DNA of 64,000 nucleotides, taken from Ligilactobacillus agilis DSM 20509 (lineage in GTDB: Bacteria > Bacillota > Bacilli > Lactobacillales > Lactobacillaceae). Each line of letters opens with the position of its first letter. The stretch's first letter is position 1. The notes beneath the pieces are model-generated. The model saw nothing but the letters and a program-made list of their open reading frames with translations. It did not search any database and was not told the origin of the DNA. The stretch lies in assembly GCF_001436215.1 (NCBI RefSeq), contig NZ_AYYP01000072.1, forward strand, positions 15,149 to 79,148, read 5' to 3'. Both the position numbers and the translations under genes were made by a program. Shown in pieces: positions 1 to 64,000 of this stretch.

Positions 1-695
1 TATACCTCCATGATGGGCAAAATGTTTTTTATAGTCGGGAAGCCTTTGCCGGCTACTCTTGGAAACTAATTCCAACCATTAAGCAGAATATAGATTTACC
101 CAAAATGATTATTGTGGGAATTGATAATCATGGCGAAAAGCGCTTGGATGAATACGGCCCCTGGCAAAGTGACTTACCAACTGAAGGACAGGCAGGTGGT
201 GATGGCATGGCTTACGCTGACTGGGTAGTTAACACGGTGAAACCCTTTATCGATTATAAATACCGGACTAAACCTGAGCGTCAAAGTACCTTGTTAGCTG
301 GTTCATCTATGGGGGGCTTAATCACAGCTTATATGGGGGCGGCTTACCCGGAAGTTTTTGGAACTTTAGGTGTCTTTTCACTTTGTTCTTGGTTTAGTCA
401 GCGGGATTTTTTACGGTTTATTGCGAGTCACCCCTTAAATAAGCAGACCAGACTCTATATTCAAACGGGAACTAAGGAAGGCGATGAGGCGGACGCAGCC
501 TTTATTTCCGATATGAACCAAGCCTACATTGATTGTGCTTTAAGCTACTACCAACGAACCCTTGAGGCCGGCTTACCGCTAACTCAGATTTGGTTACGAA
601 TTTTGGCTAATGAGACTCACTCTGAATACTACTGGGCTAAGCATTTTAAGGAATTTCTCAACTTTGCTTTTGCTGACCAAAAATTTTGGCAATAA
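1..695 (+). CDS. Putative esterase family protein, 5' end outside window
   Basis: The reading frame is already open at the left edge (codons in phase from base 3), so the start lies outside the window. The visible part starts YLHDGQNVF, a typical opening of the alpha/beta-hydrolase 'putative esterase' (EstA/Fes-like) family, and contains the nucleophile elbow GSSMGG at about residue 100 of the fragment. The likely catalytic His is in the C-terminal THSEYYW segment. The family hydrolyses carboxylic or acyl esters in the cytoplasm; the substrate cannot be told. The frame closes with tandem stops. The downstream transporter gene has its own ribosome binding site. Confidence 0.8.
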   Translation, partial: YLHDGQNVFYSREAFAGYSWKLIPTIKQNIDLPKMIIVGIDNHGEKRLDEYGPWQSDLPTEGQAGGDGMAYADWVVNTVKPFIDYKYRTKPERQSTLLAGSSMGGLITAYMGAAYPEVFGTLGVFSLCSWFSQRDFLRFIASHPLNKQTRLYIQTGTKEGDEADAAFISDMNQAYIDCALSYYQRTLEAGLPLTQIWLRILANETHSEYYWAKHFKEFLNFAFADQKFWQ

Positions 696-766
696 TAGGT
701 AGCGTCCAAGTTAAATTGTGCTATAATTTAACAGTTATTGCTATTTTTGATGAGAAGGAAAACGGT

Positions 767-1651
767 ATGAGTGAGAAAAAGAAAGGATTTAGTCTTGCTA
801 TTATTGGCTGTGTATTTTGGGGTTTGTCGGGAAATGTAGCCCAGGATTTATTTGAACAGGCCCACATAGGACCAATGTGGTTAGTCGGAGTCCGTTTATT
901 AGGAGCTGGGTTATTATTAGTTACTTGGTCGCACTTAACCTTACCGACGACTAAGGTTAAAGCCCTAAAAACGAGGGCATATTTACCCCGCTTGGTTTGT
1001 TTTGCACTACTGGGAATGATTCCCTCCCAGTTAACCTATTTTTTGGCAATCAAACACGGTAATGCTTCAAGTGCGACTATTTTACAGTTTTTAGGCCCTT
1101 TGTTTATAATAATTTACCTGGCTTTAAAACAGTTACAGTGGCCACGCAGGGTTGATATTATTTCGATTGTGGTCGCACTAGCAGGTACGACTTTATTAGT
1201 AACTAATGGTAACTTAAACCAGTTAGCTTTAGAACCACTAGGATTATTTTGGGGAATAATGGCCGGCATCTCGCAAGCCTCTTATACCCTGCTACCTAGC
1301 AAGTTGCTAGCTAGCTTTGATGCTAAGCTAGTGATTGGTTGGGCAATGATTATTGGGGGCTTATGTTTTATTCCTACCCTGATAACAACCAAAGTGGCCG
1401 CTTTATCTTGGCTTAATTTGGCGGAAATAGCCTTCATTATCGTCTTTGGAACAATGCTGTCTTACCTATTTTATTTGAAGAGTACTAGCTACATTGCTCC
1501 CGCTACAACGGGCATGTTAAGCGCTTTTGAGCCTTTGACAGCTTCTTTAGTCGGTCTAGGCCTAGGGACGGTCCACTTTACCTTGATTGGAATATTAGGC
1601 GCCTGTTTGGTGTTGTCGACCGCCTTTTTACAGTCGCTTGCTAGTAAATAA
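767..1651 (+). CDS. EamA/DMT-family membrane transporter
   Basis: The product is a 294-residue, very hydrophobic protein with about ten predicted membrane segments in two repeated halves, as in the drug/metabolite transporter (EamA) family. Seen motifs include the N-terminal FWGLSGN and, in the second half, IAPATTGMLSAFEPLTASL, which matches the family's conserved helix 8-9 region. The ATG at 767 was chosen because AGAAGGAA sits just upstream; the same frame is open from 686 but the extra residues look like untranslated leader. It likely exports or imports small metabolites across the membrane; the substrate is unknown. An intrinsic terminator follows at once, so it appears monocistronic or the end of a unit with the esterase. 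Confidence 0.85.
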   Translation: MSEKKKGFSLAIIGCVFWGLSGNVAQDLFEQAHIGPMWLVGVRLLGAGLLLVTWSHLTLPTTKVKALKTRAYLPRLVCFALLGMIPSQLTYFLAIKHGNASSATILQFLGPLFIIIYLALKQLQWPRRVDIISIVVALAGTTLLVTNGNLNQLALEPLGLFWGIMAGISQASYTLLPSKLLASFDAKLVIGWAMIIGGLCFIPTLITTKVAALSWLNLAEIAFIIVFGTMLSYLFYLKSTSYIAPATTGMLSAFEPLTASLVGLGLGTVHFTLIGILGACLVLSTAFLQSLASK

Positions 1652-1686
1652 TGCGTTTAGACTTTAAGTTTAGGCGCATTTTTTTA
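1650..1686 (+). terminator. Intrinsic terminator after EamA gene
   Basis: The stem AATGCGTTTAGAC pairs with GTTTAGGCGCATT, allowing three G-U pairs, around a short loop, and is followed by a run of seven T. It overlaps the stop codon of the transporter gene. Confidence 0.75.
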
Positions 1687-1707
1687 GCCTGATTTTTGGC
1701 TAAAAAC

Positions 1708-1737
1708 TTGCTATTAGTTGCTGTTTGACTGTACAAT
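1708..1737 (+). promoter_or_regulatory. Probable sigma-A promoter of phosphotransferase gene
   Basis: TTGCTA and TACAAT are separated by 18 bases, 33 bases upstream of the next start codon and just after the previous terminator. Confidence 0.55.
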
Positions 1738-1770
1738 TTAAGCAAGAAAAAGATTGTGGGGTAAAGTAAT

Positions 1771-2616
1771 ATGTTAGTGGATTTTTTAAATGAGTATTAT
1801 CAAGCCAAGCTAGCAAATATTCATGATGTAGCGGGTAACCAGCACCTAGTTGGTTATAGTCAGCTTTATCGGTGTGATTTGTTTGTTAAAATTTTTAAGG
1901 CGGAAGCAATGTTTTATGCTGAACAACACGTTAACCAGGTTTACTGCCCAGAAATTTATTTAGACAGTGTAATTTTTGAAGATAACTATATTGTGGTTTT
2001 AAAAGACCGGCAGTTGACGGACATTGATAGTAATGAGGTAAAGGTGACCGAAAAAAAGGCGGAAGAGTATGGGCACTTGTTAGCCAATTTCCACAAAAAA
2101 CTCACCGGCAATGTTAGTGTCTATCATGACCAACGTAAGTTATCACAACGAATAAAAGCCTATGTTGATGCCTTGCAAGCAAGCCGGTATCAAGACGACA
2201 TTAATCAGGCCTATGCATTGTTGTTAGCCGATTTACCGACGGCAGATCGCGAGTATGAATTACTACCTAAGGTCGTTTTACATGGGGATTATAGTTTAAG
2301 AAACATTAAGGGTTACCAAGGTAAGGAAATCTTGATTGACTTTGAACGAGCTCACATCGGGGTTGCCTATGAGGACTTTATCAAGATTTTTTACAACGAG
2401 GTCCACAACGTTGATTTACGCCACGCCTTTATCCAGGGCTATAAGCAGGTGATAAACTTTGAAATTCCGCGTAGTGAGTTACAACGCGCGCTCCTCTTTT
2501 TGATTGCCCTTGAAATTTGTGAGTTCCATTTGAGCCACCATAAGGAAAAATTTGGGGATATGGCCCATAAAATGTTAGCCACGATTGAACGTGGGGATGC
2601 CGTTTTAAAAGTTTAA
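1771..2616 (+). CDS. Phosphotransferase of the APH/choline-kinase family
   Basis: This 281-residue protein has a kinase-like fold signature. The Brenner motif HGDYSLRN lies at about residues 171-178, followed by the metal-binding motif LIDFERA at about 188-194, as in aminoglycoside phosphotransferase and choline/homoserine kinase relatives. Such enzymes transfer phosphate from ATP to a small hydroxylated molecule in the cytoplasm. Nothing in the sequence identifies the substrate, and an antibiotic-resistance role should not be assumed; thiamine or choline kinase-like housekeeping roles are as likely. GTGGGG precedes the ATG. The gene has its own promoter and stands alone ahead of ddl. Confidence 0.75.
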   Translation: MLVDFLNEYYQAKLANIHDVAGNQHLVGYSQLYRCDLFVKIFKAEAMFYAEQHVNQVYCPEIYLDSVIFEDNYIVVLKDRQLTDIDSNEVKVTEKKAEEYGHLLANFHKKLTGNVSVYHDQRKLSQRIKAYVDALQASRYQDDINQAYALLLADLPTADREYELLPKVVLHGDYSLRNIKGYQGKEILIDFERAHIGVAYEDFIKIFYNEVHNVDLRHAFIQGYKQVINFEIPRSELQRALLFLIALEICEFHLSHHKEKFGDMAHKMLATIERGDAVLKV

Positions 2617-2711
2617 AGGATTTTTTAACAACTGGAAAAAGGCAAGGTTTTCATGGTAAAATCTTAGACAACGGGCGAAAAAGAAAAATTTTTCGTGCTT
2701 TAATCAATAAC

Positions 2712-2740
2712 TTATCGTATAATAGAGAAGGCCGTATAAT
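2712..2740 (+). promoter_or_regulatory. Candidate overlapping promoters of ddl
   Basis: Two perfect TATAAT hexamers occur, at 2718-2723 and 2735-2740. The second has TTATCG 17 bases upstream; the first has only a poor -35. Either could drive ddl, which begins at 2775. An AT-rich hairpin at about 2676-2695 may end the preceding transcript. Confidence 0.5.
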
Positions 2741-2774
2741 ATAAAAATCATTATGAGATAGGACGGATATATAA

Positions 2775-3929
2775 ATGGTAGCTAAAAAATTGCATGTTGC
2801 GTTGTTATTTGGAGGGAATTCATCAGAACACGATGTGTCAAAACGTTCTGCCCACAATATTTATGATGCCTTAGACAAGGATAAGTATGAAGTTTCAGTC
2901 TTCATGTTCACTAAGGATGGCTTCTTATTGGGAAATAAGGATTCAATGCGCATCTTCGATGGCGAAAACGAAGATGAAGTAGTTGCACAAGCGATTAAGG
3001 ACGTTGATTTCTCTAATCCGTTGGCAAATGTGCAAAATTTATCTGAAGTTAAAGACGTTGATGTCTTCTACCCAGTTATTCACGGTAACATGGGGGAAGA
3101 CGGAACGGTGCAAGGCCTCTTCCGCTTACTTAACAAGCCATGGATTGGAAGTGGGGTTGCTTCTTCAGCCGTTTCCTTTGATAAGGATTTAACTAAGCAA
3201 TTGTTGACCTTACACGGAATTAGAAATACCCGCTACGTGGTGGTGACACCTGAAAACCAAGCTGAATACCCATATGAAAAGGTAGCAGCCGATTTAGGTG
3301 AAACATTATTTGTAAAACCAGCTCGTCAAGGTTCTTCCGTGGGAATTCATAAGGTTCGTAACAAGGAAGAATATGACAAGGCAATTCAAGATGGCTTCCA
3401 CTATGACTTTAAGGTGATGGTTGAAGAAGCAATCAAGAACCCACGTGAAGTAGAATGTTCTGTTTTGGGTAACCGTAAGGCAGATGCTTCCCAACTAGGG
3501 GCCATCAATATTCCTGAAGGCGATGACTTCTACGACTACAACAACAAGTTCGTTGATGCATCTGGAGTGGTCTTCCAATTACCAGTCAACCTACCAGAAA
3601 AATTAACTAAGGAAATCCAACAAATGTCCCTTGACGCTTTTAGAGTTTTAGACAACCGGGGGCTAGCACGGATGGACTTCTTGGTAGATGAAAATGACGT
3701 GCCATACTTTGGGGAAGTTAATAACTTACCTGGTTTTACTAACATCTCCTTATACCCACAATTATGGGCTTTATCAGGGATTTCATACGCTGAATTAATT
3801 GATAAGTTAATCCAACTTGCGATTGATGAATTCAATGAGAATGCTAAGTTGCACTATGACTTCGTTGAATTAGGCCAAGAAAAAGTTGGTAAGGGCTTAA
3901 TCAAAAAAGACGGTAGCAAGACTGAATAA
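2775..3929 (+). CDS. ddl: D-alanine--D-alanine/D-lactate ligase (Phe-type)
   Basis: This 384-residue ATP-grasp ligase joins D-Ala to D-Ala or D-lactate for the peptidoglycan stem peptide in the cytoplasm. Seen are the N-terminal LLFGGNSSEHDVS motif, the ATP-binding FVKPARQGSSVGIHK, ARMDFLV at 298-304, and EVNNLPGFT near 314-322. The omega-loop motif reads DFYDYNNKF at 251-259, with Phe259 after Lys258. In characterised ligases Tyr at this place goes with D-Ala-D-Ala and Phe (F261 of Leuconostoc mesenteroides) goes with D-Ala-D-Lac and intrinsic vancomycin resistance. The specificity is therefore inferred to be D-Ala-D-Lac. The gene is monocistronic, between its own promoter and a strong terminator. 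Confidence 0.95.
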   Translation: MVAKKLHVALLFGGNSSEHDVSKRSAHNIYDALDKDKYEVSVFMFTKDGFLLGNKDSMRIFDGENEDEVVAQAIKDVDFSNPLANVQNLSEVKDVDVFYPVIHGNMGEDGTVQGLFRLLNKPWIGSGVASSAVSFDKDLTKQLLTLHGIRNTRYVVVTPENQAEYPYEKVAADLGETLFVKPARQGSSVGIHKVRNKEEYDKAIQDGFHYDFKVMVEEAIKNPREVECSVLGNRKADASQLGAINIPEGDDFYDYNNKFVDASGVVFQLPVNLPEKLTKEIQQMSLDAFRVLDNRGLARMDFLVDENDVPYFGEVNNLPGFTNISLYPQLWALSGISYAELIDKLIQLAIDEFNENAKLHYDFVELGQEKVGKGLIKKDGSKTE

Positions 3930-3941
3930 GACTAACCACTA

Positions 3942-3976
3942 AGGCGGGCAATCTGCGGATTAGCCCGCTTTTTTGT
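3942..3976 (+). terminator. Intrinsic terminator after ddl
   Basis: A GC-rich stem GCGGGCAATC/GATTAGCCCGC (one bulged A) with loop TGCG is followed by a T tract. Confidence 0.85.
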
Positions 3977-4001
3977 TTTTAAGAATTATTCGTGGTAAAA
4001 T
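3973..4001 (+). promoter_or_regulatory. Promoter of the 388-residue hypothetical gene
   Basis: TTGTTT and TAAAAT are 17 bases apart, with an upstream TG that makes an extended -10. The -35 overlaps the T tract of the ddl terminator. Confidence 0.6.
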
Positions 4002-4033
4002 ATTTTGGTTAAGAAAGAAAGTGGGAGGAAATT

Positions 4034-5200
4034 ATGAAGTTACATACAGTTAAAGCTTATGAACCATTAGCTCTTAACTTAGCCGCTGCTAAGGATAATA
4101 TCTATCGTGACTTAGCAGCTAAAAGAAAGGTGGGCAAAGCTGGTCTTTTAGATTGGTACCTTACTAGTCAAAAAATAGCCGGACGTGAGTATCATCTCTT
4201 GGTGCAACCAGAAGCTAAACTTTATATACCTTTTACGCCCCAATTAGGCGATTACTTTGAAGATATTTTAAGGTTCATTTTACAACGGTTAGCGGTTACC
4301 GGTGAACAAGTGGAAAAAATGCACGCAGGCCTTTTTAATGGGCGGGGCGTTGAAGTAATGTTAAATGCTAGTGAACCAGAATTGGCATTTATCTCTGCAA
4401 ATGAAGCTAAACTAAAACGCCTTTTGCCAGGGGAGTTAGCTGAGTTTAAGAGCCGCGATGCTCAAATTGGCTATTGTGCCTTATTGGGTTACTGGTTAAG
4501 TCACTTTGCAACTGAAAAGGAAGCCCTAGGTGAGATTACGATTAACCAGGTTTTAGGAAATTACTATCCAATCAAGATGAAAAAACCTAACAAGAAGTTT
4601 TCTTACGTAACCTTAACTGCTAAGTATAAGGACTTTACGACTTGGGAAGCTGATTTAGGTTTAAGCAGTGACCAATTTGGGTTTGAACGCATTAAAAAAG
4701 AAATTATGGCCAACAACAAGAAGGCGATTAACCAGTTTATTGCCCTAAACGCTAGTCACCTTAAGGACTGGGGTGGTAAAAAGGTAGTCAGAAGTTACCT
4801 AGAAGGTTACCTAAATGATCAGTTGTTTTTAGGTAATCAGTTGCGGACTGTTTTGACTAACGCGGCTGATTTTCCTCTGTATGTTTACAAGCAGGGGGAA
4901 TATTTCCTAAACAGCAATCAACCGGCGGTAATGATTGGAGTTGTTTCTTGCCTCTATCAAAGCGTCTTACCATTCTTTGACTTCTTGATGCAATCAGGTG
5001 GGTTAGCCAAAAAAGATAATGAACGTCTGCAAGCCTCATTTGCTGACGCCTTATACTGGCTAAAGAATCTGCTACTAGCTGATAAAGACAAGGCCAAGCG
5101 GGCTAAGGAAGTTTTTGCAAAAATCCCAGCTGCTGAAATTGAACGTTTGCCTGTTGAAATCAAGGCTTGGTATCAAGAACTAGTCAAAGCTCTAAAATAA
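4034..5200 (+). CDS. Unknown 388-residue cytoplasmic protein
   Basis: I do not recognise this protein. It is 388 residues, without a signal peptide or clear membrane segments, rich in Lys, Ala and Leu, and appears mostly helical. Hydrophobic patches near residues 155-165 (GYCALLGYWLSHF) and 310-325 (VSCLYQSVLPFFDFL) may be buried helices. No nucleotide-binding or catalytic motif was found. A good ribosome binding site (GGGAGGAAATT) precedes the ATG. It has its own promoter and is closed by a strong hairpin, so it is an independent unit between ddl and tpx. Codon use resembles the neighbouring housekeeping genes, so it is probably a native lineage gene. Confidence 0.75.
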   Translation: MKLHTVKAYEPLALNLAAAKDNIYRDLAAKRKVGKAGLLDWYLTSQKIAGREYHLLVQPEAKLYIPFTPQLGDYFEDILRFILQRLAVTGEQVEKMHAGLFNGRGVEVMLNASEPELAFISANEAKLKRLLPGELAEFKSRDAQIGYCALLGYWLSHFATEKEALGEITINQVLGNYYPIKMKKPNKKFSYVTLTAKYKDFTTWEADLGLSSDQFGFERIKKEIMANNKKAINQFIALNASHLKDWGGKKVVRSYLEGYLNDQLFLGNQLRTVLTNAADFPLYVYKQGEYFLNSNQPAVMIGVVSCLYQSVLPFFDFLMQSGGLAKKDNERLQASFADALYWLKNLLLADKDKAKRAKEVFAKIPAAEIERLPVEIKAWYQELVKALK

Positions 5201-5207
5201 GGGTGAA

Positions 5208-5240
5208 AAAAAATAAGCATCAATGTGATGCTTATTTTTT
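5208..5240 (+). terminator. Intrinsic terminator
   Basis: The perfect stem AAATAAGCATCA/TGATGCTTATTT with a 3-base loop is flanked by A and T runs. Confidence 0.85.
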
Positions 5241-5261
5241 TATGGGCCTAGTGCAGATAAC

Positions 5262-5291
5262 TTGCGTAAAATCTAGTTAGAGTTATATACT
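5262..5291 (+). promoter_or_regulatory. Promoter of tpx
   Basis: TTGCGT and TATACT are separated by 18 bases, 28 bases upstream of the tpx start; AGAAAGGATGG is the ribosome binding site. Confidence 0.55.
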
Positions 5292-5319
5292 TGAGAAGAA
5301 CAGAAAGGATGGATGATTT

Positions 5320-5814
5320 ATGCAAGTAACATTTCATGGCGAAGCTTTAGATACTAGTGGCACCCCAGTTGCAGTTGGCAGTGACTTTCCGCAATTTAAA
5401 CTCACAACTAAGACTGGTCAAACCCTAACTAAGGATGAGTTAGCGGGCAAAGTGACTTTGATTAGCGTGGTACCTGATATCAATACGCGGGTCTGCAGCC
5501 TTTCAACTAAGAAGTTTAACCAAGAGGTAGATAAATTTAAGCAAGTTGCTTTTTACACCGTTTCAACTAATACTGTGGCCCAACAAGCTGACTGGTGTGC
5601 AGCCGAAGGAGTGGCTAAGATGGAAGTTGTTTCTGATGAGGCCAAGGATTTTGGGAAGGCAACGGGACTTTATATCGAGGCCAAGGGAATTGATGCCCGT
5701 AGTGTGTGGGTTTTAGACCAGGCTGGTAAGGTTGTCTACCGTGAATTAATTACTGAGCAAACTAATGAACCAAACTATCAAGCTGTCTTAGATTTTCTAA
5801 CTAAACTAGCTTAA
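5320..5814 (+). CDS. tpx: Thiol peroxidase (atypical 2-Cys peroxiredoxin)
   Basis: Tpx reduces hydrogen peroxide and alkyl hydroperoxides in the cytoplasm with electrons from thioredoxin. At 164 residues it has family length. The peroxidatic Cys59 is in PDINTRVCSLSTKKFN and the resolving Cys93 in DWCAAEGV, the spacing of the E. coli enzyme (C61/C95). In most Tpx proteins the motif reads DTPVC; here Arg replaces Pro (NTRVC), a mild divergence, while the essential Thr is kept. The gene is monocistronic. A strong bidirectional terminator separates it from the convergent pepN. Confidence 0.93.
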   Translation: MQVTFHGEALDTSGTPVAVGSDFPQFKLTTKTGQTLTKDELAGKVTLISVVPDINTRVCSLSTKKFNQEVDKFKQVAFYTVSTNTVAQQADWCAAEGVAKMEVVSDEAKDFGKATGLYIEAKGIDARSVWVLDQAGKVVYRELITEQTNEPNYQAVLDFLTKLA

Positions 5815-5827
5815 GTATTTTATTTAA

Positions 5828-5874
5828 AAAGCGCTAAAGATTACGGTTTTTCAACGTAAATCTTTAGCGCTTTG
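5828..5874 (+). terminator. Bidirectional terminator between tpx and pepN
   Basis: AAAGCGCTAAAGAT pairs with ATCTTTAGCGCTTT around a short inner loop. T runs lie on one side and A runs on the other, so it can serve both convergent genes. Confidence 0.85.
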
Positions 5875-5899
5875 TTTTTAGAACGGAGTTGGATAAAGC

Positions 5900-8431
5900 T
5901 TAAGCAGTAATTTTAGCAAGTGCAGCCAAGAAGTTAGCTTGGTCAGCTTGGATTAAGTCGACCCGACTAGCAATTACTTTGGTATCCATGGTGATTTCGC
6001 GACTGATTTCGGGGTTAGTTAGCTTAGGTTCAAAGAAGGCTTTGAATTCGGCTAACCGTTCTGCTGTGTGCAAGACCCTAGCGGTAACTGTTAAGTAGGT
6101 TGGAAATTCCATGTCTCCTCCCACCTTGGCTTCAAGCCAGCTCCACTCGTTTCTAAGCCAGTCCCAAGCTAATTGTTCCCCGCGAGGGTTAGCTAAAACG
6201 TTGACATACCAAGCCCGCAAATCTTGGGGTTTGATAACGTCGGCGTCTTCAAAGTGGCTGACTAGCTTTTCGAGTTGGGATTGCTTCTTGGTCTTAGTTA
6301 AAGCGGCCAATAAGTCTTGCTTAAAGCTACTGTCACTGGTTTTTTGGTAACTTACCAGTAAGTTATCAAAGAGTTGGTCGCTATTAAAGTTTAGTACCTC
6401 ATTTTTTAGGACTAAGGCCCGAACGGCTACCGGCAAGGCTACTAATTTAGCTTGGTTAGCTAAAAATAGGTCATGGGCAGCAGCAATGAGCTCAGCATTT
6501 TCAGCATATAAAGCGGCGTCTAAGACTAACGGTCTTACTAGTAAATCATCATTGCTGTCACTGGCCTTGGCTTCTAACCCTAAGCGCTTAAGCTGAGCTT
6601 GGCTTAGGATTGCTACTAAGGCTTTAAGGTCCTTTTCTCCTTGACTATCAGGGCTAACGAAGAACTTGAGTTTAGCGATAACTTGGGATAAGGTTTCGGT
6701 TACAATCGCTGACTTAGAATCCTTAAGCTTCAAGAGTAATGGCAACAGTTCAGCGTGTGATTTGCGGCCACTTTCAGCTAGGAGGCGTAGGTCTTGAAGC
6801 AATTGAAGTTGGTCGATGGCGTTGAGGGTATCGACCTCTGTTAAGATATCAGCTAATAATTCGTCACTGTAATCGACAACCAGGTGAGAAGTGTTACCAA
6901 GGTTCAAGCGTAAGGCATGGCCCGCTTTAGCCCGCAGCTCTTGGTAAGAACCAAGGTTAAGCTCTTTAGTTGTTAAAAGTTGTGGGGCGTCAAAGTTGGC
7001 GTGTAAAGGTACTTGCCAAAGGCGGTTTTGGTCTTGACCTTGGCCGATAAAGAATTGCTTTTGGCTGACAATTAGGTCGCCGTCAACGACTTTTAGGTCT
7101 AAGACGGGGTAACCAGGTTGTTCAAGCCAGGACTTCATGATAGCACCGATGTTTAAACCAGAAGCTTGACCAAGGGCATCCCATAGGTCAGCACCAACCG
7201 AGTTAGCATATTGGTGGTCGGCAAAGTAATTTTTAAGTCCAGTTCTTAAAGCTTGGTCCCCGATTAAGGCCCGCACCATTACTAACAGCCGGGAGCCCTT
7301 AGCATAAACGATGGCCCCATCAAAGAGGGAGTCAATTTCTGCGGGATCTTTGATTTCAACAAAGACTGATTGAACCCCGTCAGTCGCATCACGTTGTAAT
7401 GCTAACGGAGCTTCTGAGGTTTGGAATGCTTCCCAAATCTTCCAGTTAGGTTCGAGGGCATCGATGGCAACATATTCCATCATGTTGGCAAAACTTTCGT
7501 TTAACCACAAGTCTTCCCACCAATTCATGGTTACTAAGTCACCAAACCATTGGTGAGCTAGTTCGTGGGCAATGACCGTTGCGACCACCCGCTTAGTAGC
7601 CAGGGGAGTATTATCAGGATCTAAGAGCAGATAAGCTTCCCGGTAGGTGACTAGTCCCCAGTTTTCCATAGCCCCGGCAGAAAAGTCTGGTAAGGCTAGT
7701 TGCCAAGAATGAGGGAGGGGATAAGGAGTTTGATAGTAATCTTCGAAGAATTCGATTGAGCGCTTAGCGATATCTAGGGCAAAATCGAGTTCCTTAGCTT
7801 GGTGAGCCTTAGTTGCGAATACGCCAATTTCTACCCCGGACTTAGTTTCCGTTTTTTTAGCCTGCAAGTCACCAAAGGCAAAGGCCACTAAGTAAGTTGA
7901 CATTTTTAAGGTAGGTGCAAAGTAGTGGACACCATCTTCCACTTGAACTTCCGGCATATTGCTGAGGACCGTTTCACCGGCTTGTTCATCAAACTTAATT
8001 GCCACCTCAAAAATGGCTTTAGCAGCTGGCTCGTCAACGCTAGGAAAGGCTTGGCGGGCAGAAGTAGTTTCGAACTGAGTCCCAATTAATTGTTTTTTAA
8101 CCCCATCAACTTCGTAGTAGGAAGGATAAATTCCCATCATCGTATCCGTTAAGGCGGTATCATAGCTGACCTCTAGTTCAACGGGTCCGGTAGTTGGACT
8201 AGTAAAATTAACGGTTTCACTGTCATCGCTACTAGTAAATGCGACTGCTTGGCCATTAACCTTGACGGCCTTAATGTTTAGAAATTTTTGGTGTAGGGCC
8301 AAATCAGTTTTTAAAGCGCGTCCGCTAATCTTAGTGACCCCACTAATCTTTTTGGTTTGACGATTGATGTCAAAATAGAGTTGGTAATTTTTAGGAACGA
8401 AAACGTCTAATAAGTGAGCAACTTGTCCCAT
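5900..8431 (-). CDS. pepN: Aminopeptidase N, M1 family
   Basis: PepN is the broad-specificity zinc lysyl/alanyl aminopeptidase of lactic acid bacteria. It removes N-terminal residues from peptides in the cytoplasm and supports growth on milk or plant protein. At 843 residues it has the usual length. The substrate-recognition motif GAMENWG is at 253-259. The zinc site is HELAHQW at 289-295 (His289, Glu290, His293), with the third ligand Glu312 in WLNESFA. There is no signal peptide. A strong ribosome binding site (AAGGAGGG) sits just upstream of the ATG. No clean promoter consensus was found, although TATCAT lies about 45 bases upstream. It is transcribed convergently with tpx and divergently from the TnpB region. 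Confidence 0.95.
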   Translation of the reverse strand: MGQVAHLLDVFVPKNYQLYFDINRQTKKISGVTKISGRALKTDLALHQKFLNIKAVKVNGQAVAFTSSDDSETVNFTSPTTGPVELEVSYDTALTDTMMGIYPSYYEVDGVKKQLIGTQFETTSARQAFPSVDEPAAKAIFEVAIKFDEQAGETVLSNMPEVQVEDGVHYFAPTLKMSTYLVAFAFGDLQAKKTETKSGVEIGVFATKAHQAKELDFALDIAKRSIEFFEDYYQTPYPLPHSWQLALPDFSAGAMENWGLVTYREAYLLLDPDNTPLATKRVVATVIAHELAHQWFGDLVTMNWWEDLWLNESFANMMEYVAIDALEPNWKIWEAFQTSEAPLALQRDATDGVQSVFVEIKDPAEIDSLFDGAIVYAKGSRLLVMVRALIGDQALRTGLKNYFADHQYANSVGADLWDALGQASGLNIGAIMKSWLEQPGYPVLDLKVVDGDLIVSQKQFFIGQGQDQNRLWQVPLHANFDAPQLLTTKELNLGSYQELRAKAGHALRLNLGNTSHLVVDYSDELLADILTEVDTLNAIDQLQLLQDLRLLAESGRKSHAELLPLLLKLKDSKSAIVTETLSQVIAKLKFFVSPDSQGEKDLKALVAILSQAQLKRLGLEAKASDSNDDLLVRPLVLDAALYAENAELIAAAHDLFLANQAKLVALPVAVRALVLKNEVLNFNSDQLFDNLLVSYQKTSDSSFKQDLLAALTKTKKQSQLEKLVSHFEDADVIKPQDLRAWYVNVLANPRGEQLAWDWLRNEWSWLEAKVGGDMEFPTYLTVTARVLHTAERLAEFKAFFEPKLTNPEISREITMDTKVIASRVDLIQADQANFLAALAKITA

Positions 8432-8527
8432 AAAAACCCTCCTTTATAATTAAGATTCACCTTATATGATACGCTCTTAAGTGATAAATTGCGAATGATT
8501 TATTTTAGTTGAACGGGAGTGATTGTA

Positions 8528-8617
8528 ATGGAGGACTCAACTGTTAACGAAAATATATTAAAACCTAATCAAACAACAGCTAATATAATCAATCAGAAAG
8601 TAAAAATATGGGATTGA
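8528..8617 (+). pseudogene. 29-codon ORF, possible detached 5' end of shikimate kinase gene
   Basis: An ATG follows GGGAGTGATTGTA, a good ribosome binding site, and opens a 29-codon frame ending ...INQKVKIWD. The last residues resemble the basic beta-strand that precedes the P-loop of shikimate kinases. The shikimate kinase frame downstream of the TnpB element (10018) lacks such a strand and a proper start. I infer, without proof, that this is the displaced first part of that gene, cut by insertion near 8606-8618. The alternative is an unrelated small peptide or chance ORF. Confidence 0.35.
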
Positions 8618-8688
8618 TGTATTCTAGAACTTATGTTTTGAAATTTGGCTAAGAAAGTGTTATCATCTCTGTAATGGGAGGTGAGTTT

Positions 8689-9840
8689 ATGTTATGCGTA
8701 CAAAAGGTTAGGCTATATCCTAATCAAACTATGAAACGAGTCCTCGATGATTTATGTGCTTATCGTAGATACTGTTGGAATCAAGGCCTAGCTTTATGGA
8801 ATGACATGTATGATGCTTCGCTAATTTTAGAAGACAAAAAGCTCCGTCCAAGCGCCCGCAAGGTTCGTGATGAATTAGTTGCTAACAAGGAAGATTGGCA
8901 GTATCAATTGTCGGCCCGGTGTTTACAGCTTGCCATTTCTGACTTAGGCAAAGCTTGGAGTAACTTCTTTAAGAAGTCATTACCAAATTGGGGCAAACCG
9001 AAGTTTAAATCTAAAAAGACGGCTCGCCAAGGTTTTAAGACGGACCGGGCTCAGATTGTTAACGGCAAGTTACGCTTGGATAAACCGCACGGGGTTAAAA
9101 GCTGGGCTGATATTAGCTTTAAGGGTGCTAAAAGTTTGACTGGCGACCTCAAAGTTGTTTCAATTTACCGTGAAAACGGCAAGTACTGGGCGAGCTTACC
9201 TTTTGAAGTTAAACAGACAAAGAAAGTTAAGACCGACAGACAGACAGCTATTGACGTTAACGTTGGCCACTTTGATTATACTGAAGGTCAAGTCAAGACT
9301 TTGCCTAATAACTTAAAGGCTTTGTACAAACGCATCAAGCATTACCAACGCCTCTTAGCTAGAAAACGGGTGGCAAATGGAAAGAAGGCGACCCAAGCTA
9401 ATAATTACGTTAAGACGAGAACCAAGTTGCAACGTGATTATCGCAAAGTCGCTAATATCCAACATGATATTGTCCAAAAGTTTACCACCATGTTAGTTAA
9501 CGACTATGACCGCATTGCCATTGAAGACTTGGCTGTTAAGCAAATGCAGATGAGTCACGTCGCGTCTAAAGGCTTACACCGGTCGATGTTTGGTTACTTC
9601 AAACAAGTTTTAAAATATAAGTGCGAATGGTATGGCAAGGAATTAATCTTAGCAAATCGTTACTATCCAAGTACCCAGCGTTGTTCTGCTTGTGGTCATG
9701 TTAAGACTGGTGAAGATAAAGTCGGACTTGACGGTAACAAGAAACACAAAACCAAGCATAATGAATATATTTGTTATGACTGTGGGGCGGTTATGGACCG
9801 AGACGAAAATGCTGTAAGAAATTTACTTGCCTTACTGTAA
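8689..9840 (+). CDS. tnpB: TnpB, RNA-guided RuvC-like nuclease
   Basis: TnpB is the Cas12-ancestor nuclease of IS200/IS605 elements. It uses an omega-RNA from the element's right end to cut empty donor sites and so favours element retention. This copy is 383 residues and looks intact. RuvC-I Asp189 (AIDVNVG), RuvC-II Glu279 (IEDLAV) and RuvC-III Asp372 (DRDENAV) are all present at nearly the same spacing as ISDra2 TnpB. The zinc ribbon has Cys332/Cys335 (CSAC) and Cys362/Cys365 (CYDC). The start at 8689 was preferred over 8674 because GGGAGGTGAG is its ribosome binding site. No tnpA lies nearby, so it would need a transposase in trans. Confidence 0.9.
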   Translation: MLCVQKVRLYPNQTMKRVLDDLCAYRRYCWNQGLALWNDMYDASLILEDKKLRPSARKVRDELVANKEDWQYQLSARCLQLAISDLGKAWSNFFKKSLPNWGKPKFKSKKTARQGFKTDRAQIVNGKLRLDKPHGVKSWADISFKGAKSLTGDLKVVSIYRENGKYWASLPFEVKQTKKVKTDRQTAIDVNVGHFDYTEGQVKTLPNNLKALYKRIKHYQRLLARKRVANGKKATQANNYVKTRTKLQRDYRKVANIQHDIVQKFTTMLVNDYDRIAIEDLAVKQMQMSHVASKGLHRSMFGYFKQVLKYKCEWYGKELILANRYYPSTQRCSACGHVKTGEDKVGLDGNKKHKTKHNEYICYDCGAVMDRDENAVRNLLALL

Positions 9841-9960
9841 AAATCAACGGGGTGGGCTACACCCTTAAGCTACAAGAGTCAGTCACTGTCATTACCCACA
9901 AGTTGGGATATGGGAATACTGGTGTTGACGGTAGTAAATAAAATTAAGAAAGGAAAACTA
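9841..9960 (+). ncRNA. Predicted omega-RNA (reRNA) scaffold at the TnpB element's right end
   Basis: Immediately 3' of the tnpB stop, sequence without a reading frame carries short hairpins, such as GGGTG-GGCTA-CACCC near 9851 and CCCA-CAAGT-TGGG near 9896. In characterised elements the omega-RNA covers this region, often starts inside tnpB, and ends in a guide read from the flank. The exact 3' end, and so the guide, cannot be fixed by eye; a right end near 10014 would make the guide shikimate kinase coding sequence. Confidence 0.45.
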
Positions 9961-10017
9961 TATTCTTTCTCAAATATAATCATTTGCTATATTTGTTCAC
10001 ATTTTATATAGCAGATC

Positions 10018-10515
10018 GTGTTAATTGGTTTTATGGGAAGTGGCAAGACTACGATTAGTCAGCTCCTAGGAAAAATTTTAGCTAAACCAGTGGTCGATTT
10101 AGACCAAGCGATTGTTAAGCAAACAGGTAGTGAAATTACGAAGATTTTTAACCGCCATGGTGAACAGTATTTTCGGCAGCTAGAACATGATTCGCTAAAA
10201 AGAATTATTACTGAAAGTGGGATTTTAGCAACTGGTGGTGGCACCCCACTTCGAGCGGATAATGCAGAAATTTTAGAAACTTCTGGAGCAAAAGTTATTT
10301 TGCTGGAAGCCAGTGGTGAGACGATTTTAGAACGGTTAAAAACAGATTGCTCACGCCCACTAGCTAAACAAATGGCTAAACAGCAGCTACTAGCCTTAAA
10401 GCAAGCCCGGCAAAGTCACTATCAGCAGTGTGCGGATTTGACGATTCAAACGGATAAGTTGACTCCTAAGGAAGTGGTAGCCAAAATTTTAGCTAGTTTA
10501 GAGACTGTCGTTTAG
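10018..10515 (+). CDS. aroK: Shikimate kinase, N-terminus abnormal
   Basis: Shikimate kinase phosphorylates shikimate with ATP in the chorismate (aromatic amino acid) pathway. The fragment has the P-loop GFMGSGKT, the shikimate-binding DLDQAI and ATGGGTPLR, and the lid CSRPLA, so its catalytic parts are complete (165 codons). The start is odd: the only start codon in phase is a GTG inside the first beta-strand (10018), with no ribosome binding site, and an in-frame TAG lies at 10009-10011. A TATATA at 10005-10010 would place transcription start near the GTG, so leaderless translation is conceivable. More likely the TnpB element removed the native start. It is followed by the GDPD gene 42 bases later. 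Confidence 0.8.
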   Translation: MLIGFMGSGKTTISQLLGKILAKPVVDLDQAIVKQTGSEITKIFNRHGEQYFRQLEHDSLKRIITESGILATGGGTPLRADNAEILETSGAKVILLEASGETILERLKTDCSRPLAKQMAKQQLLALKQARQSHYQQCADLTIQTDKLTPKEVVAKILASLETVV

Positions 10516-10557
10516 CCGGTTAATCTGCTAAGATAGTTAGTAAGTGAGGTGGTAAAA

Positions 10558-12030
10558 GTGGCTGAATTTAGGGTGAACCAGCGTTTGTTTGGAGTTGCCT
10601 TAGGAATTGTTCTTGTAGCTAGCCAGCTATTTACTTACTCTGTCTTAGCGGTAGGGGTAGCTTTAATTTTTAGTCCATTGTTAGTAGGAGCAGTTAATTT
10701 TAGGCAAAAGCGGCAGGTCAATTACATCAGCTGGCTAATAACAATGCTAGCTTTAGGGATAATCGGCCTGCCTTTTTTAGGGCTTAGTACTTATTTTTAC
10801 TTAACAACCCATTTACGCTTAGGTTGGCACTGGCTGGATTTTTTCACCAATAATCGGCGCTTGATGGTACCGGTGTTGGGACTAGGTTGTGGCCTACTCA
10901 CCTTGGCCAGTTTGATTTGGGTAAAGCGGTTAGGCGAATTTAGCCCCCAAACCTTAGCCAAACGCTACTTAACGGGCGCCTTGTTAGTGGTTAGTGGCCA
11001 ATTAAGTCTGTCTTTTCTATTAATAAAATTAGGTCAAGTTGAAGATAGTCTAGCTTACCTAACCTTATTAGCGAGTGCTGCCTGGGTTTTGCATCTAGGG
11101 CTGGTCTATCTTTTTTATAGTTTCTTATTGACGGGTCACCTAGTTAGGTTAAGGCTGGGTAAATTAGGACTCTTAGGGATAGTCTGCGCGCTAAGCTTGG
11201 TTGGTTGGCAAACAAGGACTTATCTAAGTCAACCGTTAGCAAGGGGAGTTAAGGTAATCGCGCATCGGGGCGTGAATCAAGATAATGCCTTAGGTAACTC
11301 CACCTTGGCCTTGCAAAAAACTAAGCGGGAAGTAAAACCTAATCTAGTAGAAATGGACGTCCAAGCCACTAAGGACCGCAAGTTTATTGTTAGTCATGAT
11401 GAGGATTTGAAACAATTAACTGGTAAAGCACTGGTGGTTGACCAAAGTAATTTAAAGCAGTTAACGGGCCTCCGGGAACGCCAAGCAGGTAAGCAAGCCA
11501 AGCTGGTTAGTTTTACCACTTACTTAAGCGAAGCCAAGCGCTTGGACCAACCACTGTTAGTCGAACTAAAGGTCCCAAATAAAAATTACCGGCAAACTAA
11601 CAGTGGCCAAGAATTTGGGCAAACCTTTGCTAATGAGCTGGCGGCCAGAGATCAAGTGCATAGCATGAGTTTGCGGGCTTTGTGGCAGTTAAAAGCGGTA
11701 AGCCCTAGGACTTCGGTGGGCTACGTTTTACCGATTAACATGTGGGGCTTGGTTTTGGGTCCCCTTGATTTTTATTCCGTCGAGCAAAACACCTTAACCC
11801 GGAGCTTGGTTTGGCAACTCCACCACCAGCACCAGCAGGTTTACGTGTGGACGGTTAACCGGCCAGCTGACATTAGGCGGGTGCTGGCTAAAGGAGCAGA
11901 TGGAATTATCAGCGACGATTCAAGCCAAGTAAAAAGAGAACTAAAGCGCTTGCAAAATGATAAGAAAAGTTTAAGATTAGCAAAATTTAGGGTGATTTTG
12001 AATGAATTTAGCTACGGTTTGCGTATATAG
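10558..12030 (+). CDS. Membrane glycerophosphodiester phosphodiesterase (GDPD)
   Basis: This 490-residue protein has an N-terminal membrane domain of about six segments (residues 10-220) and a C-terminal GDPD TIM-barrel domain. The barrel opens with the catalytic HRG at 236-238, followed by Glu266/Asp268 (VEMD) and His281 in VSHDEDL, and ends with KGADGIISDD. GDPD enzymes hydrolyse glycerophosphodiesters to sn-glycerol-3-phosphate and an alcohol. Membrane-anchored Gram-positive members probably act on lipid head groups or glycerol-phosphate (teichoic acid) polymers at the membrane; this is inferred. The GTG at 10558 was chosen for its AGTGAGGTGG ribosome binding site. It sits between aroK and tag in one direction, perhaps co-transcribed. 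Confidence 0.88.
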   Translation: MAEFRVNQRLFGVALGIVLVASQLFTYSVLAVGVALIFSPLLVGAVNFRQKRQVNYISWLITMLALGIIGLPFLGLSTYFYLTTHLRLGWHWLDFFTNNRRLMVPVLGLGCGLLTLASLIWVKRLGEFSPQTLAKRYLTGALLVVSGQLSLSFLLIKLGQVEDSLAYLTLLASAAWVLHLGLVYLFYSFLLTGHLVRLRLGKLGLLGIVCALSLVGWQTRTYLSQPLARGVKVIAHRGVNQDNALGNSTLALQKTKREVKPNLVEMDVQATKDRKFIVSHDEDLKQLTGKALVVDQSNLKQLTGLRERQAGKQAKLVSFTTYLSEAKRLDQPLLVELKVPNKNYRQTNSGQEFGQTFANELAARDQVHSMSLRALWQLKAVSPRTSVGYVLPINMWGLVLGPLDFYSVEQNTLTRSLVWQLHHQHQQVYVWTVNRPADIRRVLAKGADGIISDDSSQVKRELKRLQNDKKSLRLAKFRVILNEFSYGLRI

Positions 12031-12047
12031 ATAATGAGGTGATAATT

Positions 12048-12593
12048 ATGCTGAAATGTCCGTGGGCTTACCTAAGTCCAGAAATGGAGGCTTACCATGA
12101 CAAAGAATGGGGCAAGCCTTTATATGATGAACGTGCTTTATTTGAACTTTTGTGTCTAGAACAACTGCAAGCCGGGTTAAGCTGGCAAACCGTCCTAAAA
12201 AAACGACCAGCCTTTAGGAAAGCCTTGGCTAATTTTGAGGTTGCCAAGCTGGCTAACTTTGACGAGTCGGATTTAGCCCAATTACTTGCCAATCCGGCCT
12301 TGATTAGAAATAGGCGTAAACTAGAGGCAATTTTAGCCAACGCTCGCTTGATTTATGACCAGCAACTATCGTTAGCCAAGCTGTGTTGGGCTTACGTGGA
12401 TGAAAAACCACTTATCAATCACTGGCATTCAAGCGAGCAAGTGCCTGCTCAAACGGATTTGGCCAGCCAAATGGCCAAGGATTTAAAGCAGGTAGGCTTT
12501 AAGTTCGTGGGGCCGACTACGATTTATTCGTTTATGCAGGCTAGTGGAATGGTTAATGACCATTTAGAGTCGTGTCCCTGTAAGGAAGCCTAG
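12048..12593 (+). CDS. tag: DNA-3-methyladenine glycosylase I
   Basis: Tag excises 3-methyladenine from alkylated DNA in base excision repair. The protein is 181 residues, family length. It keeps the N-terminal zinc-ligand pair Cys4 and His17 (MLKCPW...AYHDKEWG), the catalytic Glu in CLEQLQAGLSW and the C-terminal FVGPTTIYSFMQASGMVNDH followed by Cys residues that complete the zinc site. The ATG at 12048 was preferred over the upstream GTG because ATGAGGTGATAATT is its ribosome binding site. It lies 17 bases after the GDPD gene and probably shares its transcript. Confidence 0.93.
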   Translation: MLKCPWAYLSPEMEAYHDKEWGKPLYDERALFELLCLEQLQAGLSWQTVLKKRPAFRKALANFEVAKLANFDESDLAQLLANPALIRNRRKLEAILANARLIYDQQLSLAKLCWAYVDEKPLINHWHSSEQVPAQTDLASQMAKDLKQVGFKFVGPTTIYSFMQASGMVNDHLESCPCKEA

Positions 12594-12685
12594 TAACTAG
12601 TGGTGATTTGAAAATAATTGAGTAGGAAATCTAAATTGTGCTACTGATCCAGTGTCTACTTATTGACAATCTACCTATATTGTAG

Positions 12686-12928
12686 TATGAAAAAATAAAA
12701 CCATTTTTATATAGCCATTCAGAGGGAAAGAAAATCGTATACACTAATAAGGTTGCATTACCTATTTTGATGATTGTCTATTTAGTAAAGGCAATCAATC
12801 CTAGATATGATATAGGTAAATTAATGAAGAGTGTTCGGAAATTTACTACTAGTGATAGTGAGGCACAAAAAATAGGTTTTGAAAATAAAAAGAGTATAGG
12901 GATAAAAAGGATTAATTTAAGTATCTAA
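12686..12928 (+). pseudogene. Open 80-codon stretch without start: probable gene remnant
   Basis: The 424 bases between tag and usp contain one notable frame, open from 12686 to a TAA at 12926. It encodes a plausible peptide (YEKIKPFLYSHSEG..., a hydrophobic ALPILMIVYLVKAI, then a Lys-rich tail) but has no start codon until an internal ATG at 12770. TTGACA-17-TATGAA overlaps its beginning. I do not recognise it. It is either the tail of a lost gene or a 52-residue small protein from 12770. Composition is AT-richer than the flanks. Confidence 0.3.
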
Positions 12929-12956
12929 ATAAGATGAAACTTATAATTCCGCGTAA

Positions 12957-12994
12957 AAAAAGACCTCTGAGTTTTAGCTCAGAGGTCCTTTTTG
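12957..12994. terminator. Bidirectional terminator, end of usp operon
   Basis: GACCTCTGAG (12962-12971) and CTCAGAGGTC (12978-12987) form a perfect stem with A and T runs on both sides. On the minus strand it lies directly after the usp stop codon. Confidence 0.85.
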
Positions 12995-13017
12995 ATACCA
13001 TCTCAATTAAAGAATAT

Positions 13018-13521
13018 TTAGTCCTTCTTTTGTTGGGCCTTACGTTGGGCTTTGCTTAGCGCTGGCTTGTTTTCGAGGTCAGTTCTAACGACCAGCACAT
13101 CGCAATCGGCCACCCGGGTTACGTATTCGGTTACGGAACCGATTAAGAGCCGTTCGACGGCATTTAAACCAGTGGCCCCAATCATAATCAAGTCGATGTC
13201 TTTTTCCTTAGGTAAATCTTTAGCAATTACTACCTTAGGAGCGCCGTATTCGACAGCGTAGTCAATGTTAGTTAGGCCGTCTTTTTTAGCATCTTCAACG
13301 TAACCAGCCATTGTTTTTTTAGCTGTATCAGTAACTTGTTCAACCATAGCAGTGTCGAAGCTAGAGATATTTTGGAAAGCACGGGTATCAACGACGTGAA
13401 CAAGGTGGATGGCAGTGTCATTACCATTCCGTTTAGCAACATCGATTGCCTTCTTGAAGGCCAATTCAGCTTCGTAAGAACCATCAACGGGAACTAAAAT
13501 GTTTTTATATCTTTGTAACAT
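13018..13521 (-). CDS. Universal stress protein, UspA family
   Basis: This 167-residue protein has a Usp fold: N-terminal KNILVPVDGS with Asp for adenine contact, and the ATP-binding signature GATGLNAVERLLIGSVTEYV near residues 120-139 (G-2x-G-9x-G-S). Usp proteins bind ATP and accumulate in stress or stationary phase; the client is unknown. The tail is charged and Lys-rich. The ATG at 13521 was chosen because GAAAGGGTGAG precedes it; the frame is open 27 bases further upstream. It lies downstream of 6S RNA and a small membrane gene, the context that gave the Lacto-usp motif its name. Confidence 0.9.
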   Translation of the reverse strand: MLQRYKNILVPVDGSYEAELAFKKAIDVAKRNGNDTAIHLVHVVDTRAFQNISSFDTAMVEQVTDTAKKTMAGYVEDAKKDGLTNIDYAVEYGAPKVVIAKDLPKEKDIDLIMIGATGLNAVERLLIGSVTEYVTRVADCDVLVVRTDLENKPALSKAQRKAQQKKD

Positions 13522-13617
13522 AAGACTCACCCTTTCTGTCTTCCTCACTTATATTTTACTTCATTTTGATATAAATGAAAAGTGAAACCAGTTACAAAAT
13601 CATAAAAAATTATCGAT

Positions 13618-13902
13618 TTAAAGGTAAGTTAGCATGATAAAAGACAAAATTGACACAAAAAATGCGGCGCAAAGTACAATTAGTAGGGCCCACAGAATCT
13701 GGCCAATGATGGTAATGAAAAGGCTAAGGGCTCCCAGTGCCAGTAAGATTAGGCCACAGACCTTTAAAACGCCTCCTAAGGTCAGGGTGCTTTCAGGGTG
13801 AAAGACTAAAAAGGGCTTACGTTGGTGGCCAAGTAAGTAACCGCCCATAAAAAGTAAGATGGAACTGACAACGATTAATAAAATAATGGCAAGTATCTTC
13901 AA
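13618..13902 (-). CDS. Small membrane protein of the Lacto-usp locus
   Basis: The predicted product has 94 residues with about three membrane helices (residues 2-24, 44-66 and 70-92) and a short basic loop between the first two. A TTG start at 13902 is proposed because AAAGGA lies eight bases upstream. The frame stays open to 13959, but those codons fall inside the 6S RNA terminator and are unlikely to be translated. Function is unknown. A hypothetical gene between the Lacto-usp RNA and usp is a known feature of this locus in Lactobacillales. It could be read through from 6S or have its own promoter. Confidence 0.6.
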   Translation of the reverse strand: MKILAIILLIVVSSILLFMGGYLLGHQRKPFLVFHPESTLTLGGVLKVCGLILLALGALSLFITIIGQILWALLIVLCAAFFVSILSFIMLTYL

Positions 13903-13931
13903 AATCAAAAATCCTTTCAAAAAAATCCAAA

Positions 13932-14144
13932 AGAAAAGAGCCAATTGCTTGGCTCCCAAAATCCGCTTATGCCGTTAATCATCCCAGTAGTTGCACCCGC
14001 TGTCGCAGGAAAATATATCCCTAGCTAGGCTTTTGTTACCCAAGTGAAATGGTCTAACAGCCACCAAGCAAACTCCGGATATCTAAGTCGTAAGTGTTCG
14101 GTCAACCATACGTAAAGGATAAGGCGTACACAGCAGATTTACTA
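13932..14144 (-). ncRNA. ssrS: 6S RNA (Lacto-usp type)
   Basis: 6S RNA binds sigma-A RNA polymerase as a promoter mimic in stationary phase. About 210 bases between rarA and the usp locus have no coding potential but fold into a long closing stem: AAATCTGCT near the 5' end pairs with AGCGGATTT near the 3' end, followed inward by GCC/GGC. It has an excellent promoter and ends in a GAGCCAA-GCAA-TTGGCTC terminator followed by TTTTCTTTT. The position beside rarA matches B. subtilis bsrA (next to yrvN). RNA followed by a hypothetical gene and usp is the published context of Lacto-usp RNA, later classed as 6S. The ends are estimates from promoter and terminator. Confidence 0.85.
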
Positions 14145-14149
14145 CCATC

Positions 14150-14178
14150 ATCATAACATAGCTTTCAAACAAATTCAA
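14150..14178 (-). promoter_or_regulatory. Promoter of 6S RNA
   Basis: On the minus strand TTGAAT and TATGAT are separated by exactly 17 bases, placing transcription start near 14143. Confidence 0.75.
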
Positions 14179-14193
14179 ACTACTTTGAAAGCG

Positions 14194-15474
14194 TTAACTA
14201 AAAGGGCGACCTTGTGCCTGACACAGTTTTAAGTACTGTTCCTTTAAGGCTTGTTCATAACGGCCGTTATCTTTAGGTTGGTAGTAGTGTTTTTGCTTTA
14301 GTTTACTTGGTAAATAGTCTTGTTTTACCCAGTCGTGTAAGTAGTCGTGGGGGTACTTATAATCTACACCTCGGCCGAGCTTTGCTGCCCCTTGATAGTG
14401 ACTGTCTCTTAAGTGGCTAGGAATCTCACCGTAATTTCCTTTAGCTAAATCCGCTAAGGCAGCATCAATGGCAGTAATGGCGGAATTTGATTTCGGTGAA
14501 AGGCACAAATCGATTACGGCCACTGCGAGGGGAATTCTTGCTTCGGGAAAACCAATCTTTTCTGCTGCCGTGACGGCTTGGACGGTTCGGGCTGCCGCCT
14601 GGGGATTAGCCAACCCGATGTCTTCGTAGGCGATGGTCAACAACCTGCGACTAATAGAGGGGAGGTCTCCTGCTTCGATTAAACGGCCCATATAATGAAG
14701 GGCGGCGTCGGCATCGGAGCCACGAATTGACTTTTGAAAGGCGGAGATAACGTCATAATGGGCATCGCCATCCTTATCGTGGACCAGGGCCTTTTTTTGA
14801 ACGCATTCTTCGATTACACCCAGGTCGATGGTAATTAGGCCGTCAGCAGCCGGCGGCGTCGATTTAGCCGCTAGTTCTAGGCCGTTTAAAGCACTCCTTA
14901 AATCGCCATGGGTTACTTGGCTTAAATGCTCTAGCGCCTCTGGGGTTAAGTTAATCTTAAGTTTGCCTAGGCCTTTTTCCTCATCGGTTAAAGCTCGGTT
15001 GATGGCTATTTTGACGTCTGCCGGGCTTAAAGGTTTGACCTCAAAGATTTGGGTCCGGCTGCGGATGGCTGGGTTGATTGAGATGTAGGGATTTTCGGTT
15101 GTCGCACCCACGAGAATAATCCGGCCACTTTCTAAGTGGGGTAAGAGGAAGTCTTGCTTAGGTTTGGTTAGGCGGTGAATTTCGTCTAAAAGTAAGATGA
15201 CGGTACCAGACATTTTGGCTTCCAAGACAACTTGTTCTAACTCCTTCTTAGAATCGGTGGCGGCGTTTAAAGTTCGAAAAGCGTATTTAGTTGAGCCGGC
15301 AATCGCGCTAGCAATGCTGGTTTTACCGGTTCCAGGAGGGCCGTATAAAATCATCGAGGATAGAAGCTTGGCTTCCACCATCCGGCGAATAATTTTACCT
15401 GGCCCCACTAAGTCAGTTTGCCCGACGACGTCTTCAATTTTTTGCGGGCGCATACGGTAGGCGAGTGGTTGCAA
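14194..15474 (-). CDS. rarA: Replication-associated recombination protein A, AAA+ ATPase
   Basis: RarA (MgsA/YrvN) is a clamp-loader-like AAA+ ATPase acting at stalled replication forks with SSB and RecA. This 426-residue protein has Walker A GPPGTGKTS, Walker B LLLDEIHRL, sensor 1 VGATTENPY and the C-terminal MgsA tetramerisation region with RRLLTIAYEDIGLANPQA. A TTG start at 15474 is proposed because AAAAGGAAG lies nine bases upstream; the GTG at 15483 would touch that site. It is transcribed towards the 6S gene, and in many Firmicutes the two are neighbours. Confidence 0.93.
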   Translation of the reverse strand: MQPLAYRMRPQKIEDVVGQTDLVGPGKIIRRMVEAKLLSSMILYGPPGTGKTSIASAIAGSTKYAFRTLNAATDSKKELEQVVLEAKMSGTVILLLDEIHRLTKPKQDFLLPHLESGRIILVGATTENPYISINPAIRSRTQIFEVKPLSPADVKIAINRALTDEEKGLGKLKINLTPEALEHLSQVTHGDLRSALNGLELAAKSTPPAADGLITIDLGVIEECVQKKALVHDKDGDAHYDVISAFQKSIRGSDADAALHYMGRLIEAGDLPSISRRLLTIAYEDIGLANPQAAARTVQAVTAAEKIGFPEARIPLAVAVIDLCLSPKSNSAITAIDAALADLAKGNYGEIPSHLRDSHYQGAAKLGRGVDYKYPHDYLHDWVKQDYLPSKLKQKHYYQPKDNGRYEQALKEQYLKLCQAQGRPFS

Positions 15475-15602
15475 ACAGGTCACTTCCTTTTGAGAATTTA
15501 CTTATTATTTTAGCATAGCTTGGCTAAATCTGTTACTGACTTGCTTTACTATGCTTTTAGCTTTCTTTATAATAAGAGAAAAGAATAGCGAGGGATGATT
15601 TT

Positions 15603-17645
15603 GTGCAAGTAGATGCAATCGGAAACCAAATCCAAATTGATAATTTAACGGATGTCTTAGAAAATATCACCTACCAATTAACTAAAAATGTTGAAGTTTT
15701 AGAGGCTGATGGTCAGTGGCTGAAAGCTGATAGCCTAAAAGAAAACCAGTACCTAAAGCAAAACCGCCACAGTGTCAGTCTAACAACTAATCCTAATTTA
15801 AACTTAGCTGAGCTTAAAAGCGAATTAAGCTTACTCACTGAGACCTTAAGTAAGCAATTAACGAGGGGCCAAAAGGTATTTCCTTTTAGTCAGGCAAGTA
15901 AAAAACACCACGGTAGACAGCCGGGTTATAGTCTGAAAGTAGTTTTACCAGAAAAATTATTTAAATTGCTGTATACAAGTAAATTTAAGGAAACTAAGAT
16001 TGATTACCTTAGTTTTCGTAACCAGGTCTACCTAAAATTAGCCCAACAATTAGTGGCTAAGCGTGCTTACATGACCTATCTTTTTGGGGCCACACCCTTT
16101 GCTTGGCAAGAAGGGGTTAGCGAAGAATTAAGCTCCCCAAAAAGAAGTGTGACTAACAGCTTAAACCAAGTCGAATTAAAGGAAGCTAATGCCCTAGATT
16201 ACCTTAACCTGGAAAGCTATCTAGCAAGTAAAAGCAGTGCTAGTTTAACGAGCGATAATGTTAATTTGAATTTAATCGAAATTGATGGCAAGCAGACGAT
16301 TGAAGCCTTACTAATCACGGGCCTTGATTTTAATCCCGTCAGCGAAACCTTAATCGAAGGACCCGCTTTAGAATTTTTAAATGTCTGTCTAGGTTATTTC
16401 TTGATGACCGAAGGAATCGGAGCGGGAGATTTAAAGGCAAGTTTGAGCCAGGCCCGGGCATTAAATCAAACCGTGGCTTCCGAAAATCCATTTGCCCCCA
16501 GTGTGGTTGCCGGTGAGTTACGCAAGTTTTTAGAGGAATTAAATCACTTTGCGAGCGCCTATTACTATCCAGGTTGGCAGCCAGCCTACACTAAGTTAAG
16601 AAAACGACTTGCTGATCCTAAGGCTAGTCTAAGTGCTAGCTTACTTAGGGCGCAAGGCGAGGCGGATTCTTTATATAGTCTGGCCTTAAGTAGGGGCTTT
16701 AAAACTGAAACAAGTAAGCAAACGTTAAGTTACGAACTCCAAACAATGCTTACAGCGGCGATTATGACTAACCATAAGTTTCGAATTTTAAACCAGGAGT
16801 TAGGCCTCGTTCAAATTGATGAGACTATCTTACAAGCCGGGCTTAAAACCAAGGAAAATAGTGCCTTGTTAGAAACAATGTGGGCAAATAAGCAGGTAAG
16901 TAAGCAACTAGTTTCTGCCGGAGGCTTTGAGACCTTAAAGGCTTGGCAGGTCAAGAGTCTGCAAGAACTAGAGACCTTAGCGCCTAAGTTAGCTGATAAG
17001 GCCCTTGCAATTAAGAGTGTCAGTGACCATGCTGCTAAAGCCAGCCGACTCTTTAGGCTGCCTCCTAGTTCAAGGCAGTTAAAGGCCAGTGTTCAAGCTG
17101 TGTTGAAGGAGCAAAAGCAAGCCCTCCTTGAACAAGTGGCTCCTGGTTCTACCTACCGGGCGTTAATTATCAAGGGTAAGCTGGTTAGTTTAGTTGAACG
17201 GATTCCAGCTAACGTAGTCGGTAATGGCCGGGCTAGCTTAAAGGAATTAATCGCAAGTAAGCACTTAATTTTGGGGCCAGTAGAACGTGAAACCTTGGCT
17301 AGCCAGGGAATAGGACTAAATGATGTAATTGCCCGGGGAATTCAAGTGCTCTTACGTTATGATGCAACTGAGAATACGGGGGCCAGTCAAGTGGAAAGTT
17401 TGGCCGACCTAGATGAATCCTACCGTACTGCGATTGAAAAAATCGCTCAGATTTTAGGCATGAGTGAGGGGCAAATTGACTTAATTATCCCTAATATCTA
17501 CCAAGCTTATCAACAAGAGCCAGGGCAGTTATACTTCTTGGGGGCCCACCGGCAAATTAACCTTGCCTTACACTTGCAGGTGTTAATGGCTGCTAATAAA
17601 GACTTACCGGCTACAATCTTAGATAAATTATTGAAAGCTAACTAA
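15603..17645 (+). CDS. GshF-like protein with degenerate active sites
   Basis: This 680-residue protein follows the plan of bifunctional glutathione synthetase GshF: an N-terminal glutamate-cysteine ligase-like half (MTYLFGATPFAW near residue 160) and a C-terminal ATP-grasp-like half (YRALIIKGKLVSLVERIPAN, VVGNGRASLKELI, EGQIDLIIPNIYQAY). Key segments look degraded. The GIHYNFSLP-type strand of the ligase half reads PGYSLKVVLP, the glycine-rich ATP loop after AIKSVSDHA is lost, and the terminal EANFNPAMNMH-type motif of GshF is absent. It is also shorter than the usual 750 residues. Whether it still makes gamma-glutamyl compounds is doubtful; a regulatory or altered-substrate role is possible. 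GTG start after GAGGGATG; monocistronic, divergent from rarA. Confidence 0.65.
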   Translation: MQVDAIGNQIQIDNLTDVLENITYQLTKNVEVLEADGQWLKADSLKENQYLKQNRHSVSLTTNPNLNLAELKSELSLLTETLSKQLTRGQKVFPFSQASKKHHGRQPGYSLKVVLPEKLFKLLYTSKFKETKIDYLSFRNQVYLKLAQQLVAKRAYMTYLFGATPFAWQEGVSEELSSPKRSVTNSLNQVELKEANALDYLNLESYLASKSSASLTSDNVNLNLIEIDGKQTIEALLITGLDFNPVSETLIEGPALEFLNVCLGYFLMTEGIGAGDLKASLSQARALNQTVASENPFAPSVVAGELRKFLEELNHFASAYYYPGWQPAYTKLRKRLADPKASLSASLLRAQGEADSLYSLALSRGFKTETSKQTLSYELQTMLTAAIMTNHKFRILNQELGLVQIDETILQAGLKTKENSALLETMWANKQVSKQLVSAGGFETLKAWQVKSLQELETLAPKLADKALAIKSVSDHAAKASRLFRLPPSSRQLKASVQAVLKEQKQALLEQVAPGSTYRALIIKGKLVSLVERIPANVVGNGRASLKELIASKHLILGPVERETLASQGIGLNDVIARGIQVLLRYDATENTGASQVESLADLDESYRTAIEKIAQILGMSEGQIDLIIPNIYQAYQQEPGQLYFLGAHRQINLALHLQVLMAANKDLPATILDKLLKAN

Positions 17646-17682
17646 AAAAGAGGCGCACTCCTGATCGGGGTGCGCTTCTTTT
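17641..17682. terminator. Bidirectional terminator between GshF-like gene and yueI
   Basis: The stem AAGAGGCGCAC.CC/GG.GTGCGCTTCTT has A and T tracts on its two sides, between convergent stop codons. Confidence 0.85.
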
Positions 17683-18125
17683 TAGTCAAATAACTTTTGC
17701 CAAAAACTAGGGTGACTAGGCTTTGGGTGTGAATTTTCTTCTTGCGGATACTTTTCAGCAACGTCAATGACTTCAACGTGTAGGGCTTGACTTGGGCTAG
17801 CCAAAACTAAGGCATAGGGACTAGGGTTTTGACTAGCTTCGTCTGCCTTTAAAACCGTTTTTAACTCGTGTTGGCTAGCAAAACTGAGGAGTTTGTTTAG
17901 GGGTGTTTCGTTTAAGTCGCTCCTAATTGCCAACTGGTAGTCGGGGTGGGCTAGCATTTCATCTTTAAGTCGCGCCAGGTAAAAATCACTTTGGGCTTGG
18001 TCGTATGTTAGCGTCAGGCTAACGCGTTCCCTAAAGGTGCCGAGATAGCGTCTTTGCTCATCTGGCTTTAAGTGGGGGGTGCCGGCTAAGCTTTGGGTGA
18101 GGCGGTCTTCTAGTTGATCTGACAT
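17682..18125 (-). CDS. YueI family protein (DUF1694)
   Basis: The protein is 147 residues with the family's hallmark near the N-terminus: GTPHLKPDEQRRYLGTFRERV, as in B. subtilis YueI. The middle part has alternating strands and helices and the C-terminus is Pro/Ser/His-rich. YueI is widespread in Bacilli; its fold suggests binding of a small ligand or tRNA-like partner but no function is established. GAAAGGATGG is the ribosome binding site. It is immediately downstream of rpsD in the same direction but separated by a terminator, so it may be expressed by read-through or from its own promoter. Confidence 0.8.
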   Translation of the reverse strand: MSDQLEDRLTQSLAGTPHLKPDEQRRYLGTFRERVSLTLTYDQAQSDFYLARLKDEMLAHPDYQLAIRSDLNETPLNKLLSFASQHELKTVLKADEASQNPSPYALVLASPSQALHVEVIDVAEKYPQEENSHPKPSHPSFWQKLFD

Positions 18126-18142
18126 AAAACCATCCTTTCTAT

Positions 18143-18177
18143 CAAAAAATGGGCCAAGAACAGCTCTTGACCCATTA
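18143..18177 (-). terminator. rpsD terminator
   Basis: On the minus strand AATGGGTCAAGA pairs with TCTTGGCCCATT (two G-U pairs) and is followed by a T run. Confidence 0.75.
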
Positions 18178-18187
18178 ATACTAAAAA

Positions 18188-18796
18188 TTAAAGTTTGTTG
18201 TAGTATTCAACAACTAAGGCTTCGTCGATGTTTGCATCTAATTCATCACGTTCTGGTAAACGAACAAGTGAACCAGACATTGTGTTTTCATCAAATGAAA
18301 CGAATGGTGCGCGCCCAACAACTGCTTCTAAAGCTTCCTTAACAACAGTTAAGTCCTTTGAACGTTCACGCAATGAGATAACTTGGCCTGGTGTTACTTC
18401 GTATGAAGGGATATCAACACGCTTGCCATCAACAGTGATGTGGCCGTGGTTAACTAATTGACGAGCTTGACGACGAGTAGTAGCTAAACCTAAACGGTAA
18501 ACTACGTTGTCTAAGCGACGTTCCAAAAGAATCATGAAGTTGTCACCGTGCTTACCTTCGCGAATCTTACCAGCCTTCCTGAAAAGGTTAGCAAATTGAC
18601 GTTCTGAAACACCGTAAGTCATGCGAAGCTTTTGCTTTTCGCGTAATTGTAAACCGTATTCTGAAAGTTTACGACGGTTGTTTTGACCGTGTTGACCTGG
18701 TGCGTATGGACGACGAGCTAATTCTTTACCTGTACCGGAAAGAGAAATACCTAAACGGCGTGAAACTTTCCAGCTAGGACCTGTATAACGTGACAT
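18188..18796 (-). CDS. rpsD: 30S ribosomal protein S4
   Basis: S4 is a primary 16S rRNA binding protein of the 30S subunit and a translational autoregulator. The 202-residue product starts [20 protein letters not shown] and contains the S4 RNA-binding domain ([28 protein letters not shown]). The ATG at 18796 with GGAGGAATTTTTA upstream is preferred over the longer frame. It lacks the N-terminal Cys zinc motif, so it is the zinc-free form. The gene stands alone, as is usual in Firmicutes, with a long structured leader. Confidence 0.97.
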
Positions 18797-18962
18797 TAAA
18801 AATTCCTCCAATAATTGTTTTGGAGTAAAATAATCCTTGTAAGTTTAGTATTCGTGCAGTTTATTTTGCGAGTTCACCCTTGCAGCCGAAGGGTTACTAA
18901 CCGAACCAATTGGCAATAAACTGTTGACGAGCTTACCACTTACTGCTGCATTATTTTACACA
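18797..18962 (-). promoter_or_regulatory. Structured rpsD leader, probable S4 autoregulatory RNA
   Basis: The about 165-base leader between promoter and rpsD contains a closing stem CAGTTTATT (18915-18923) with AATAAACTG (18857-18865), enclosing a second stem ACCCTT/AAGGGT. Firmicute rpsD leaders bind S4 and repress their own expression. The structure and its place fit such an element, but S4 binding is inferred. Confidence 0.65.
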
Positions 18963-18968
18963 AACGTT

Positions 18969-18997
18969 AGAATAACAAGAAGTGCTTGCTTTGTCAA
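18969..18997 (-). promoter_or_regulatory. Promoter of rpsD
   Basis: Consensus TTGACA and TATTCT are separated by 17 bases on the minus strand; transcription start is predicted near 18962. Confidence 0.8.
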
Positions 18998-19002
18998 GTC
19001 TT

Positions 19003-19455
19003 TTAGATATATTTTGCTAAAGCTTGTTCAAATTCGGCCAAAACGGCTTCATCTGCTTGACTAAAACGGTCTAGACTAGGTGAATCAATGTCTAAGACAC
19101 CGATTAAGTCACCGGCTGCGTTGTGCAATGGAAGAACGATTTCGGAATTACTTGCTGAATCGCAGGCAATATGGCCGGCAAATTCATGGACGTTGGCTAC
19201 CCTAAGTACTTCTTTTTTAGCAAAGGCCGTACCACAGACACCTTGACCAACTTTGATGTGCATGCAGGCTACCTTACCTTGGAAGGGTCCTAAGATTAAT
19301 TCGTTGGCGTCAGGTTGGTAAAGGTAAAAACCAACCCAGTTAATATCTGTTAGGCTATCATTTAAGAGGGCGGACGCGTTGGCTAGGTTAGCCATTTGGT
19401 TTGTTTCCCCAGTTAAAAGGGCATCGATTTGTTGTGCAAGTAGTGATTGAGTCAT
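19003..19455 (-). CDS. msrC: Free methionine-R-sulfoxide reductase, GAF domain
   Basis: fRMsr reduces free methionine-R-sulfoxide using thioredoxin. The 150-residue protein is a single GAF domain with the three conserved cysteines at 64 (KVACMHI), 74 (GVCGTA) and 98 (HIACDSASNSEIVLP), matching C84, C94 and C118 of the E. coli enzyme, so it should be active. GGGGTGAATTTTT precedes the ATG. It is divergent from ezrA and ends six bases before the rpsD promoter. With tpx it is part of the oxidative-damage repair set in this window. Confidence 0.9.
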   Translation of the reverse strand: MTQSLLAQQIDALLTGETNQMANLANASALLNDSLTDINWVGFYLYQPDANELILGPFQGKVACMHIKVGQGVCGTAFAKKEVLRVANVHEFAGHIACDSASNSEIVLPLHNAAGDLIGVLDIDSPSLDRFSQADEAVLAEFEQALAKYI

Positions 19456-19497
19456 AAAAATTCACCCCAAGATTAAGCTTTTTTACTATAGAAGATA

Positions 19498-19506
19498 TGT
19501 TATAAT
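19498..19506 (+). promoter_or_regulatory. Extended -10 promoter of ezrA
   Basis: TGTTATAAT is a perfect extended -10; no good -35 is visible. It lies about 90 bases upstream of the ezrA start. Confidence 0.45.
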
Positions 19507-19597
19507 CTATATATTAGGATATTGTATACTGCTTTTAATTTATGGGCAATAAATATGTTTTATAAGTGCAGAATAATTTGTGAAGGATGGGATTGTG

Positions 19598-21298
19598 ATG
19601 GTAGCAGCTTTAGTAGCAATCGTTGTTTTGGCGGTTGTCATATACTTAGGGGCACTATATTTTCAAAGACTTAATAATGCAAGGATTAGTGCCATTGAAG
19701 ATATTACTGCCAAGATAGAAGCTAATTCGCAAGAAGACGAGCTAGCTGCTATCAGTAAGTTAAATTTGACCGGGGAAAGTTTGGCGGCCTTTGAAGAACT
19801 AGATAAGTCTTACCGGGCCTTAATCAACCGGGAATTACCGTTTTTAGTTGAACGCTTAAAAGACGTTAAGGAGGCCAATCAGCACTTTAGTTTTCCTACA
19901 GTTAAGTCAGATTTGGAAACGCTTGAAGCTAAGGGGGCAGCTGCTAACATGGCCTTTACTAAGATTATCAAGCAGATTAAGCAAATCAAACAACAAACTG
20001 ACCAACACCAGCAAAATATCGACAGCCTGCAGACCAAGTATCAAGAAATTCGTAAGAAATTATTGGCCAAGAATTTTTCCTATGGGCCGGCAATCACGCG
20101 CTTAGAAGCAGCTTTAGCTGATTTGGAAAAGGATTTTAAAGAATATGAAAATATTGCCGAAAATGGTGATTACGTTAAGGCTGATAAGGCTTTAGCCAAA
20201 TTAAAAGATGACACCAAAACACTAGAAGTGGCGTTAAAGCAGATTCCGCCTATTTATCAAAAACTACATAACGTTTACCCAGACCAACTAACAGACTTAA
20301 AGGATGCCTTAGCTAAGATGCAGGAAGAAAAGTACCTCTTTAAAGAGGATATGACGGCTAAGTTGGCGGACTTAGATCAACAAAGCCAGGCGTTGACCAC
20401 AGCTTTAACCAAGTTGGACTTGGAAACGGCGAAGCTATTAGAAAAAGAGCTCGGCCACCAGATTGAAGCAGCCTACACTGTTTTTGAAGAAGAGTACACT
20501 GCGCGCGAAAAAGTCGAAGCTAAGACCAAGTTCTACGCTGATTTTATCGAGCATGCAGAAAAACAAGAACGGCGCTTGTCGTTAGAATTGGACCGCCTGG
20601 GGCAAAATTACACCTTAAACAATGATGAAAAGGCAAGGGAGCGCCAGTTAGCTGAACAGTTAAAAGAAATTCACGCAGCCTATACTAGTTACCAAGCGGC
20701 CTTGATGACTGACGGGGTTATTTATAGTCAAATCTTGCAACAAATGGAACAAGCTTTTAGTGATTTAAAGGCTATCGAAGAAGAACAAGGTCGGATTAAT
20801 GATGGGGTCGCTAACTTATGGAAGGAAGAAAAGCAGGCCTGGGAGGCTGTTAACCAGTTTAACTTGGATTTGGCCAAGTACCGGCGCGACTTAGAAAAAT
20901 TAAACTTGCCGGGGTTACAAACCGAATACCTTGACTACTATTACCGGGTTAAGGATGAAGTAGAGGCTGTTTACCAATCATTAGACCACGTTAAAATTGA
21001 TATGGCTGCGATTACCAAGGACCTAATAGATACGCAAGCCGATTTGGATGCCCTCGAAGAAAAGACCAAGGATATTGTCGACAGTTCGAGCCTCACGGAA
21101 GAAATGCTCCAGTATTCTAACCGGTACCGTAATCGTTATCCGGAGGTGGCACAAGCATACCAACAGGCTAAGAAGCTCTTTAGCGAAGACTATGATTACG
21201 TAGCGGCTTTAGATACGATTGCCCAAGCGGTCGATAAAGTGGAACCGGGAGCTTATGATAAGGTCAGTGCCCGTTATCATAAGCGCCAACAGGGGTGA
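19598..21298 (+). CDS. ezrA: Septation ring formation regulator EzrA
   Basis: EzrA is a membrane-anchored spectrin-like protein that inhibits aberrant FtsZ ring assembly and links division to cell wall synthesis in Gram-positives. The 566-residue product has one N-terminal membrane helix (residues 3-23) and then almost entirely long coiled coils, with the conserved C-terminal YSNRYRNRYPEV motif (QNR-type patch region). The ATG at 19598 fits AAGGATGGG seven to eight bases upstream; an in-frame GTG lies six codons earlier. The next gene starts six bases past the ezrA stop. Confidence 0.92.
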   Translation: MVAALVAIVVLAVVIYLGALYFQRLNNARISAIEDITAKIEANSQEDELAAISKLNLTGESLAAFEELDKSYRALINRELPFLVERLKDVKEANQHFSFPTVKSDLETLEAKGAAANMAFTKIIKQIKQIKQQTDQHQQNIDSLQTKYQEIRKKLLAKNFSYGPAITRLEAALADLEKDFKEYENIAENGDYVKADKALAKLKDDTKTLEVALKQIPPIYQKLHNVYPDQLTDLKDALAKMQEEKYLFKEDMTAKLADLDQQSQALTTALTKLDLETAKLLEKELGHQIEAAYTVFEEEYTAREKVEAKTKFYADFIEHAEKQERRLSLELDRLGQNYTLNNDEKARERQLAEQLKEIHAAYTSYQAALMTDGVIYSQILQQMEQAFSDLKAIEEEQGRINDGVANLWKEEKQAWEAVNQFNLDLAKYRRDLEKLNLPGLQTEYLDYYYRVKDEVEAVYQSLDHVKIDMAAITKDLIDTQADLDALEEKTKDIVDSSSLTEEMLQYSNRYRNRYPEVAQAYQQAKKLFSEDYDYVAALDTIAQAVDKVEPGAYDKVSARYHKRQQG

Positions 21299-21303
21299 TT
21301 AAG

Positions 21304-21720
21304 ATGACCAAACCCAAGGTAGCATTTATTTGTGTCCATAATTCCTGTCGCAGTCAGATTGCAGAGGCCTTAGGCAAATTACTAGCTTCCGAAGTATTTG
21401 AGAGCTATTCGGCTGGGACGGTAAAAACAGCCTTAAATCCAGATGCCGTACGATTAATGAGGGCTAAGTATCAGCTGGATTTGACGCAAAGCCAAACTTC
21501 TAAAACATTAGCGGCCTTACCGGCAGTAGACATCGTGATTACAATGGGCTGCAATGTAAGTTGTCCAGCGCTTCCCTGTCGTTATCGCGAAGATTGGGGG
21601 ATAAGTGATCCGACCGGCAAAGACAACGCGACCTTTGAGGCAGTTATCGCTACAATCGAAGCTAAGGTACGCCAGTTAGCTAGGCGGATAACGGCCGGTG
21701 AATTTGAAAATGATGTTTAA
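21304..21720 (+). CDS. ArsC-type arsenate reductase / low-molecular-weight phosphatase
   Basis: The 138-residue protein has the low-molecular-weight phosphatase P-loop C10-VHNSC-R16 (CX5R) at the N-terminus, as in thioredoxin-linked ArsC. A later cluster of Cys83, Cys87 and Cys92 (MGCNVSCPALPC) stands where ArsC keeps its relay cysteines, followed by the acid-loop DWGISDPTG. It probably reduces arsenate to arsenite, although a tyrosine phosphatase role cannot be excluded. The ATG at 21304 is preceded by GGGGTGA inside the ezrA stop, so the two genes are co-transcribed. No arsR or arsB lies nearby. Confidence 0.82.
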   Translation: MTKPKVAFICVHNSCRSQIAEALGKLLASEVFESYSAGTVKTALNPDAVRLMRAKYQLDLTQSQTSKTLAALPAVDIVITMGCNVSCPALPCRYREDWGISDPTGKDNATFEAVIATIEAKVRQLARRITAGEFENDV

Positions 21721-21766
21721 AGGGACATAAGTTAGTGACTAGCTTTACTAGGTTATGTCCTTTCTT
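21721..21766 (+). terminator. Terminator after arsC-like gene
   Basis: AGGGACATAA pairs with TTATGTCCTTT, with a further inner stem CTAG, followed by TTTCTTCTT. Confidence 0.7.
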
Positions 21767-21767
21767 C

Positions 21768-21796
21768 TTGCCAATTTACTTATTTCTAGTTAGAAT
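21768..21796 (+). promoter_or_regulatory. Promoter of iscS-thiI
   Basis: TTGCCA and TAGAAT are separated by 17 bases, 40 bases upstream of the iscS start. Confidence 0.65.
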
Positions 21797-21835
21797 GTGT
21801 TATGACTCTGATAAGAATAGATGAGAAGGTAGATT

Positions 21836-22984
21836 ATGATTTATTTTGATAATAGTGCTACAACCAAGGTAGCACCGGCAGTATTAGAGACCTACACAAA
21901 GGTTAGCCAACAAATTTGGGGTAACCCCTCTTCTTTACACAAGATGGGGGAGCAGGCCTACCTTTTGTTAGAACAAGCGCGTAAGCAAATTGCCGATTTA
22001 CTGGGGGTAATGCCAGGTGAAATTTTCTTCACTAGTGGCGGCACCGAAGGAGATAACTGGGTTATTAAGGGGACGGCTTTTGAAAAACGCCACTTTGGTA
22101 ACCACCTGATTACTTCCCAAGTTGAGCACCCAGCGGTTTTAAACACTATGGCCCAACTAGAAAGACTAGGTTATGAGGTAACTTACCTCCCAGTCGATAA
22201 AAACGGGCAGGTTAACCCGGCTGATTTAAAGGCCGCCTTGCGTAAGGATACCATCCTAGTATCTATTATGGCGGTTAACAATGAGGTGGGGGCAATTCAA
22301 CCGCTAAAAGAAATTGCCGCCATCCTGGATGATTATCCACGGGTTCATTTTCATGTCGACGCAGTCCAAGCCTTAGGTAAGGGTTTGGGTGAGCTTCTTT
22401 CCCTAGACCGGATTGACTTTTTGACCTTTTCGGGTCACAAGTTCCACGCCCCCCGCGGGATAGGGTTTATCTACGCTAAGGCTGGCCGGAAATTGGCGGC
22501 CTTAATGGCTGGGGGCGGCCAAGAACAAAACCAACGCTCTGGGACCGAAAACCTGCCAGCTATTGCAGCCATGGCTAAGGCTATTAGGTTGTTATTGACG
22601 GATGAAGAGGCAAAGGTTGCTAAGCAACAAGCAGTCAGAAAGATGATTTATGATCACTTGGCTAAGTTTGACAAGGTAACCATTTTTTCACAGCTGACAC
22701 CTAACTTTGCCCCGCATATTTTATGCTTTACGATTGATGGGGTTAGGGGGGAAACTATCGTTCACGCCTTTGAAGAATTTGGAATTTATATCTCAACTAC
22801 CAGTGCCTGTTCATCCAAGAAGGGGACAATTTCTGGGACCTTGGCGGCAATGAAGATTCCCGAAAAAATTGCCACCTCAGCCGTACGAATCAGCCTGGAT
22901 GAAGCTAATAACGACAAAGAGGCTGCGGAATTCATTAAGGCCTTTGACATTTTATACAAACGCTTTGCAAAAATTAATTCATAA
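21836..22984 (+). CDS. iscS: Cysteine desulfurase (IscS/NifS-like)
   Basis: This 382-residue PLP enzyme converts cysteine to alanine and passes persulfide sulfur to partners. Seen are EHPAVLN at 97-103, the PLP-binding Lys202 in [10 protein letters not shown], and the catalytic Cys325 in [11 protein letters not shown]. It is followed 17 bases later by thiI. The iscS-like plus thiI pair is the 4-thiouridine tRNA modification unit of Firmicutes, so its main partner is probably ThiI and not an Fe-S scaffold. GAGAAGGTAG is the ribosome binding site. Confidence 0.93.
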
Positions 22985-23001
22985 TTAGAAAGGGTATGAC
23001 G

Positions 23002-24219
23002 ATGCAATACACTGAAATTATGGTTCGCTATGGCGAGCTTTCAACTAAGGGTAAAAACCGGCGGAACTTCATCGACCGCCTGGCTACTAATGTGCGCCAA
23101 AGTTTTCATGATTTTCCTAACTTGGTAATTAAGGCCCACAGAGACCGGATGCACATGCACTTAAATGGTGAGGATGCAGATCAGGTAATGGCCCGGCTCC
23201 GCCAAGTCTTTGGGATTCAAAACTTTTCTCCTTCGATTAAGGTTGACCGGGACATGGAAGAAGTCAAAAAAGTGGCCGCCCAAATTATGCAAGAAAAGTT
23301 TTTTGACGGGATGACCTTTAAGATTAATACCCGCCGCTCGGACCACCGCTTTATGTATGATACTAACGAGATTAATGACATGCTGGGTGGCTACATCTTA
23401 GAACACGTTCCTGGAATTAAAGTTAAGATGAAGGACCCTGATATTACCTTGCGGGTAGAAGTCCGCTTAAATGGGATTTTTCTTTCTTACGAAACAATCC
23501 AAGGGGCTGGTGGCTTGCCAGTAGGGACTGCCGGTAAGGGAATGTTGATGCTATCTGGTGGGATTGATTCACCAGTAGCCGGTTACCTCGCTTTAAAACG
23601 GGGAGTGGACATTGAAATGGTGCACTTCTTTAGTCCGCCTTACACGAGCGAACAAGCTTTGAATAAGGCTAAGGAATTAACCGCCAAGTTAACACCTTAT
23701 GGGGGGCACATTAAGTTTATCCAAGTACCGTTTACAGAAATTCAAGAAACGGTTAAACACGATGTACCTTCTGGTTACTTGATGACGGTTCAACGCCGCT
23801 TCATGTTACGCTTAACTGCAGCGCTTGCGCAAAAACGGCACGGGTTAGCAATCTTTAACGGGGAAGCCTTAGGACAAGTGGCTTCTCAAACCCTTGAAAG
23901 TATGGCGGCCATTAATGACGTAACTACCATGCCAGTTTTACGGCCGGTGGTTTCAATGGATAAAAACGAAATTATCAAGATTGCCCAAGATATTGATACC
24001 TTTGACTTATCCATCATGCCATTTGAAGATTGCTGTACAATTTTTGCTCCACCTTCACCTAAGACCAAGCCTAAGATTGATAAAGCGCGGGCTTATGAAG
24101 CCAAGTTAGATGTTGATGGTTTGATTGAGCGGGCTTTGGCCGGAGTTGAAATTACCGAAATCAAGATTGGCGATACCTTCTTGAACCAGGAAGAAGAATC
24201 TTTTGCCCAATTACTATAA
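23002..24219 (+). CDS. thiI: tRNA 4-thiouridine synthetase ThiI
   Basis: ThiI adenylates U8 of tRNA and inserts sulfur from the desulfurase to give s4U. The 405-residue protein has the NFLD/THUMP region at the N-terminus ([18 protein letters not shown]) and the PP-loop [14 protein letters not shown] near residue 185. It lacks the C-terminal rhodanese domain, as is usual in Bacilli. The motif [17 protein letters not shown] near residue 345 holds Cys residues that could accept persulfide. The ATG at 23002 was preferred over 22996 because AGAAAGGG is then correctly spaced. It is co-transcribed with iscS. Confidence 0.95.
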
Positions 24220-24223
24220 AAGC

Positions 24224-24252
24224 TTGACGGCGGAGTGATTGACGTCTAAAAT
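24224..24252 (+). promoter_or_regulatory. Promoter of the valS T-box transcript
   Basis: TTGACG and TAAAAT are separated by 17 bases, immediately upstream of the T-box leader. Confidence 0.75.
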
Positions 24253-24257
24253 ACTTT

Positions 24258-24495
24258 TATAAGCATTGAACAAGAGCAACCAAGAACTAGGTAACTTCCA
24301 GAAAAAAGTCCATTAGCTGCGAGGACTTAGTTATCATCTTGGTTGGTAGCTTGGGAGCTGTTAGCCTGAAAGTTTAGTAGGGTTAGCCGGATATCTATTC
24401 GTTAACTAGAAACAAGTGGGGCATAAAAGCCCAATTTAGGTGGTACCACGGCACTGTCGTCCTAAGTCGGATGGCAGGGCCGTTTTTTTATTGCC
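24258..24495 (+). promoter_or_regulatory. T-box riboswitch, valine (specifier probably GUU)
   Basis: The leader senses uncharged tRNA-Val and controls valS by antitermination. Stem I is closed by CAACCAAG with CTTGGTTG. On its 3' side GTTATC places GUU (24330-24332) as specifier codon, followed by A. The T-box core AGGTGGTACCACGG lies near 24438-24452, and a terminator with the CGGC/GCCG stem and seven T ends near 24493. Confidence 0.92.
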
Positions 24496-24513
24496 CAAGA
24501 AAGGAAGATCAAG

Positions 24514-27168
24514 ATGGCTAAAGAAATGTCAACTAAATACGATCCTAGTCAAGTTGAACCAGGACGTTACCAAAAGTGGGTTGAAGCAGGTCTATTCAAG
24601 CCAAACGCTGATAAAAATGCTCACCCTTACTCAGTCGTAATCCCCCCTCCAAACGTAACGGGTAAGTTACACTTGGGGCATGCCTGGGATACGACCTTAC
24701 AAGATTTAATTATTCGTCAAAAACGGATGCAAGGTTTTGATACCTTATGGTTACCAGGGATGGACCACGCTGGGATTGCTACTCAAGCTAAGGTTGAAGC
24801 CCGCCTAGCCGAAGACGGAATTTCCCGTTACGACTTGGGGAGAGAAAAATTCGTTGATAAGGTATGGGAATGGAAGGGCGAATACGCCGACATTATTCAT
24901 AACCAGTGGGCTAAATTAGGCTTGTCCTTAGATTACGACCGGGAACGCTTTACCCTTGATGAAGGTTTATCTAAGGCTGTGCGCAAGGTCTTTGTTTCCC
25001 TTTACAAGAAGGGCTTAATTTACCGGGGCGAATACATCATCAACTGGGATCCTAAGGCGCGGACTGCTTTGTCTGATATCGAAGTTATTCATAAAGACGA
25101 CAAGGGGGCCTTCTACCACGTCAAGTATCCATTTGCTGACGGGACAACCTTTAATGGCAAGGACTACATCGAAATTGCCACCACCCGGCCAGAAACCATG
25201 ATGGGGGATGTGGCCGTAGCGGTTCACCCTGATGACGAACGTTACAAAGATATTGTAGGTAAGACCTTAGTATTGCCACTTCAAGGTCGCCACATTCCAA
25301 TTATCGCTGACCAATACGTTGATCCAGAATTTGGAACCGGGATGGTTAAGATTACGCCTGCCCATGACCCTAACGACTTTGAGGTTGGTAACCGCCACAA
25401 CTTGGAACGCATCAACACCATGAATGAAGATGCAACCATGAATGCTAATGCCGGCAAGTATGAAGGCTTAGACCGGTTTGAAGCCCGCAAGGCGATTGTT
25501 AAGGACCTAGAAGACCAAGGTTACATGCTCCGGATTGAACCAATTGTCCACTCAGTTGGTCACTCAGAAAGAACTGGGGTCCAAGTTGAAGCCCGCCTAT
25601 CAACCCAATGGTTTGTTAAGATGAAGCCCTTAGCAGAAGCTGCGCTAGCTAACCAAAAGACAGACGACCGGGTGGACTTTGTTCCTGGCCGCTTTGAAAA
25701 TACCTTTACTCAGTGGATGGAAAATGTTCATGACTGGGTAATTTCCCGTCAATTATGGTGGGGCCACCAAATTCCAGCTTGGTACAATAAGCAAACTGGG
25801 GAAACTTATGTTGGCGAAGAAGCTCCGAGCGACATTGAAAACTGGGAACAAGATACTGATGTGTTAGATACTTGGTTCTCAAGTGCTCTATGGCCATTTT
25901 CAACAATGGGTTGGCCAGATGAAAAGGCCCCTGACTTTGAACGCTACTTCCCAACTAACACCTTGGTAACAGGTTATGACATCATCTTCTTCTGGGTTTC
26001 CCGGATGATTTTCCAATCATTGGAATTTACTGGCCGCCGGCCGTTTAAGCACGTTTTAATCCACGGGTTAATTCGGGATGAACAAGGCCGCAAGATGAGT
26101 AAGTCCCTTGGAAACGGGATTGATCCAATGGATGTCATCGATAAATACGGAACGGATGCCTTGCGGTGGTTCTTAACTAATGGTTCCACTCCTGGCCAAG
26201 ATATTCGCTTCTCTTACACTAAGATGGACTCAGCTTGGAACTTCATCAACAAAATTTGGAACGCTAGTCGCTTCGTAATCATGAACCTAGCTGATGACAC
26301 CAAGCCTGTCTTACCTCCTAAGAGCGAATGGCAATTAGCCGATAAGTGGATTTTAAACCGCTTGAACCAAACTGTTGCTGAAGTTACCCGCTTATTTGAC
26401 AACTTTGAATTTGGGGAAGCGGACCGGGCCCTTTATAACTTCATTTGGAATGACCTTTGTGACTGGTACATCGAAATGGCTAAGGAAAACCTTTACGGTG
26501 ACAATGCTAAGTTAAAGGCTAACACCCAAAATATCTTGTGCTACGTCTTAGATCAAACCTTACGCTTGATGCACCCAATCATGCCATTTGTTACCGAAGA
26601 AATTTGGTTAAGCATGCCTCACGATGGGCAATCATTGGTAACGGCAGCTTACCCAGTCTTTAAGGAAGAATTGGTTGACGAAGATGCTGACCGGCAAATG
26701 AGTGTCTTGATTGAATTAATTAAGGCGGTTAGAAATACCCGGGCTGAAGTTAACGCCCCAATGTCTTCTGCAATCGACTTGTTGATTAAGACCAAGGATG
26801 AAGACGTTAAGGCCATGTTAGAAGCTAACAAGGACTACCTTGACCGCTTCTGCCATCCAAAGGAATTACAAATTAGTGCTGACGTAACTGCACCTAAGCT
26901 AGCAATGACTTCTGTTATTACTGGCGCCGAAGTTTACATTCCATTGGGAGACTTAATCGACCTTAAAGAAGAAATTGCACGGCTTCAAAAAGAAGAAACT
27001 AAGTTAGTGGCGGAAGTAACTCGGGCCCAAAAGAAATTGGGCAATGAACGGTTTGTAGCCAATGCTCCTGCCGAAGTAGTTAATGCTGAAAAAGAAAAAT
27101 TGGCTGACTACCAAGCTAAATTAGATGCAACTAAGGAGCGGATTGCCACCTTAGCTAAGGAAGCTTAA
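24514..27168 (+). CDS. valS: Valyl-tRNA synthetase
   Basis: ValS charges tRNA-Val in the cytoplasm. The 884-residue class I enzyme has HLGH (53-56), the editing domain with [18 protein letters not shown] at 527-531, the anticodon-binding domain and a C-terminal coiled coil (residues about 815-880) typical of bacterial ValS. AGAAAGGAAG precedes the ATG. It is a single-gene unit under the valine T-box and ends in a strong terminator. Confidence 0.98.
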
Positions 27169-27176
27169 TAATGAGA

Positions 27177-27218
27177 AAAGTCCCGTTAACCTAACATTCG
27201 TTAGGCTAACGGGACTTT
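27177..27218. terminator. Bidirectional terminator between valS and a small minus-strand gene
   Basis: AGTCCCGTTAACCTAA pairs with TTAGGCTAACGGGACT (one bulge), with T on one side and A on the other. Confidence 0.85.
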
Positions 27219-27226
27219 TCTGTTAT

Positions 27227-27520
27227 TTACTTATTTGTTTCAATCGTAACCTTAATCCCCTTGGCTTTACCATCAAGGATGTCTAGGATAGCAGTGACTA
27301 CTCGTAAACCGTAGCGAAGGACTAAGGTGGTGAGGCGAAGTGCTAACTTCATGCTCATCCCAGCTAAAGTTAGGCTTAAGGCGGTCGCGTTTAAAAAGAA
27401 GCGACTGCCTTTTTCTTTAACTAAGCGGAGAAAAACGGAGTCTTGACCGGTTTGTCTCAGGTAACTAGCCACCTTGTAAGCTTCGTCATACATTTCTTGT
27501 TCAAATTTGGATTGTGCCAT
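27227..27520 (-). CDS. Small protein of unknown function after bioY
   Basis: I do not recognise this 97-residue protein. The N-terminus is charged and helical, the middle (residues 40-80) is amphipathic to hydrophobic and may lie on the membrane, and the end is basic. It follows bioY on the minus strand. Its GGGAGGG ribosome binding site is the 3' arm of a 13-bp perfect hairpin that begins just after the bioY stop, so translation and read-through may both be controlled there. It shares a terminator with convergent valS. Confidence 0.65.
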   Translation of the reverse strand: MAQSKFEQEMYDEAYKVASYLRQTGQDSVFLRLVKEKGSRFFLNATALSLTLAGMSMKLALRLTTLVLRYGLRVVTAILDILDGKAKGIKVTIETNK

Positions 27521-27526
27521 AAAAAT

Positions 27527-27565
27527 CCCTCCCGCGCTTTTTTCTTTAGCATAAGCGCGGGAGGG
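27527..27565 (-). terminator. Perfect hairpin after bioY that contains the next gene's ribosome binding site
   Basis: CCCTCCCGCGCTT and AAGCGCGGGAGGG form 13 uninterrupted base pairs with a 13-base loop. On the minus strand five T follow the 3' arm after one A, as in a terminator, but the same arm is the Shine-Dalgarno sequence of the gene starting at 27520. Confidence 0.7.
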
Positions 27566-27577
27566 CTGAATGTCAAC

Positions 27578-28114
27578 TTATTTTAATTTAGTGAGACGGT
27601 TAGCTACAATCAAGGTGATGATGGCTTTTAAGGTGTCGCCAGGAATAAAGGCTAGGTTAGCCAAAAGTGATTTTAAAATTGGCATGTGGCTATAGACTGC
27701 CAGGTAAATTGCACCAAAGGCATCAATGAACAAGACCCCAAACAGCCAAATCACCACAAATTGGAAGGTGGCACTTTGCTTGGGTAACTTGGCTAAGCCC
27801 AAGGCGATTAAAGCGGGGACAAAGAGCCAGGCAATCACGTAACCAGCGGTTGGTCCAACCAAGACGCCTTGGGTATTAGCGCCAGAAAAGGCGGGGAGAA
27901 TAATCCCAATTAAAAATAAGAGCAAGATTGAAATCGTGCCGTCCTTAGCCCCTAAGATAACCCCGGCTAACATCACCCCTAAATTTTGCAGGACGATGGG
28001 AACCGGAATAAAGCCCAAGGGAATTGGAGGTAGGAAACCTAAAACAACAACTACAGCTGTAATTAAGGCGATTTTGGTTAAACGAATGGCAGTAATACTA
28101 GTGCTACGAGTCAT
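27578..28114 (-). CDS. bioY: BioY, biotin ECF transporter substrate-binding component
   Basis: BioY is the membrane S-component that captures biotin for an ECF transporter; the EcfAA'T module is expected elsewhere. The 178-residue protein has about six membrane helices and the family motifs VLQNLGVMLAGVILGAKDG and GPTAGYVIAW. The ATG at 28114 was chosen over 28120 because AAGAGG is then six bases upstream. It begins 20 bases after the CHY zinc finger gene and probably shares its transcript. No BirA operator was recognised. Confidence 0.92.
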   Translation of the reverse strand: MTRSTSITAIRLTKIALITAVVVVLGFLPPIPLGFIPVPIVLQNLGVMLAGVILGAKDGTISILLLFLIGIILPAFSGANTQGVLVGPTAGYVIAWLFVPALIALGLAKLPKQSATFQFVVIWLFGVLFIDAFGAIYLAVYSHMPILKSLLANLAFIPGDTLKAIITLIVANRLTKLK

Positions 28115-28134
28115 AAACATCCTCTTTTCTTAAC

Positions 28135-28440
28135 TTATGCTTTGAAATAAATCTGGTGATGGAAGTGACAGTTAGGATTAAAAGCAGCCTGACAATACGG
28201 GCAATACCCAAGTAGGTATTGTTTCTTGCTTAAGAGTCGAAAACAGTTACCACATAAGACGGGGTAGGGTTCACTTGAACTGCTAGCTACGAAATGATGG
28301 GTGGCGATTTCATCGTGGCAGCGGTAGCAGGCGTAGTATTTTTGGCAAGCGGCACACTTTAAAGCCACAATGTCTAACTGGCTGTGGTAGTGGCGACAAC
28401 GTCCAGCCTGGTCGGTTAAGGCCCCGTAAATTTTAATCAT
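28135..28440 (-). CDS. CHY-type zinc finger protein
   Basis: The 101-residue protein has the CHY zinc finger signature: IYGALTDQAGRCRHYHSQLD, then CAACQKYYACYRCHDE, HHF, CGNC and CPYC. This Cys/His array binds several zinc ions. Stand-alone bacterial members are common in lactobacilli but have no assigned function; eukaryotic relatives include Hot13, which acts on metal transfer. The ATG at 28440 has GGAGG eight bases upstream, and a consensus promoter lies in front. It is the first gene of a unit with bioY. Confidence 0.88.
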   Translation of the reverse strand: MIKIYGALTDQAGRCRHYHSQLDIVALKCAACQKYYACYRCHDEIATHHFVASSSSEPYPVLCGNCFRLLSKKQYLLGYCPYCQAAFNPNCHFHHQIYFKA

Positions 28441-28461
28441 TAGCATCGCCTCCATGCAGTT

Positions 28462-28490
28462 ATCATAAACTAACGTAGATTTATTGTCAA
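28462..28490 (-). promoter_or_regulatory. Promoter of the CHY-bioY unit
   Basis: TTGACA and TATGAT are separated by 17 bases on the minus strand, about 22 bases upstream of the start codon. Confidence 0.8.
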
Positions 28491-28534
28491 CCTAAATCAT
28501 CTTAAAAGTTAACAATAGATAAAAACGAACATAT

Positions 28535-28563
28535 TTTCATTTCACGCTTGGATGGTGTATAAT
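28535..28563 (+). promoter_or_regulatory. Promoter of the sbcDC-addBA operon
   Basis: TTTCAT and a perfect TATAAT are separated by 17 bases, 36 bases upstream of sbcD. Confidence 0.6.
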
Positions 28564-28598
28564 TTTAAGTAGAAATTTTAGTTTGCGGGGTGAATTTT

Positions 28599-29741
28599 AT
28601 GAGGGTTTTACATACAGCCGATTGGCATATCGGTAAGAAATTATATGAATACGATTTATACGCGGAGCAAGTAGCAGCCTTTGAACAGATTCGACAAATT
28701 GCGCGCCAAAAAAAGGTTGACGCAGTTGTAATTGCCGGCGACCTTTATGACCGGAGTGTTCCGAGCGAAGAGGCGGTGTCCGTCTTAAAACAGATGCTAG
28801 TTAAGTTAAATATTGAAGACAAACTACCTTTGCTAGCTATTAGTGGGAACCATGATTCTGCTCGCCGGTTAGGGGTTGGCGATGAGTGGTTTGAACATAA
28901 CCAGTATTTTTTAAAAACGGAGTTAGGAATAGACGCGAAGGGGCGGCGGACCTTGGAGCCGGTGGAGCTAGGCAACTGCCAGTTTTTCTTGGTGCCTTAC
29001 TTTAACCCTAAGGCCAGTCGCACTTATTTTGAAGATGACAACATTAGTACCATGGCGCAGGCGATGGCTAAAGTTGTGGCCGAATGTGAGAGTTACTTTA
29101 AGCCAGGATTGGCCCATATTTTGGTGGGCCACTGCTTTGTAGCCGGCTCTAGCCACGAAGACTCCGAGGTTAGTTCAACTGTCGGGGGCTTAGACGAAGT
29201 GCCGGTTTCTTTATTTAAAAATTTTGATTATGTTGCCTTAGGTCACCTACATAACCACCAAGCCTTATTGGCAGATAACGCGCGCTATGCTGGCTCCCCG
29301 GTGAAGTTTTCCTTGTCAGAGTTAACTAATCAAAAGGGAGTCTACATTTATGATACCGAGACCAACGACCGGGAATTTGTCCCCCTGAAAGATCCGACGC
29401 CGATGGTTTCACTAACAGGCAGTCTAGATGAACTCTGTCAACCAGCTAAGTATAATGAAGTGGCTGATCAAGCCTTTGTTTTTGTCAATTTGACCGACCG
29501 CCAGGTGATTGCTAATTTAGTTGAAAAGCTGCGGGCTTGCTATCCCCGGTTAGTACATATTGAACGGCAAAATGGCTTGGAAGGTATCACCCAAACCCCA
29601 AGTGTTGAGTTGCTAAAGGAGGCTAACAGTCCGCTAAAGATGACGGCGGCCTTTTTTGAACAAACCCAGGGACTGACTTTAAGTGCCGCCCAGCAGGATT
29701 ACCTAGCCCAACTACTAGCAGAAATCGAGGAAGAACAATGA
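28599..29741 (+). CDS. sbcD: Nuclease SbcCD subunit D
   Basis: SbcD is the Mre11-type metallophosphoesterase subunit of SbcCD, which opens hairpins and trims DNA ends. The 380-residue protein has HTADWHIGK (Asp8, His10), AGDLYDRSVPS, SGNHDSARR, GHCFVAGSS and LGHLHNHQ, the five phosphoesterase motifs. The ATG at 28599 follows GGGGTGA. The stop overlaps the sbcC start (ATGA), so translation is coupled. It is the first gene of a four-gene recombination operon. Confidence 0.96.
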   Translation: MRVLHTADWHIGKKLYEYDLYAEQVAAFEQIRQIARQKKVDAVVIAGDLYDRSVPSEEAVSVLKQMLVKLNIEDKLPLLAISGNHDSARRLGVGDEWFEHNQYFLKTELGIDAKGRRTLEPVELGNCQFFLVPYFNPKASRTYFEDDNISTMAQAMAKVVAECESYFKPGLAHILVGHCFVAGSSHEDSEVSSTVGGLDEVPVSLFKNFDYVALGHLHNHQALLADNARYAGSPVKFSLSELTNQKGVYIYDTETNDREFVPLKDPTPMVSLTGSLDELCQPAKYNEVADQAFVFVNLTDRQVIANLVEKLRACYPRLVHIERQNGLEGITQTPSVELLKEANSPLKMTAAFFEQTQGLTLSAAQQDYLAQLLAEIEEEQ

Positions 29742-32700
29742 AACCACTAAAACTAACCTTAAAAAATTTTGGCCCTTACCTAGACGAAGAAATAGATTTT
29801 ACCCGCTTTGAAGCTAGCCCGCTTTTTTTGATAAATGGTAAAACGGGTAGCGGGAAGACAACAATTTTTGATGCAATGACCTACGCCCTTTATGGCACTA
29901 CTTCCGCCGCTGGAAAAACCGGGCGTGATGCCAAGGAGATGCGGTCTAAGTTTGCGGATGCTAAGGCTCAAACTAAGGTTAGCTTGATCTTTAGCCACCA
30001 GGGAAAAGTGTATCAGGTCGAACGGAGTATGAAGGAAAAAAAGACTGCTACTACCCTGGACACCAAGGTCGAGTTGAGCTTAATCGAACCTAAGCCGGCT
30101 AAACTTTTGGCGGCTAAGACTAGGGAAGTTGAGCGGCAGGTTACTGCTTTGATTGGACTAGATGCCAAGCAATTCAGCCAGGTAATTGTTTTACCCCAAG
30201 GAGAGTTTGATAACTTCTTAAAAGCTGATGCCAACCAAAAAGAAGCACTCCTAGAGCATTTTTTTGATACCGCAATCTATAAGCGCCTAGAAGAAAAGTT
30301 ATTGGCCCAAAGTAAGGAATTAGAAAGCCAGCTGGCAACTAGTAACAAGCTAATTGCTAGCCAGTTAGCAGCATACCCAGAATATGAGGCAAAAACGGTC
30401 CCGGAATGGCTAACTAAAGTCACTGAGACTCTGGCAGTGTTAGAGGAAAGTAGTCAGCAAGAAGCTAGCGTGATTACCGGCCTGGAAGACAAGCAAACCC
30501 AGCTTAACCAACAGTTAGGCTTTCAAGAGCAGTTACACGCCCAGATAGAAGCTAAGGAGGCGTTAGTTAAAAGGCAGACCGAACTAGCAGCTAAGCAAGC
30601 TGAGTTTGAGGCTAACAAGACCCGCTTAGATCAGCTCACCTGGGCTAAAGACCAGCTGAGTAACTGGCAATTATTCCAACAAAATCAAAGGGAGTTAGCA
30701 GCTTTAAGGGAGCGGCAACAAAAAGAAGAGTTAACTCAAGGTGATTTGCAAGCTCAGTTAGCTGCCTTAGACCAACAGGCGCCAGCAGTTGCCAAAAATA
30801 CTGCCGACTTGCAAGCTTTACGCCAAAAGGTTAGCTACTTAAAAGAAATTGAACCCCACTATGAAGCCTATGTAAATAAGCAATCCCAACAACTAGCTTT
30901 AAAACAAAACCTAACCAGTAAGCAGGTTCACTATACTGACTTACAAGCTGACCTAAAAGCCGCCCAAACAACCGAACAATCTCTCCGCCAGCAAATCAGT
31001 AACCTTCCTGACCTTAAGCAACTTCAGGAAGAATTTTATCGAACTGAGCGTCAGTTAGCTAACCTGACTCAAGAGCGGACTTCGCTAACAAAGCTTTACC
31101 AGGCTTACTTAGACGCCCAGGCTAAGCTGACTAGGACTAAAGAAGCGCTGGCTGATAAGAAAGCCAAGTTAGCAGTGGCTAAGGAAAAATTCACCACCTT
31201 AGACCAGGAATATACCAGCTTGCAGATTGTCCGCTTAACCCAGAAGCTGCAACCGGGCCAACCTTGTCCAGTCTGCGGGGCTTTAGACCACCCGTTAGTT
31301 AACCAGGGCCAGGTGGCCGACTTGGCTAAAGTTAAGCAGGTTGAAGGTGACTTGGAACAGGCCCAAGCAGACTTAACTAGCCTTCAAAGCGATTATAATC
31401 AGCTTGAAGGCCGGCTTAAAGTCCAAAAGCAAACTCATCTTGCTGCTCAAGCCGACTATCAAGCAGAGCTCAAGCAGGTGTTAGCCAACCATGGTTTGCA
31501 AGCAGGGGGGGAGTTAAAGCAGTTAGCAAATCAGTTCCAAGTCCAAAAGCAGCACTTAGAGTCAAGCCTCAAGGCAGCTAGTGCTAGGGAAGCAGAACTA
31601 AAGGCTAAGCAAGCTGACAGTCAACAAAAAATTGACCAGTTAAACTTAAAATTAGAGCAAGCCCAAGCCGCGGTTACTCAGGCCCAACAAGATTTTCAAG
31701 CAGTTAATGACGAGTTAATCGGACTAAAGGCCAAGTTAGCTCCTGATTACCAAACCAAAGACCAAGTCCTTAGTGAACACCAAAAACTAGAGTTAAGGTG
31801 TGCGCAACTAGACCAAGAGCTAACTAACTTTGAACGCAACAAAAATCAAGTAAAAGAAGCGCTTCTAACCACCAAGACTAACCTTTCTAATCTGGAAGAA
31901 AACTTAGTTAAGGTGCAAACGCAGTTAGCTAACTATCAGACCAGCTTAGAGGCTGCTATCGCCCAAGTTGACTTTGTGTCTAATTTTGATGACTTAGGCT
32001 ATTTGCTTAGTCACGCAGCTGAAAGCGAGGACCTCAAAGCCCAGGTAACTGCTTACCAAAATGAGGTCAAATTAGTAACTGAGCAGCTGGCTGCAATAGA
32101 AAAACAATTAGTAGGCGTAACGGTTTTAGATTTAGAAGAACTAAGGGATAAGCTAGGGGCAGTAAAACAAGACTTGCAAGTCAAAAGGGTAGCCTTAGAG
32201 GAAGTAACACGGAAAAAAGAACGGCTGCATGATAGTTACGTGCAAGTTAAGCGGGAAGTAGGCAAGAACGAAACCCTTTTAGCTAAGCTAGACCGCCTAA
32301 ATCAATTAACGGCACCAATTAGCGGCAAGGGGGTTGGCAAGATTGACTTGCAGCGCTTTGTGCTCCAACAATATTTCCAAAAAATCTTAGGCAACGCCAA
32401 CGTTATTTTGCAAACGCTCAGTCAAGACCGCTACCTCTTTCAAATAACGACCACTCAAGCCAAAAGTGGGACTAAGGCGGGGCTGGTCTTAGACGTTGTC
32501 GATAAGATTAGCGGTGAGCGAAGGCGGACTCAAACCCTGTCTGGGGGTGAAAGTTTTGTGGCCTCATTGAGTTTAGCGTTAGGCTTGGCGGAGACGATTC
32601 AAGCAGAAAATGGCGGGGTTAGAATTGAAGCCCTCTTTATTGATGAAGGGTTTGGGTCCTTAGATACTGACTATTTAGCCCGGGCCCTTGATTACCTGCA

Positions 32701-32827
32701 AACTAAGGAAGGGGACAGTCGGATGGTGGGCATTATCAGCCACGTCCGCGAACTACAAGAAAGTATTCCCGACCGCTTAGAGATTAATAACCGCAATGGT
32801 AAGAGTACCGTTAGTTATCATTTATAA
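29738..32827 (+). CDS. sbcC: Nuclease SbcCD subunit C
   Basis: SbcC is the Rad50-type SMC-like ATPase of the SbcCD complex. In 1029 residues it shows Walker A NGKTGSGKT (33-41), the Q-loop VLPQGEFDNFLKA, long Gln/Ala/Leu-rich coiled coils, a central zinc hook QPCPVCGAL with Cys510 and Cys513, the ABC signature LSGGESFVASLSLALGL and Walker B ALFIDEGFGSLD. All parts are intact. It overlaps sbcD by four bases and is followed after 12 bases by addB. Confidence 0.96.
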   Translation: MKPLKLTLKNFGPYLDEEIDFTRFEASPLFLINGKTGSGKTTIFDAMTYALYGTTSAAGKTGRDAKEMRSKFADAKAQTKVSLIFSHQGKVYQVERSMKEKKTATTLDTKVELSLIEPKPAKLLAAKTREVERQVTALIGLDAKQFSQVIVLPQGEFDNFLKADANQKEALLEHFFDTAIYKRLEEKLLAQSKELESQLATSNKLIASQLAAYPEYEAKTVPEWLTKVTETLAVLEESSQQEASVITGLEDKQTQLNQQLGFQEQLHAQIEAKEALVKRQTELAAKQAEFEANKTRLDQLTWAKDQLSNWQLFQQNQRELAALRERQQKEELTQGDLQAQLAALDQQAPAVAKNTADLQALRQKVSYLKEIEPHYEAYVNKQSQQLALKQNLTSKQVHYTDLQADLKAAQTTEQSLRQQISNLPDLKQLQEEFYRTERQLANLTQERTSLTKLYQAYLDAQAKLTRTKEALADKKAKLAVAKEKFTTLDQEYTSLQIVRLTQKLQPGQPCPVCGALDHPLVNQGQVADLAKVKQVEGDLEQAQADLTSLQSDYNQLEGRLKVQKQTHLAAQADYQAELKQVLANHGLQAGGELKQLANQFQVQKQHLESSLKAASAREAELKAKQADSQQKIDQLNLKLEQAQAAVTQAQQDFQAVNDELIGLKAKLAPDYQTKDQVLSEHQKLELRCAQLDQELTNFERNKNQVKEALLTTKTNLSNLEENLVKVQTQLANYQTSLEAAIAQVDFVSNFDDLGYLLSHAAESEDLKAQVTAYQNEVKLVTEQLAAIEKQLVGVTVLDLEELRDKLGAVKQDLQVKRVALEEVTRKKERLHDSYVQVKREVGKNETLLAKLDRLNQLTAPISGKGVGKIDLQRFVLQQYFQKILGNANVILQTLSQDRYLFQITTTQAKSGTKAGLVLDVVDKISGERRRTQTLSGGESFVASLSLALGLAETIQAENGGVRIEALFIDEGFGSLDTDYLARALDYLQTKEGDSRMVGIISHVRELQESIPDRLEINNRNGKSTVSYHL

Positions 32828-32839
32828 GGAAGTGAGCAA

Positions 32840-35800
32840 ATGGCTTTAGGCTTTATTTTAGGTGGAGCTGAAATTGACCATGAACAGGCAATCTTAGAAC
32901 AGTTATTAGCCTGGCAAAAACAAGCTCCGAGTGAAAATTATTTTGTAATTGTGCCCGACCACATTAAATTTGAAACGGAAGTTAAGGTGTTAGAGTTCTT
33001 ACGCCAACACTATTCTTCTGCTAAGGGCCTTTATGCCCAAACTAAGACCCAGGTCTTTTCTTTTAGTCGCTTGGCTTGGTACTTTATTAAGGACCAGCAA
33101 AGTGTTCAAGGACGACATCTGAGTCAAATGGGACTTACCATGCTGGTCCAAAGCATTTTAAGTCGGCTTGACAGCCTGCACGTTTTTGCGGCCGAAAAAA
33201 ATCAAGTTGGCTTTGCGCAAAAACTAGCGCAACAGTTGTTGGAATTAAAACAAGGGGGAATTAGTCCCGACGATTTAGACAATTTGGTGGCTAACTTACC
33301 AAAAGATCAAGCTAAGAGCATGGATTTGCGGGCTAAATTAACTGATATGGCCCTGGTTTACCGTCAGTTTGAACTAGAGCTAGGCGACAAGTATGTTGAA
33401 AGCAGCAAGGTTTTACAGAGCCTAAATGATTACCTCTTAGAAGCTGATTTGAGTCAAACTTCTTTTCTCATCAGTGGCTTTGATCAACTCTCTGCCCTCG
33501 AATTACAGTTACTGAAGACCCTGGTTAAAAGGGCTAAGGAAGTCCGGATTAGCCTGGTTTTGACTAAACAGGGCTTGGAGCAGGCTAGTGGGGATGATAA
33601 TCTCTTTAACAGACCTAAGCGATTGTTTACGGCCTTAACTAACTGGGCCGATAAAAACCATTTGCCGCTAGCAGAGCTTAGCTGGCCTACAGTTAAGCGA
33701 CTTAGTCCGGATTTAGAGCGGCTAGGCAAATATTGGCAGACTAGCGTTAGCTTAAAAGCTAATAAGCCAGCTCCTTTAAGCTCAAAGGAGAGTGTGTCAG
33801 TGGTGGCCCTGGCTAACCGAATTGAAGAGGTCCGTTATGTAGCTAGTCAAATCAGGCAGGAGGTTGCCAAAGGAGAACGGAGGTACCGCGATTACATGGT
33901 ACTAGCGCCTGATTTAGCTGACTATGAAAATTTAATCGCACCAATCTTTAATCAGTACCAACTGCCGTTTTACTTAGACTTAAGTAAGGGGATGGGTAAC
34001 CACCCGCTGGTGGAATTTTTAAATGCGCTGTTCACCTTGGCTAAGCACCCTAATCTTTACAGCTATCACGATTTGATGCGGCTTTTAAAGACGGAGCTGT
34101 TTATTCCGCAACTATACGTTAGTGACGCAAACGGTCAGCTGGTCTTAAAGCAAGATCTAGCCACGTTTAGAGATGAGCTTGACTGGTTGGAAAACTACTT
34201 GTTAAGAACAGGTATCAGCAGTCGCAAGCGATTCGAGGCAGACGATTTTTGGCTGGTAGAAAGGCTGCCCCTTAAGCCTAACCAAAGTCAAGCTGAGCAT
34301 GAGGCTGCCCAAAGAAAACTCCTCCACAATCAAAATGCCAACCTCCTTAAAACCCAGGTGGCTAAGTTATTGGCCAGCTTCTCTAGGGCATTAGCTAAGG
34401 TCAAAACCAACCGGGATTTTGCTCGGGTTCTCTACCAATTTCTAATTAAAGCCGGGGTTGATCAAAGTTTAGCCACTAGCCAAGCCCGGGCTCAAAAGCG
34501 TTTCGAGGAAGGTAAACTAAACTTAGTGGGGATTAATGCCCAGGACGCCACGAGGCCAGAACAGGTCTGGAACACCCTGTGCGCCCTCCTAGATGAATAT
34601 GTCTTAGCCTTAGGTGATCAGGACTTTAGTCTAAGTAACTTTAGCGAAATTTTAAACGCGGGCTTTAAGGCGGCTAAATACAAGCAGGTTCCGACAACGC
34701 TAGACCAGGTGACGGTTTCTAAGGCTAACTTAAGTCAGCGCCGTGACCGGCGGGTGCTCTTCTTTTTAGGCGCTAGTGACCAAGCCTTACCAGCTCGGTT
34801 TGAAAATAATAGCTTAATTTCCGAAGAGGAGCGCCAACTTTTGGCAAGCGGTGACTGGCTAGCGCGCGACCAATTTTTAGCGCCGGGAGCAGAAATGGCC
34901 ATGGCAGACGAACCTTACCAGGCTTACCTTAGCTTTTTGACGGCTAAAGACCGGCTAGTCTTTACCTACCCCCAAAATGATGCTGACGGCCAGCTGCTGG
35001 CTTGTTCGCCCTATGTCAAAAGAATCATGGCGGCCTTTGGACTTAAGGAGACAGACGTTGGAGATAGACTGGCTGCCTTTTTAGGGACGCCGCGGACCTT
35101 GCTGACCGATTTATTAACGCAAAGCAGGGCAGCCTTCCAAAACCAAGCCGACTTAGATTCACAGTGGCAGGCAATTTTAGTCTATGAGTTAGCTGTTAAT
35201 CAAACTTTGACCTTAAAGTTACTTAACAGCCTAGATTATCACAACGAGATTTTGCCTAACACTAAGCCAAGTGCTGATGGTCACAAGCGACTTATTAAGG
35301 AGCTCTTAAAGGAGCTTTACCGTCGGGGTAAAAATGCGGCCTTGTTTGGTTCGGTTTCACGGTTGGAAAGTTTTTATGCTAACCCCTATGAATTCTTCTT
35401 GAAATACGGTTTGCAGTTAGAAAAGCGCAAGGAATTTATGCTAAGCCCGGCTGACACGGGGACCTACTTCCATAATTTATTAGACGAGTTTATGCGCCTA
35501 ATCCACGCTGATAAGACTTACCTCAAACGTTTGACTAGCCGCGAATTCGACCACTACATGAAGCGGGCGGTTACAAACGTTCAACAACAGGCTAAGGAGC
35601 AGGAAGGTTACTTGTTTGATGCTAGTGCGCGCCTTGATTTCTTGCGCCAGCAACTAGAAAGCCGTGCGTACCAAGTAGGGCAAGCTATTTGGAAGCAACG
35701 CCAGGATCAAGCAATCTACACGTTGGAAACGGAGGCCACCTTTGGTTTTCAAGCTAACGCCCAGCTAGATGGGTTAGTCTTTCCGGCTGGAAAAGGGTTT

Positions 35801-36580
35801 GCCCAGGATGAAACTTTGAACTTGCAGGGGCGGATTGACCGCTTAGACCTCGTAATCAGTGAGTTAAACCGCCATTACCTAAGTGTGGTTGACTACAAGT
35901 CCGGTAACACTGACCTTAAGTTAAAGGACTTTTTGACTAAGGCATTAAACGGCCTGTCGCTCCAACTGTTAACCTACCTAGCCGTTTTGCAAAAGGATAG
36001 CAACCAGGCTAAGCTAAAACAACGCCTATTAGAAATGGATCTTCCACCGGCAGAGCAGTTAGAGGTTGGAGCCACGACTTACCTCAACCTCTTTAGTGGC
36101 CGCTTGGCCTTTAAAGATTACCAACCGCTTTTGGAAAAGAAGAAGACCTTTGAAGACCTCTTTATGCAACAGTATCAATACAAGGGCTTATTTAGGTTGG
36201 AAGAAGATGCCGACTTTTTGTTGGCCTTAGACCAAAAATTAAAGGCTAAGCCGGCTAAGAGTTTGCCTTATAATATCAGTCACCAAAGTAGCGATAAATT
36301 TAAGGCCAACGGGAGCAGTCAGTTGCTAACCCTTGAGCAGTTGGAGCAGTTAGTGCAGCTAAACCTCCAAAAAATTGAACAGGCCAGACAAGAAATCTTT
36401 GGGGGCATTATCGACTTGAAGCCTTATAAGTTAGACAATCAAACCGATGGCTTGCTGTATTCTGATTACCTGCCAATCATGTTGTTTGATCCTATGGTTG
36501 GCAATGAATATCGTAAGATTAAAACCTTAAGTACGGAAGAAGTCTGGGCTCAAATCAAGCACGAACTGCAGAAAGGATAA
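32840..36580 (+). CDS. addB: ATP-dependent helicase/nuclease subunit B (AddB/RexB)
   Basis: AddB partners AddA to resect double-strand breaks and recognise Chi. The 1246-residue protein has the RexB N-terminal region (FILGGAEIDHEQAILEQLL), an inactive helicase core and a C-terminal RecB-like nuclease with GRIDRLDLVI, VVDYKSGN and LQLLTYL. In B. subtilis AddB the nuclease is stapled by four Fe-S cysteines, the first in a CPF motif. Here the equivalent reads YANPYEFFLKYGL and no cysteine group is seen, as in other RexB proteins of streptococci and lactobacilli. AAGGAAGTGAG precedes the start; the addA start follows the stop by three bases. Confidence 0.93.
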   Translation: MALGFILGGAEIDHEQAILEQLLAWQKQAPSENYFVIVPDHIKFETEVKVLEFLRQHYSSAKGLYAQTKTQVFSFSRLAWYFIKDQQSVQGRHLSQMGLTMLVQSILSRLDSLHVFAAEKNQVGFAQKLAQQLLELKQGGISPDDLDNLVANLPKDQAKSMDLRAKLTDMALVYRQFELELGDKYVESSKVLQSLNDYLLEADLSQTSFLISGFDQLSALELQLLKTLVKRAKEVRISLVLTKQGLEQASGDDNLFNRPKRLFTALTNWADKNHLPLAELSWPTVKRLSPDLERLGKYWQTSVSLKANKPAPLSSKESVSVVALANRIEEVRYVASQIRQEVAKGERRYRDYMVLAPDLADYENLIAPIFNQYQLPFYLDLSKGMGNHPLVEFLNALFTLAKHPNLYSYHDLMRLLKTELFIPQLYVSDANGQLVLKQDLATFRDELDWLENYLLRTGISSRKRFEADDFWLVERLPLKPNQSQAEHEAAQRKLLHNQNANLLKTQVAKLLASFSRALAKVKTNRDFARVLYQFLIKAGVDQSLATSQARAQKRFEEGKLNLVGINAQDATRPEQVWNTLCALLDEYVLALGDQDFSLSNFSEILNAGFKAAKYKQVPTTLDQVTVSKANLSQRRDRRVLFFLGASDQALPARFENNSLISEEERQLLASGDWLARDQFLAPGAEMAMADEPYQAYLSFLTAKDRLVFTYPQNDADGQLLACSPYVKRIMAAFGLKETDVGDRLAAFLGTPRTLLTDLLTQSRAAFQNQADLDSQWQAILVYELAVNQTLTLKLLNSLDYHNEILPNTKPSADGHKRLIKELLKELYRRGKNAALFGSVSRLESFYANPYEFFLKYGLQLEKRKEFMLSPADTGTYFHNLLDEFMRLIHADKTYLKRLTSREFDHYMKRAVTNVQQQAKEQEGYLFDASARLDFLRQQLESRAYQVGQAIWKQRQDQAIYTLETEATFGFQANAQLDGLVFPAGKGFAQDETLNLQGRIDRLDLVISELNRHYLSVVDYKSGNTDLKLKDFLTKALNGLSLQLLTYLAVLQKDSNQAKLKQRLLEMDLPPAEQLEVGATTYLNLFSGRLAFKDYQPLLEKKKTFEDLFMQQYQYKGLFRLEEDADFLLALDQKLKAKPAKSLPYNISHQSSDKFKANGSSQLLTLEQLEQLVQLNLQKIEQARQEIFGGIIDLKPYKLDNQTDGLLYSDYLPIMLFDPMVGNEYRKIKTLSTEEVWAQIKHELQKG

Positions 36581-36583
36581 GCG

Positions 36584-39500
36584 ATGGAAAGTAAATTTGA
36601 AGGATATGCAACCAAAAACCAAATTCAAGCGGTAAAAAGTGAGGCCCAAAATATCTTGGTCTCCGCCTCAGCTGGGTCGGGTAAGACAGCGGTTTTGGTT
36701 GAACGGATTTTATACCAAGTTATTGGTCATTACCTGGCTGATGACCAAGCAGACGACGAGAGCCTCTTAGGAGAAGTGGCTAACCTCTTGGTGGTAACCT
36801 TCACTAATAAGGCTGCCAAGCAAATGAAGGACCGGCTGGAAAAAGCCTTACGGGAGCGGTTAAGCCAGGTGCAGGCTGCCTCACTTCCCGCCCACAAAAA
36901 GCAGCGGGCCAGCCAGCATATTTTAAAGCAGCTGCGGACGTTGAATCTAGCGGATATTTCCACCATGGATGCCTTTTGTTCCCGCCTGCTTAAGCGCTAC
37001 TACTACGCCTTGGACCTGGATCCTAACTTTAGAATCTTAGCCGACCAGGCAGAAAGTCAGATGATCAAGGCCGACGTGTGGGAACGTGTTCGGGAACAGG
37101 CCTACGCTAAGATGGGGCAAGAACTGGCCCAAAAGCAGCCGAGTGCTTTTTTTGCTGTTTACCAAACCTTTAGTAACGGGAAGGGTGACGAGGCGTTAAC
37201 GGACGTAGTGATGAGCATCGATACTTACGCCAACGCCAGCGCCAACCCCGAAGCTTGGTTAGCTAACCTGGCTAAACTCTATCAATTCGATGCCCAGGCA
37301 GATTTGACCCAAAGTGATTTATGGCAAAATTATCTGGCACTTGATCTGAATAAGCGTCTGGCCAAGGTAAGTAGTGAGTTTACGGAGCTATTAACTGAGT
37401 TAACAGCTTTTCTTGAAGCCGCCAAACATTTTTGGCAAACCGACGTTTATGGACTCTACTATGAGGGCAAAGGGGCAGCTAAGGAAAAGAAATTTAGCGC
37501 CGATTTAGCTAAGCGGGAGCAAAAATTTGCCGACCTTTTAGCCGCTTATCAAGCTACCAGCCAGGCCTTAACCGCTTACCAAGCCCAGCTTACGACGGCT
37601 AATTATGACCAGTTACGAAGTGGACTTGACTTGAACTTTAGTTTTAAACCAATTTTGCGCCAGGCGGGCAAAACGGCGGGGGATTTTCCCGAAAGTTTAG
37701 CTGCCAAATGGAATCAAGTCAAGGCTAAGAAAGATGAGCTTAAAACAGAGGTAGCCAAGATTAAAGCCAGCTACTTTATTTATTCTCAGGCCGACTTCAA
37801 AGCAATCTTGACTAAAAGCCAGCTAATTATTGGCGAGCTAGCTAGGTTAACCACTGAATTTAGAAGTGAGTTTGCTAAGGAAAAGACTAGACGCCACCTC
37901 TTAGATTACAGTGACATGGAACACTTAGCCTTGAAGCTCTTAACTGGTAGCCAGCCAGAACAAGTTAGGATTCAAGCCGGAATCAAGGCCCACTATCAAG
38001 AGGTAATGGTCGATGAATACCAAGATACCAATGAATTGCAAGAAGCACTGTTAACGGCGATTGCTGCCAGTCCTAATAGTTCTTACTTTATGGTGGGAGA
38101 CGTTAAGCAATCGATTTACCGCTTTAGGCAGGCGGACCCAAGCTTGTTTATCAATAAGTATCAGACTTATCAAGCCGAGGCGGCTGCTGATGAGTTGATT
38201 ATTCTGCCCCAAAATTACCGGTCAGCCGCAAACGTTACGGGCTTTACCAACTTAATTTTTAGCCAGATTATGGATGCAAGCCTAGGTGAAATCGACTATG
38301 ACCAGGCAGCCCAATTAATTGCTGCTAACCAGGCTTATTCAAAAGAAACTAGCCAGGTACCAACGGAATTGCTCTTGTACGAAACTAAGCAAGACGAAAG
38401 TGCTAGTCCAGTTGTAAGCGACTTTGAACTCGATTCAAAAGAACAGGCTCAGGTGAATTTGATTGCCCATAAAATTCAGGAATTGGTGGGCCAGCAGGAA
38501 TTTTATAACCGGGACAGTGGGCGAACAGAAACCCTTACCTACAAGGACATTGCCATTTTGGCCTCAACCCACGCCCAGGGGACCTTGATTGCCGAAGAAT
38601 TTAAACGTTACGGCATTCCAGTTGAAGTCAGCGATACCGACAATTATTTCAAGACGACGGAAATCCAAATCATGCTGTCGCTCTTACGCATTATTGATAA
38701 CCCCCACCAAGATATCTACTTGGTGGCCACCCTTCGCTCGCCGCTTTATGGCTTTGACGAAAATGAGTTAGCCTATTTGCGGATTGTCACGAGGGGGAGC
38801 GATTTTTACGGGACGCTAGTGGGCTTTAAGCAAACCTATGAAAATGCTAAGGACCAACTATTTAGGTTTAAACTCGATAATGACTTTGCCTTTGAAGACC
38901 AGTTGGCTAAAAAGGTTAACCATTTTTTGACCGAGCTTGAAGCCTTTAGAAAATTAAGTCGCAGTAGTGAGTTGGCGCCTTTGATTTGGACAATTTACGA
39001 ACAGACTGGCTTTTTGGAATATGTGAGCGGAATGCCTGGGGGCCCTCAGCGGGTAGCCAACCTCCACGCCCTGTATGAACGAGCTAGCCAGTACGAAGAA
39101 ATCAGCTATAAGGGGATTTTCCAATTTCTCCGCTTCATCGAACAGATGCAAAAAAATGACCAGGATTTGGCTGAACTAGAGGTTAAGGCCGACGACAACG
39201 CGGTCTCTTTTATGACGATTCATAAGAGTAAGGGACTGGAATTTCCAGTTGTCTTTGTCATGGACCTTGGTCGGAGTTTTAACCTCGGTAGTGTGCAAAG
39301 AAATAATTACATTCTAGATGACAAACTAGGCTTGGGATTAGCCTTAGTTGATGAAAAGCAAAATGAGCAAGCGGACTTACCGGAAAGCTTAAACGTGACC
39401 AGCCCGACCCCAGTTTATGAACTGATTAAGGCCCGGCAGTTGAAGTTAGCTTTGGCCGAAGAGATGCGTAAACTTTACGTGGCCTTAACCCGGGCCGAAC

Positions 39501-40666
39501 AGCGGCTCTACTTGGTGGGACATGTTAAGGATGCGCAGGATGCCTTAGGCAAATGGCAACTGGCTAGCCAAAGTGATGGAAAGTTACTGGCAGAAGCTCA
39601 ACGGCTTAAGGGGCGGACTTACTTGGATTGGATTGGGGCGAGTCTAATGCGGATGCCTAACTTAGCCGACCGGATTAGCTTTGCGGGTAAACGGGAAGAA
39701 CAGCTCGACTTACCAACTCCTAGCCCAGTGTTAGCAGACTTTAAGGAGGTTAACTTCAAGCTTGAATTTTGGAACGAAGCAGAGCTCAGCCAAATTTTAG
39801 TAGCAAGTGACCAACCAAAAGTAGACCAAGAGCTTTCCTTAAATCAATGGCTAGCTAAGCAAACTGCTGCAGCAAGTCAAGCGCCCGCTAGTGTCAAACA
39901 GGTAGCCGACTTTACCTATCCGTATGAAGCCTTGACACAGACCACTGCCTACCAGGCGGTTACCGACATTAAGCGCTTGTTCGATGATCCAGACAACAGC
40001 TTAATGGAAAATATCGAGATTACAGATGTGACCGCGACGCGCCTTAACTACCGCCAAGCAGAACAAGGGCAGGCAAGCCTTAACCTTTACGGCCAGGCCA
40101 ACTTTAAGCAACCTGAATTCATGCAAACGGAAGTTAAGGTCAGTCCGGCTGCCGTAGGGACTGCGACCCACTTGGTTTTCCAAGAACTTGATTTAAGTCA
40201 GCCAGTTACTCTTGACGCCGTAGCAGCTACCATCGATAAATTGGTCCTAGCCAAGTTAATAACCACGGAAGTGGCTGCTTTAATCAATCAAAAAGCCATT
40301 GGGCGCTTTTATGAAAGTGACCTGGGGCAAGCGGTAATTGCAAATCGCGCTAGCCTTGAGCGGGAGCTGCCGTTTTCACTTCTTTACCCAGCGGGGCACT
40401 TATTTGAAGGAGTGGATCAAGCCAGCGCCGACCCCATCTTAATTCACGGGATTATCGACGGCTGCTTTGAAACTCCAGACGGGCAGCTAGTGATTTTTGA
40501 CTACAAAACCGATGCCATCAACGACTTCCAAACGCCTGAAAAGGTGGTGGCCCGTTACCGGGGTCAGTTAAACCTTTATAGCTTAGCCCTAGAAAGTATC
40601 AAGCACAAAAAAGTAACCCACCGCTACTTGTATCTAGTTGCTAGCGGTCAGGTAGTAGAAATTTAA
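36584..40666 (+). CDS. addA: ATP-dependent helicase/nuclease subunit A (AddA/RexA)
   Basis: AddA is the UvrD-like motor and nuclease of the AddAB recombination complex. The 1360-residue protein has Walker A SASAGSGKT with Lys34, VTFTNKAAKQMKDRL, VDEYQDTNELQ, GDVKQSIYRFRQADP, IHKSKGLEFPVVFV, LYVALTRAEQRLYL, and a C-terminal nuclease with HGIIDGCFE and LVIFDYKTD. Every helicase and nuclease motif is present. It is the last gene of sbcD-sbcC-addB-addA and ends in a strong terminator, after which the accessory island begins. Confidence 0.96.
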   Translation: MESKFEGYATKNQIQAVKSEAQNILVSASAGSGKTAVLVERILYQVIGHYLADDQADDESLLGEVANLLVVTFTNKAAKQMKDRLEKALRERLSQVQAASLPAHKKQRASQHILKQLRTLNLADISTMDAFCSRLLKRYYYALDLDPNFRILADQAESQMIKADVWERVREQAYAKMGQELAQKQPSAFFAVYQTFSNGKGDEALTDVVMSIDTYANASANPEAWLANLAKLYQFDAQADLTQSDLWQNYLALDLNKRLAKVSSEFTELLTELTAFLEAAKHFWQTDVYGLYYEGKGAAKEKKFSADLAKREQKFADLLAAYQATSQALTAYQAQLTTANYDQLRSGLDLNFSFKPILRQAGKTAGDFPESLAAKWNQVKAKKDELKTEVAKIKASYFIYSQADFKAILTKSQLIIGELARLTTEFRSEFAKEKTRRHLLDYSDMEHLALKLLTGSQPEQVRIQAGIKAHYQEVMVDEYQDTNELQEALLTAIAASPNSSYFMVGDVKQSIYRFRQADPSLFINKYQTYQAEAAADELIILPQNYRSAANVTGFTNLIFSQIMDASLGEIDYDQAAQLIAANQAYSKETSQVPTELLLYETKQDESASPVVSDFELDSKEQAQVNLIAHKIQELVGQQEFYNRDSGRTETLTYKDIAILASTHAQGTLIAEEFKRYGIPVEVSDTDNYFKTTEIQIMLSLLRIIDNPHQDIYLVATLRSPLYGFDENELAYLRIVTRGSDFYGTLVGFKQTYENAKDQLFRFKLDNDFAFEDQLAKKVNHFLTELEAFRKLSRSSELAPLIWTIYEQTGFLEYVSGMPGGPQRVANLHALYERASQYEEISYKGIFQFLRFIEQMQKNDQDLAELEVKADDNAVSFMTIHKSKGLEFPVVFVMDLGRSFNLGSVQRNNYILDDKLGLGLALVDEKQNEQADLPESLNVTSPTPVYELIKARQLKLALAEEMRKLYVALTRAEQRLYLVGHVKDAQDALGKWQLASQSDGKLLAEAQRLKGRTYLDWIGASLMRMPNLADRISFAGKREEQLDLPTPSPVLADFKEVNFKLEFWNEAELSQILVASDQPKVDQELSLNQWLAKQTAAASQAPASVKQVADFTYPYEALTQTTAYQAVTDIKRLFDDPDNSLMENIEITDVTATRLNYRQAEQGQASLNLYGQANFKQPEFMQTEVKVSPAAVGTATHLVFQELDLSQPVTLDAVAATIDKLVLAKLITTEVAALINQKAIGRFYESDLGQAVIANRASLERELPFSLLYPAGHLFEGVDQASADPILIHGIIDGCFETPDGQLVIFDYKTDAINDFQTPEKVVARYRGQLNLYSLALESIKHKKVTHRYLYLVASGQVVEI

Positions 40667-40670
40667 AGAA

Positions 40671-40711
40671 ACACCGCCGTTTAATCTTCAAATTAAGCGG
40701 CGGTGTTTTTA
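40671..40711 (+). terminator. Terminator of the addBA operon
   Basis: ACACCGCCG (40671-40679) pairs with CGGCGGTGT (40698-40706), extended by TTAAT/ATTAA, followed by a T run. Confidence 0.85.
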
Positions 40712-40805
40712 GTTAAGAACGAATTTAGGTCAGAAAAATAAAAATTGTAAACAACTTTTTTGGCTAAAGACAAGGTAGTCTTTAATCGTTGTTTGTTGCC
40801 ATTTT

Positions 40806-41170
40806 AAGGCAATTTCTTTTCTAAGCAAAAGCGCCTGGAATTGGTAGACCGTTTTAATAATGACCAAACTCAAGTCTTTTTAATTTTGCTTAAAGCAGGG
40901 GGGACAGGGTTGAACCTAGTTGGAGCTGATGTAGTTATCCACTATGATCCTTGGTGGAATCAGGCGGCGCAAAATCAAGCTACCGACCGGGCTCACCGAA
41001 TTGGTCAGGAGCATAAGGTGACGGTTTATAACTTGATAAGTAAGGGTACGATTGAAGAAAAGATTTTAGAGATGCAAAAAAATAAGCAACAACTAGCAAA
41101 TAATATCTTAGGTAATGACCGAGTAAATAGTTCTAACTTGAGTAAAGAAGATTTGCTAGGATTGCTATAA
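40806..41170 (+). pseudogene. C-terminal fragment of an SNF2-family helicase
   Basis: The frame is open from 40806, just after a TAA, and encodes about 120 residues that match only the end of SNF2/Swi2 ATPases: the helicase motif V region LLKAGGTGLNLVGADVV, motif VI ATDRAHRIGQEHKV, and the C-terminal GTIEEKILEMQKNK. The preceding 900 or so residues, including Walker A and DEAH, are absent. No start codon or ribosome binding site is present, except a TTG within. It is a decayed remnant at the edge of the island; upstream 40712-40805 holds nothing recognisable. Confidence 0.88.
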
Positions 41171-41218
41171 AAATTTGGCTGGATGAGGGTTAAGTTTGAA
41201 ATGACTTAGCTTTGGGCT

Positions 41219-41250
41219 GATGCTTGCCGTTTGGCAGGCATCTTTTTTTA
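41219..41250 (+). terminator. Terminator after the SNF2 remnant
   Basis: GATGCTTGCC pairs with GGCAGGCATC (one G-U) around a 4-base loop, followed by seven T. Confidence 0.85.
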
Positions 41251-41275
41251 TAAAATTTTTCTCATTTTGCATTAA

Positions 41276-41303
41276 TTGGCTAACTGCTTTGCGTATTTAA
41301 ATA
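41276..41303 (+). promoter_or_regulatory. Candidate promoter of the Rpn/CD-NTase fusion, shared with the second Rpn gene
   Basis: TTGGCT and TAAATA are separated by 16 bases, followed by GTGAAGGG. The second Rpn gene has TTGCTG-16-TATAAT followed by GAAGGG and shares TTTGCGTAT in the spacer, so the upstream regions are homologous. The -10 is weaker here. Confidence 0.45.
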
Positions 41304-41361
41304 GTGAAGGGAAAAATATTTCATTACCCTGCAGATTTTTATATAATAAGGAGGAAAGCTA

Positions 41362-42882
41362 ATGCTCTCACAAAAAGAAGCCCTTAGGCGCAAGTTTGCC
41401 CAGGCGGACTTTACTGATGACGTCATGTTTAGCTTAATAATGTCTCAGCCCGAAATTTGTAAGCGGTTCTTACAGGCGGTATTACCTGCCTATGATTTCG
41501 ACCACATTAAGGTGACGCCCCAAAAATATCTTAAAACTAGCTATGTTACCCGGGCGGGGCGTTTGGATTTACTATGCACCGATGAAAATGGGACACAATT
41601 TAATGTCGAGTTACAGATGGTAGATGAGCATAACCTAGCCAAGCGTTCGCGGTATTACCACGCCTTATTGGCTAACAACATGTTAGCTCCCGGCGAGGAT
41701 TATCAAAATCTAAAGGAAACCTACGTGATTTTCTTGTATGGCTTTGACCCCTTCGGCCTAGGTTGGGCGGTCACCGACTACCAAATGACCGCCAACCATG
41801 GCAAGCACATTTTGGGCGATGGAACTCATAAGCTTATTTTAAACGCTAAGGGGGATTGGCGCGAAGTCAATGACGAACTCAAAGGAATTTTTCAGTTAGT
41901 TTTTAAAGGAGATGGACAAGTTGTTGTAATCTCCTTTAGAGATGGAGTTATTGAATTAGTACCAGGGTTCGAACAATCTGATGGGAATTATAAATATCCA
42001 GATTCAAATAATGGAGGATCCTGGAAAATAACGAAACCTATTCCAGAGCAAGAAGAAACAACTAATATGAGTGATAAAACTAACAGCCATTATAAGTATT
42101 TAAGTCAGTTATTACGTAAGTGGAAAAATAATATAGGATTTAAATTTAAGGGCTTGTTAATTGATACAATGGTTAAGAAGTTTATTGATGCTGATGAGCA
42201 ACGAGAACAAATTTCTTTTTCTGATTATAGTGTTTTATTGGTAGATTTATTTGAATTTTTATCAAAAGAAGATGCTGAGAAAGCTTACTGGTTTGCCTTA
42301 GGTAGTAATCAACAAATATCTAATGATGATAATGGAAAGTTTATCAAGAAAGCGAAAAAAGCATATAACAAGTTAAAAGATATAGGAGATGAAGCTGAAT
42401 TAGAAAAAGAATATAGAAATTTATTTGGGAGTGATTTTGCTAAAGAAAGTGAATCTCTACAGAACAAAGCGCCTAATGAGGAATTTGTAGAGAAGAAGTT
42501 TATAATTGACATACGATATAATATGAAATTAGACTGTACAATTACACAAAATGGTTTTAGACCTAAGCGACTTAGAGATTTTTTGGCTAAACACTGGAAA
42601 TTAAAAATAAATAAAACGCTCGAATTTGAGGTAGTGAATAATGATATTCCCTCAGATTTATTGCCCAATGTGAAATGGTACTGGAAGGTTAGAAATGTTG
42701 GTATTGAAGCCAAAAAGCGAAATAAAGAACGAGGTCAAATATTTATAGATAGAAAAATTAGAAGAGAAGAGACAGATTTTGACGGGAATCATTATGTGGA
42801 ATGTTATGCTGTTGTTGATAATATTGTAATTGCGCGAGATAGAATTAGCGTTCCAATTAGTAAATTAACCGGGAAAGATTAA
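41362..42882 (+). CDS. In-frame fusion: Rpn-family nuclease domain + C-terminal CD-NTase (SMODS/AGS-C)
   Basis: Residues 1-180 are an Rpn (PD-(D/E)XK transposase-like) nuclease domain with FTDDVMF, Asp69 in GRLDLLC, and the VELQ motif (Glu83, Gln85). They match the second Rpn gene at 62255 closely up to KGIFQL. From residue 181 the sequence switches to a CBASS nucleotidyltransferase: DGQVVVISF, IELVPGF (Glu198, place of the third carboxylate), YPDSNNGGSWK, LRKWKNN, the SMODS helical half, and from about 376 an AGS-C sensor (WYWKVRNVG, RGQIFIDR, HYVECYAVV). The NTase core with GS and paired Asp is missing, so cyclase activity is not expected. The base composition drops sharply to AT-rich after the joint near 41905. 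AAGGAGGAAAG precedes the ATG. It could be a recombination scar or a working chimera. Confidence 0.85.
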   Translation: MLSQKEALRRKFAQADFTDDVMFSLIMSQPEICKRFLQAVLPAYDFDHIKVTPQKYLKTSYVTRAGRLDLLCTDENGTQFNVELQMVDEHNLAKRSRYYHALLANNMLAPGEDYQNLKETYVIFLYGFDPFGLGWAVTDYQMTANHGKHILGDGTHKLILNAKGDWREVNDELKGIFQLVFKGDGQVVVISFRDGVIELVPGFEQSDGNYKYPDSNNGGSWKITKPIPEQEETTNMSDKTNSHYKYLSQLLRKWKNNIGFKFKGLLIDTMVKKFIDADEQREQISFSDYSVLLVDLFEFLSKEDAEKAYWFALGSNQQISNDDNGKFIKKAKKAYNKLKDIGDEAELEKEYRNLFGSDFAKESESLQNKAPNEEFVEKKFIIDIRYNMKLDCTITQNGFRPKRLRDFLAKHWKLKINKTLEFEVVNNDIPSDLLPNVKWYWKVRNVGIEAKKRNKERGQIFIDRKIRREETDFDGNHYVECYAVVDNIVIARDRISVPISKLTGKD

Positions 42883-43507
42883 GCCCCTTGTTTTTATGCT
42901 ATTTTAATAAAAGAAAATCTTGGTAAGTTGGAGTTTTTAAAAGTAGTTAACTTATACGGCGACCATTTTTACTTGCTAAATCGTAGCTTAGAAGTTGGCG
43001 ATAAATCTATGAGCGGTATGATTAATTAATAACGTAACTAGTGATAGCGTCTTGTGTTTTTGCTAAGTATAGATGATTTAATTATACGAATTCTTTTAGG
43101 AAATAGATTTTTCGGTTCTAATACCAAAAGTAGCTATGCTTTGTAAAGGTAGGTATTCTTAGATAATTTGCTAATGATGGGAATTTTTTTTGACTCCAAA
43201 AGTAAATTGGGACAGATTTATTTACAAAACGGCCTAATGATAGCGATAACAGGCTGTGTTTGGAATTAGATGGCAAGTTGTAAGTGGCTCAGAATCATAG
43301 GTCAGACTGCACCGGTAATATTGCTTATGAAGCATTCTACACCTTACTATATCAACAATTTTATAGTATTTTTAGATAGAGGTAGTCTCTTTAAGAATGT
43401 ACGATAAGAAATAGACTTTTGATTATTTTTTATATAATACACGTTCTTTGTGAATCTATACGCAAACATAAGAAAGTAGCCTGTAAAATTTAGTTAATTA
43501 TTTGTCT
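42883..43507 (+). other. AT-rich non-coding stretch after the fusion gene
   Basis: About 625 bases hold no convincing gene. Directly after the fusion stop the same frame stays open for 45 codons (to a TAA near 43027) with peptide-like content (KLEFLKVVNLYGDHFYLLN) but no usable start; it may be the relic of a neighbour gene such as a lost CBASS effector, which I cannot identify. Short phrases resembling the sequence after the second Rpn gene (TGATAGCGTC at about 43039, TGATAGCG at about 43237) suggest shared ancestry of the 3' flanks. TATAAT occurs near 43432. Confidence 0.4.
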
Positions 43508-43537
43508 TAGCCAGAAAAGCCTATGCTTTTCTGGCTA
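43508..43537. terminator. Perfect inverted repeat, possible bidirectional terminator
   Basis: TAGCCAGAAAAGC and GCTTTTCTGGCTA form 13 base pairs with loop CTAT. T-rich sequence flanks it on both strands, between the fusion gene and the convergent helix-turn-helix gene. Confidence 0.55.
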
Positions 43538-43566
43538 AATTATTACTAGTTTAAAATTTTGAATAA

Positions 43567-44343
43567 TCATACTTCGCTAAAAGAAGCGGTTAAATCCGCT
43601 TCTTTTAGTAGGAGACTATTAAAGAAATTTACAATAGTGTTCTTTATTTCAACTATGAATTTGTTTAATAAGGGGTAAAAAAGCTTGGTAACGCCAAGCT
43701 TCTTTACCGCTAACTTACTTAGTTGAGAACTAGTAGAGGGACTGGAAGTAAAGCTAGTTTTAATATTATTAGGCTCAGTCTTAAAGTTAGTTTTAACAAC
43801 TCTGGATTCATTTCTATAGTCGGCTTTATTAGTGGTGGTGCTATTAGCAAATTCTTTATTAGCGTTTACTTTAAGAGGGGTGGAGATATTTGCTTGAGTA
43901 GGAGCTGATTTGGCCTGGGAGGCAAGGTTAGGGTTGTCTTTGAAGCCGGCTAAAAGTAGGGCGGTAAATTCGTCTGCAGGCAGGGGATTTCTGATGTAGT
44001 CGCGCTTAGATGAAACCGAGTTAGCGGTAACTTTTTTAGCTTCCTTAGTGCTTGGACTGACCTCAGGGGTAGGTGTTTTTTGATGAGGGGTAGCTGGCAA
44101 GATTTTAAGTAGGCGGGGGATGGCTTTGATGACCTTGACGAGGCCGTAGTCGATTAGGGCTTTGAACCAGTGGGAGGCGGTGCATAGGCTGACGTTATAA
44201 AGAGTGGCGATTTCTTGGTTAGATAGGGCGCAGAGGGCGTTTTCGTCCATGCGGGCGGTTAGTTCGCTGTAAAGTAGTTTTTCGTTGGCGGTGAGGTTGT
44301 GATCGTAGCGGATGGTAGCGTCTAAAGTAGTTTGTAAGTTCAT
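43567..44343 (-). CDS. Helix-turn-helix protein with low-complexity tail
   Basis: Residues 1-75 form a winged-helix-like domain (RYDHNLTANEKLLYSEL, SNQEIATLYNVSLCTASHWF, LIDYGLVKV). It resembles the N-terminus of phage and plasmid replication proteins and is clearly related to the 108-residue protein at 45613. Residues 80-220 are a Ser/Thr/Asn/Lys-rich linker of low complexity and the last 35 are hydrophobic and amphipathic. It probably binds DNA; a role in element replication or regulation is inferred. AAGGAGCATTTTTT precedes the ATG at 44343. The last codons contain a perfect 13-bp inverted repeat (43577-43608). Confidence 0.65.
   Translation of the reverse strand: MNLQTTLDATIRYDHNLTANEKLLYSELTARMDENALCALSNQEIATLYNVSLCTASHWFKALIDYGLVKVIKAIPRLLKILPATPHQKTPTPEVSPSTKEAKKVTANSVSSKRDYIRNPLPADEFTALLLAGFKDNPNLASQAKSAPTQANISTPLKVNANKEFANSTTTNKADYRNESRVVKTNFKTEPNNIKTSFTSSPSTSSQLSKLAVKKLGVTKLFYPLLNKFIVEIKNTIVNFFNSLLLKEADLTASFSEV
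43577..43608. repeat. Inverted repeat inside the 3' end of the helix-turn-helix gene
   Basis: CTAAAAGAAGCGG (43577-43589) and CCGCTTCTTTTAG (43596-43608) are perfect arms around a 6-base loop, spanning codons near the C-terminus. It could act as a terminator built into coding sequence. Confidence 0.7.
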
Positions 44344-44386
44344 AAAAAATGCTCCTTGCTGTAAAATTTCTGGACGAACTGGGCGA

Positions 44387-44418
44387 CAAAAGCGGCCAGT
44401 CGTTTAAACTGGTCGCTA
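44387..44418 (-). terminator. Terminator of the small-membrane-gene unit
   Basis: On the minus strand GCGACCAGT pairs with ACTGGCCGC (one mismatch), followed by TTTTG. It lies just after the stop codon at 44422. Confidence 0.65.
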
Positions 44419-44421
44419 AAA

Positions 44422-44679
44422 CTAACGAAGGTAAGTTAGCAGGCCTAACAAGCTAACCCAAACCAAACTCAGGACTAAAGTTGTCAGCCAACTGAGTTCA
44501 AATAACCGAGGGGTCATGGGCGTTGGCGTTAGCGTTTTGCCGGCCTTTATTATTGTGATAAATAACAGTCCCAATAGCAGTAATACCACTAAGCAACTAG
44601 GCTCAAGGGATTGTAAAACCTTGGTGAGGTTTAAACGGACATCAAAATTAACTTGGGTAATAGTATGTTGCTTAATCAT
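44422..44679 (-). CDS. Small two-helix membrane protein
   Basis: The 85-residue product has a polar N-terminus (MIKQHTITQVNFDVRLNL), then two hydrophobic helices at about residues 27-46 and 61-83. Its ATG overlaps the stop of the preceding 54-residue gene by eight bases, suggesting translational coupling because no strong ribosome binding site is seen. Function is unknown. It is the last gene of a four-gene minus-strand cassette with the DUF1659 and DUF2922 proteins. Alternating initiation at the TTG three codons upstream (44688) is possible. Confidence 0.55.
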   Translation of the reverse strand: MIKQHTITQVNFDVRLNLTKVLQSLEPSCLVVLLLLGLLFITIIKAGKTLTPTPMTPRLFELSWLTTLVLSLVWVSLLGLLTYLR

Positions 44680-44836
44680 TCTTAGCAAGTTTAGCTAAGA
44701 GTAGATCTAACCCTAAACTGACCAAACATGCTAGTAGCAAGCAGATGATAAAACTAGGTAGGCCATAAAGGCAAGCCAAGCTTAAAAAACTGCCGAGCAA
44801 GAGGTGCGTGAGTTTGATTATTCCTGTCAGCTTCAA
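44672..44836 (-). CDS. Small membrane protein (54 residues)
   Basis: A TTG-initiated frame encodes MKLTGIIKLTHLLLG and continues with two hydrophobic stretches, ending in LLLAKLAKND. AAAGGAGG stands only two bases before the TTG, closer than usual, so the start is uncertain. It overlaps the next gene. The frame is too short to be noticed by length alone; the support is its hydrophobic pattern, the ribosome binding site and tight packing in the cassette. Function is unknown; a holin-like or membrane-anchor role would be speculation. Confidence 0.45.
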   Translation of the reverse strand: MKLTGIIKLTHLLLGSFLSLACLYGLPSFIICLLLACLVSLGLDLLLAKLAKND

Positions 44837-44851
44837 GACCTCCTTTCACGT

Positions 44852-44875
44852 GAAAAAGCCCCCAGGCTGGGAGCT
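44852..44875 (-). terminator. Terminator inside the small-gene cassette
   Basis: AGCTCCCA and TGGGGGCT form an 8-bp stem with a GCC loop, followed by TTTTT on the minus strand. The T run merges into a 12-base palindrome TTTCACGTGAAA (44844-44855), which may be an operator. Confidence 0.65.
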
Positions 44876-44882
44876 AAAAAAG

Positions 44883-45146
44883 TTAGGCTGCTGGTTGGTC
44901 TACCAGGCCTTGGGCAGCGGAATAGACAATTTCTTCATCCTTGGTGATATAGGAAGCAGAAACAGGTGTCCCGTATAATGGGCTAGCAATTCCGTCGGCG
45001 TCAGTGGTTTGGAAAATATTTAAGGCAATAATTTGCTCCATGCAGTCCTTTAAAGTGGCTGCATCTAAATTAGTGTTAACGTTTTCAAATTTGAGGTGAC
45101 GAACGGTGTGGTTAGGGGTTAAAAACTTCAAGTCTAAAATCTTCAT
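44883..45146 (-). CDS. DUF2922 family protein
   Basis: The 87-residue protein has the DUF2922 pattern: an N-terminal strand MKILDLKFLTPNHTVRHLKF, then NTNLDAATLKDCMEQIIALNIF, and a C-terminal strand region ending VYSAAQGLVDQPAA. Function is unknown. DUF2922 genes very often pair with DUF1659 genes in Firmicutes, and here the DUF1659-like gene is 21 bases upstream, so the two are co-transcribed. GGAGGAAGATACC is the ribosome binding site. A terminator after this gene would make the two downstream membrane genes less expressed. Confidence 0.7.
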   Translation of the reverse strand: MKILDLKFLTPNHTVRHLKFENVNTNLDAATLKDCMEQIIALNIFQTTDADGIASPLYGTPVSASYITKDEEIVYSAAQGLVDQPAA

Positions 45147-45167
45147 GGTATCTTCCTCCTGTTAAAA

Positions 45168-45368
45168 TTATTCTGCTAATTGGTTAACTTCAGTAACGGC
45201 GATGAATTTGACGTCATCTCCCGTTAGCTTTTCGACCAGCTTGCTAAAGTCGATTACCTTTTGATCATCGACATCCTTACCGATTGATGAGAAACTGCGG
45301 TGACCGTCGATAGCTTCTGCGTTGATAGTAGTTAAACGTAACCCCTTCTTTGTCCATTGTTTTTCCAT
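45168..45368 (-). CDS. DUF1659-like small protein
   Basis: This 66-residue protein (GLRLTTINAEAIDGHRSFSSIG, then KVIDFSKLVEKLTGD and VTEVNQLAE) resembles DUF1659 members, which share a two-strand, helix, strand layout of 60-70 residues. Function is unknown. It is the first gene of the minus-strand cassette; GAGAGAAGGATTTC precedes the ATG. A candidate promoter (TTGTAT-16-TAAGAT on the minus strand) lies about 70 bases upstream. The assignment rests on size, pattern and the DUF2922 neighbour. Confidence 0.6.
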   Translation of the reverse strand: MEKQWTKKGLRLTTINAEAIDGHRSFSSIGKDVDDQKVIDFSKLVEKLTGDDVKFIAVTEVNQLAE

Positions 45369-45612
45369 AATGAAATCCTTCTCTCTTGATAATTTTTTGT
45401 AGCGGCTACGATTCCTATCTTACACTTAAATTCGACAAATACAAGGAATTTATTTTTTTATATCCTGTAAAATTTTTTATAAGTAAAAAATATTTGGCTG
45501 CATGTTATAAAAAAAGCATTGCATTTTTTGAAAAATGTTTTATTATAAAAATTGTGATTTGTAAAGCGGTTTCATAAATTAACAATGATCTTAAAATTAG
45601 GAGGTACTGAAA

Positions 45613-45939
45613 ATGGAAGAAGAATTTATAACGATATTGCCAGCCACAGTCCGCTACAACCGGGACCTTAAGCCAAATGAAAAGGTCTTGTACTCAGAGC
45701 TGTTAATAAAGTCATACCCTCTGGGATATTGTGAGATTAATAACAGGGAACTGGCAACTAGCTTTCATGTTACCCGCCAAAGCATCTCTGGTTGGCTCAG
45801 TGATTTAGTACGGGCTGGTTATATTGAAATTAAAGTTAAGATTACTGATCCTAAGTTAGGCAGAATCGAGCGCAAGATCTATCCGCTAGTCAGCGCGGAG
45901 ACCAGACAGGCCTTAAGTAAGTTATATGCGGAGGGCTAG
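45613..45939 (+). CDS. Helix-turn-helix replication-type protein
   Basis: The 108-residue protein has a winged-helix region (RYNRDLKPNEKVLYSELL, NNRELATSFHVTRQSISGWL, LVRAGYIEIKVK). This arrangement is common at the N-terminus of plasmid and phage replication initiators and is paralogous to the protein at 43567. AGGAGGTACTGAAA precedes the ATG. It lies six bases upstream of the DnaB-type helicase gene; helix-turn-helix plus helicase is a typical replication module of phages and integrative elements. It probably binds DNA near an origin or regulates the operon; this is inferred. Confidence 0.7.
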   Translation: MEEEFITILPATVRYNRDLKPNEKVLYSELLIKSYPLGYCEINNRELATSFHVTRQSISGWLSDLVRAGYIEIKVKITDPKLGRIERKIYPLVSAETRQALSKLYAEG

Positions 45940-45945
45940 TAGGGT

Positions 45946-47175
45946 ATGTTTTCTGAGCAAATCGAAGAGCGAATAGTGGGCATCGCCTTAAAAAATCCTA
46001 ATCTAGCTGATGATCCCGACTTTAAGAGTCGTTATTTTATGGGGGAGCGGGCCCAGGCAATAGCCGAGGCCCTGTGTGTTTTGCCTACTGAAAAACGCTC
46101 TTTAGCTAATATTTGGAATGAGTTAGATAATGGTTACAACCAGCACAACTATCCCATAAGTTACGATGACTTAGTAGCCTTAGAGGAATTAATTGCCGGT
46201 CAGGCCAGCTTTTATCGGGATTTACAGGTTGTTAAGCGTAACTACTTAGAAAATGCCCTCCAACAAGCAATGGTTAATTACAGCCAGAATCGTTCGCAGG
46301 ATCACCTTGATAAAGTTACCAGTATCATTGAGGCTTTAGATACGATTAATACCTGTGATAGTGGGGAGTTAACCGTAGCCAGTCAAGAATTTAGCGACCA
46401 ATTAGCCGGTAAGGGTCCCAAGGCAATTAAGACTTTGCCCAAGCTGGATGTGCTTTTTAACGGGGGCTTGTCCGGAGCCAAGTTAATCGCTTTAGGAGCT
46501 AGACCGGGCCTAGGTAAAACAGCTTTTGGCTTAAATTTAGTTCAGGCCATCTTAGCCAATAATGCCGAGGTTCACGTCGATTATTTTTCCTTAGAAATGA
46601 GCAAATTAGAAATCTTCAAACGGCTTATTTCATTGCAAACGCAGATTCCCCACAGCCATTTAATCAATCCAGCTAACTGTAAGCTCGACCGCATCAAGTT
46701 AGAGCAAGCTCAAGAACAAATTTTGGCTAGCAACTTACAGGTGTATGACTCACTTAGAACTTTAGGCAGTATTTTGGCGGTAATTCAAGCTCACGCTAGT
46801 CAGTATCGCCAGCAATATGTTGTTTTTATCGATTACCTCGGCCTAATAACGCTTGACCAACAGTACCAGTTAGACCGGTATCTATTAGTTAGTGAGATTA
46901 CCCGTCAACTAAAGATGTGCACGCTTGACTACCAAGTCCCGATTATAATGCTGTCGCAATTAAATCGGGCTGTGGAAAGTCGCTTAAATAAGGCGCCCCA
47001 ACTGGCCGATTTACGCGAAAGTGGTTCGATTGAACAGGATGCTAACTTAGTGGCCTTTTTATACCGGCCAGAAAAGGATTTACATAAGGTCAACTTGATT
47101 ATCCGCAAGAACCAGGAGGGCTGTTTAGGCGAACTAACTTTTAAATTTAAAGGGGAGACGATGACATTTGAATGA
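45946..47175 (+). CDS. DnaB-type replicative helicase ATPase (mobile-element version)
   Basis: The 409-residue protein has a reduced N-terminal domain and a RecA-like DnaB C-terminal domain: Walker A GARPGLGKT with Lys191, FSLEMSKLEIFKRLIS, Walker B VFIDYLGLI, the QLNRAVESR segment, and ADLRESGSIEQDANLVAFLYRP near the end. DnaB unwinds DNA at forks. This copy is shorter and more divergent than chromosomal DnaB (about 460 residues), as expected for a phage or element helicase. It sits between a helix-turn-helix gene and a small gene that overlaps its stop. Confidence 0.88.
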   Translation: MFSEQIEERIVGIALKNPNLADDPDFKSRYFMGERAQAIAEALCVLPTEKRSLANIWNELDNGYNQHNYPISYDDLVALEELIAGQASFYRDLQVVKRNYLENALQQAMVNYSQNRSQDHLDKVTSIIEALDTINTCDSGELTVASQEFSDQLAGKGPKAIKTLPKLDVLFNGGLSGAKLIALGARPGLGKTAFGLNLVQAILANNAEVHVDYFSLEMSKLEIFKRLISLQTQIPHSHLINPANCKLDRIKLEQAQEQILASNLQVYDSLRTLGSILAVIQAHASQYRQQYVVFIDYLGLITLDQQYQLDRYLLVSEITRQLKMCTLDYQVPIIMLSQLNRAVESRLNKAPQLADLRESGSIEQDANLVAFLYRPEKDLHKVNLIIRKNQEGCLGELTFKFKGETMTFE

Positions 47176-47659
47176 TGAAACAATAGCTAAATATCGAATG
47201 AAGCTACCAATTCAGTTAGATATTCCAGAAGATCAATTAAACGCGCGCGAGTTCATCCGCCTAATTAAGAAACATAAGTTGCAGGTAACCAAGGCAGTAG
47301 AAACACACCTGGCTTCTGCCTGTCGTTACCGAAATTTAATAAACGGCTTGAATAAAGAAAGCTATATCAAGAATTCAAATGGTTTTATGGCTAAAAAGCT
47401 AGTCGAACTTGATAAGCTACGGGTGATAAGTATCTCTAACGCCCTCAGTGTCGCCTTTTACGAAAAAGAATTAGACTGTCGCTTAGTTGAGGATGCAGAC
47501 GACTTCTTAAAGCTGACGAAGGTCAAGCACCAAGGCGATTTAGACAAGGTGAATGAATACGAGCAGTGCATTTTGAAACTGTCGCAAAACTACTGCGAAA
47601 GTTACCGCGTAATGGTTACCGAAGATTACATCGGGGGCAAGTTGCCGAAATTTGAGTGA
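47168..47659 (+). CDS. Unknown 163-residue protein of the replication module
   Basis: The frame starts at a TTG overlapping the helicase stop, with GGGGAG ten bases upstream; an ATG at 47201 (MKLPIQLDIPED) is an alternative. The protein is helical and charged, without recognised motifs, cysteine pattern or membrane segment. Its position as the third gene of an overlapping set suggests a helper of the helicase or primase-like step, but nothing in the sequence shows this. Confidence 0.55.
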   Translation: MNDETIAKYRMKLPIQLDIPEDQLNAREFIRLIKKHKLQVTKAVETHLASACRYRNLINGLNKESYIKNSNGFMAKKLVELDKLRVISISNALSVAFYEKELDCRLVEDADDFLKLTKVKHQGDLDKVNEYEQCILKLSQNYCESYRVMVTEDYIGGKLPKFE

Positions 47660-47756
47660 CATGGTCCCAAAATTTGCTTCATACTGAAAATTATATCGGG
47701 GTGAAAACGATATAATGATAGTAGTAACAAATGACTGACATACTGGGGGTGAAAAA

Positions 47757-47957
47757 ATGAAGCTGTATAAGTGGAAAAAGGGCGATGGAATAACATTACT
47801 TTGGATGGCAGTTGGTGCTTTAATTGGTATGATTTTGGGAATAACTGGGGTAGCATCAGATTGGCCGTCTATTGATGATATACTCATGTCTGCCTTCTTT
47901 ATTGTTGATTTTATTACCTTTGTTGGTGGTATATTTAAGTGGATATTTAGGTTATAA
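47757..47957 (+). CDS. Small membrane protein (66 residues)
   Basis: The protein has a basic N-terminus (MKLYKWKKGDG) and two hydrophobic helices (residues 12-32 and 45-62). GGGGGTGAAAAA is a strong ribosome binding site, and TATAAT occurs at 47711-47716, about 40 bases upstream. It resembles small superinfection-exclusion-like or stress membrane proteins only in general build; I assign no function. Confidence 0.5.
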   Translation: MKLYKWKKGDGITLLWMAVGALIGMILGITGVASDWPSIDDILMSAFFIVDFITFVGGIFKWIFRL

Positions 47958-47984
47958 GAATGTAGGGATAGTGGCAGAGACTAA

Positions 47985-48248
47985 ATGGAAGAAAAGAATA
48001 AAAACAAAAAATATAGGGTAGGCTCAGTTCATTATGAATATACGGCAATGGAGGCCTTAAAAGACGACTATACTTTAGAGCAGAATGAAAGAATCATGAA
48101 ATTAAACGACAAATGGGTCTGCTATGATTTTGATAAGACGGATGGATATATTTACTTTGATGATTTAGCAAAAGAGTTAATCCCGCCTGAACTAACATTA
48201 GCGGACAAAAAAGGTTTAGAGAGTATTTGGAAAGAGAAATTGAAATAG
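47985..48248 (+). CDS. Hypothetical 87-residue protein
   Basis: The charged soluble product (KYRVGSVHYEYTAMEALKD, then DKWVCYDFDKTDGYIYFDDLAKELIPPE) has no recognised domain. No good ribosome binding site is visible before the ATG, so translation may depend on the gene 27 bases upstream. The composition is AT-rich like the rest of the island. It could be an immunity-type or phage accessory protein; this is only a guess from size and context. Confidence 0.4.
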   Translation: MEEKNKNKKYRVGSVHYEYTAMEALKDDYTLEQNERIMKLNDKWVCYDFDKTDGYIYFDDLAKELIPPELTLADKKGLESIWKEKLK

Positions 48249-48301
48249 TTAATAAATAGTAATGAAGATTTAGTTTGATACTGGTTAGCAAAAAAGAAAT
48301 T

Positions 48302-48538
48302 TCAGAAGAACCCCCCGGTGTGGGCTTTTCTGAAGTGCATATATTCTTTAAGAGTATTTGGCGTCCATTGGCGGAAACGGGTAGCCTGAATTGAATTAAC
48401 CGGATAACCAACAGAGATAATTATGTCCAAGTTGTAATAAGTTGGTTGTTCTGATACCTTACCATGAATACTACGATGTATGACTGTTGCATAATTGGCA
48501 ATAGTTCTGTTTTTCAGATAGAACTCTATGTTTAGTGA
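48302..48538 (-). pseudogene. Fragment of a RhuM-family protein
   Basis: On the minus strand a 78-codon frame without start reads IEFYLKNRTIANYATVIHRS, then PTYYNLDIIISVGYPVNS and TRFRQWTPNTLKEY. This is the hallmark core of RhuM (virulence/phage-associated) proteins, YNLDxIIxVGYRVxSxxxxxFRxWA. The N-terminal start and the long C-terminal half are missing, and the frame ends in an unrelated tail. It is therefore a decayed remnant. RhuM genes are frequent passengers of prophages and restriction islands. Confidence 0.8.
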
Positions 48539-48649
48539 TTATTGTATTCTTCTTACAGAAATAAAATAGTGGGGGTTTGATTAGCAGTTGAACCAACTGA
48601 GACAGTTTTAGAGCTTGGTTAATTAATTTTAATGTGAGGACAAGCTAGG

Positions 48650-48847
48650 ATGACAAAAGCAAAAATTATCATGATTGATGGTGAAAAATATATTCACTGT
48701 CCGGTTTGCAATAGGCTGGTCCAACTTTTTGATGTTTGCGAATGTAATTGGGAAAATACCGGGGAAACTAACATTGACGGTGGTCCTAATAAGTTGACCC
48801 TTAAAGAAGCGCAGGTAGCCTATGCTAAGGGACAAAAGATCTACTAA
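48650..48847 (+). CDS. Cysteine-rich CPCC-family small protein
   Basis: The 65-residue protein has the layout of the CPCC (cysteine-rich) family: IHCPVCNRLVQLFDVCECNWENTG, then GGPNKLTLKEAQVAYAKGQ. Four Cys in two CxxC/CxC pairs probably bind zinc. Family members are common single genes in phage and defence islands; function is unknown. The ribosome binding region GAGGACAAGCTAGG is weakly spaced. A bidirectional terminator follows, marking the right end of the accessory island. Confidence 0.7.
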   Translation: MTKAKIIMIDGEKYIHCPVCNRLVQLFDVCECNWENTGETNIDGGPNKLTLKEAQVAYAKGQKIY

Positions 48848-48857
48848 TACATACTAA

Positions 48858-48897
48858 AACCGCCTCGGCGTTGGTTTCTCTAACGCCGGGGCGGTTA
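48858..48897. terminator. Bidirectional terminator at the island's right edge
   Basis: AACCGCCTCGGCGTT pairs with AACGCCGGGGCGGTT (one G-U), with A and T on the two sides, between convergent genes. Confidence 0.8.
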
Positions 48898-48901
48898 TTG
48901 A

Positions 48902-49714
48902 CTATTTAGGAGCCTTGGTGATGTCTGCACCAAAGTATTGCTTGGAAAGTTTAGAGAGGGTGCCGTCTTTAGCTAATTGCTTTAAGGCTTGGTCGACGGC
49001 TTTTTGGAGCTGGCGATTATCCTTTTTTAAGAGGGCGGAAACCTTAACTGGTTTGACTTGCTTGGAGAGGTCGGTCACGTTAAGGTCGCTGACTTTTTTG
49101 TTGGATTTGGCGTAAGCGTAGTAGGCTTCAAGCGAGTTGATGGTTCCATCAGCCCGACCTTGCCGGACTAAGGCCAAACTGTTGGCGAATTCACCGGAAG
49201 CGCTGATTTTTGCCCCGTATTTTTTGGCAACCTGGGCGTTGTTAGTGCCGGTCCCTTCCGCTAAAGTCTTACCTTTGATGGCTTGAACCTTGGTTAGCTT
49301 GGCCTTTTTAGGACTGATAAGCGCATAGCGGGAGTAAATGTAAGGGGTGGAGAAGCGGTAGTTTTTCTTACGTTCCGGCGTTTGGGTGATGTTATTTAAA
49401 ACCAGGTCATATTTATCCGCCCCAACGCCAGCGACCAGTGAGTCCCACTTGGTAGGGACGAACTTGGCTTTGAGACCGAGTTTTTTAGCGAGGGCTTGGC
49501 CAAGCTTAACTTCAAAGCCGGTTAGCTTGCCGTCTTGGCGGTAAGAGTAGGGCTTATAAGTACCTTCAAGCCCAATGGTCAGTTGCTTTTGGCTGACAAG
49601 GTCGCTTTGATAATTAGCAGCCTTGGAGCTGGAAGTTACGCCAAGTACGCCTAAAAACGCAGCGCCTGTTAAGAGGGTGAGACCGAGTTTAGTAAAAGTT
49701 TGTTTAAGTTTCAT
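48902..49714 (-). CDS. Amino acid ABC transporter substrate-binding protein (probably cystine)
   Basis: The 270-residue protein is a family-3 solute-binding protein: LTIGLEGTYKPYSYR, GFEVKLGQALAKKLG, KWDSLVAGVGADKYDLVLNN, FSTPYIYSRYALI and GRADGTINS. It begins with a signal peptide (MKLKQTFTKLGLTLLTGAAF) but the cleavage region GVLGVTSSSKA has no lipobox cysteine, so it would be secreted or held non-covalently, as reported for the cystine-binding surface proteins BspA of L. fermentum and CnBP of L. reuteri. Cystine as ligand is inferred from that resemblance and from the Cys-rich leader upstream. It is the last gene of the ABC operon. Confidence 0.87.
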   Translation of the reverse strand: MKLKQTFTKLGLTLLTGAAFLGVLGVTSSSKAANYQSDLVSQKQLTIGLEGTYKPYSYRQDGKLTGFEVKLGQALAKKLGLKAKFVPTKWDSLVAGVGADKYDLVLNNITQTPERKKNYRFSTPYIYSRYALISPKKAKLTKVQAIKGKTLAEGTGTNNAQVAKKYGAKISASGEFANSLALVRQGRADGTINSLEAYYAYAKSNKKVSDLNVTDLSKQVKPVKVSALLKKDNRQLQKAVDQALKQLAKDGTLSKLSKQYFGADITKAPK

Positions 49715-49730
49715 AGTTAATTACCTACCT

Positions 49731-50483
49731 TTATAATAAATTAGTAAATGTCATGGAAGAAATAAACCGCTTGATGCGGGGGTGTTGGTTTTCTTCGGAA
49801 AAGAAAGCTGTGCCGGGGCCGTCGTAAAGGATTTGGCCGGCTTCAACGAAAATAATTTTGTCGGCTACGGCCTGGGCAAAGGCCAAGTTATGGGTAACAA
49901 TCACTAGCGATTGCTTTTCCTTAGCCAGTTGCAACAAGACTTTGAGCACCTCGGCTTCTAATTCGGGATCAAGCGCGGAGGTTGGTTCGTCTAGTAAGAT
50001 AAACTTAGGATTCATCGCCAAGGCCCGGGCGATAGCGACTCGCTGGGCTTGACCGCCGGAAAGTTGGTCAGGCAAACTTTGGGCCTTATCAGCCAGGTTA
50101 ACTTTTGCCAGCAATTTTTTAGCGGTAGCTTCTGCGGCCGCTTTACTTTGCTTAAGAACGTGTCTGGGCGCCGCGGTGATGTTATCTAAAATGTTGAGGT
50201 GGCTAAAGAGGTTGTAGTCTTGAAAGACCATCCCCGTATTTTGCCGCAAGTAAAGTAAGTCCTTTTTACTAAGGGGCTGGCTGAAGTCAATTTGCAGGTG
50301 CTCATCGAATTCATAGTGGCCACTTTCTGGCTGTTCAAGCAGGTTTAGCGACCGCAAGATGGTCGACTTACCGGAACCGGATGGGCCGACTAAGACGGTC
50401 ACCTGGCCGGCTGGAATTTCCAAATTGATATCAGTTAGGACTTGGTTAGAGCCAAAGGATTTATTAACGTGCTTTAGTTTCAC
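49731..50483 (-). CDS. Amino acid ABC transporter ATP-binding protein
   Basis: The 250-residue ATPase has Walker A GPSGSGKST, the Q-loop MVFQDYNLFSHL, signature LSGGQAQRVAIARAL, Walker B FILLDEPTSALD and the H-loop VTHNL. It energises the polar amino acid importer. The GTG start shares one base with the permease stop (TAGTG) and has GGAGGTGA upstream, so the two are coupled. It lies between the permease and the binding-protein genes. Confidence 0.95.
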   Translation of the reverse strand: MKLKHVNKSFGSNQVLTDINLEIPAGQVTVLVGPSGSGKSTILRSLNLLEQPESGHYEFDEHLQIDFSQPLSKKDLLYLRQNTGMVFQDYNLFSHLNILDNITAAPRHVLKQSKAAAEATAKKLLAKVNLADKAQSLPDQLSGGQAQRVAIARALAMNPKFILLDEPTSALDPELEAEVLKVLLQLAKEKQSLVIVTHNLAFAQAVADKIIFVEAGQILYDGPGTAFFSEENQHPRIKRFISSMTFTNLL

Positions 50484-51184
50484 TAGCTTTCACCTCCGGT
50501 AGTAGTTAAGTGGAATTTGGCTTCTAACTGACCTTGAAGCCAGGATAAGCCACTGCAGATAACGGCGTAAATCAAGGCAACCAGCGAGTACATTAGCAGG
50601 GGTTGGTAATTTTCAGCTGCAATCTGTTGGCTGACCTCAAACATTTCGATGATGGTAATCGAAGCGGCTAAGGAGGTATCCTTAACTAGGCCGATGAAGC
50701 TGTTGGCTAGCGGGGGAATAGAGATCTTGAGTGCCTGGGGTATAATGATGCGCTGCAAGGTTTGCTTGTTAGTAAAGCCAAGGGCAGCGGCTGCTTCCCA
50801 CTGGCCTGTTGGCACGGCTAAAATGGCGGCCCGGATGGTTTCCGAAGCATAGGCCCCAGTATTTAGACTAAAGGTTAAAACCCCGGCCAAGAAGGGGTCG
50901 AGCTTAATTCCGTCTGGAAAAAGCCCCTTGATTTTAAGATAAGGTAAGCCAAAGTAGACGATAAATAACTGGACTAACAAGGGCGTCGAGCGAAAGAGCC
51001 AAACGTAAAAGCTAAAGAAGGCGCGCAAGATTTTAAAAGCGCCCCGGGTTTGTTTGAGGCGGATAATCGCGGTGATTAGTGCCAGTAATAACCCCAGTGT
51101 AAATGAAATTACGGCTAGGGGGATGGTGTATTGGACGGCAGCTAGTAGTAGCTGGGGTAAAGATTTTTCAATGATAGACCACAA
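50483..51184 (-). CDS. Amino acid ABC transporter permease
   Basis: The 233-residue membrane protein belongs to the HisM/GlnP permease family, with the EAA loop EAAAALGFTNKQTLQRIIIPQAL and FRSTPLLVQLFIVYFGLP. Five membrane helices are expected. The TTG start at 51184 follows GAAGGATG at nine bases. It is the first structural gene of the operon and begins about 30 bases after the terminator that ends the Cys-rich leader, so expression of all three genes depends on read-through there. Confidence 0.93.
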   Translation of the reverse strand: MWSIIEKSLPQLLLAAVQYTIPLAVISFTLGLLLALITAIIRLKQTRGAFKILRAFFSFYVWLFRSTPLLVQLFIVYFGLPYLKIKGLFPDGIKLDPFLAGVLTFSLNTGAYASETIRAAILAVPTGQWEAAAALGFTNKQTLQRIIIPQALKISIPPLANSFIGLVKDTSLAASITIIEMFEVSQQIAAENYQPLLMYSLVALIYAVICSGLSWLQGQLEAKFHLTTTGGES

Positions 51185-51216
51185 GGGTTAAACACATCCT
51201 TCTCATAAAAAATTAA

Positions 51217-51252
51217 TAAAAAAACCACCCCGATCCTAAAAATCGGAGTGGT
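51217..51252 (-). terminator. Attenuator terminator of the ABC operon
   Basis: On the minus strand ACCACTCCGAT and ATCGGGGTGGT form an 11-bp stem (one G-U), followed by seven T. Its left arm and loop (CCGATTTTTAGGA) can instead pair with TCCTAAAAATCCGG at 51307-51320 within the leader ORF, giving an alternative antiterminator. A further hairpin (AGCC-TTAGC...GCTAA...GGCT, about 51261-51289) covers the leader stop codon. Confidence 0.85.
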
Positions 51253-51280
51253 TAGTAACTAAGCCTAAATTAGCAATGCG

Positions 51281-51403
51281 CTAAGGCTGGTAGTTGTTAC
51301 TGTTGTCCGGATTTTTAGGAAAGGCAACACAAAGGACCATGTTACACATCATTTGGCAACATGGTTGGCACATCATCATAGTGTTTACCTTAACTGCTAA
51401 CAT
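51281..51403 (-). CDS. Cys-rich leader peptide of the ABC transporter operon
   Basis: Between a consensus promoter and the attenuator terminator lies a 40-codon frame with ATG at 51403 and GGGAG upstream. Residues 9-25 hold five cysteines (12, 15, 16, 20, 25) and six methionines, in the order MMMCQPCCQMMCNM and so on. Five Cys codons within 14 is extreme for a protein of this organism. The antiterminator segment overlaps codons 28-33. The arrangement is that of an amino-acid attenuator: scarcity of charged Cys-tRNA (or Met-tRNA) would stall the ribosome and change folding. The stall logic is inferred. Alternatives are a metal-binding peptide or a chance ORF. Confidence 0.7.
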   Translation of the reverse strand: MLAVKVNTMMMCQPCCQMMCNMVLCVAFPKNPDNSNNYQP

Positions 51404-51435
51404 CACGGACAACTCCCTTCAAAAATTATGTTTTG

Positions 51436-51464
51436 ATAATATCATTGTTTTCTCAGCAATGCAA
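51436..51464 (-). promoter_or_regulatory. Promoter of the leader-ABC operon
   Basis: TTGCAT and TATTAT are separated by 17 bases on the minus strand; the predicted start near 51429 gives a leader of about 245 bases before the permease. Confidence 0.75.
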
Positions 51465-51553
51465 CTGTTTTTTAACTTTTAGTAAGAAAAAATTACTTTC
51501 CGTAAGCAAGGCAAGTTTTTTAGAAACGTATTTAAATTTTCGAAAGCGAATAC

Positions 51554-51582
51554 TTGCTTTTTAAAAGCGACTTTGCTAAGAT
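51554..51582 (+). promoter_or_regulatory. Promoter of the 36-residue ORF
   Basis: TTGCTT and TAAGAT are separated by 17 bases, about 75 bases upstream of the ORF start. An imperfect hairpin ACTAG..CTAGT lies in the leader. Confidence 0.6.
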
Positions 51583-51656
51583 AATTACAAGCGTTGTTTC
51601 CAAGAGTTGCCACTACTAGCCTAGCTAGTCAAACGAAACTTTAAGGAGGCGATAAT

Positions 51657-51767
51657 ATGATGAGATGGTATTTAATCGATCTTGTTGTAGATGGTAAGCA
51701 CACTAACGTTTTGGTGCAAGCCACATCTGTTGAAGAAGCAGAAAGAAAAATCAAGCTGACAGCTTAA
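51657..51767 (+). CDS. Small protein of 36 residues
   Basis: An ATG preceded by AAGGAGGCGATAAT, among the best ribosome binding sites in the window, opens a 36-codon frame: MMRWYLIDLVVDGKHTNVLV, then QATSVEEAERKIKLTA. The strand-loop-strand-helix pattern ending in a 'SVEEAERKI' helix looks like a folded mini-domain. It has a promoter and a terminator of its own. Function is unknown. A second tiny frame (MEKISNSY, from 51789) follows and may be chance. Confidence 0.6.
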   Translation: MMRWYLIDLVVDGKHTNVLVQATSVEEAERKIKLTA

Positions 51768-51812
51768 TTAAAATGAGGACCAATTAAGATGGAAAAAATA
51801 AGCAATAGCTAT

Positions 51813-51853
51813 TAAAAAGCACGTTTCTTACTAATTAAGAAGCGTGCTTTTTG
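51813..51853. terminator. Bidirectional terminator
   Basis: AAAAAGCACG and CGTGCTTTTT, extended by TTCTT/AAGAA, form a stem with a short loop, between the 36-residue ORF and the convergent MFS gene. Confidence 0.85.
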
Positions 51854-51854
51854 C

Positions 51855-53033
51855 TTAAGTCGATTTAGTTAGGCGTTGGTAATAAAAGCTAAGTAGGCTA
51901 GCTAACAAAAAAGCGCCTAGGCCGAAAATGAAGGGTAGTTGGGTATTTAAATCGTAAAGTCCGCCGGCTAAAAAGGCGCCAATAATCATGCCCAAGGAGT
52001 TAATTGCCTGGTAAAAGCCCAAGACTAAACTCCGGTTAGCCTTAGTAGCTTGCATGGCAATCACATCTTGTAAGAGTGGGGTGACGATGGCGTAAAAACC
52101 ATAAAAGATGATGATTAGGCCAACGTAAGCCCAGGTACCTGGTAGAATTAGGGCTAGTAACAAGCTTAAGCTAGCCAAAAAGTTGATGACCACCAGGGAC
52201 TTTCTAACGTTAGTTTTCTTCATTAAATACAGTCCCACCGTGGTGTTAGCCAGTAGGGAGATTAAGCCGACTGCCCCCTTAAAGAAGCCATTATAGCTAC
52301 TATTAAGATGATAGACGTCCTTTAAATAGTAGTTAAAGGCTTGATCGACGGCGGTGTAGGCCGAAAAGACGAGGGTGGCAGCTAGAAAGATGATCACATA
52401 AGCCCAGTTCATAAATTGGCAGCTGGCTAAAAAGGCCCGAAAAGGGTTAGCCTCTTTCACTAACTGCCTTAAAGCCAGCGGTTGGTTAGTAGTTTTATCG
52501 GCTTCTAGCAGCCAGTACAAGCCACAGGCAGTCAAAAATAGTTGGATAATTTGCAGGTTTAAAATTAAAGGTAGTGACCAGGCTCCGACTAAGCCCCCGA
52601 TAAAGTAGCCTAAAGCCCCGGCGACCGTTTGGATGGTCGCATTGATGGCCAGATTTTGACCACGACTGGTGCTAGTAGACTTGTTGGTGATATAAGTTAA
52701 GGCCCCAACAAAGAAGGCGCCACAGGCCAGCCCGGCAATTAAGCGACCAACCAAGATCCAGCCAGCGCTAGTACAGTAGGCAAAAAAGATCTGCCCGAGC
52801 CCGTAACCGGCTGAACCTAAGGCCATCGTTAATTTAGAATTGATTAGGGCGCTAACTTTCCCCCAAAAAGGTGAGGCTAAAAACATCCCCAAGGCCATAA
52901 AAGCAAAGGCTAGCCCAAACATCGAGTCGTTAAACCCGAGTAACTTGAAGTAAGTCGGGGTTACCGGGTGGGCATACGACGAGGCCAGGCTAAAACAAAT
53001 CATGAGTGCAAAAAAGGTCTTTTGCTTGGGCAT
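51855..53033 (-). CDS. Major facilitator superfamily transporter
   Basis: The 392-residue protein has twelve predicted membrane helices, and the loop 2-3 motif reads SPFWGKVSALINSK, a diverged form of the MFS A-motif. GRLIAGLACGAFFVG in helix 4 and GALGYFIGGLVGAW in helix 5 fit the drug:H+ antiporter branch. It probably exports drugs or metabolites; the substrate is unknown. GTAAAGGAG precedes the ATG. TTGCTT-18-TAAACT about 50 bases upstream is a weak promoter candidate. It is divergent from the methyltransferase gene. Confidence 0.85.
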   Translation of the reverse strand: MPKQKTFFALMICFSLASSYAHPVTPTYFKLLGFNDSMFGLAFAFMALGMFLASPFWGKVSALINSKLTMALGSAGYGLGQIFFAYCTSAGWILVGRLIAGLACGAFFVGALTYITNKSTSTSRGQNLAINATIQTVAGALGYFIGGLVGAWSLPLILNLQIIQLFLTACGLYWLLEADKTTNQPLALRQLVKEANPFRAFLASCQFMNWAYVIIFLAATLVFSAYTAVDQAFNYYLKDVYHLNSSYNGFFKGAVGLISLLANTTVGLYLMKKTNVRKSLVVINFLASLSLLLALILPGTWAYVGLIIIFYGFYAIVTPLLQDVIAMQATKANRSLVLGFYQAINSLGMIIGAFLAGGLYDLNTQLPFIFGLGAFLLASLLSFYYQRLTKST

Positions 53034-53165
53034 AAAAATTCTCCTTTACAAAAACTTAACTTTTCTAGTTTAGCCGCTTTGGTGGCGAAAAAGCAAGTGT
53101 TAAGCCTATCTTTTTTAAGGCGAGTCTGTTAGGATGAAAGGTGACTAACAGGAAGGAAGTTTAAA

Positions 53166-53942
53166 ATGGAATTTACAAAAGTTATTAAGGCCACAGGTAA
53201 CCAACAGATTAAGGACCTGAAAAAATTGCATACCACCAAGGGACGCAAAAAGGCGGGCCGCTACCTCTTAGAGGGCTGGCACCTAGTTAAAGAGGCGTTG
53301 GCTAGCCAAGCAGACATCACGACTATTTTAGTTACCGCCGACTTCAAACACCTAGCTGAGTTAGAGGGTTTAAGTGGGATTGATTTGATTGAGATTTCAC
53401 CGGAAGTAGCCCAAAGCCTCAGCGATGCCAAGAGTGCGCAGGGCATCTTTGCGGTTCTTTCGCTAGCTAAAACGGTCCCGGTTGAGCCCAAAACAGCAAG
53501 GGGAGCCTGGTTACTCCTAGATGGAATTCAAGATCCAGGTAACATCGGTACTATGGTCCGGACCGCGGATGCGGCTGGCTTTAGCGGGGTCGTCTTTGGA
53601 ACTGGGAGCGCCGATTTATACCAACCCAAGGTCTTGCGGGCTATGCAGGGCAGCCAGTTTCACATTAAGTTAGCCCAAGGGGAGTTGCTTCCTTGGATTG
53701 AAGCCTTTCAAGCTAAACACTATCCAGTCTTTGGCAGTGAATTAAATGAAGCGGCCCGGCCCTATAATCAGGTTGGCAAGCACCAAGATTTTGCTTTGAT
53801 TATGGGTAACGAGGGCAACGGAATGCAAAGACAGCACCTAGAGTTGACCGACCTTAACCTTTATATCCCGATTAAAGGGCAAGCTGAGTCCTTAAACGTG
53901 GCGGTGGCGGCCGGAATTTTAATGTTTGAACTGCTGGCCTAA
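53166..53942 (+). CDS. TrmH/SpoU-family RNA 2'-O-methyltransferase (YsgA-like)
   Basis: The 258-residue SPOUT enzyme has an N-terminal L30e-like substrate domain (KDLKKLHTTKGRKKAGRYLL) and the C-terminal knot motifs: 1 (DPGNIGTMVRTADAAG), 2 (IMGNEGNGM) and 3 (IPIKGQAESLNVAVAAGI). It transfers methyl from SAM to a ribose in rRNA or tRNA. B. subtilis ysgA sits just before pheS, and this gene lies upstream of pheST too, though here with two regulator-like genes in between. The exact target is unknown. GGAAGGAAG precedes the ATG. Confidence 0.9.
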   Translation: MEFTKVIKATGNQQIKDLKKLHTTKGRKKAGRYLLEGWHLVKEALASQADITTILVTADFKHLAELEGLSGIDLIEISPEVAQSLSDAKSAQGIFAVLSLAKTVPVEPKTARGAWLLLDGIQDPGNIGTMVRTADAAGFSGVVFGTGSADLYQPKVLRAMQGSQFHIKLAQGELLPWIEAFQAKHYPVFGSELNEAARPYNQVGKHQDFALIMGNEGNGMQRQHLELTDLNLYIPIKGQAESLNVAVAAGILMFELLA

Positions 53943-54062
53943 AAAGATTAATTTTTTCTTAGCTTAGTATAAATCTGCTTGCAAAACGAGGCCGATATTG
54001 TAGAATGAAGGTGTAGGAAAGAGAGTAGGTTAGCAGTTTAAGAATAGAGGTAATCGGCTTAT

Positions 54063-54572
54063 ATGTTAAAAGAAACATGGCGTAACGACCAAGAGTACAT
54101 GAGCTATGTCGGTGAATTGTTGGCAAAACCGGAAGTTCAAAAACTGGCTAATTACACCCAGCATCATTTTTCAACCCGGTTGCAACATGTCATTACGGTC
54201 TCTTATCTCAGTTACCGTTTGGCCAAGAAGTTTAACTTGAATGCAAGGGCCACTGCGCGGGCTGGAATTTTACACGATTTATTTTATTACGACTGGCGTG
54301 TAACCAAGTTTGACCGCGGGACTCATGCCTGGATTCACCCCCGGATTGCGGTTAGAAATGCAGAAAAACTAACCACGCTAAGTCCCTTAGAAAAAGACAT
54401 TATTATTCACCACATGTTCGGGGCAACTATTTGCCCACCGAAGTCGTTAGAAGGCTTAATTGTTTCGATGGTGGATAAGTATTCAGCAACCCAAGAATAT
54501 TCTGAACACTTAATCCAAGAGTTTGAAGGGAAAATGCTTAAAAAATTTTCCTTTGCAAAAGTAAGTAAATAG
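54063..54572 (+). CDS. HD-domain hydrolase
   Basis: The 169-residue protein has an HD metal-dependent phosphohydrolase pattern: His42 (RLQHVI), His71-Asp72 (GILHDLFYY), a following HPRIAVRNAEKL helix, IIIHHMF and a final Asp in MVDKYSA. HD proteins hydrolyse nucleotides or phosphate esters; the target is unknown. It is a small HD family typical of lactobacilli and streptococci, often near pheS or trmH-type genes. GAGGT stands ten bases before the ATG. It ends at a terminator. Confidence 0.83.
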   Translation: MLKETWRNDQEYMSYVGELLAKPEVQKLANYTQHHFSTRLQHVITVSYLSYRLAKKFNLNARATARAGILHDLFYYDWRVTKFDRGTHAWIHPRIAVRNAEKLTTLSPLEKDIIIHHMFGATICPPKSLEGLIVSMVDKYSATQEYSEHLIQEFEGKMLKKFSFAKVSK

Positions 54573-54607
54573 TGTATCATAGGTATGAAGGCACTATTGT
54601 ACGCTTT

Positions 54608-54643
54608 TAGGGTCTACTGGCAAGTGCTGGTAGACCTTTTTTG
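54608..54643 (+). terminator. Terminator after the HD gene
   Basis: GGTCTAC (54611-54617) and GTAGACC (54630-54636) with an inner GCA/TGC stem are followed by six T. Confidence 0.75.
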
Positions 54644-54662
54644 TAGATAAGGGGGTGAAGGC

Positions 54663-55010
54663 ATGTCAACCGAGGTAGCAACAGCGCCAAACTTTAAGTT
54701 GTGTCCTAAGTTTGAAAAAACTTTTAATATCCTAGGTAAGAAGTGGAACGGTTTAATTATCGATGTCCTCTTGTCTGAAGGGCCACAACGGTTTAAGGAT
54801 TTGGCTTCAAAGGTCGACAAATGTAGTGACCGGGTTTTGGTGGAACGTTTGAAAGAACTAGAAGCCGACGGGTTACTTGAGCGTGTCACCCAGCCAAACA
54901 GTTGTCGGGTTTTATACCAATTAACTGACCAAGGCCAAGCGCTAAGACCGGTGATGGAATCAATCCATACCTGGGCGGAAACTTGGTATTCACTAGCAGA
55001 TTGTCAATAA
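54663..55010 (+). CDS. HxlR-family transcriptional regulator
   Basis: The 115-residue winged-helix protein has the HxlR layout: Cys near the N-terminus (FKLCPKFEKTFNILGKKWNG), LLSEGPQRFKDLASKVDKCSDRVLVERLKELEADGLLER, then YQLTDQGQALRPVMESIHTWAETW. The conserved Cys15 may sense oxidants or electrophiles, as in HypR and YodB of B. subtilis. GGGGGTGAAGGC precedes the ATG. No obvious target gene is adjacent; it lies between the HD gene and the pheS T-box. Confidence 0.9.
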   Translation: MSTEVATAPNFKLCPKFEKTFNILGKKWNGLIIDVLLSEGPQRFKDLASKVDKCSDRVLVERLKELEADGLLERVTQPNSCRVLYQLTDQGQALRPVMESIHTWAETWYSLADCQ

Positions 55011-55013
55011 GGC

Positions 55014-55042
55014 TTGACGAAATAGTTTTTTTTGCATACACT
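55014..55042 (+). promoter_or_regulatory. Promoter of the pheST T-box transcript
   Basis: TTGACG and TACACT are separated by 17 bases, directly after the HxlR gene. Confidence 0.7.
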
Positions 55043-55049
55043 TAGACTG

Positions 55050-55268
55050 ATAATAAAAAAACGGTGACGGAAACTAGTAAGTTAGGCGTTAGGTCAGAGA
55101 GGGATTGGGAGCTGTAAAAATCCTCCTAACTAATAACCGAATTTCACTTCCCGAGTTTACTTAGCAGTCGGATTCATGCCCGTTATCAGCATGACTTAAG
55201 TGTTGCGTAAGCAAAACAAGGGTGGTACCGCGAAGCCTCGTCCCTTTAGGGGGACGGGGCTTTTTTAT
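55050..55268 (+). promoter_or_regulatory. T-box riboswitch, phenylalanine (specifier UUC)
   Basis: The leader senses uncharged tRNA-Phe and controls pheST. The stem I distal part pairs GTTAGG with CCTAAC. TTC at 55143-55145, followed by A, is the likely specifier. The T-box core AGGGTGGTACCGCG lies near 55219-55233, and the terminator AAGCCTCGTCCC/GGGACGGGGCTT with six T ends near 55268. Confidence 0.9.
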
Positions 55269-55294
55269 CGTTTTAGGAAAGGAAGGCGGAATTG

Positions 55295-56341
55295 ATGGAT
55301 TTATGGCAAAAACTAGAAGAATTAAAAAAGACTAGTTTATCTGATATTCAAAAGGCTGATAATGAAAAAAAGGTTAACGATATTCGAGTTAGCCTCCTAG
55401 GTAAAAAGGGGGCGTTAACTGAAATCTTGCGGGGAATGAAGGACTTAAGCCCTGAAGACCGGCCTAAGGTGGGGAGCTTTGCTAACATCATTAGGGACGA
55501 ATTAACCAAGGAAATCGCTAAGCAAGCCGAACAAATCGAAGTTGCGATGATGGCTAAGAAGTTAGAAAGTGAAAAAATCGACGTCACCTTACCAGGGGTT
55601 CCGGTTAAGGAAGGTCAACCTCACATCTTGATGCAAGTGATTGACCAGTTAGAAAAACTCTTCTTAGGGATGGGTTATAAGATTGTAGACGGTCCTGAAG
55701 TCGAAGAAGACCACTATAACTTTGAGATGCTTAACTTGCCTAAGGATCACCCGGCTAGGGACATGCAAGATACTTTTTATATCACTAAGCAAATCTTGAT
55801 GCGGACCCAAACTTCGCCAGTGCAAGCCCGGACCATGGAAAAACATGACTTTTCTAAGGGCCCATTGAAGATGATTTCACCAGGGAAGGTTTACCGGCGC
55901 GATACAGATGATGCGACCCACTCGCACCAATTCCACCAAGTTGAAGGGTTGGTCATCGACAAGAATATCACCATGGCGGACCTAAAGGGGACTTTAGAAT
56001 TAGTGGCTAAAACCTTATTTGGGGCCGACCGTGAAATCCGGATGCGGCCAAGTTACTTCCCATTTACGGAACCATCTGCCGAAGTGGACGTTTCTTGCTT
56101 CAAGTGTGGTGGTAAGGGTTGTGCAGTCTGCAAGCAAACCGGCTGGATTGAAGTTTTAGGGGCCGGTATGGTACACCCTAACGTCTTAGAAATGGCTGGG
56201 GTCGACTCAAGTGTTTACGGTGGTTTTGCCTTTGGGTTAGGGCCTGACCGCTTCGCCATGCTTAAGTATGGGGTCGACGATATTCGCGAATTTTACCTCA
56301 ATGATGTTCGTTTCTTAAATCAATTCTCACAGAAAGGATAA
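55295..56341 (+). CDS. pheS: Phenylalanyl-tRNA synthetase alpha subunit
   Basis: PheS is the catalytic subunit of the (alpha-beta)2 enzyme that charges tRNA-Phe. The 348-residue protein has the N-terminal coiled coil, class II motif 2 ([18 protein letters not shown]), a [12 protein letters not shown] insert and motif 3 ([14 protein letters not shown]). The ATG at 55295 was preferred over the TTG one codon upstream; GGAAGG is the ribosome binding site. It is controlled by the T-box and followed after six bases by pheT. Confidence 0.97.
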
Positions 56342-56347
56342 AATTAA

Positions 56348-58759
56348 ATGAAAGTTTCAACGAAATGGTTAAATGAATACGTGCCTGTGAGTGATTTAGA
56401 CCGCAGTGCCTTAGCTGAAAAAATTGCGCGGACGGCAGTTGAAATTGCTGCTGATTACCGCTTAGATGAAGGCTTAAAAAAAGTCGTGGTGGGTCATGTC
56501 TTGAGCATGGAAGCTCATCCCGATTCTGACCACCTAAATATCTGCCAGGTAGACGTTGGCCTAGACGAACCTTACCAAATTGTCTGTGGGGCACCTAATG
56601 TTTTTGCTGGGGCCAAGGTAATCGTGGCCTTACCTAACTCATGGATTGGTAACCACACTAAGATTAAAAAGTCCAAGATGCGTGGGGTCGTTTCTATGGG
56701 GATGATTTGCTCCCTCCAAGAATTAGGCTTTAGCGACAGCGTGGTGCCTAAGAAATATGCGGATGGAATCTATATCTTGCCAGCAGATGCACCGGTGGGC
56801 CAAGATATCTTTTCTTACTTAGGAATGGACGAAGACATTGTTGACGTTGATATTACCCCCAACAGGGCTGACCTCTTATCAATGCACGGGGTGGCTCATG
56901 AAGTGGCGGCCATCTATGACCGCAAGGTAAGTTTTCCTGAAGTAACGGTTGCTGAAGACCCTAGCGACTCGGTGGCTAACTACTTAACGGTAACTGCGCC
57001 AAGCGAGCTTGCTCAAACTTACATGATGCGGGTTATCAAGGACGTCAAGGTTAAGGAAAGTCCAATCTGGCTGCAAAGTCGGCTTTGGAATGCCGGCATC
57101 CGGCCTTTAAATAACGTTGTCGATGTAACTAACTACATCTTACTTGACTACGGGCAACCACTACACGCTTTTGATTACGCCCAACTTAACTCTAAGCAAG
57201 TAGTCGTTCGCTTGGCTAAGGAAGGCGAAAAGCTAGTGACCTTAGATGGGCAAGAACGGACCTTAAAGGCTACCGACATGGTAATTACTAACGGGGACGT
57301 GCCGGTTGCTTTAGCCGGGGTCATGGGTGGCTTAGACAGTGAAGTTTCTGACCAAACCACAACGGTGGCCTTGGAAGCCGCGGTCTTTGATTCAAGCAAG
57401 ATTAGAAAGACTGCCCGCAGAGAAAACCTTCATTCAGAAGCATCAACCCGCTTTGAACGGGGCGTTAACTTGGCTGACGTTCAAACTGCCTTGGATAAAG
57501 CAGCTAGCTTGATTGCCGAATTGGGGGCAGGCCAAGTTGTCAGCGGGATTGCAGCTGTTAACGACTTAGATTTAGCTGACAAGCAAATTGAAATTAGCGC
57601 CCCTAGAATCAACAAGGTTTTAGGGACAGAGTTAAGTGTTGCGGCAATTAGTAAGCTCTTTAGCCAGTTAGGCTTTGGCGTCCAAGCTGACGGGGACAAC
57701 TTAACGGTGACCGTACCGGTAAGACGGTGGGATATTGAAATTGCTGCCGATTTAATCGAAGAAGTAGCCCGCCTTTATGGTTATGATAACCTCCCAACAA
57801 CCTTACCAACCGGGGAAACGACCCCAGGCCATTACACTTATGAACAAAAAATGATTCGCCAGGCCCGCGCCCTCTTGGAAGGGGCCGGCTTATCCCAAGC
57901 TATTTCTTACGGCTTGACTACGGAAGCTAAGGCTAAGCGGTTTGCGCTTGAACCAGCCAAGTTAACTAAGTTAGACTTCCCAATGAGTTCGGAACACACC
58001 ACGGTGCGGATGAACTTAATCAGTGGCTTGTTAGACGATTTAGCCTATAACGCTGCCCGGAAAAACGAAGACGTGGCCCTCTACGAACAAGGCCGGGTCT
58101 TCTTCAGGGATGAGGGCTCAGAACGGCCACGGGAAGTAGAACACATTGCCGGGGCAATTACCGGCTTGTTCCACCAGGCTAGCTGGCACGATGGCAAAAA
58201 GGCAGCCGACTTCTACCTAACTAAGGGGATTGTTGATTATCTTTTAACCAGCTTTGGTTTAGAAAACGTTAGCTACCAAGCAACGGGCGCTCATGATGAA
58301 ATGCACCCCGGCCGGACGGCAGACATCTTTGTCGGTGATGAATTTGTCGGCTTCATCGGGGAAGTCCACCCAACTATCTTGAAGGAATACAAGCTTAAGC
58401 GGACCTACGTCTTTGAATTAGACCTCGCTAAGTTGATTTCTTTGGATAAGAAGGAACTAGTTTACCAACCAGTTTCCAAGTACCCAACCATTACCAGAGA
58501 CATTGCCATGGCAGTCGCTAAGGAAGTTTCTAACGCTGCGATTGTTGAAACAATTGAGGCAAATGGCGGACCTTACCTCAAGGAAGTTAAACTCTTTGAC
58601 CTTTATGAAGGTGAGCACATCGACTTTGGCTTTAAGTCACTTGCTTACACCTTAGTCTTTAACAACCCTGAAAAAACCTTGGTTGAAGAAGAAGTTAACC
58701 AAGCCTTTGACAAGGTAGTGGCTGAGTTGAAAGCTAAGTTTGATATTGTCGTTCGTTAA
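56348..58759 (+). CDS. pheT: Phenylalanyl-tRNA synthetase beta subunit
   Basis: PheT is the 803-residue beta subunit of phenylalanyl-tRNA synthetase. The domains follow the usual order: N-terminal EMAP-like tRNA-binding domain (MEAHPDSDHLNICQVDVG), B3/B4 editing domain, B5 (DITPNRADLLSMHGVAHE precedes it), core domain and C-terminal FDX-ACB anticodon-binding domain (YPTITRDIAM...LYEGEHIDFGFKSLAYTL). AGAAAGGATAAA is the ribosome binding site. It is co-transcribed with pheS and closed by a terminator. Confidence 0.97.
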   Translation: MKVSTKWLNEYVPVSDLDRSALAEKIARTAVEIAADYRLDEGLKKVVVGHVLSMEAHPDSDHLNICQVDVGLDEPYQIVCGAPNVFAGAKVIVALPNSWIGNHTKIKKSKMRGVVSMGMICSLQELGFSDSVVPKKYADGIYILPADAPVGQDIFSYLGMDEDIVDVDITPNRADLLSMHGVAHEVAAIYDRKVSFPEVTVAEDPSDSVANYLTVTAPSELAQTYMMRVIKDVKVKESPIWLQSRLWNAGIRPLNNVVDVTNYILLDYGQPLHAFDYAQLNSKQVVVRLAKEGEKLVTLDGQERTLKATDMVITNGDVPVALAGVMGGLDSEVSDQTTTVALEAAVFDSSKIRKTARRENLHSEASTRFERGVNLADVQTALDKAASLIAELGAGQVVSGIAAVNDLDLADKQIEISAPRINKVLGTELSVAAISKLFSQLGFGVQADGDNLTVTVPVRRWDIEIAADLIEEVARLYGYDNLPTTLPTGETTPGHYTYEQKMIRQARALLEGAGLSQAISYGLTTEAKAKRFALEPAKLTKLDFPMSSEHTTVRMNLISGLLDDLAYNAARKNEDVALYEQGRVFFRDEGSERPREVEHIAGAITGLFHQASWHDGKKAADFYLTKGIVDYLLTSFGLENVSYQATGAHDEMHPGRTADIFVGDEFVGFIGEVHPTILKEYKLKRTYVFELDLAKLISLDKKELVYQPVSKYPTITRDIAMAVAKEVSNAAIVETIEANGGPYLKEVKLFDLYEGEHIDFGFKSLAYTLVFNNPEKTLVEEEVNQAFDKVVAELKAKFDIVVR

Positions 58760-58764
58760 TAAGC

Positions 58765-58795
58765 TAAAAGAGGCCCACAAACGGGTCTCTTTTCT
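58765..58795 (+). terminator. Terminator after pheT
   Basis: AAAAGAGGCCC pairs with GGGTCTCTTTT (one G-U) around a 5-base loop, followed by CTTG. Confidence 0.75.
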
Positions 58796-58826
58796 TGTAG
58801 TTAAGGAGCTTTCTTATTTGCGCGTA

Positions 58827-58855
58827 TTGCGCCTAAAAAGTCCATGGGGTATAAT
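58827..58855 (+). promoter_or_regulatory. Promoter of mltG-udk-greA
   Basis: TTGCGC and a perfect TATAAT are separated by 17 bases. The -10 overlaps codons 3-4 of the longest possible mltG frame (ATG at 58844), which argues that translation starts further downstream. Confidence 0.7.
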
Positions 58856-58894
58856 AGGAAAGATGAATTTTTCCGTAAGGGGGCAAAAAAGAGC

Positions 58895-60022
58895 GTGGCT
58901 GATGATAAAAATAAGCAGGCGCCAATAGCTGGTGCACCTAAAAAGCGGGCTAAGGGAATTGTAATTGGGGTGGTAGTGGTAATCTGCGCCCTAGTGATTG
59001 CCATTTGTGGTTTTGGTTACCACTATGTCCAAGATTCACTAAAGCCGCTTAATCCTAAGTCACATAAGCTAATTCAAGTTAAGGTGCCGGTAGGTAGTAC
59101 CAATAAACAAATTGGAAGCTTGCTTGAAGAAAAGCATGTAATCAAAAACGGGATGGTCTTTGATTACTATGTGAAAACCAAGAAATTTAACGGTTTTAAG
59201 GCGGGTTATTACGTTTTACAACCATCAATGACTTTGAGCCAAATTGCTAAGAAGTTAGAAAAGGGTGGCTCTTCTACCCCACTGATTAATACCGGCAAGG
59301 TCTTAGTTAAAGAAGGAGTTACCGCAGATGAAATTGGAACAGTGGTTGAGGAAAATACTCGCTTTAAGAAGAAGGATTTCTTAGCGTTATTAAATGATCA
59401 AACCTTTGTTAACCAGTTAGCAAAACAATATCCAGAGTTGCTTTCTTCCGCGGTAAATGCTAAGGATACCCGCTATAAATTAGAAGGTTACCTGTATCCG
59501 GCAACTTACGTGGTGACTAAGTCCGTGAGCCTAAAAGACTTAGTGACCCAAATGGTGGCGCGGGCTAACCAGGCTTTAAGTCCTTACTATAGCCAGATTG
59601 CCGCTAAGAAGTACAGCGTTCAAGAGGTAATGACTTTAGCTTCCTTGGTTGAACGCGAAGGGGTAACAGAAGCAGACCGTAAGGAAATTGCCGGGGTCTT
59701 CTTAAACCGACTCGACAAGGACATGGCGCTGCAAACTGATATCTCAGTCCTTTACGCCTTAAATGTCAAGAAGGCTAACGTTACTTACAAGGATTTAAAG
59801 GTTGATTCACCTTATAATCTCTACTTGAACAAGGGTTATGGACCAGGGCCATTCAACAATCCAAGTGTTGATTCGATTGAAGCCGTCCTAAATCCAAGTG
59901 ACCGTGATAAAAACTACCTATACTTTGTTGCCAATATGAAGACGGGTAAGGTTTATTACTCGGCAACTTACGCCGAACACCAGGCTAACATTAAAAAAAT
60001 CGAAACCGAAAATGCAAACTAA
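58895..60022 (+). CDS. mltG: Endolytic murein transglycosylase MltG
   Basis: MltG (YceG family) cleaves nascent peptidoglycan strands at the membrane and sets glycan length in concert with PBPs. The GTG at 58895 gives 375 residues: a short basic cytoplasmic segment, one membrane helix (about residues 22-45), a LysM-like region and the YceG catalytic domain with ASLVEREGVTEADRKEIAGVFLNRL (catalytic Glu) and SPYNLYLNKGYGPGPFNNPS. The upstream ATG at 58844 would place the promoter inside the gene, so it was rejected. AAGGGGG stands 11 bases before the GTG. It heads mltG-udk-greA. Confidence 0.93.
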   Translation: MADDKNKQAPIAGAPKKRAKGIVIGVVVVICALVIAICGFGYHYVQDSLKPLNPKSHKLIQVKVPVGSTNKQIGSLLEEKHVIKNGMVFDYYVKTKKFNGFKAGYYVLQPSMTLSQIAKKLEKGGSSTPLINTGKVLVKEGVTADEIGTVVEENTRFKKKDFLALLNDQTFVNQLAKQYPELLSSAVNAKDTRYKLEGYLYPATYVVTKSVSLKDLVTQMVARANQALSPYYSQIAAKKYSVQEVMTLASLVEREGVTEADRKEIAGVFLNRLDKDMALQTDISVLYALNVKKANVTYKDLKVDSPYNLYLNKGYGPGPFNNPSVDSIEAVLNPSDRDKNYLYFVANMKTGKVYYSATYAEHQANIKKIETENAN

Positions 60023-60043
60023 TTCCAAGGGAGAAAGAATTTC

Positions 60044-60688
60044 ATGTCACAACAAGCAAGCAACAAGCGTCCGATTATAATTGGGGTTACTGGGGGATCC
60101 GGTAGTGGTAAGACCAGTGTATCCAAGGCCATCTTTGAACAACTTCACGGCCACTCACTTTTGATGCTCCAAGAAGATTCTTACTACAAGGCGCAAGATG
60201 AAAAGCCATTTGAAGAAAGAACTAAGGTTAACTATGACCACCCAGATGCCTTCGATACTGATTTATTAATCGAACAAATTCATGAATTGCTAAACTGGAA
60301 GTCAATCGAAGTGCCCGTTTACGATTACGCAGCCCACACACGGAGTAAAGAGGTCATCAAGAAGGACCCTAAGGAAGTTATCATTGTCGAAGGGATTTTG
60401 GTCCTAAACGACCCCCGCTTACGGGACTTGATGGACATTAAAATCTTCGTAGATACCGATGACGATATTCGCATCATCCGCCGGATTCAACGCGACATCG
60501 AAGAACGGGGCCGGTCCTTACAATCCGTTATCGACCAATACTTGGCAACGGTTAAGCAAATGTACCACCAATTTATTGAACCAACTAAGCGCTATGCTGA
60601 CATCATCGTTCCTGAAGGGGGCGAAAACCAAGTGGCAATCGATTTGTTAGTCACTAAGGTACGCGATATTATTTCCAAAACTAATTAA
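60044..60688 (+). CDS. udk: Uridine kinase
   Basis: Udk phosphorylates uridine and cytidine with ATP or GTP in pyrimidine salvage. The 214-residue protein has the P-loop [14 protein letters not shown], the substrate loop EDSYYK and [17 protein letters not shown], and the lid [23 protein letters not shown] precedes the ATG. It lies between mltG and greA, the same order as in many lactobacilli, and is probably co-transcribed with both. Confidence 0.96.
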
Positions 60689-60700
60689 CGAGGTGTAACT

Positions 60701-61171
60701 ATGAGTGAAAAGACATTTCCAATGACTTTGGAAGGAAAAGAAAAGTTAGAAAAAGAATTAGAATACCTAAAGACAGAAAAGCGGGCTGAAATCATTAAAC
60801 GCATCCAGATTGCGCGTTCTTTCGGGGATTTATCTGAAAACTCCGAATACGAAGCAGCTAAGGACGAACAAGCCTTTGTTGAAGGCCGGGTTAAAGAAGT
60901 TGAAAACATGCTTAACCACGCCGAAATCATCGATAACGGTGCAATTGATGCTGACGAAGTAGCCGTTGGTAAGACGGTTACCTTCCAAGAAGATGATGAT
61001 GAACCAGAAACTTACCAAATCGTTGGGGCCGCTGAAGCAGATGTCTTTGCCGGTAAGATTTCTAACGAATCACCAATTGCCGCTGGTTTGATTGGCCACA
61101 AATTAGGCGAAACAGTTGCGATTGAAACACCCGGTGGGGTAATGAAAGTCAAGATTATTGACGTAAAATAA
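60701..61171 (+). CDS. greA: Transcription elongation factor GreA
   Basis: GreA rescues backtracked RNA polymerase by stimulating cleavage of the nascent RNA. The 156-residue protein has the N-terminal coiled coil ([21 protein letters not shown]) with the tip acidic residues in [16 protein letters not shown], and the C-terminal FKBP-like domain ([21 protein letters not shown]). GAGGTG precedes the ATG. It is the last gene of mltG-udk-greA. Confidence 0.97.
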
Positions 61172-61177
61172 ACTTGT

Positions 61178-61215
61178 TAAGCAGGCAAGGCGATTTGGCT
61201 TTGCCTGCTTTTGTT
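61178..61215 (+). terminator. Terminator after greA
   Basis: AAGCAGGCAA and TTGCCTGCTT, with inner GC pairs, are followed by TTG-rich sequence that already belongs to the next promoter. Confidence 0.8.
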
Positions 61216-61222
61216 GTATAAT
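61194..61222 (+). promoter_or_regulatory. Promoter of the nitroreductase gene
   Basis: TTTGGC and a perfect TATAAT are separated by 17 bases (TTGGCT at 16). It overlaps the greA terminator. Confidence 0.6.
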
Positions 61223-61253
61223 TAACTTATCTTTTATTAGTGAAGGTGATTTG

Positions 61254-62015
61254 ATGGAATTAAATGAAACCCTAAAAAAACAGCTAGACCACCGGACCAT
61301 CCGGGCCTTTAAGGAACAAATCCTAAGCCAAGAACAGCTAGTAACCTTGTTAGAAGTGGCACGCCATACTTCAACGAGCATGTTTATGCAGGGCTTTTCG
61401 GTAATGCACATTACTGATCCTAAAAAGCGGGCGGCTATCCGGAATATCTCGACTCAGCCTTACGTTGGGGCTAACGGGGACTTGTTTATTTTCATGGTTG
61501 ATTTATACCGCAATTACCAGATTAGAAAGCAAACGGGGCATGACGCAGGTAGGGTCCATACCACCGATATTTTTTTACAAGCCTATGAGGACACTGTACT
61601 CCTCGCCGTTCAAAATGTTTTAAACGCGGCTGAAAGTATGGGCTTAGGTGGGGTGATTTTAGGCTCAATCAATAACGACCCGGCCAAGTTAGTTGAAGTC
61701 TTGGACTTGCCTAAGTTAACCTACCCAGTTTTAGGCTTACAAGTTGGAGTCCCAGACCAAGCCCCCCAATTAAAACCACGTCTTCCCCTTGAGTTTATCG
61801 CCTTTGGCAATGACTACCCCAAGGACTTTAAGGCAAGCGACCTCAAGGATTATGATGAAGTCGTTCAAACTTACTACGACTTGCGCGATGCCAACCGGCG
61901 GATAGATTCCTTTACTAACCAGGTTATTGGACCGAAGTTAAGCGTAGCATCTAAGAAACGTGACGAGCAAGTTAAGGTTTTAAAGGCCCAGGGCTTGTGT
62001 CTAGATTTTAACTAA
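61254..62015 (+). CDS. NAD(P)H-dependent nitroreductase (NfsA/FRP type)
   Basis: The 253-residue flavoprotein is of the oxygen-insensitive NfsA/FRP group: HRTIRAFKEQILSQEQL at the N-terminus (FMN phosphate contact), SSTSM-like ARHTSTSMFMQGFSVM, AAESMGLGGVILGSINNDP, and VLGLQVGVPDQAPQLKPRLP. It reduces nitroaromatics, quinones or flavins with NADPH; the physiological role is probably flavin or redox homeostasis. The ATG at 61254 follows GAAGGTGA. Monocistronic. Confidence 0.9.
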   Translation: MELNETLKKQLDHRTIRAFKEQILSQEQLVTLLEVARHTSTSMFMQGFSVMHITDPKKRAAIRNISTQPYVGANGDLFIFMVDLYRNYQIRKQTGHDAGRVHTTDIFLQAYEDTVLLAVQNVLNAAESMGLGGVILGSINNDPAKLVEVLDLPKLTYPVLGLQVGVPDQAPQLKPRLPLEFIAFGNDYPKDFKASDLKDYDEVVQTYYDLRDANRRIDSFTNQVIGPKLSVASKKRDEQVKVLKAQGLCLDFN

Positions 62016-62019
62016 AAAA

Positions 62020-62095
62020 GTGCTAGCAATCAATGACGGACAAGATTGATTGCTAGCACTTTTTCTAGGTTTCAGCTGAAAAATTAGTTTTTTAC
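62020..62095 (+). repeat. Terminator repeat, copy 1 (left of the Rpn gene)
   Basis: A strong terminator (AGTGCTAGCAATCAAT with ATTGATTGCTAGCACT, then five T) ends the nitroreductase transcript. Its 45 bases from 62020 are identical to 63269-63313, and about 30 further bases remain similar. The two copies are direct repeats 1249 bases apart and bracket the Rpn gene. Confidence 0.9.
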
Positions 62096-62171
62096 TAACT
62101 TTGAATTTTATCTAGGTTGGATAGTAGGGATAATTTGTGCAGTAAAAAAGTTTGTCATTTTTTGAATTAAT

Positions 62172-62199
62172 TTGCTGTTCGTTTGCGTATATCTATAAT
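62172..62199 (+). promoter_or_regulatory. Promoter of the Rpn gene
   Basis: TTGCTG and TATAAT are separated by 16 bases and followed by GAAGGG. The region is homologous to that upstream of the fusion gene at 41362. Confidence 0.6.
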
Positions 62200-62254
62200 G
62201 AAGGGTAAATTATTCTCTTTGCCCTCCAAATTTTATATAATAAAGGAGAAGCAA

Positions 62255-63178
62255 ATGGTAAGTAAGCAAAAAATACGGCAAAAACTGGCCCGGGCCGACT
62301 TTACCGACGACGTCATGTTTGGCTTAGTCATGTCTCAGTTAGAAATCTGTCGTAAGTTCTTAAAGGCAGTCCTACCCCAACACGATTTTACCAAGCTTAA
62401 AATCGTTGACCAAAGCCACTTAAAAACTGACTATCTGTCTAAGGCGGGCCGCTTAGACATCCACTGTACCGACGCTTATGGCAACCAATTTGACATCGAG
62501 CTACAGATGACCAACGAGCATAACGTTGCCCAGCGGTCCAAGTATTATCACGCCTTGATGGCCAACCACATGCTGACGGCTGGTGAAGAATATCAAGCCT
62601 TAAAGGCGACCTACGTCATCTTCTTGTGTCCCGCCAGTTTCACCGACGCCGACCAGGCCATCACCCATTACGAAATAGTCTCAAGGCAAGGTAACCACCT
62701 AAATGATGGAACCCACACGCTGATTTTAAATGCCAGTGGGAATTGGGCAGGCGTCAGTGACGAACTCAAGGGCATTTTTCAGTTACTCTTAAGGCAACCG
62801 GCTTCGTTTGGAAAGTTGGGCCCACAAATTATGGACAAAATTGATGAGATTAAGCACAGCAAGATAGGAGGGCGCAAGTATATGGAATTAACAGGAGCAT
62901 TTTGGCAGGACGCTAGAGAAGCGGGTATCAAGATTGGTGAACGTCGTGGTAAAAAGGCCGGGATTAAGGAAGGGCGCAAAGAAGGACGTAAAGAGGGTCG
63001 CAAGCAAGGCCGTAGGGAAGGAACCGATGAAACCATCATCAAACTCATCCCCGACCTAGTGGCCCTGACCAATGATCGCCAAGCCGTCATCAATATCTTG
63101 ATGAAGAAGATGAATCTGAACCAAGCCCAAGCAGAGAGCTACTACAAGCGGGCGATGGAAAGGGAAAAACGGGACTAG
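62255..63178 (+). CDS. Rpn-family recombination-promoting nuclease / putative transposase
   Basis: The 307-residue protein is a complete Rpn (PD-(D/E)XK) member: ADFTDDVMFG, Asp68 in GRLDIHC, Glu82 and Gln84 in DIELQ, SKYYHALMANHML, and DGTHTLILNASGNW. After the nuclease domain comes a linker and tandem GRKEG repeats (about residues 240-260), then a helical tail. Rpn proteins cut DNA and promote RecA-independent recombination; variable repeated tails are usual in the family. The ATG at 62255 follows AAAGGAGAAG. It is the intact paralogue of the N-terminal part of the fusion at 41362 and lies between two copies of one terminator. Confidence 0.9.
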   Translation: MVSKQKIRQKLARADFTDDVMFGLVMSQLEICRKFLKAVLPQHDFTKLKIVDQSHLKTDYLSKAGRLDIHCTDAYGNQFDIELQMTNEHNVAQRSKYYHALMANHMLTAGEEYQALKATYVIFLCPASFTDADQAITHYEIVSRQGNHLNDGTHTLILNASGNWAGVSDELKGIFQLLLRQPASFGKLGPQIMDKIDEIKHSKIGGRKYMELTGAFWQDAREAGIKIGERRGKKAGIKEGRKEGRKEGRKQGRREGTDETIIKLIPDLVALTNDRQAVINILMKKMNLNQAQAESYYKRAMEREKRD

Positions 63179-63268
63179 TTTTTGCCTAATTATGAACTAA
63201 GGCTAATGATAGCGTCAGCAAGAAATAACATTTATAATGAGTATTGAAAAGTCTCATAAATAAAGAAA

Positions 63269-63344
63269 GTGCTAGCAATCAATGACGGACAAGATTGATT
63301 GCTAGCACTTTTTTAAGGCTTTAGCTGAAAAGTTAGCTTTTTTA
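63269..63344. repeat. Terminator repeat, copy 2 (right of the Rpn gene)
   Basis: The same hairpin as at 62020, followed by six T. On the minus strand it also stands just after the PBP stop codon, so it can end both transcripts. Confidence 0.9.
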
Positions 63345-63356
63345 GCCGTTATTTAA

Positions 63357-64000
63357 TTAAGGAGTCAAGGTTTCCTCGCTACCACTAGAGCTGGGGGTTA
63401 AACTGGCCTGACTTGAAGAAGCCTGGCTGCTGCTAGTAACACTGGTTTGACTAGTTTGGCTACTAAGCTGGCTGCTACTTGAGTTCAAACTGCTAGTGGC
63501 GTTAGAAGCACTGGCAGAGCTGAGTGAACTAGTTGCTGAGCTGGTGGTGGTGCTAGCAAAGCCTCCCAGGCGACTTGAACTTGACGCTGGGACGCTAAAG
63601 CTATCACTAGCATCGTCATCGTCTGCGGTTAGGTAGTAGTAAGTCTTACCGTTAATCACCTTAGTCGCAACGTCGCTAGGGCGGGCCCAGTCTTGGTTAG
63701 GCAGGCCCTGGGAGATGGCTTCGATTAGGTGGCGGTAAAATTCGATAGGTAACTGGCTTTGGGCCGAGGTTAGGTAGTGGTTAGGTTGGTAGGGGTTATC
63801 ATACCCCATCCAAACGGAAACCGAAAAGTTTTTGGTGTAACCATTAAACCACGCGTCCATTAAGGCGTCACTAGGAAAGTTAGTAGTGACATCCGCCGGG
63901 TAAGCGTTGGTTCCGGTCTTGCCCGCCTGGTAGAAGTTAGGGATGCTGGCAGCCCGACCAGTCCCAGCTCCTGAGTAAATAACATCTTTGAGCATGGCGG
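63357..64000 (-). CDS. Class A penicillin-binding protein, C-terminal part (partial)
   Basis: The frame is open at the right edge, so only the last 214 residues are visible. They contain the transpeptidase KTG box (AGKTGTNAYP), the following DAWFNGYTKNFSVSVWMGYD strand and a PBP1A-type ending. After about residue 125 comes an acidic patch (TADDDDASDS) and a long Ser/Thr/Ala/Gln-rich tail, which is extracellular and probably disordered. Class A PBPs polymerise and cross-link peptidoglycan. The start and the glycosyltransferase domain lie outside the window. It is convergent with the Rpn gene. Confidence 0.9.
   Translation of the reverse strand, partial: AMLKDVIYSGAGTGRAASIPNFYQAGKTGTNAYPADVTTNFPSDALMDAWFNGYTKNFSVSVWMGYDNPYQPNHYLTSAQSQLPIEFYRHLIEAISQGLPNQDWARPSDVATKVINGKTYYYLTADDDDASDSFSVPASSSSRLGGFASTTTSSATSSLSSASASNATSSLNSSSSQLSSQTSQTSVTSSSQASSSQASLTPSSSGSEETLTP

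Follow-up and report, generated by a model that had tools for sequence, protein, structure and literature searches.

An uninterrupted open reading frame of 506 codons in Ligilactobacillus agilis DSM 20509 (41362-42882, plus strand; product P0001) was confirmed as real and joins the front of an Rpn-type PD-(D/E)XK nuclease to the rear of a CD-NTase. The frame is very probably the recent scar of an illegitimate deletion (or insertion-deletion) in a SLATT/CD-NTase operon, which kept the reading frame and replaced the tail of the Rpn gene. The preliminary description of the locus had offered two alternatives, a deletion scar and a nuclease that replaced the cyclase core; the former turned out to be the better supported, while the latter gained no positive support. 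Positions refer to the window, i.e., the whole stretch of 64,000 nucleotides that was analysed, in which the following features were recognized:

40763-40834, minus strand: short stretch 88% identical to the DNA 5' of two other Rpn-type genes (C11, C23), by eye resembling an Rpn N-terminus
40841-41170, plus strand: C-terminal remnant of an SNF2-type helicase (Helicase_C 58-110 of 110; a 591-aa ORF encodes a relative in L036)
41252-41361, plus strand: leader common to Rpn paralogues (41252-41353 with 62145-62248; 41271-41361 with L003), containing AGGAGG, which resembles a ribosome-binding site
41362-42882, plus strand: chimeric ORF P0001, 506 aa
41362-41904, plus strand: Rpn-type PD-(D/E)XK nuclease half, residues 1-181, with D19 or D20, D69, E83, and Q85 kept and the usual C-terminal tail gone
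41901-41905, plus strand: Rpn/CD-NTase joint, from DNA alignments of Rpn paralogues and CD-NTases
41905-42063, plus strand: SMODS nucleotidyltransferase remnant, model positions 110-161 of 164 (Pfam)
42478-42861, plus strand: complete AGS_C domain, residues 373-500 (Pfam)

The helicase remnant, within window positions 40763-41170, is a second truncated gene that adjoins Rpn-like sequence. Downstream, a stem-loop of 14 pairs at 43507-43538 lies where a low-GC stretch gives way to the following gene block, and it matches a scan for terminator-like structures.

Structure of the reading frame

Both halves of P0001 match domain models with scores far beyond chance. The Rpn domain described earlier at residues 1-180 was borne out by PDDEXK_2 (PF12784; residues 30-129, E 2e-17, Pfam), by the Rpn family model TIGR01784 (residues 18-176, E 5e-24, NCBIfam), and by 57% identity of residues 2-181 to the paralogue encoded at 62255-62791 (P0002). 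The conserved Rpn domain is incomplete, since TIGR01784 is covered only at positions 1-164 of 273. In the second half, SMODS (PF18144) matches residues 182-234 with only model positions 110-161 of 164 (E 3e-10, Pfam), AGS_C (PF18134) matches residues 373-500 with model positions 4-129 of 129 (E 4e-37, Pfam), and the PADLOC cyclase model PDLC00796 matches residues 181-501 with model positions 106-431 of 432 (E 4e-116), whereas four unbroken relatives match PDLC00796 from position 1, 11, 5, and 1. Judged from these alignments, residues 182-506 correspond to a SMODS/AGS-C CD-NTase without its N-terminal quarter. The earlier assignment of this part to the CD-NTases and of a full AGS-C domain within it is thus correct, but its start shifts from residue 181 to residue 182. 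A PDB sequence search with P0001 gave 0 matches at E 0.01, and structure prediction reached mean pLDDT values of 45.0 and 43.1 from alignments of only 5 and 4 rows, too low for either model to be usable.

The joint was located by DNA alignment. Matches of Rpn paralogues that reach it stop at window positions 41898-41903, and CD-NTase matches that reach it start at 41903-41908. Two other Rpn copies, L004 and L007, agree with the window in each of the 26 bases that end at 41900 and diverge from 41901. A position further to the left was considered and rejected: the protein alignments of L020, L021, G473, L048, and PDLC00792 reach back into the Rpn half, to about residues 152-168, and these starts were read as chance similarity because the DNA of L004 and L007 is free of mismatches for 26 bases up to 41900.

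The base composition changes at the joint, as had been noticed before. For the first, second, and third codon positions, GC content is 0.519/0.309/0.525 up to the joint and 0.418/0.286/0.218 beyond it. Third-position GC of the cyclase half (0.218) differs from that of the Rpn half (0.525) and of the paralogue at 62255 (0.577), suggesting that the cyclase half is foreign in origin and not yet adapted. On its cyclase side the joint falls inside the SMODS (NTase) domain, at model position 110 of 164, and not at a domain border, which would not be expected of a functional domain swap; on its Rpn side it lies close to residue 176, where the TIGR01784 match stops.

It is extremely unlikely that the frame is an assembly artefact joining two unrelated places. 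The genome is a draft of 72 contigs with 13 PDDEXK_2 matches (11 above the cut-off), which would favor such an error, but the joint lies inside a contig of 201,155 bases and the cyclase half is present only once in the genome. Repeat collapse is also unlikely, because other Rpn copies reach at most about 70% DNA identity over long stretches (at most 75% over 60 bases).

The nuclease half and its paralogues

According to a by-eye comparison with the residues D11, D63, E82, and Q84 of RpnA, as given in the accessible part of PMC5350276, P0001 keeps the PD-(D/E)XK signature (D19 or D20, D69, E83, Q85). The paralogue at 62255 has a tail with charged four-residue repeats (KEGR), which is absent from P0001. 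An excerpt of PMC10327210 describes Rpn proteins as phage-defence toxins that are blocked by their own variable C-terminal domains, and Rpn tails (RpnS) as separately translated antitoxins that vary by four-residue repeats. The nuclease half of P0001 could therefore still be expressed and active, with the cyclase remnant as a passive tail that removed RpnS-type antitoxin control. We consider this unlikely. The leader with AGGAGG and the signature residues are intact, and the repeats lost from P0001 resemble those of the RpnS tails in that excerpt (PMC10327210); however, loss of an antitoxin should select against an active toxin, truncation of the RpnD tail lowered activity in E. coli according to the text available from PMC5350276, and the genome has other Rpn copies that are broken or carry deletions, such as L004, which has two stops, and L006.

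The Rpn copy in L006 (G000:C27; ORF 1456-2040) aligns with the 62255 gene in three blocks of 94%, 96%, and 81% DNA identity, and lacks 165 nt and 147 nt relative to it, both in frame. The first gap (165 nt) has an 8-base repeat at its ends, while the ends of the second (147 nt) are less clean due to the diverged flanking tail. The second gap starts at codon 170 of the paralogue, corresponding to residue 172 of P0001, about nine codons before the joint. RpnA was reported to be a non-specific endonuclease that promotes RecA-independent recombination (PMC5350276, in part), and on this basis it is possible that Rpn itself causes such deletions.

Two further observations were made on the Rpn copies. 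L006 also lacks two 12-nt units of the repeat tail of the 62255 gene, and these contractions agree with the four-residue repeat variation of Rpn tails described in the excerpt of PMC10327210. The copy in L003 (G000:C23) reads NVKLQ in place of NVELQ, i.e., K replaces the conserved catalytic E, and it is probably an inactive nuclease.

The cyclase half and its missing core

In intact relatives, the motif VGSxGRxT...SDxDxLF stands ahead of the point at which the fusion starts. P0001 lacks the first ~105-110 cyclase residues, including this GS...DxD catalytic core; its absence had been pointed out earlier and agrees with both the partial SMODS match and the core seen in the relatives. Outside the ORF, nothing in the window matches the missing N-terminus (E 0.01). 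P0001 keeps E198 (IELVP), which we take to be the place of the third catalytic carboxylate of the cyclase. On sequence grounds, P0001, if made, should be unable to cyclise nucleotides; it resembles the CBASS CD-NTases in its C-terminal lobe and AGS_C domain and departs from them in the GS...DxD motif.

AGS-C had been regarded as a sensor domain that could serve a nuclease directly. In DncV, according to the part of PMC7288161 that was available, the active site is placed between SMODS and AGS-C, and AGS-C supplies some of its residues, which makes a free-standing sensor role doubtful.

The intact cyclases of the same genus, in G010 and G015, belong to other species and are only 46% identical over the cyclase half. 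In the Pilibacter sister (L018, 5674-6968), the CD-NTase is split over two overlapping frames, owing to a genuine frameshift or to an error in the sequence.

Effector genes around related cyclases

The surroundings of 15 distinct cyclase loci (L015, L016, L018-L026, L048-L051; duplicates counted once) were compared. SLATT lies directly upstream of the cyclase in 12 of the 15, 11 by BLASTP (among them L016, with a partial match only) and L021 by annotation alone. In L050 it follows the cyclase; in L048 and L049 no SLATT was recognised. Pfam assigned all four SLATT proteins submitted to SLATT_4.

No match to SLATT was found in the window with three SLATT queries at E 1e-3, and none to SLATT_4 (PF18186) in the window's genome, with G015 (full) and G010 (partial) as positive controls; two of the 26 genus genomes match this model. 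Among the 26 genus genomes, profile search detected SMODS in four and AGS_C in three. Each occurs once in the window's genome, in the P0001 ORF, and the search with G010 and G015 as positive controls found no second copy of either, within the limit that CD-NTases too distant from the SMODS model would be missed. The idea that an intact CD-NTase of P0001's kind or a SLATT gene persists elsewhere in the genome was rejected by these searches; a further search, which lacked a positive control, also detected none. Comparison with ORFs around the relatives revealed no convincing effector remnant in 42883-43570 or upstream; the best weak match covers 25 residues (E 0.006 in a tiny database). The P0001 locus has no adjacent cognate effector of the kind seen in its relatives, as judged by a systematic search that covered SLATT.

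An analogous locus exists in G010, where the front of SLATT has been lost and the rest is joined to unrelated fragments upstream of an intact CD-NTase. Directly before the intact CD-NTase (L055 1205-4184; G010:C157) stands a row of gene remnants that includes the SLATT C-terminus; the other remnants are presumably an IS66-like transposase and an HNH-type fragment. In L024 (G137:C49), a minus-strand open frame from 3884 carries SLATT sequence and spans 372 codons from stop to stop, against 187-214 codons in the other full-length SLATT frames; it is possibly a SLATT fusion.

Distribution of the fusion

No second Rpn::AGS-C fusion was found among 26 genus, 397 family, 395 order, and 398 phylum genomes, samples which overlap and contain one genome per species, a small part of the known species. 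Counting the window's own genome, the cyclase half matched in 4 of the 26 genus genomes (E <= 0.001; G001 weakly) and in 12 of the 397 family genomes (E <= 1e-10), and whole P0001 matched in 3 of the 395 order and 4 of the 398 phylum genomes at E <= 1e-30, a limit that could miss a very diverged fusion. Loci L001-L050 contain 30 ORFs with a cyclase match; the five that also match the Rpn half are all copies of the window's own gene.

Mobile and viral sequences gave the same picture. Matches occurred in 209 plasmid records and 9 phage records; no plasmid among the matches listed, and no phage record, had 80% of the query in one place. The viral contigs contained 0 exact matches to the joint and no relative of P0001; two distant cyclase relatives (L056, L057) were detected there, with no Rpn match in their retrieved DNA. 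The search for homologues spanning both halves, which the preliminary description had proposed, thus returned only the gene itself from the genome, plasmid, and phage samples, and a conserved Rpn::AGS-C family was rejected. The open-licence literature searched yielded no published Rpn or PDDEXK nuclease fused to a CD-NTase or AGS-C.

Age of the fusion and possible function

The cyclase half violates 0 of the 42 columns that are invariant in the other sequences (281 ungapped columns). Its terminal branch (0.18) is shorter than that of the Pilibacter sister (0.34), but a frame change divides that sister gene in two. The dN/dS check on the cyclase half gave dN of 0.20-0.36 and dS from 1.3 to infinite, with synonymous sites near or at saturation, and covers mostly the time before the fusion. 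The absence of decay speaks against a long period of neutral decay but mostly reflects pre-fusion time. The open frame of about 325 codons behind the joint had been put forward as notable; it is weak evidence, as random joints keep frame in one third of cases, and a simulated unselected cyclase half, with indels at one tenth of substitutions, remained uninterrupted in 32% of runs once it had gathered 0.01 substitutions per site. At 0.03 substitutions per site the fraction in the same simulation fell to 3.4%. From the lack of decay and the simulation, the fusion is either young or its product is still selected.

P0001 might instead be a functional one-protein defence effector: AGS-C, together with what is left of the cyclase lobe, would recognise a ligand or a phage component and control the Rpn nuclease directly, with no second messenger. 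This is very unlikely. Its AGS_C is complete, but AGS-C forms part of the active-site cleft in DncV (PMC7288161, in part) and the NTase domain next to it is incomplete, since the cyclase part starts mid-domain. The nuclease signature is kept and the cyclase half is undecayed, though such conservation is mostly older than the fusion and is not attributable to it. On its nuclease side the joint falls near the end of the TIGR01784 match, and a tail swap is thinkable given that Rpn toxins are blocked by variable C-terminal domains (excerpt of PMC10327210); nevertheless, no sample searched contained a second instance. A messenger-free derivative of CBASS, whose cyclase lobe and AGS-C would bind a phage-derived or nucleotide ligand and switch a Rpn nuclease that has lost its antitoxin tail, is highly improbable.

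Origin of the locus and significance

A recent deletion scar is favored by the absence of a second fusion, the absence of SLATT_4 from the genome, the cut through the middle of a cyclase domain, and the truncated sequences alongside. It is also supported by the in-frame deletions of L006, the SLATT truncation in G010, and the contrast in codon composition between the halves. Comparison with these loci indicates precedents for frame-keeping loss in the window's genome (L006) and for truncation at such a locus in the genus (G010). Counted against a scar are the lack of decay in the cyclase half, the kept nuclease signature, the 325 codons open after the joint, and the three of 15 relatives without SLATT directly upstream.

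In the scenario that we infer, a horizontally acquired SLATT/CD-NTase operon would have lain downstream of an Rpn gene, or have been invaded by one. Most likely, a single event would then have removed the SLATT gene, approximately the first 105-110 cyclase codons with GS...DxD, and the C-terminal tail of Rpn, and joined the remainder in frame, from Rpn codon 181 to cyclase codon ~106-110. The product would probably be without function, and at most an Rpn nuclease domain whose own regulatory tail is replaced by a foreign and probably poorly folded one.

The locus illustrates the way in which defence loci can come apart. Frame-keeping deletions occur in at least two Rpn genes of this genome (P0001 and L006), and in-frame deletion scars of this kind can mimic new architectures for domain scanners. 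If functional, P0001 would amount to a defence protein of new design, yet none of the results favors that.

Comparison with known systems

Compared with the SMODS/AGS-C CD-NTases of CBASS (PDLC00796; PF18144 plus PF18134, with SLATT_4, PF18186, as effector), residues 182-506 of P0001 share 38-63% identity with unbroken members and 70% with the split Pilibacter CD-NTase, over 281 ungapped columns. It differs from these cyclases in lacking the N-terminal ~105-110 residues, and its genome has no SLATT_4 match. Residues 1-181 match the Rpn/YhgA-like PD-(D/E)XK nucleases (TIGR01784, PF12784) and keep D/D/E-x-Q; unlike those nucleases, P0001 has cyclase sequence in place of the remaining Rpn part, the variable tail, and its four-residue repeats. 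A parallel within the genome is L006, likewise an Rpn gene with frame-keeping deletions, one of them in nearly the same place as the joint of P0001, but L006 joins Rpn to Rpn, whereas P0001 joins Rpn to a foreign gene.
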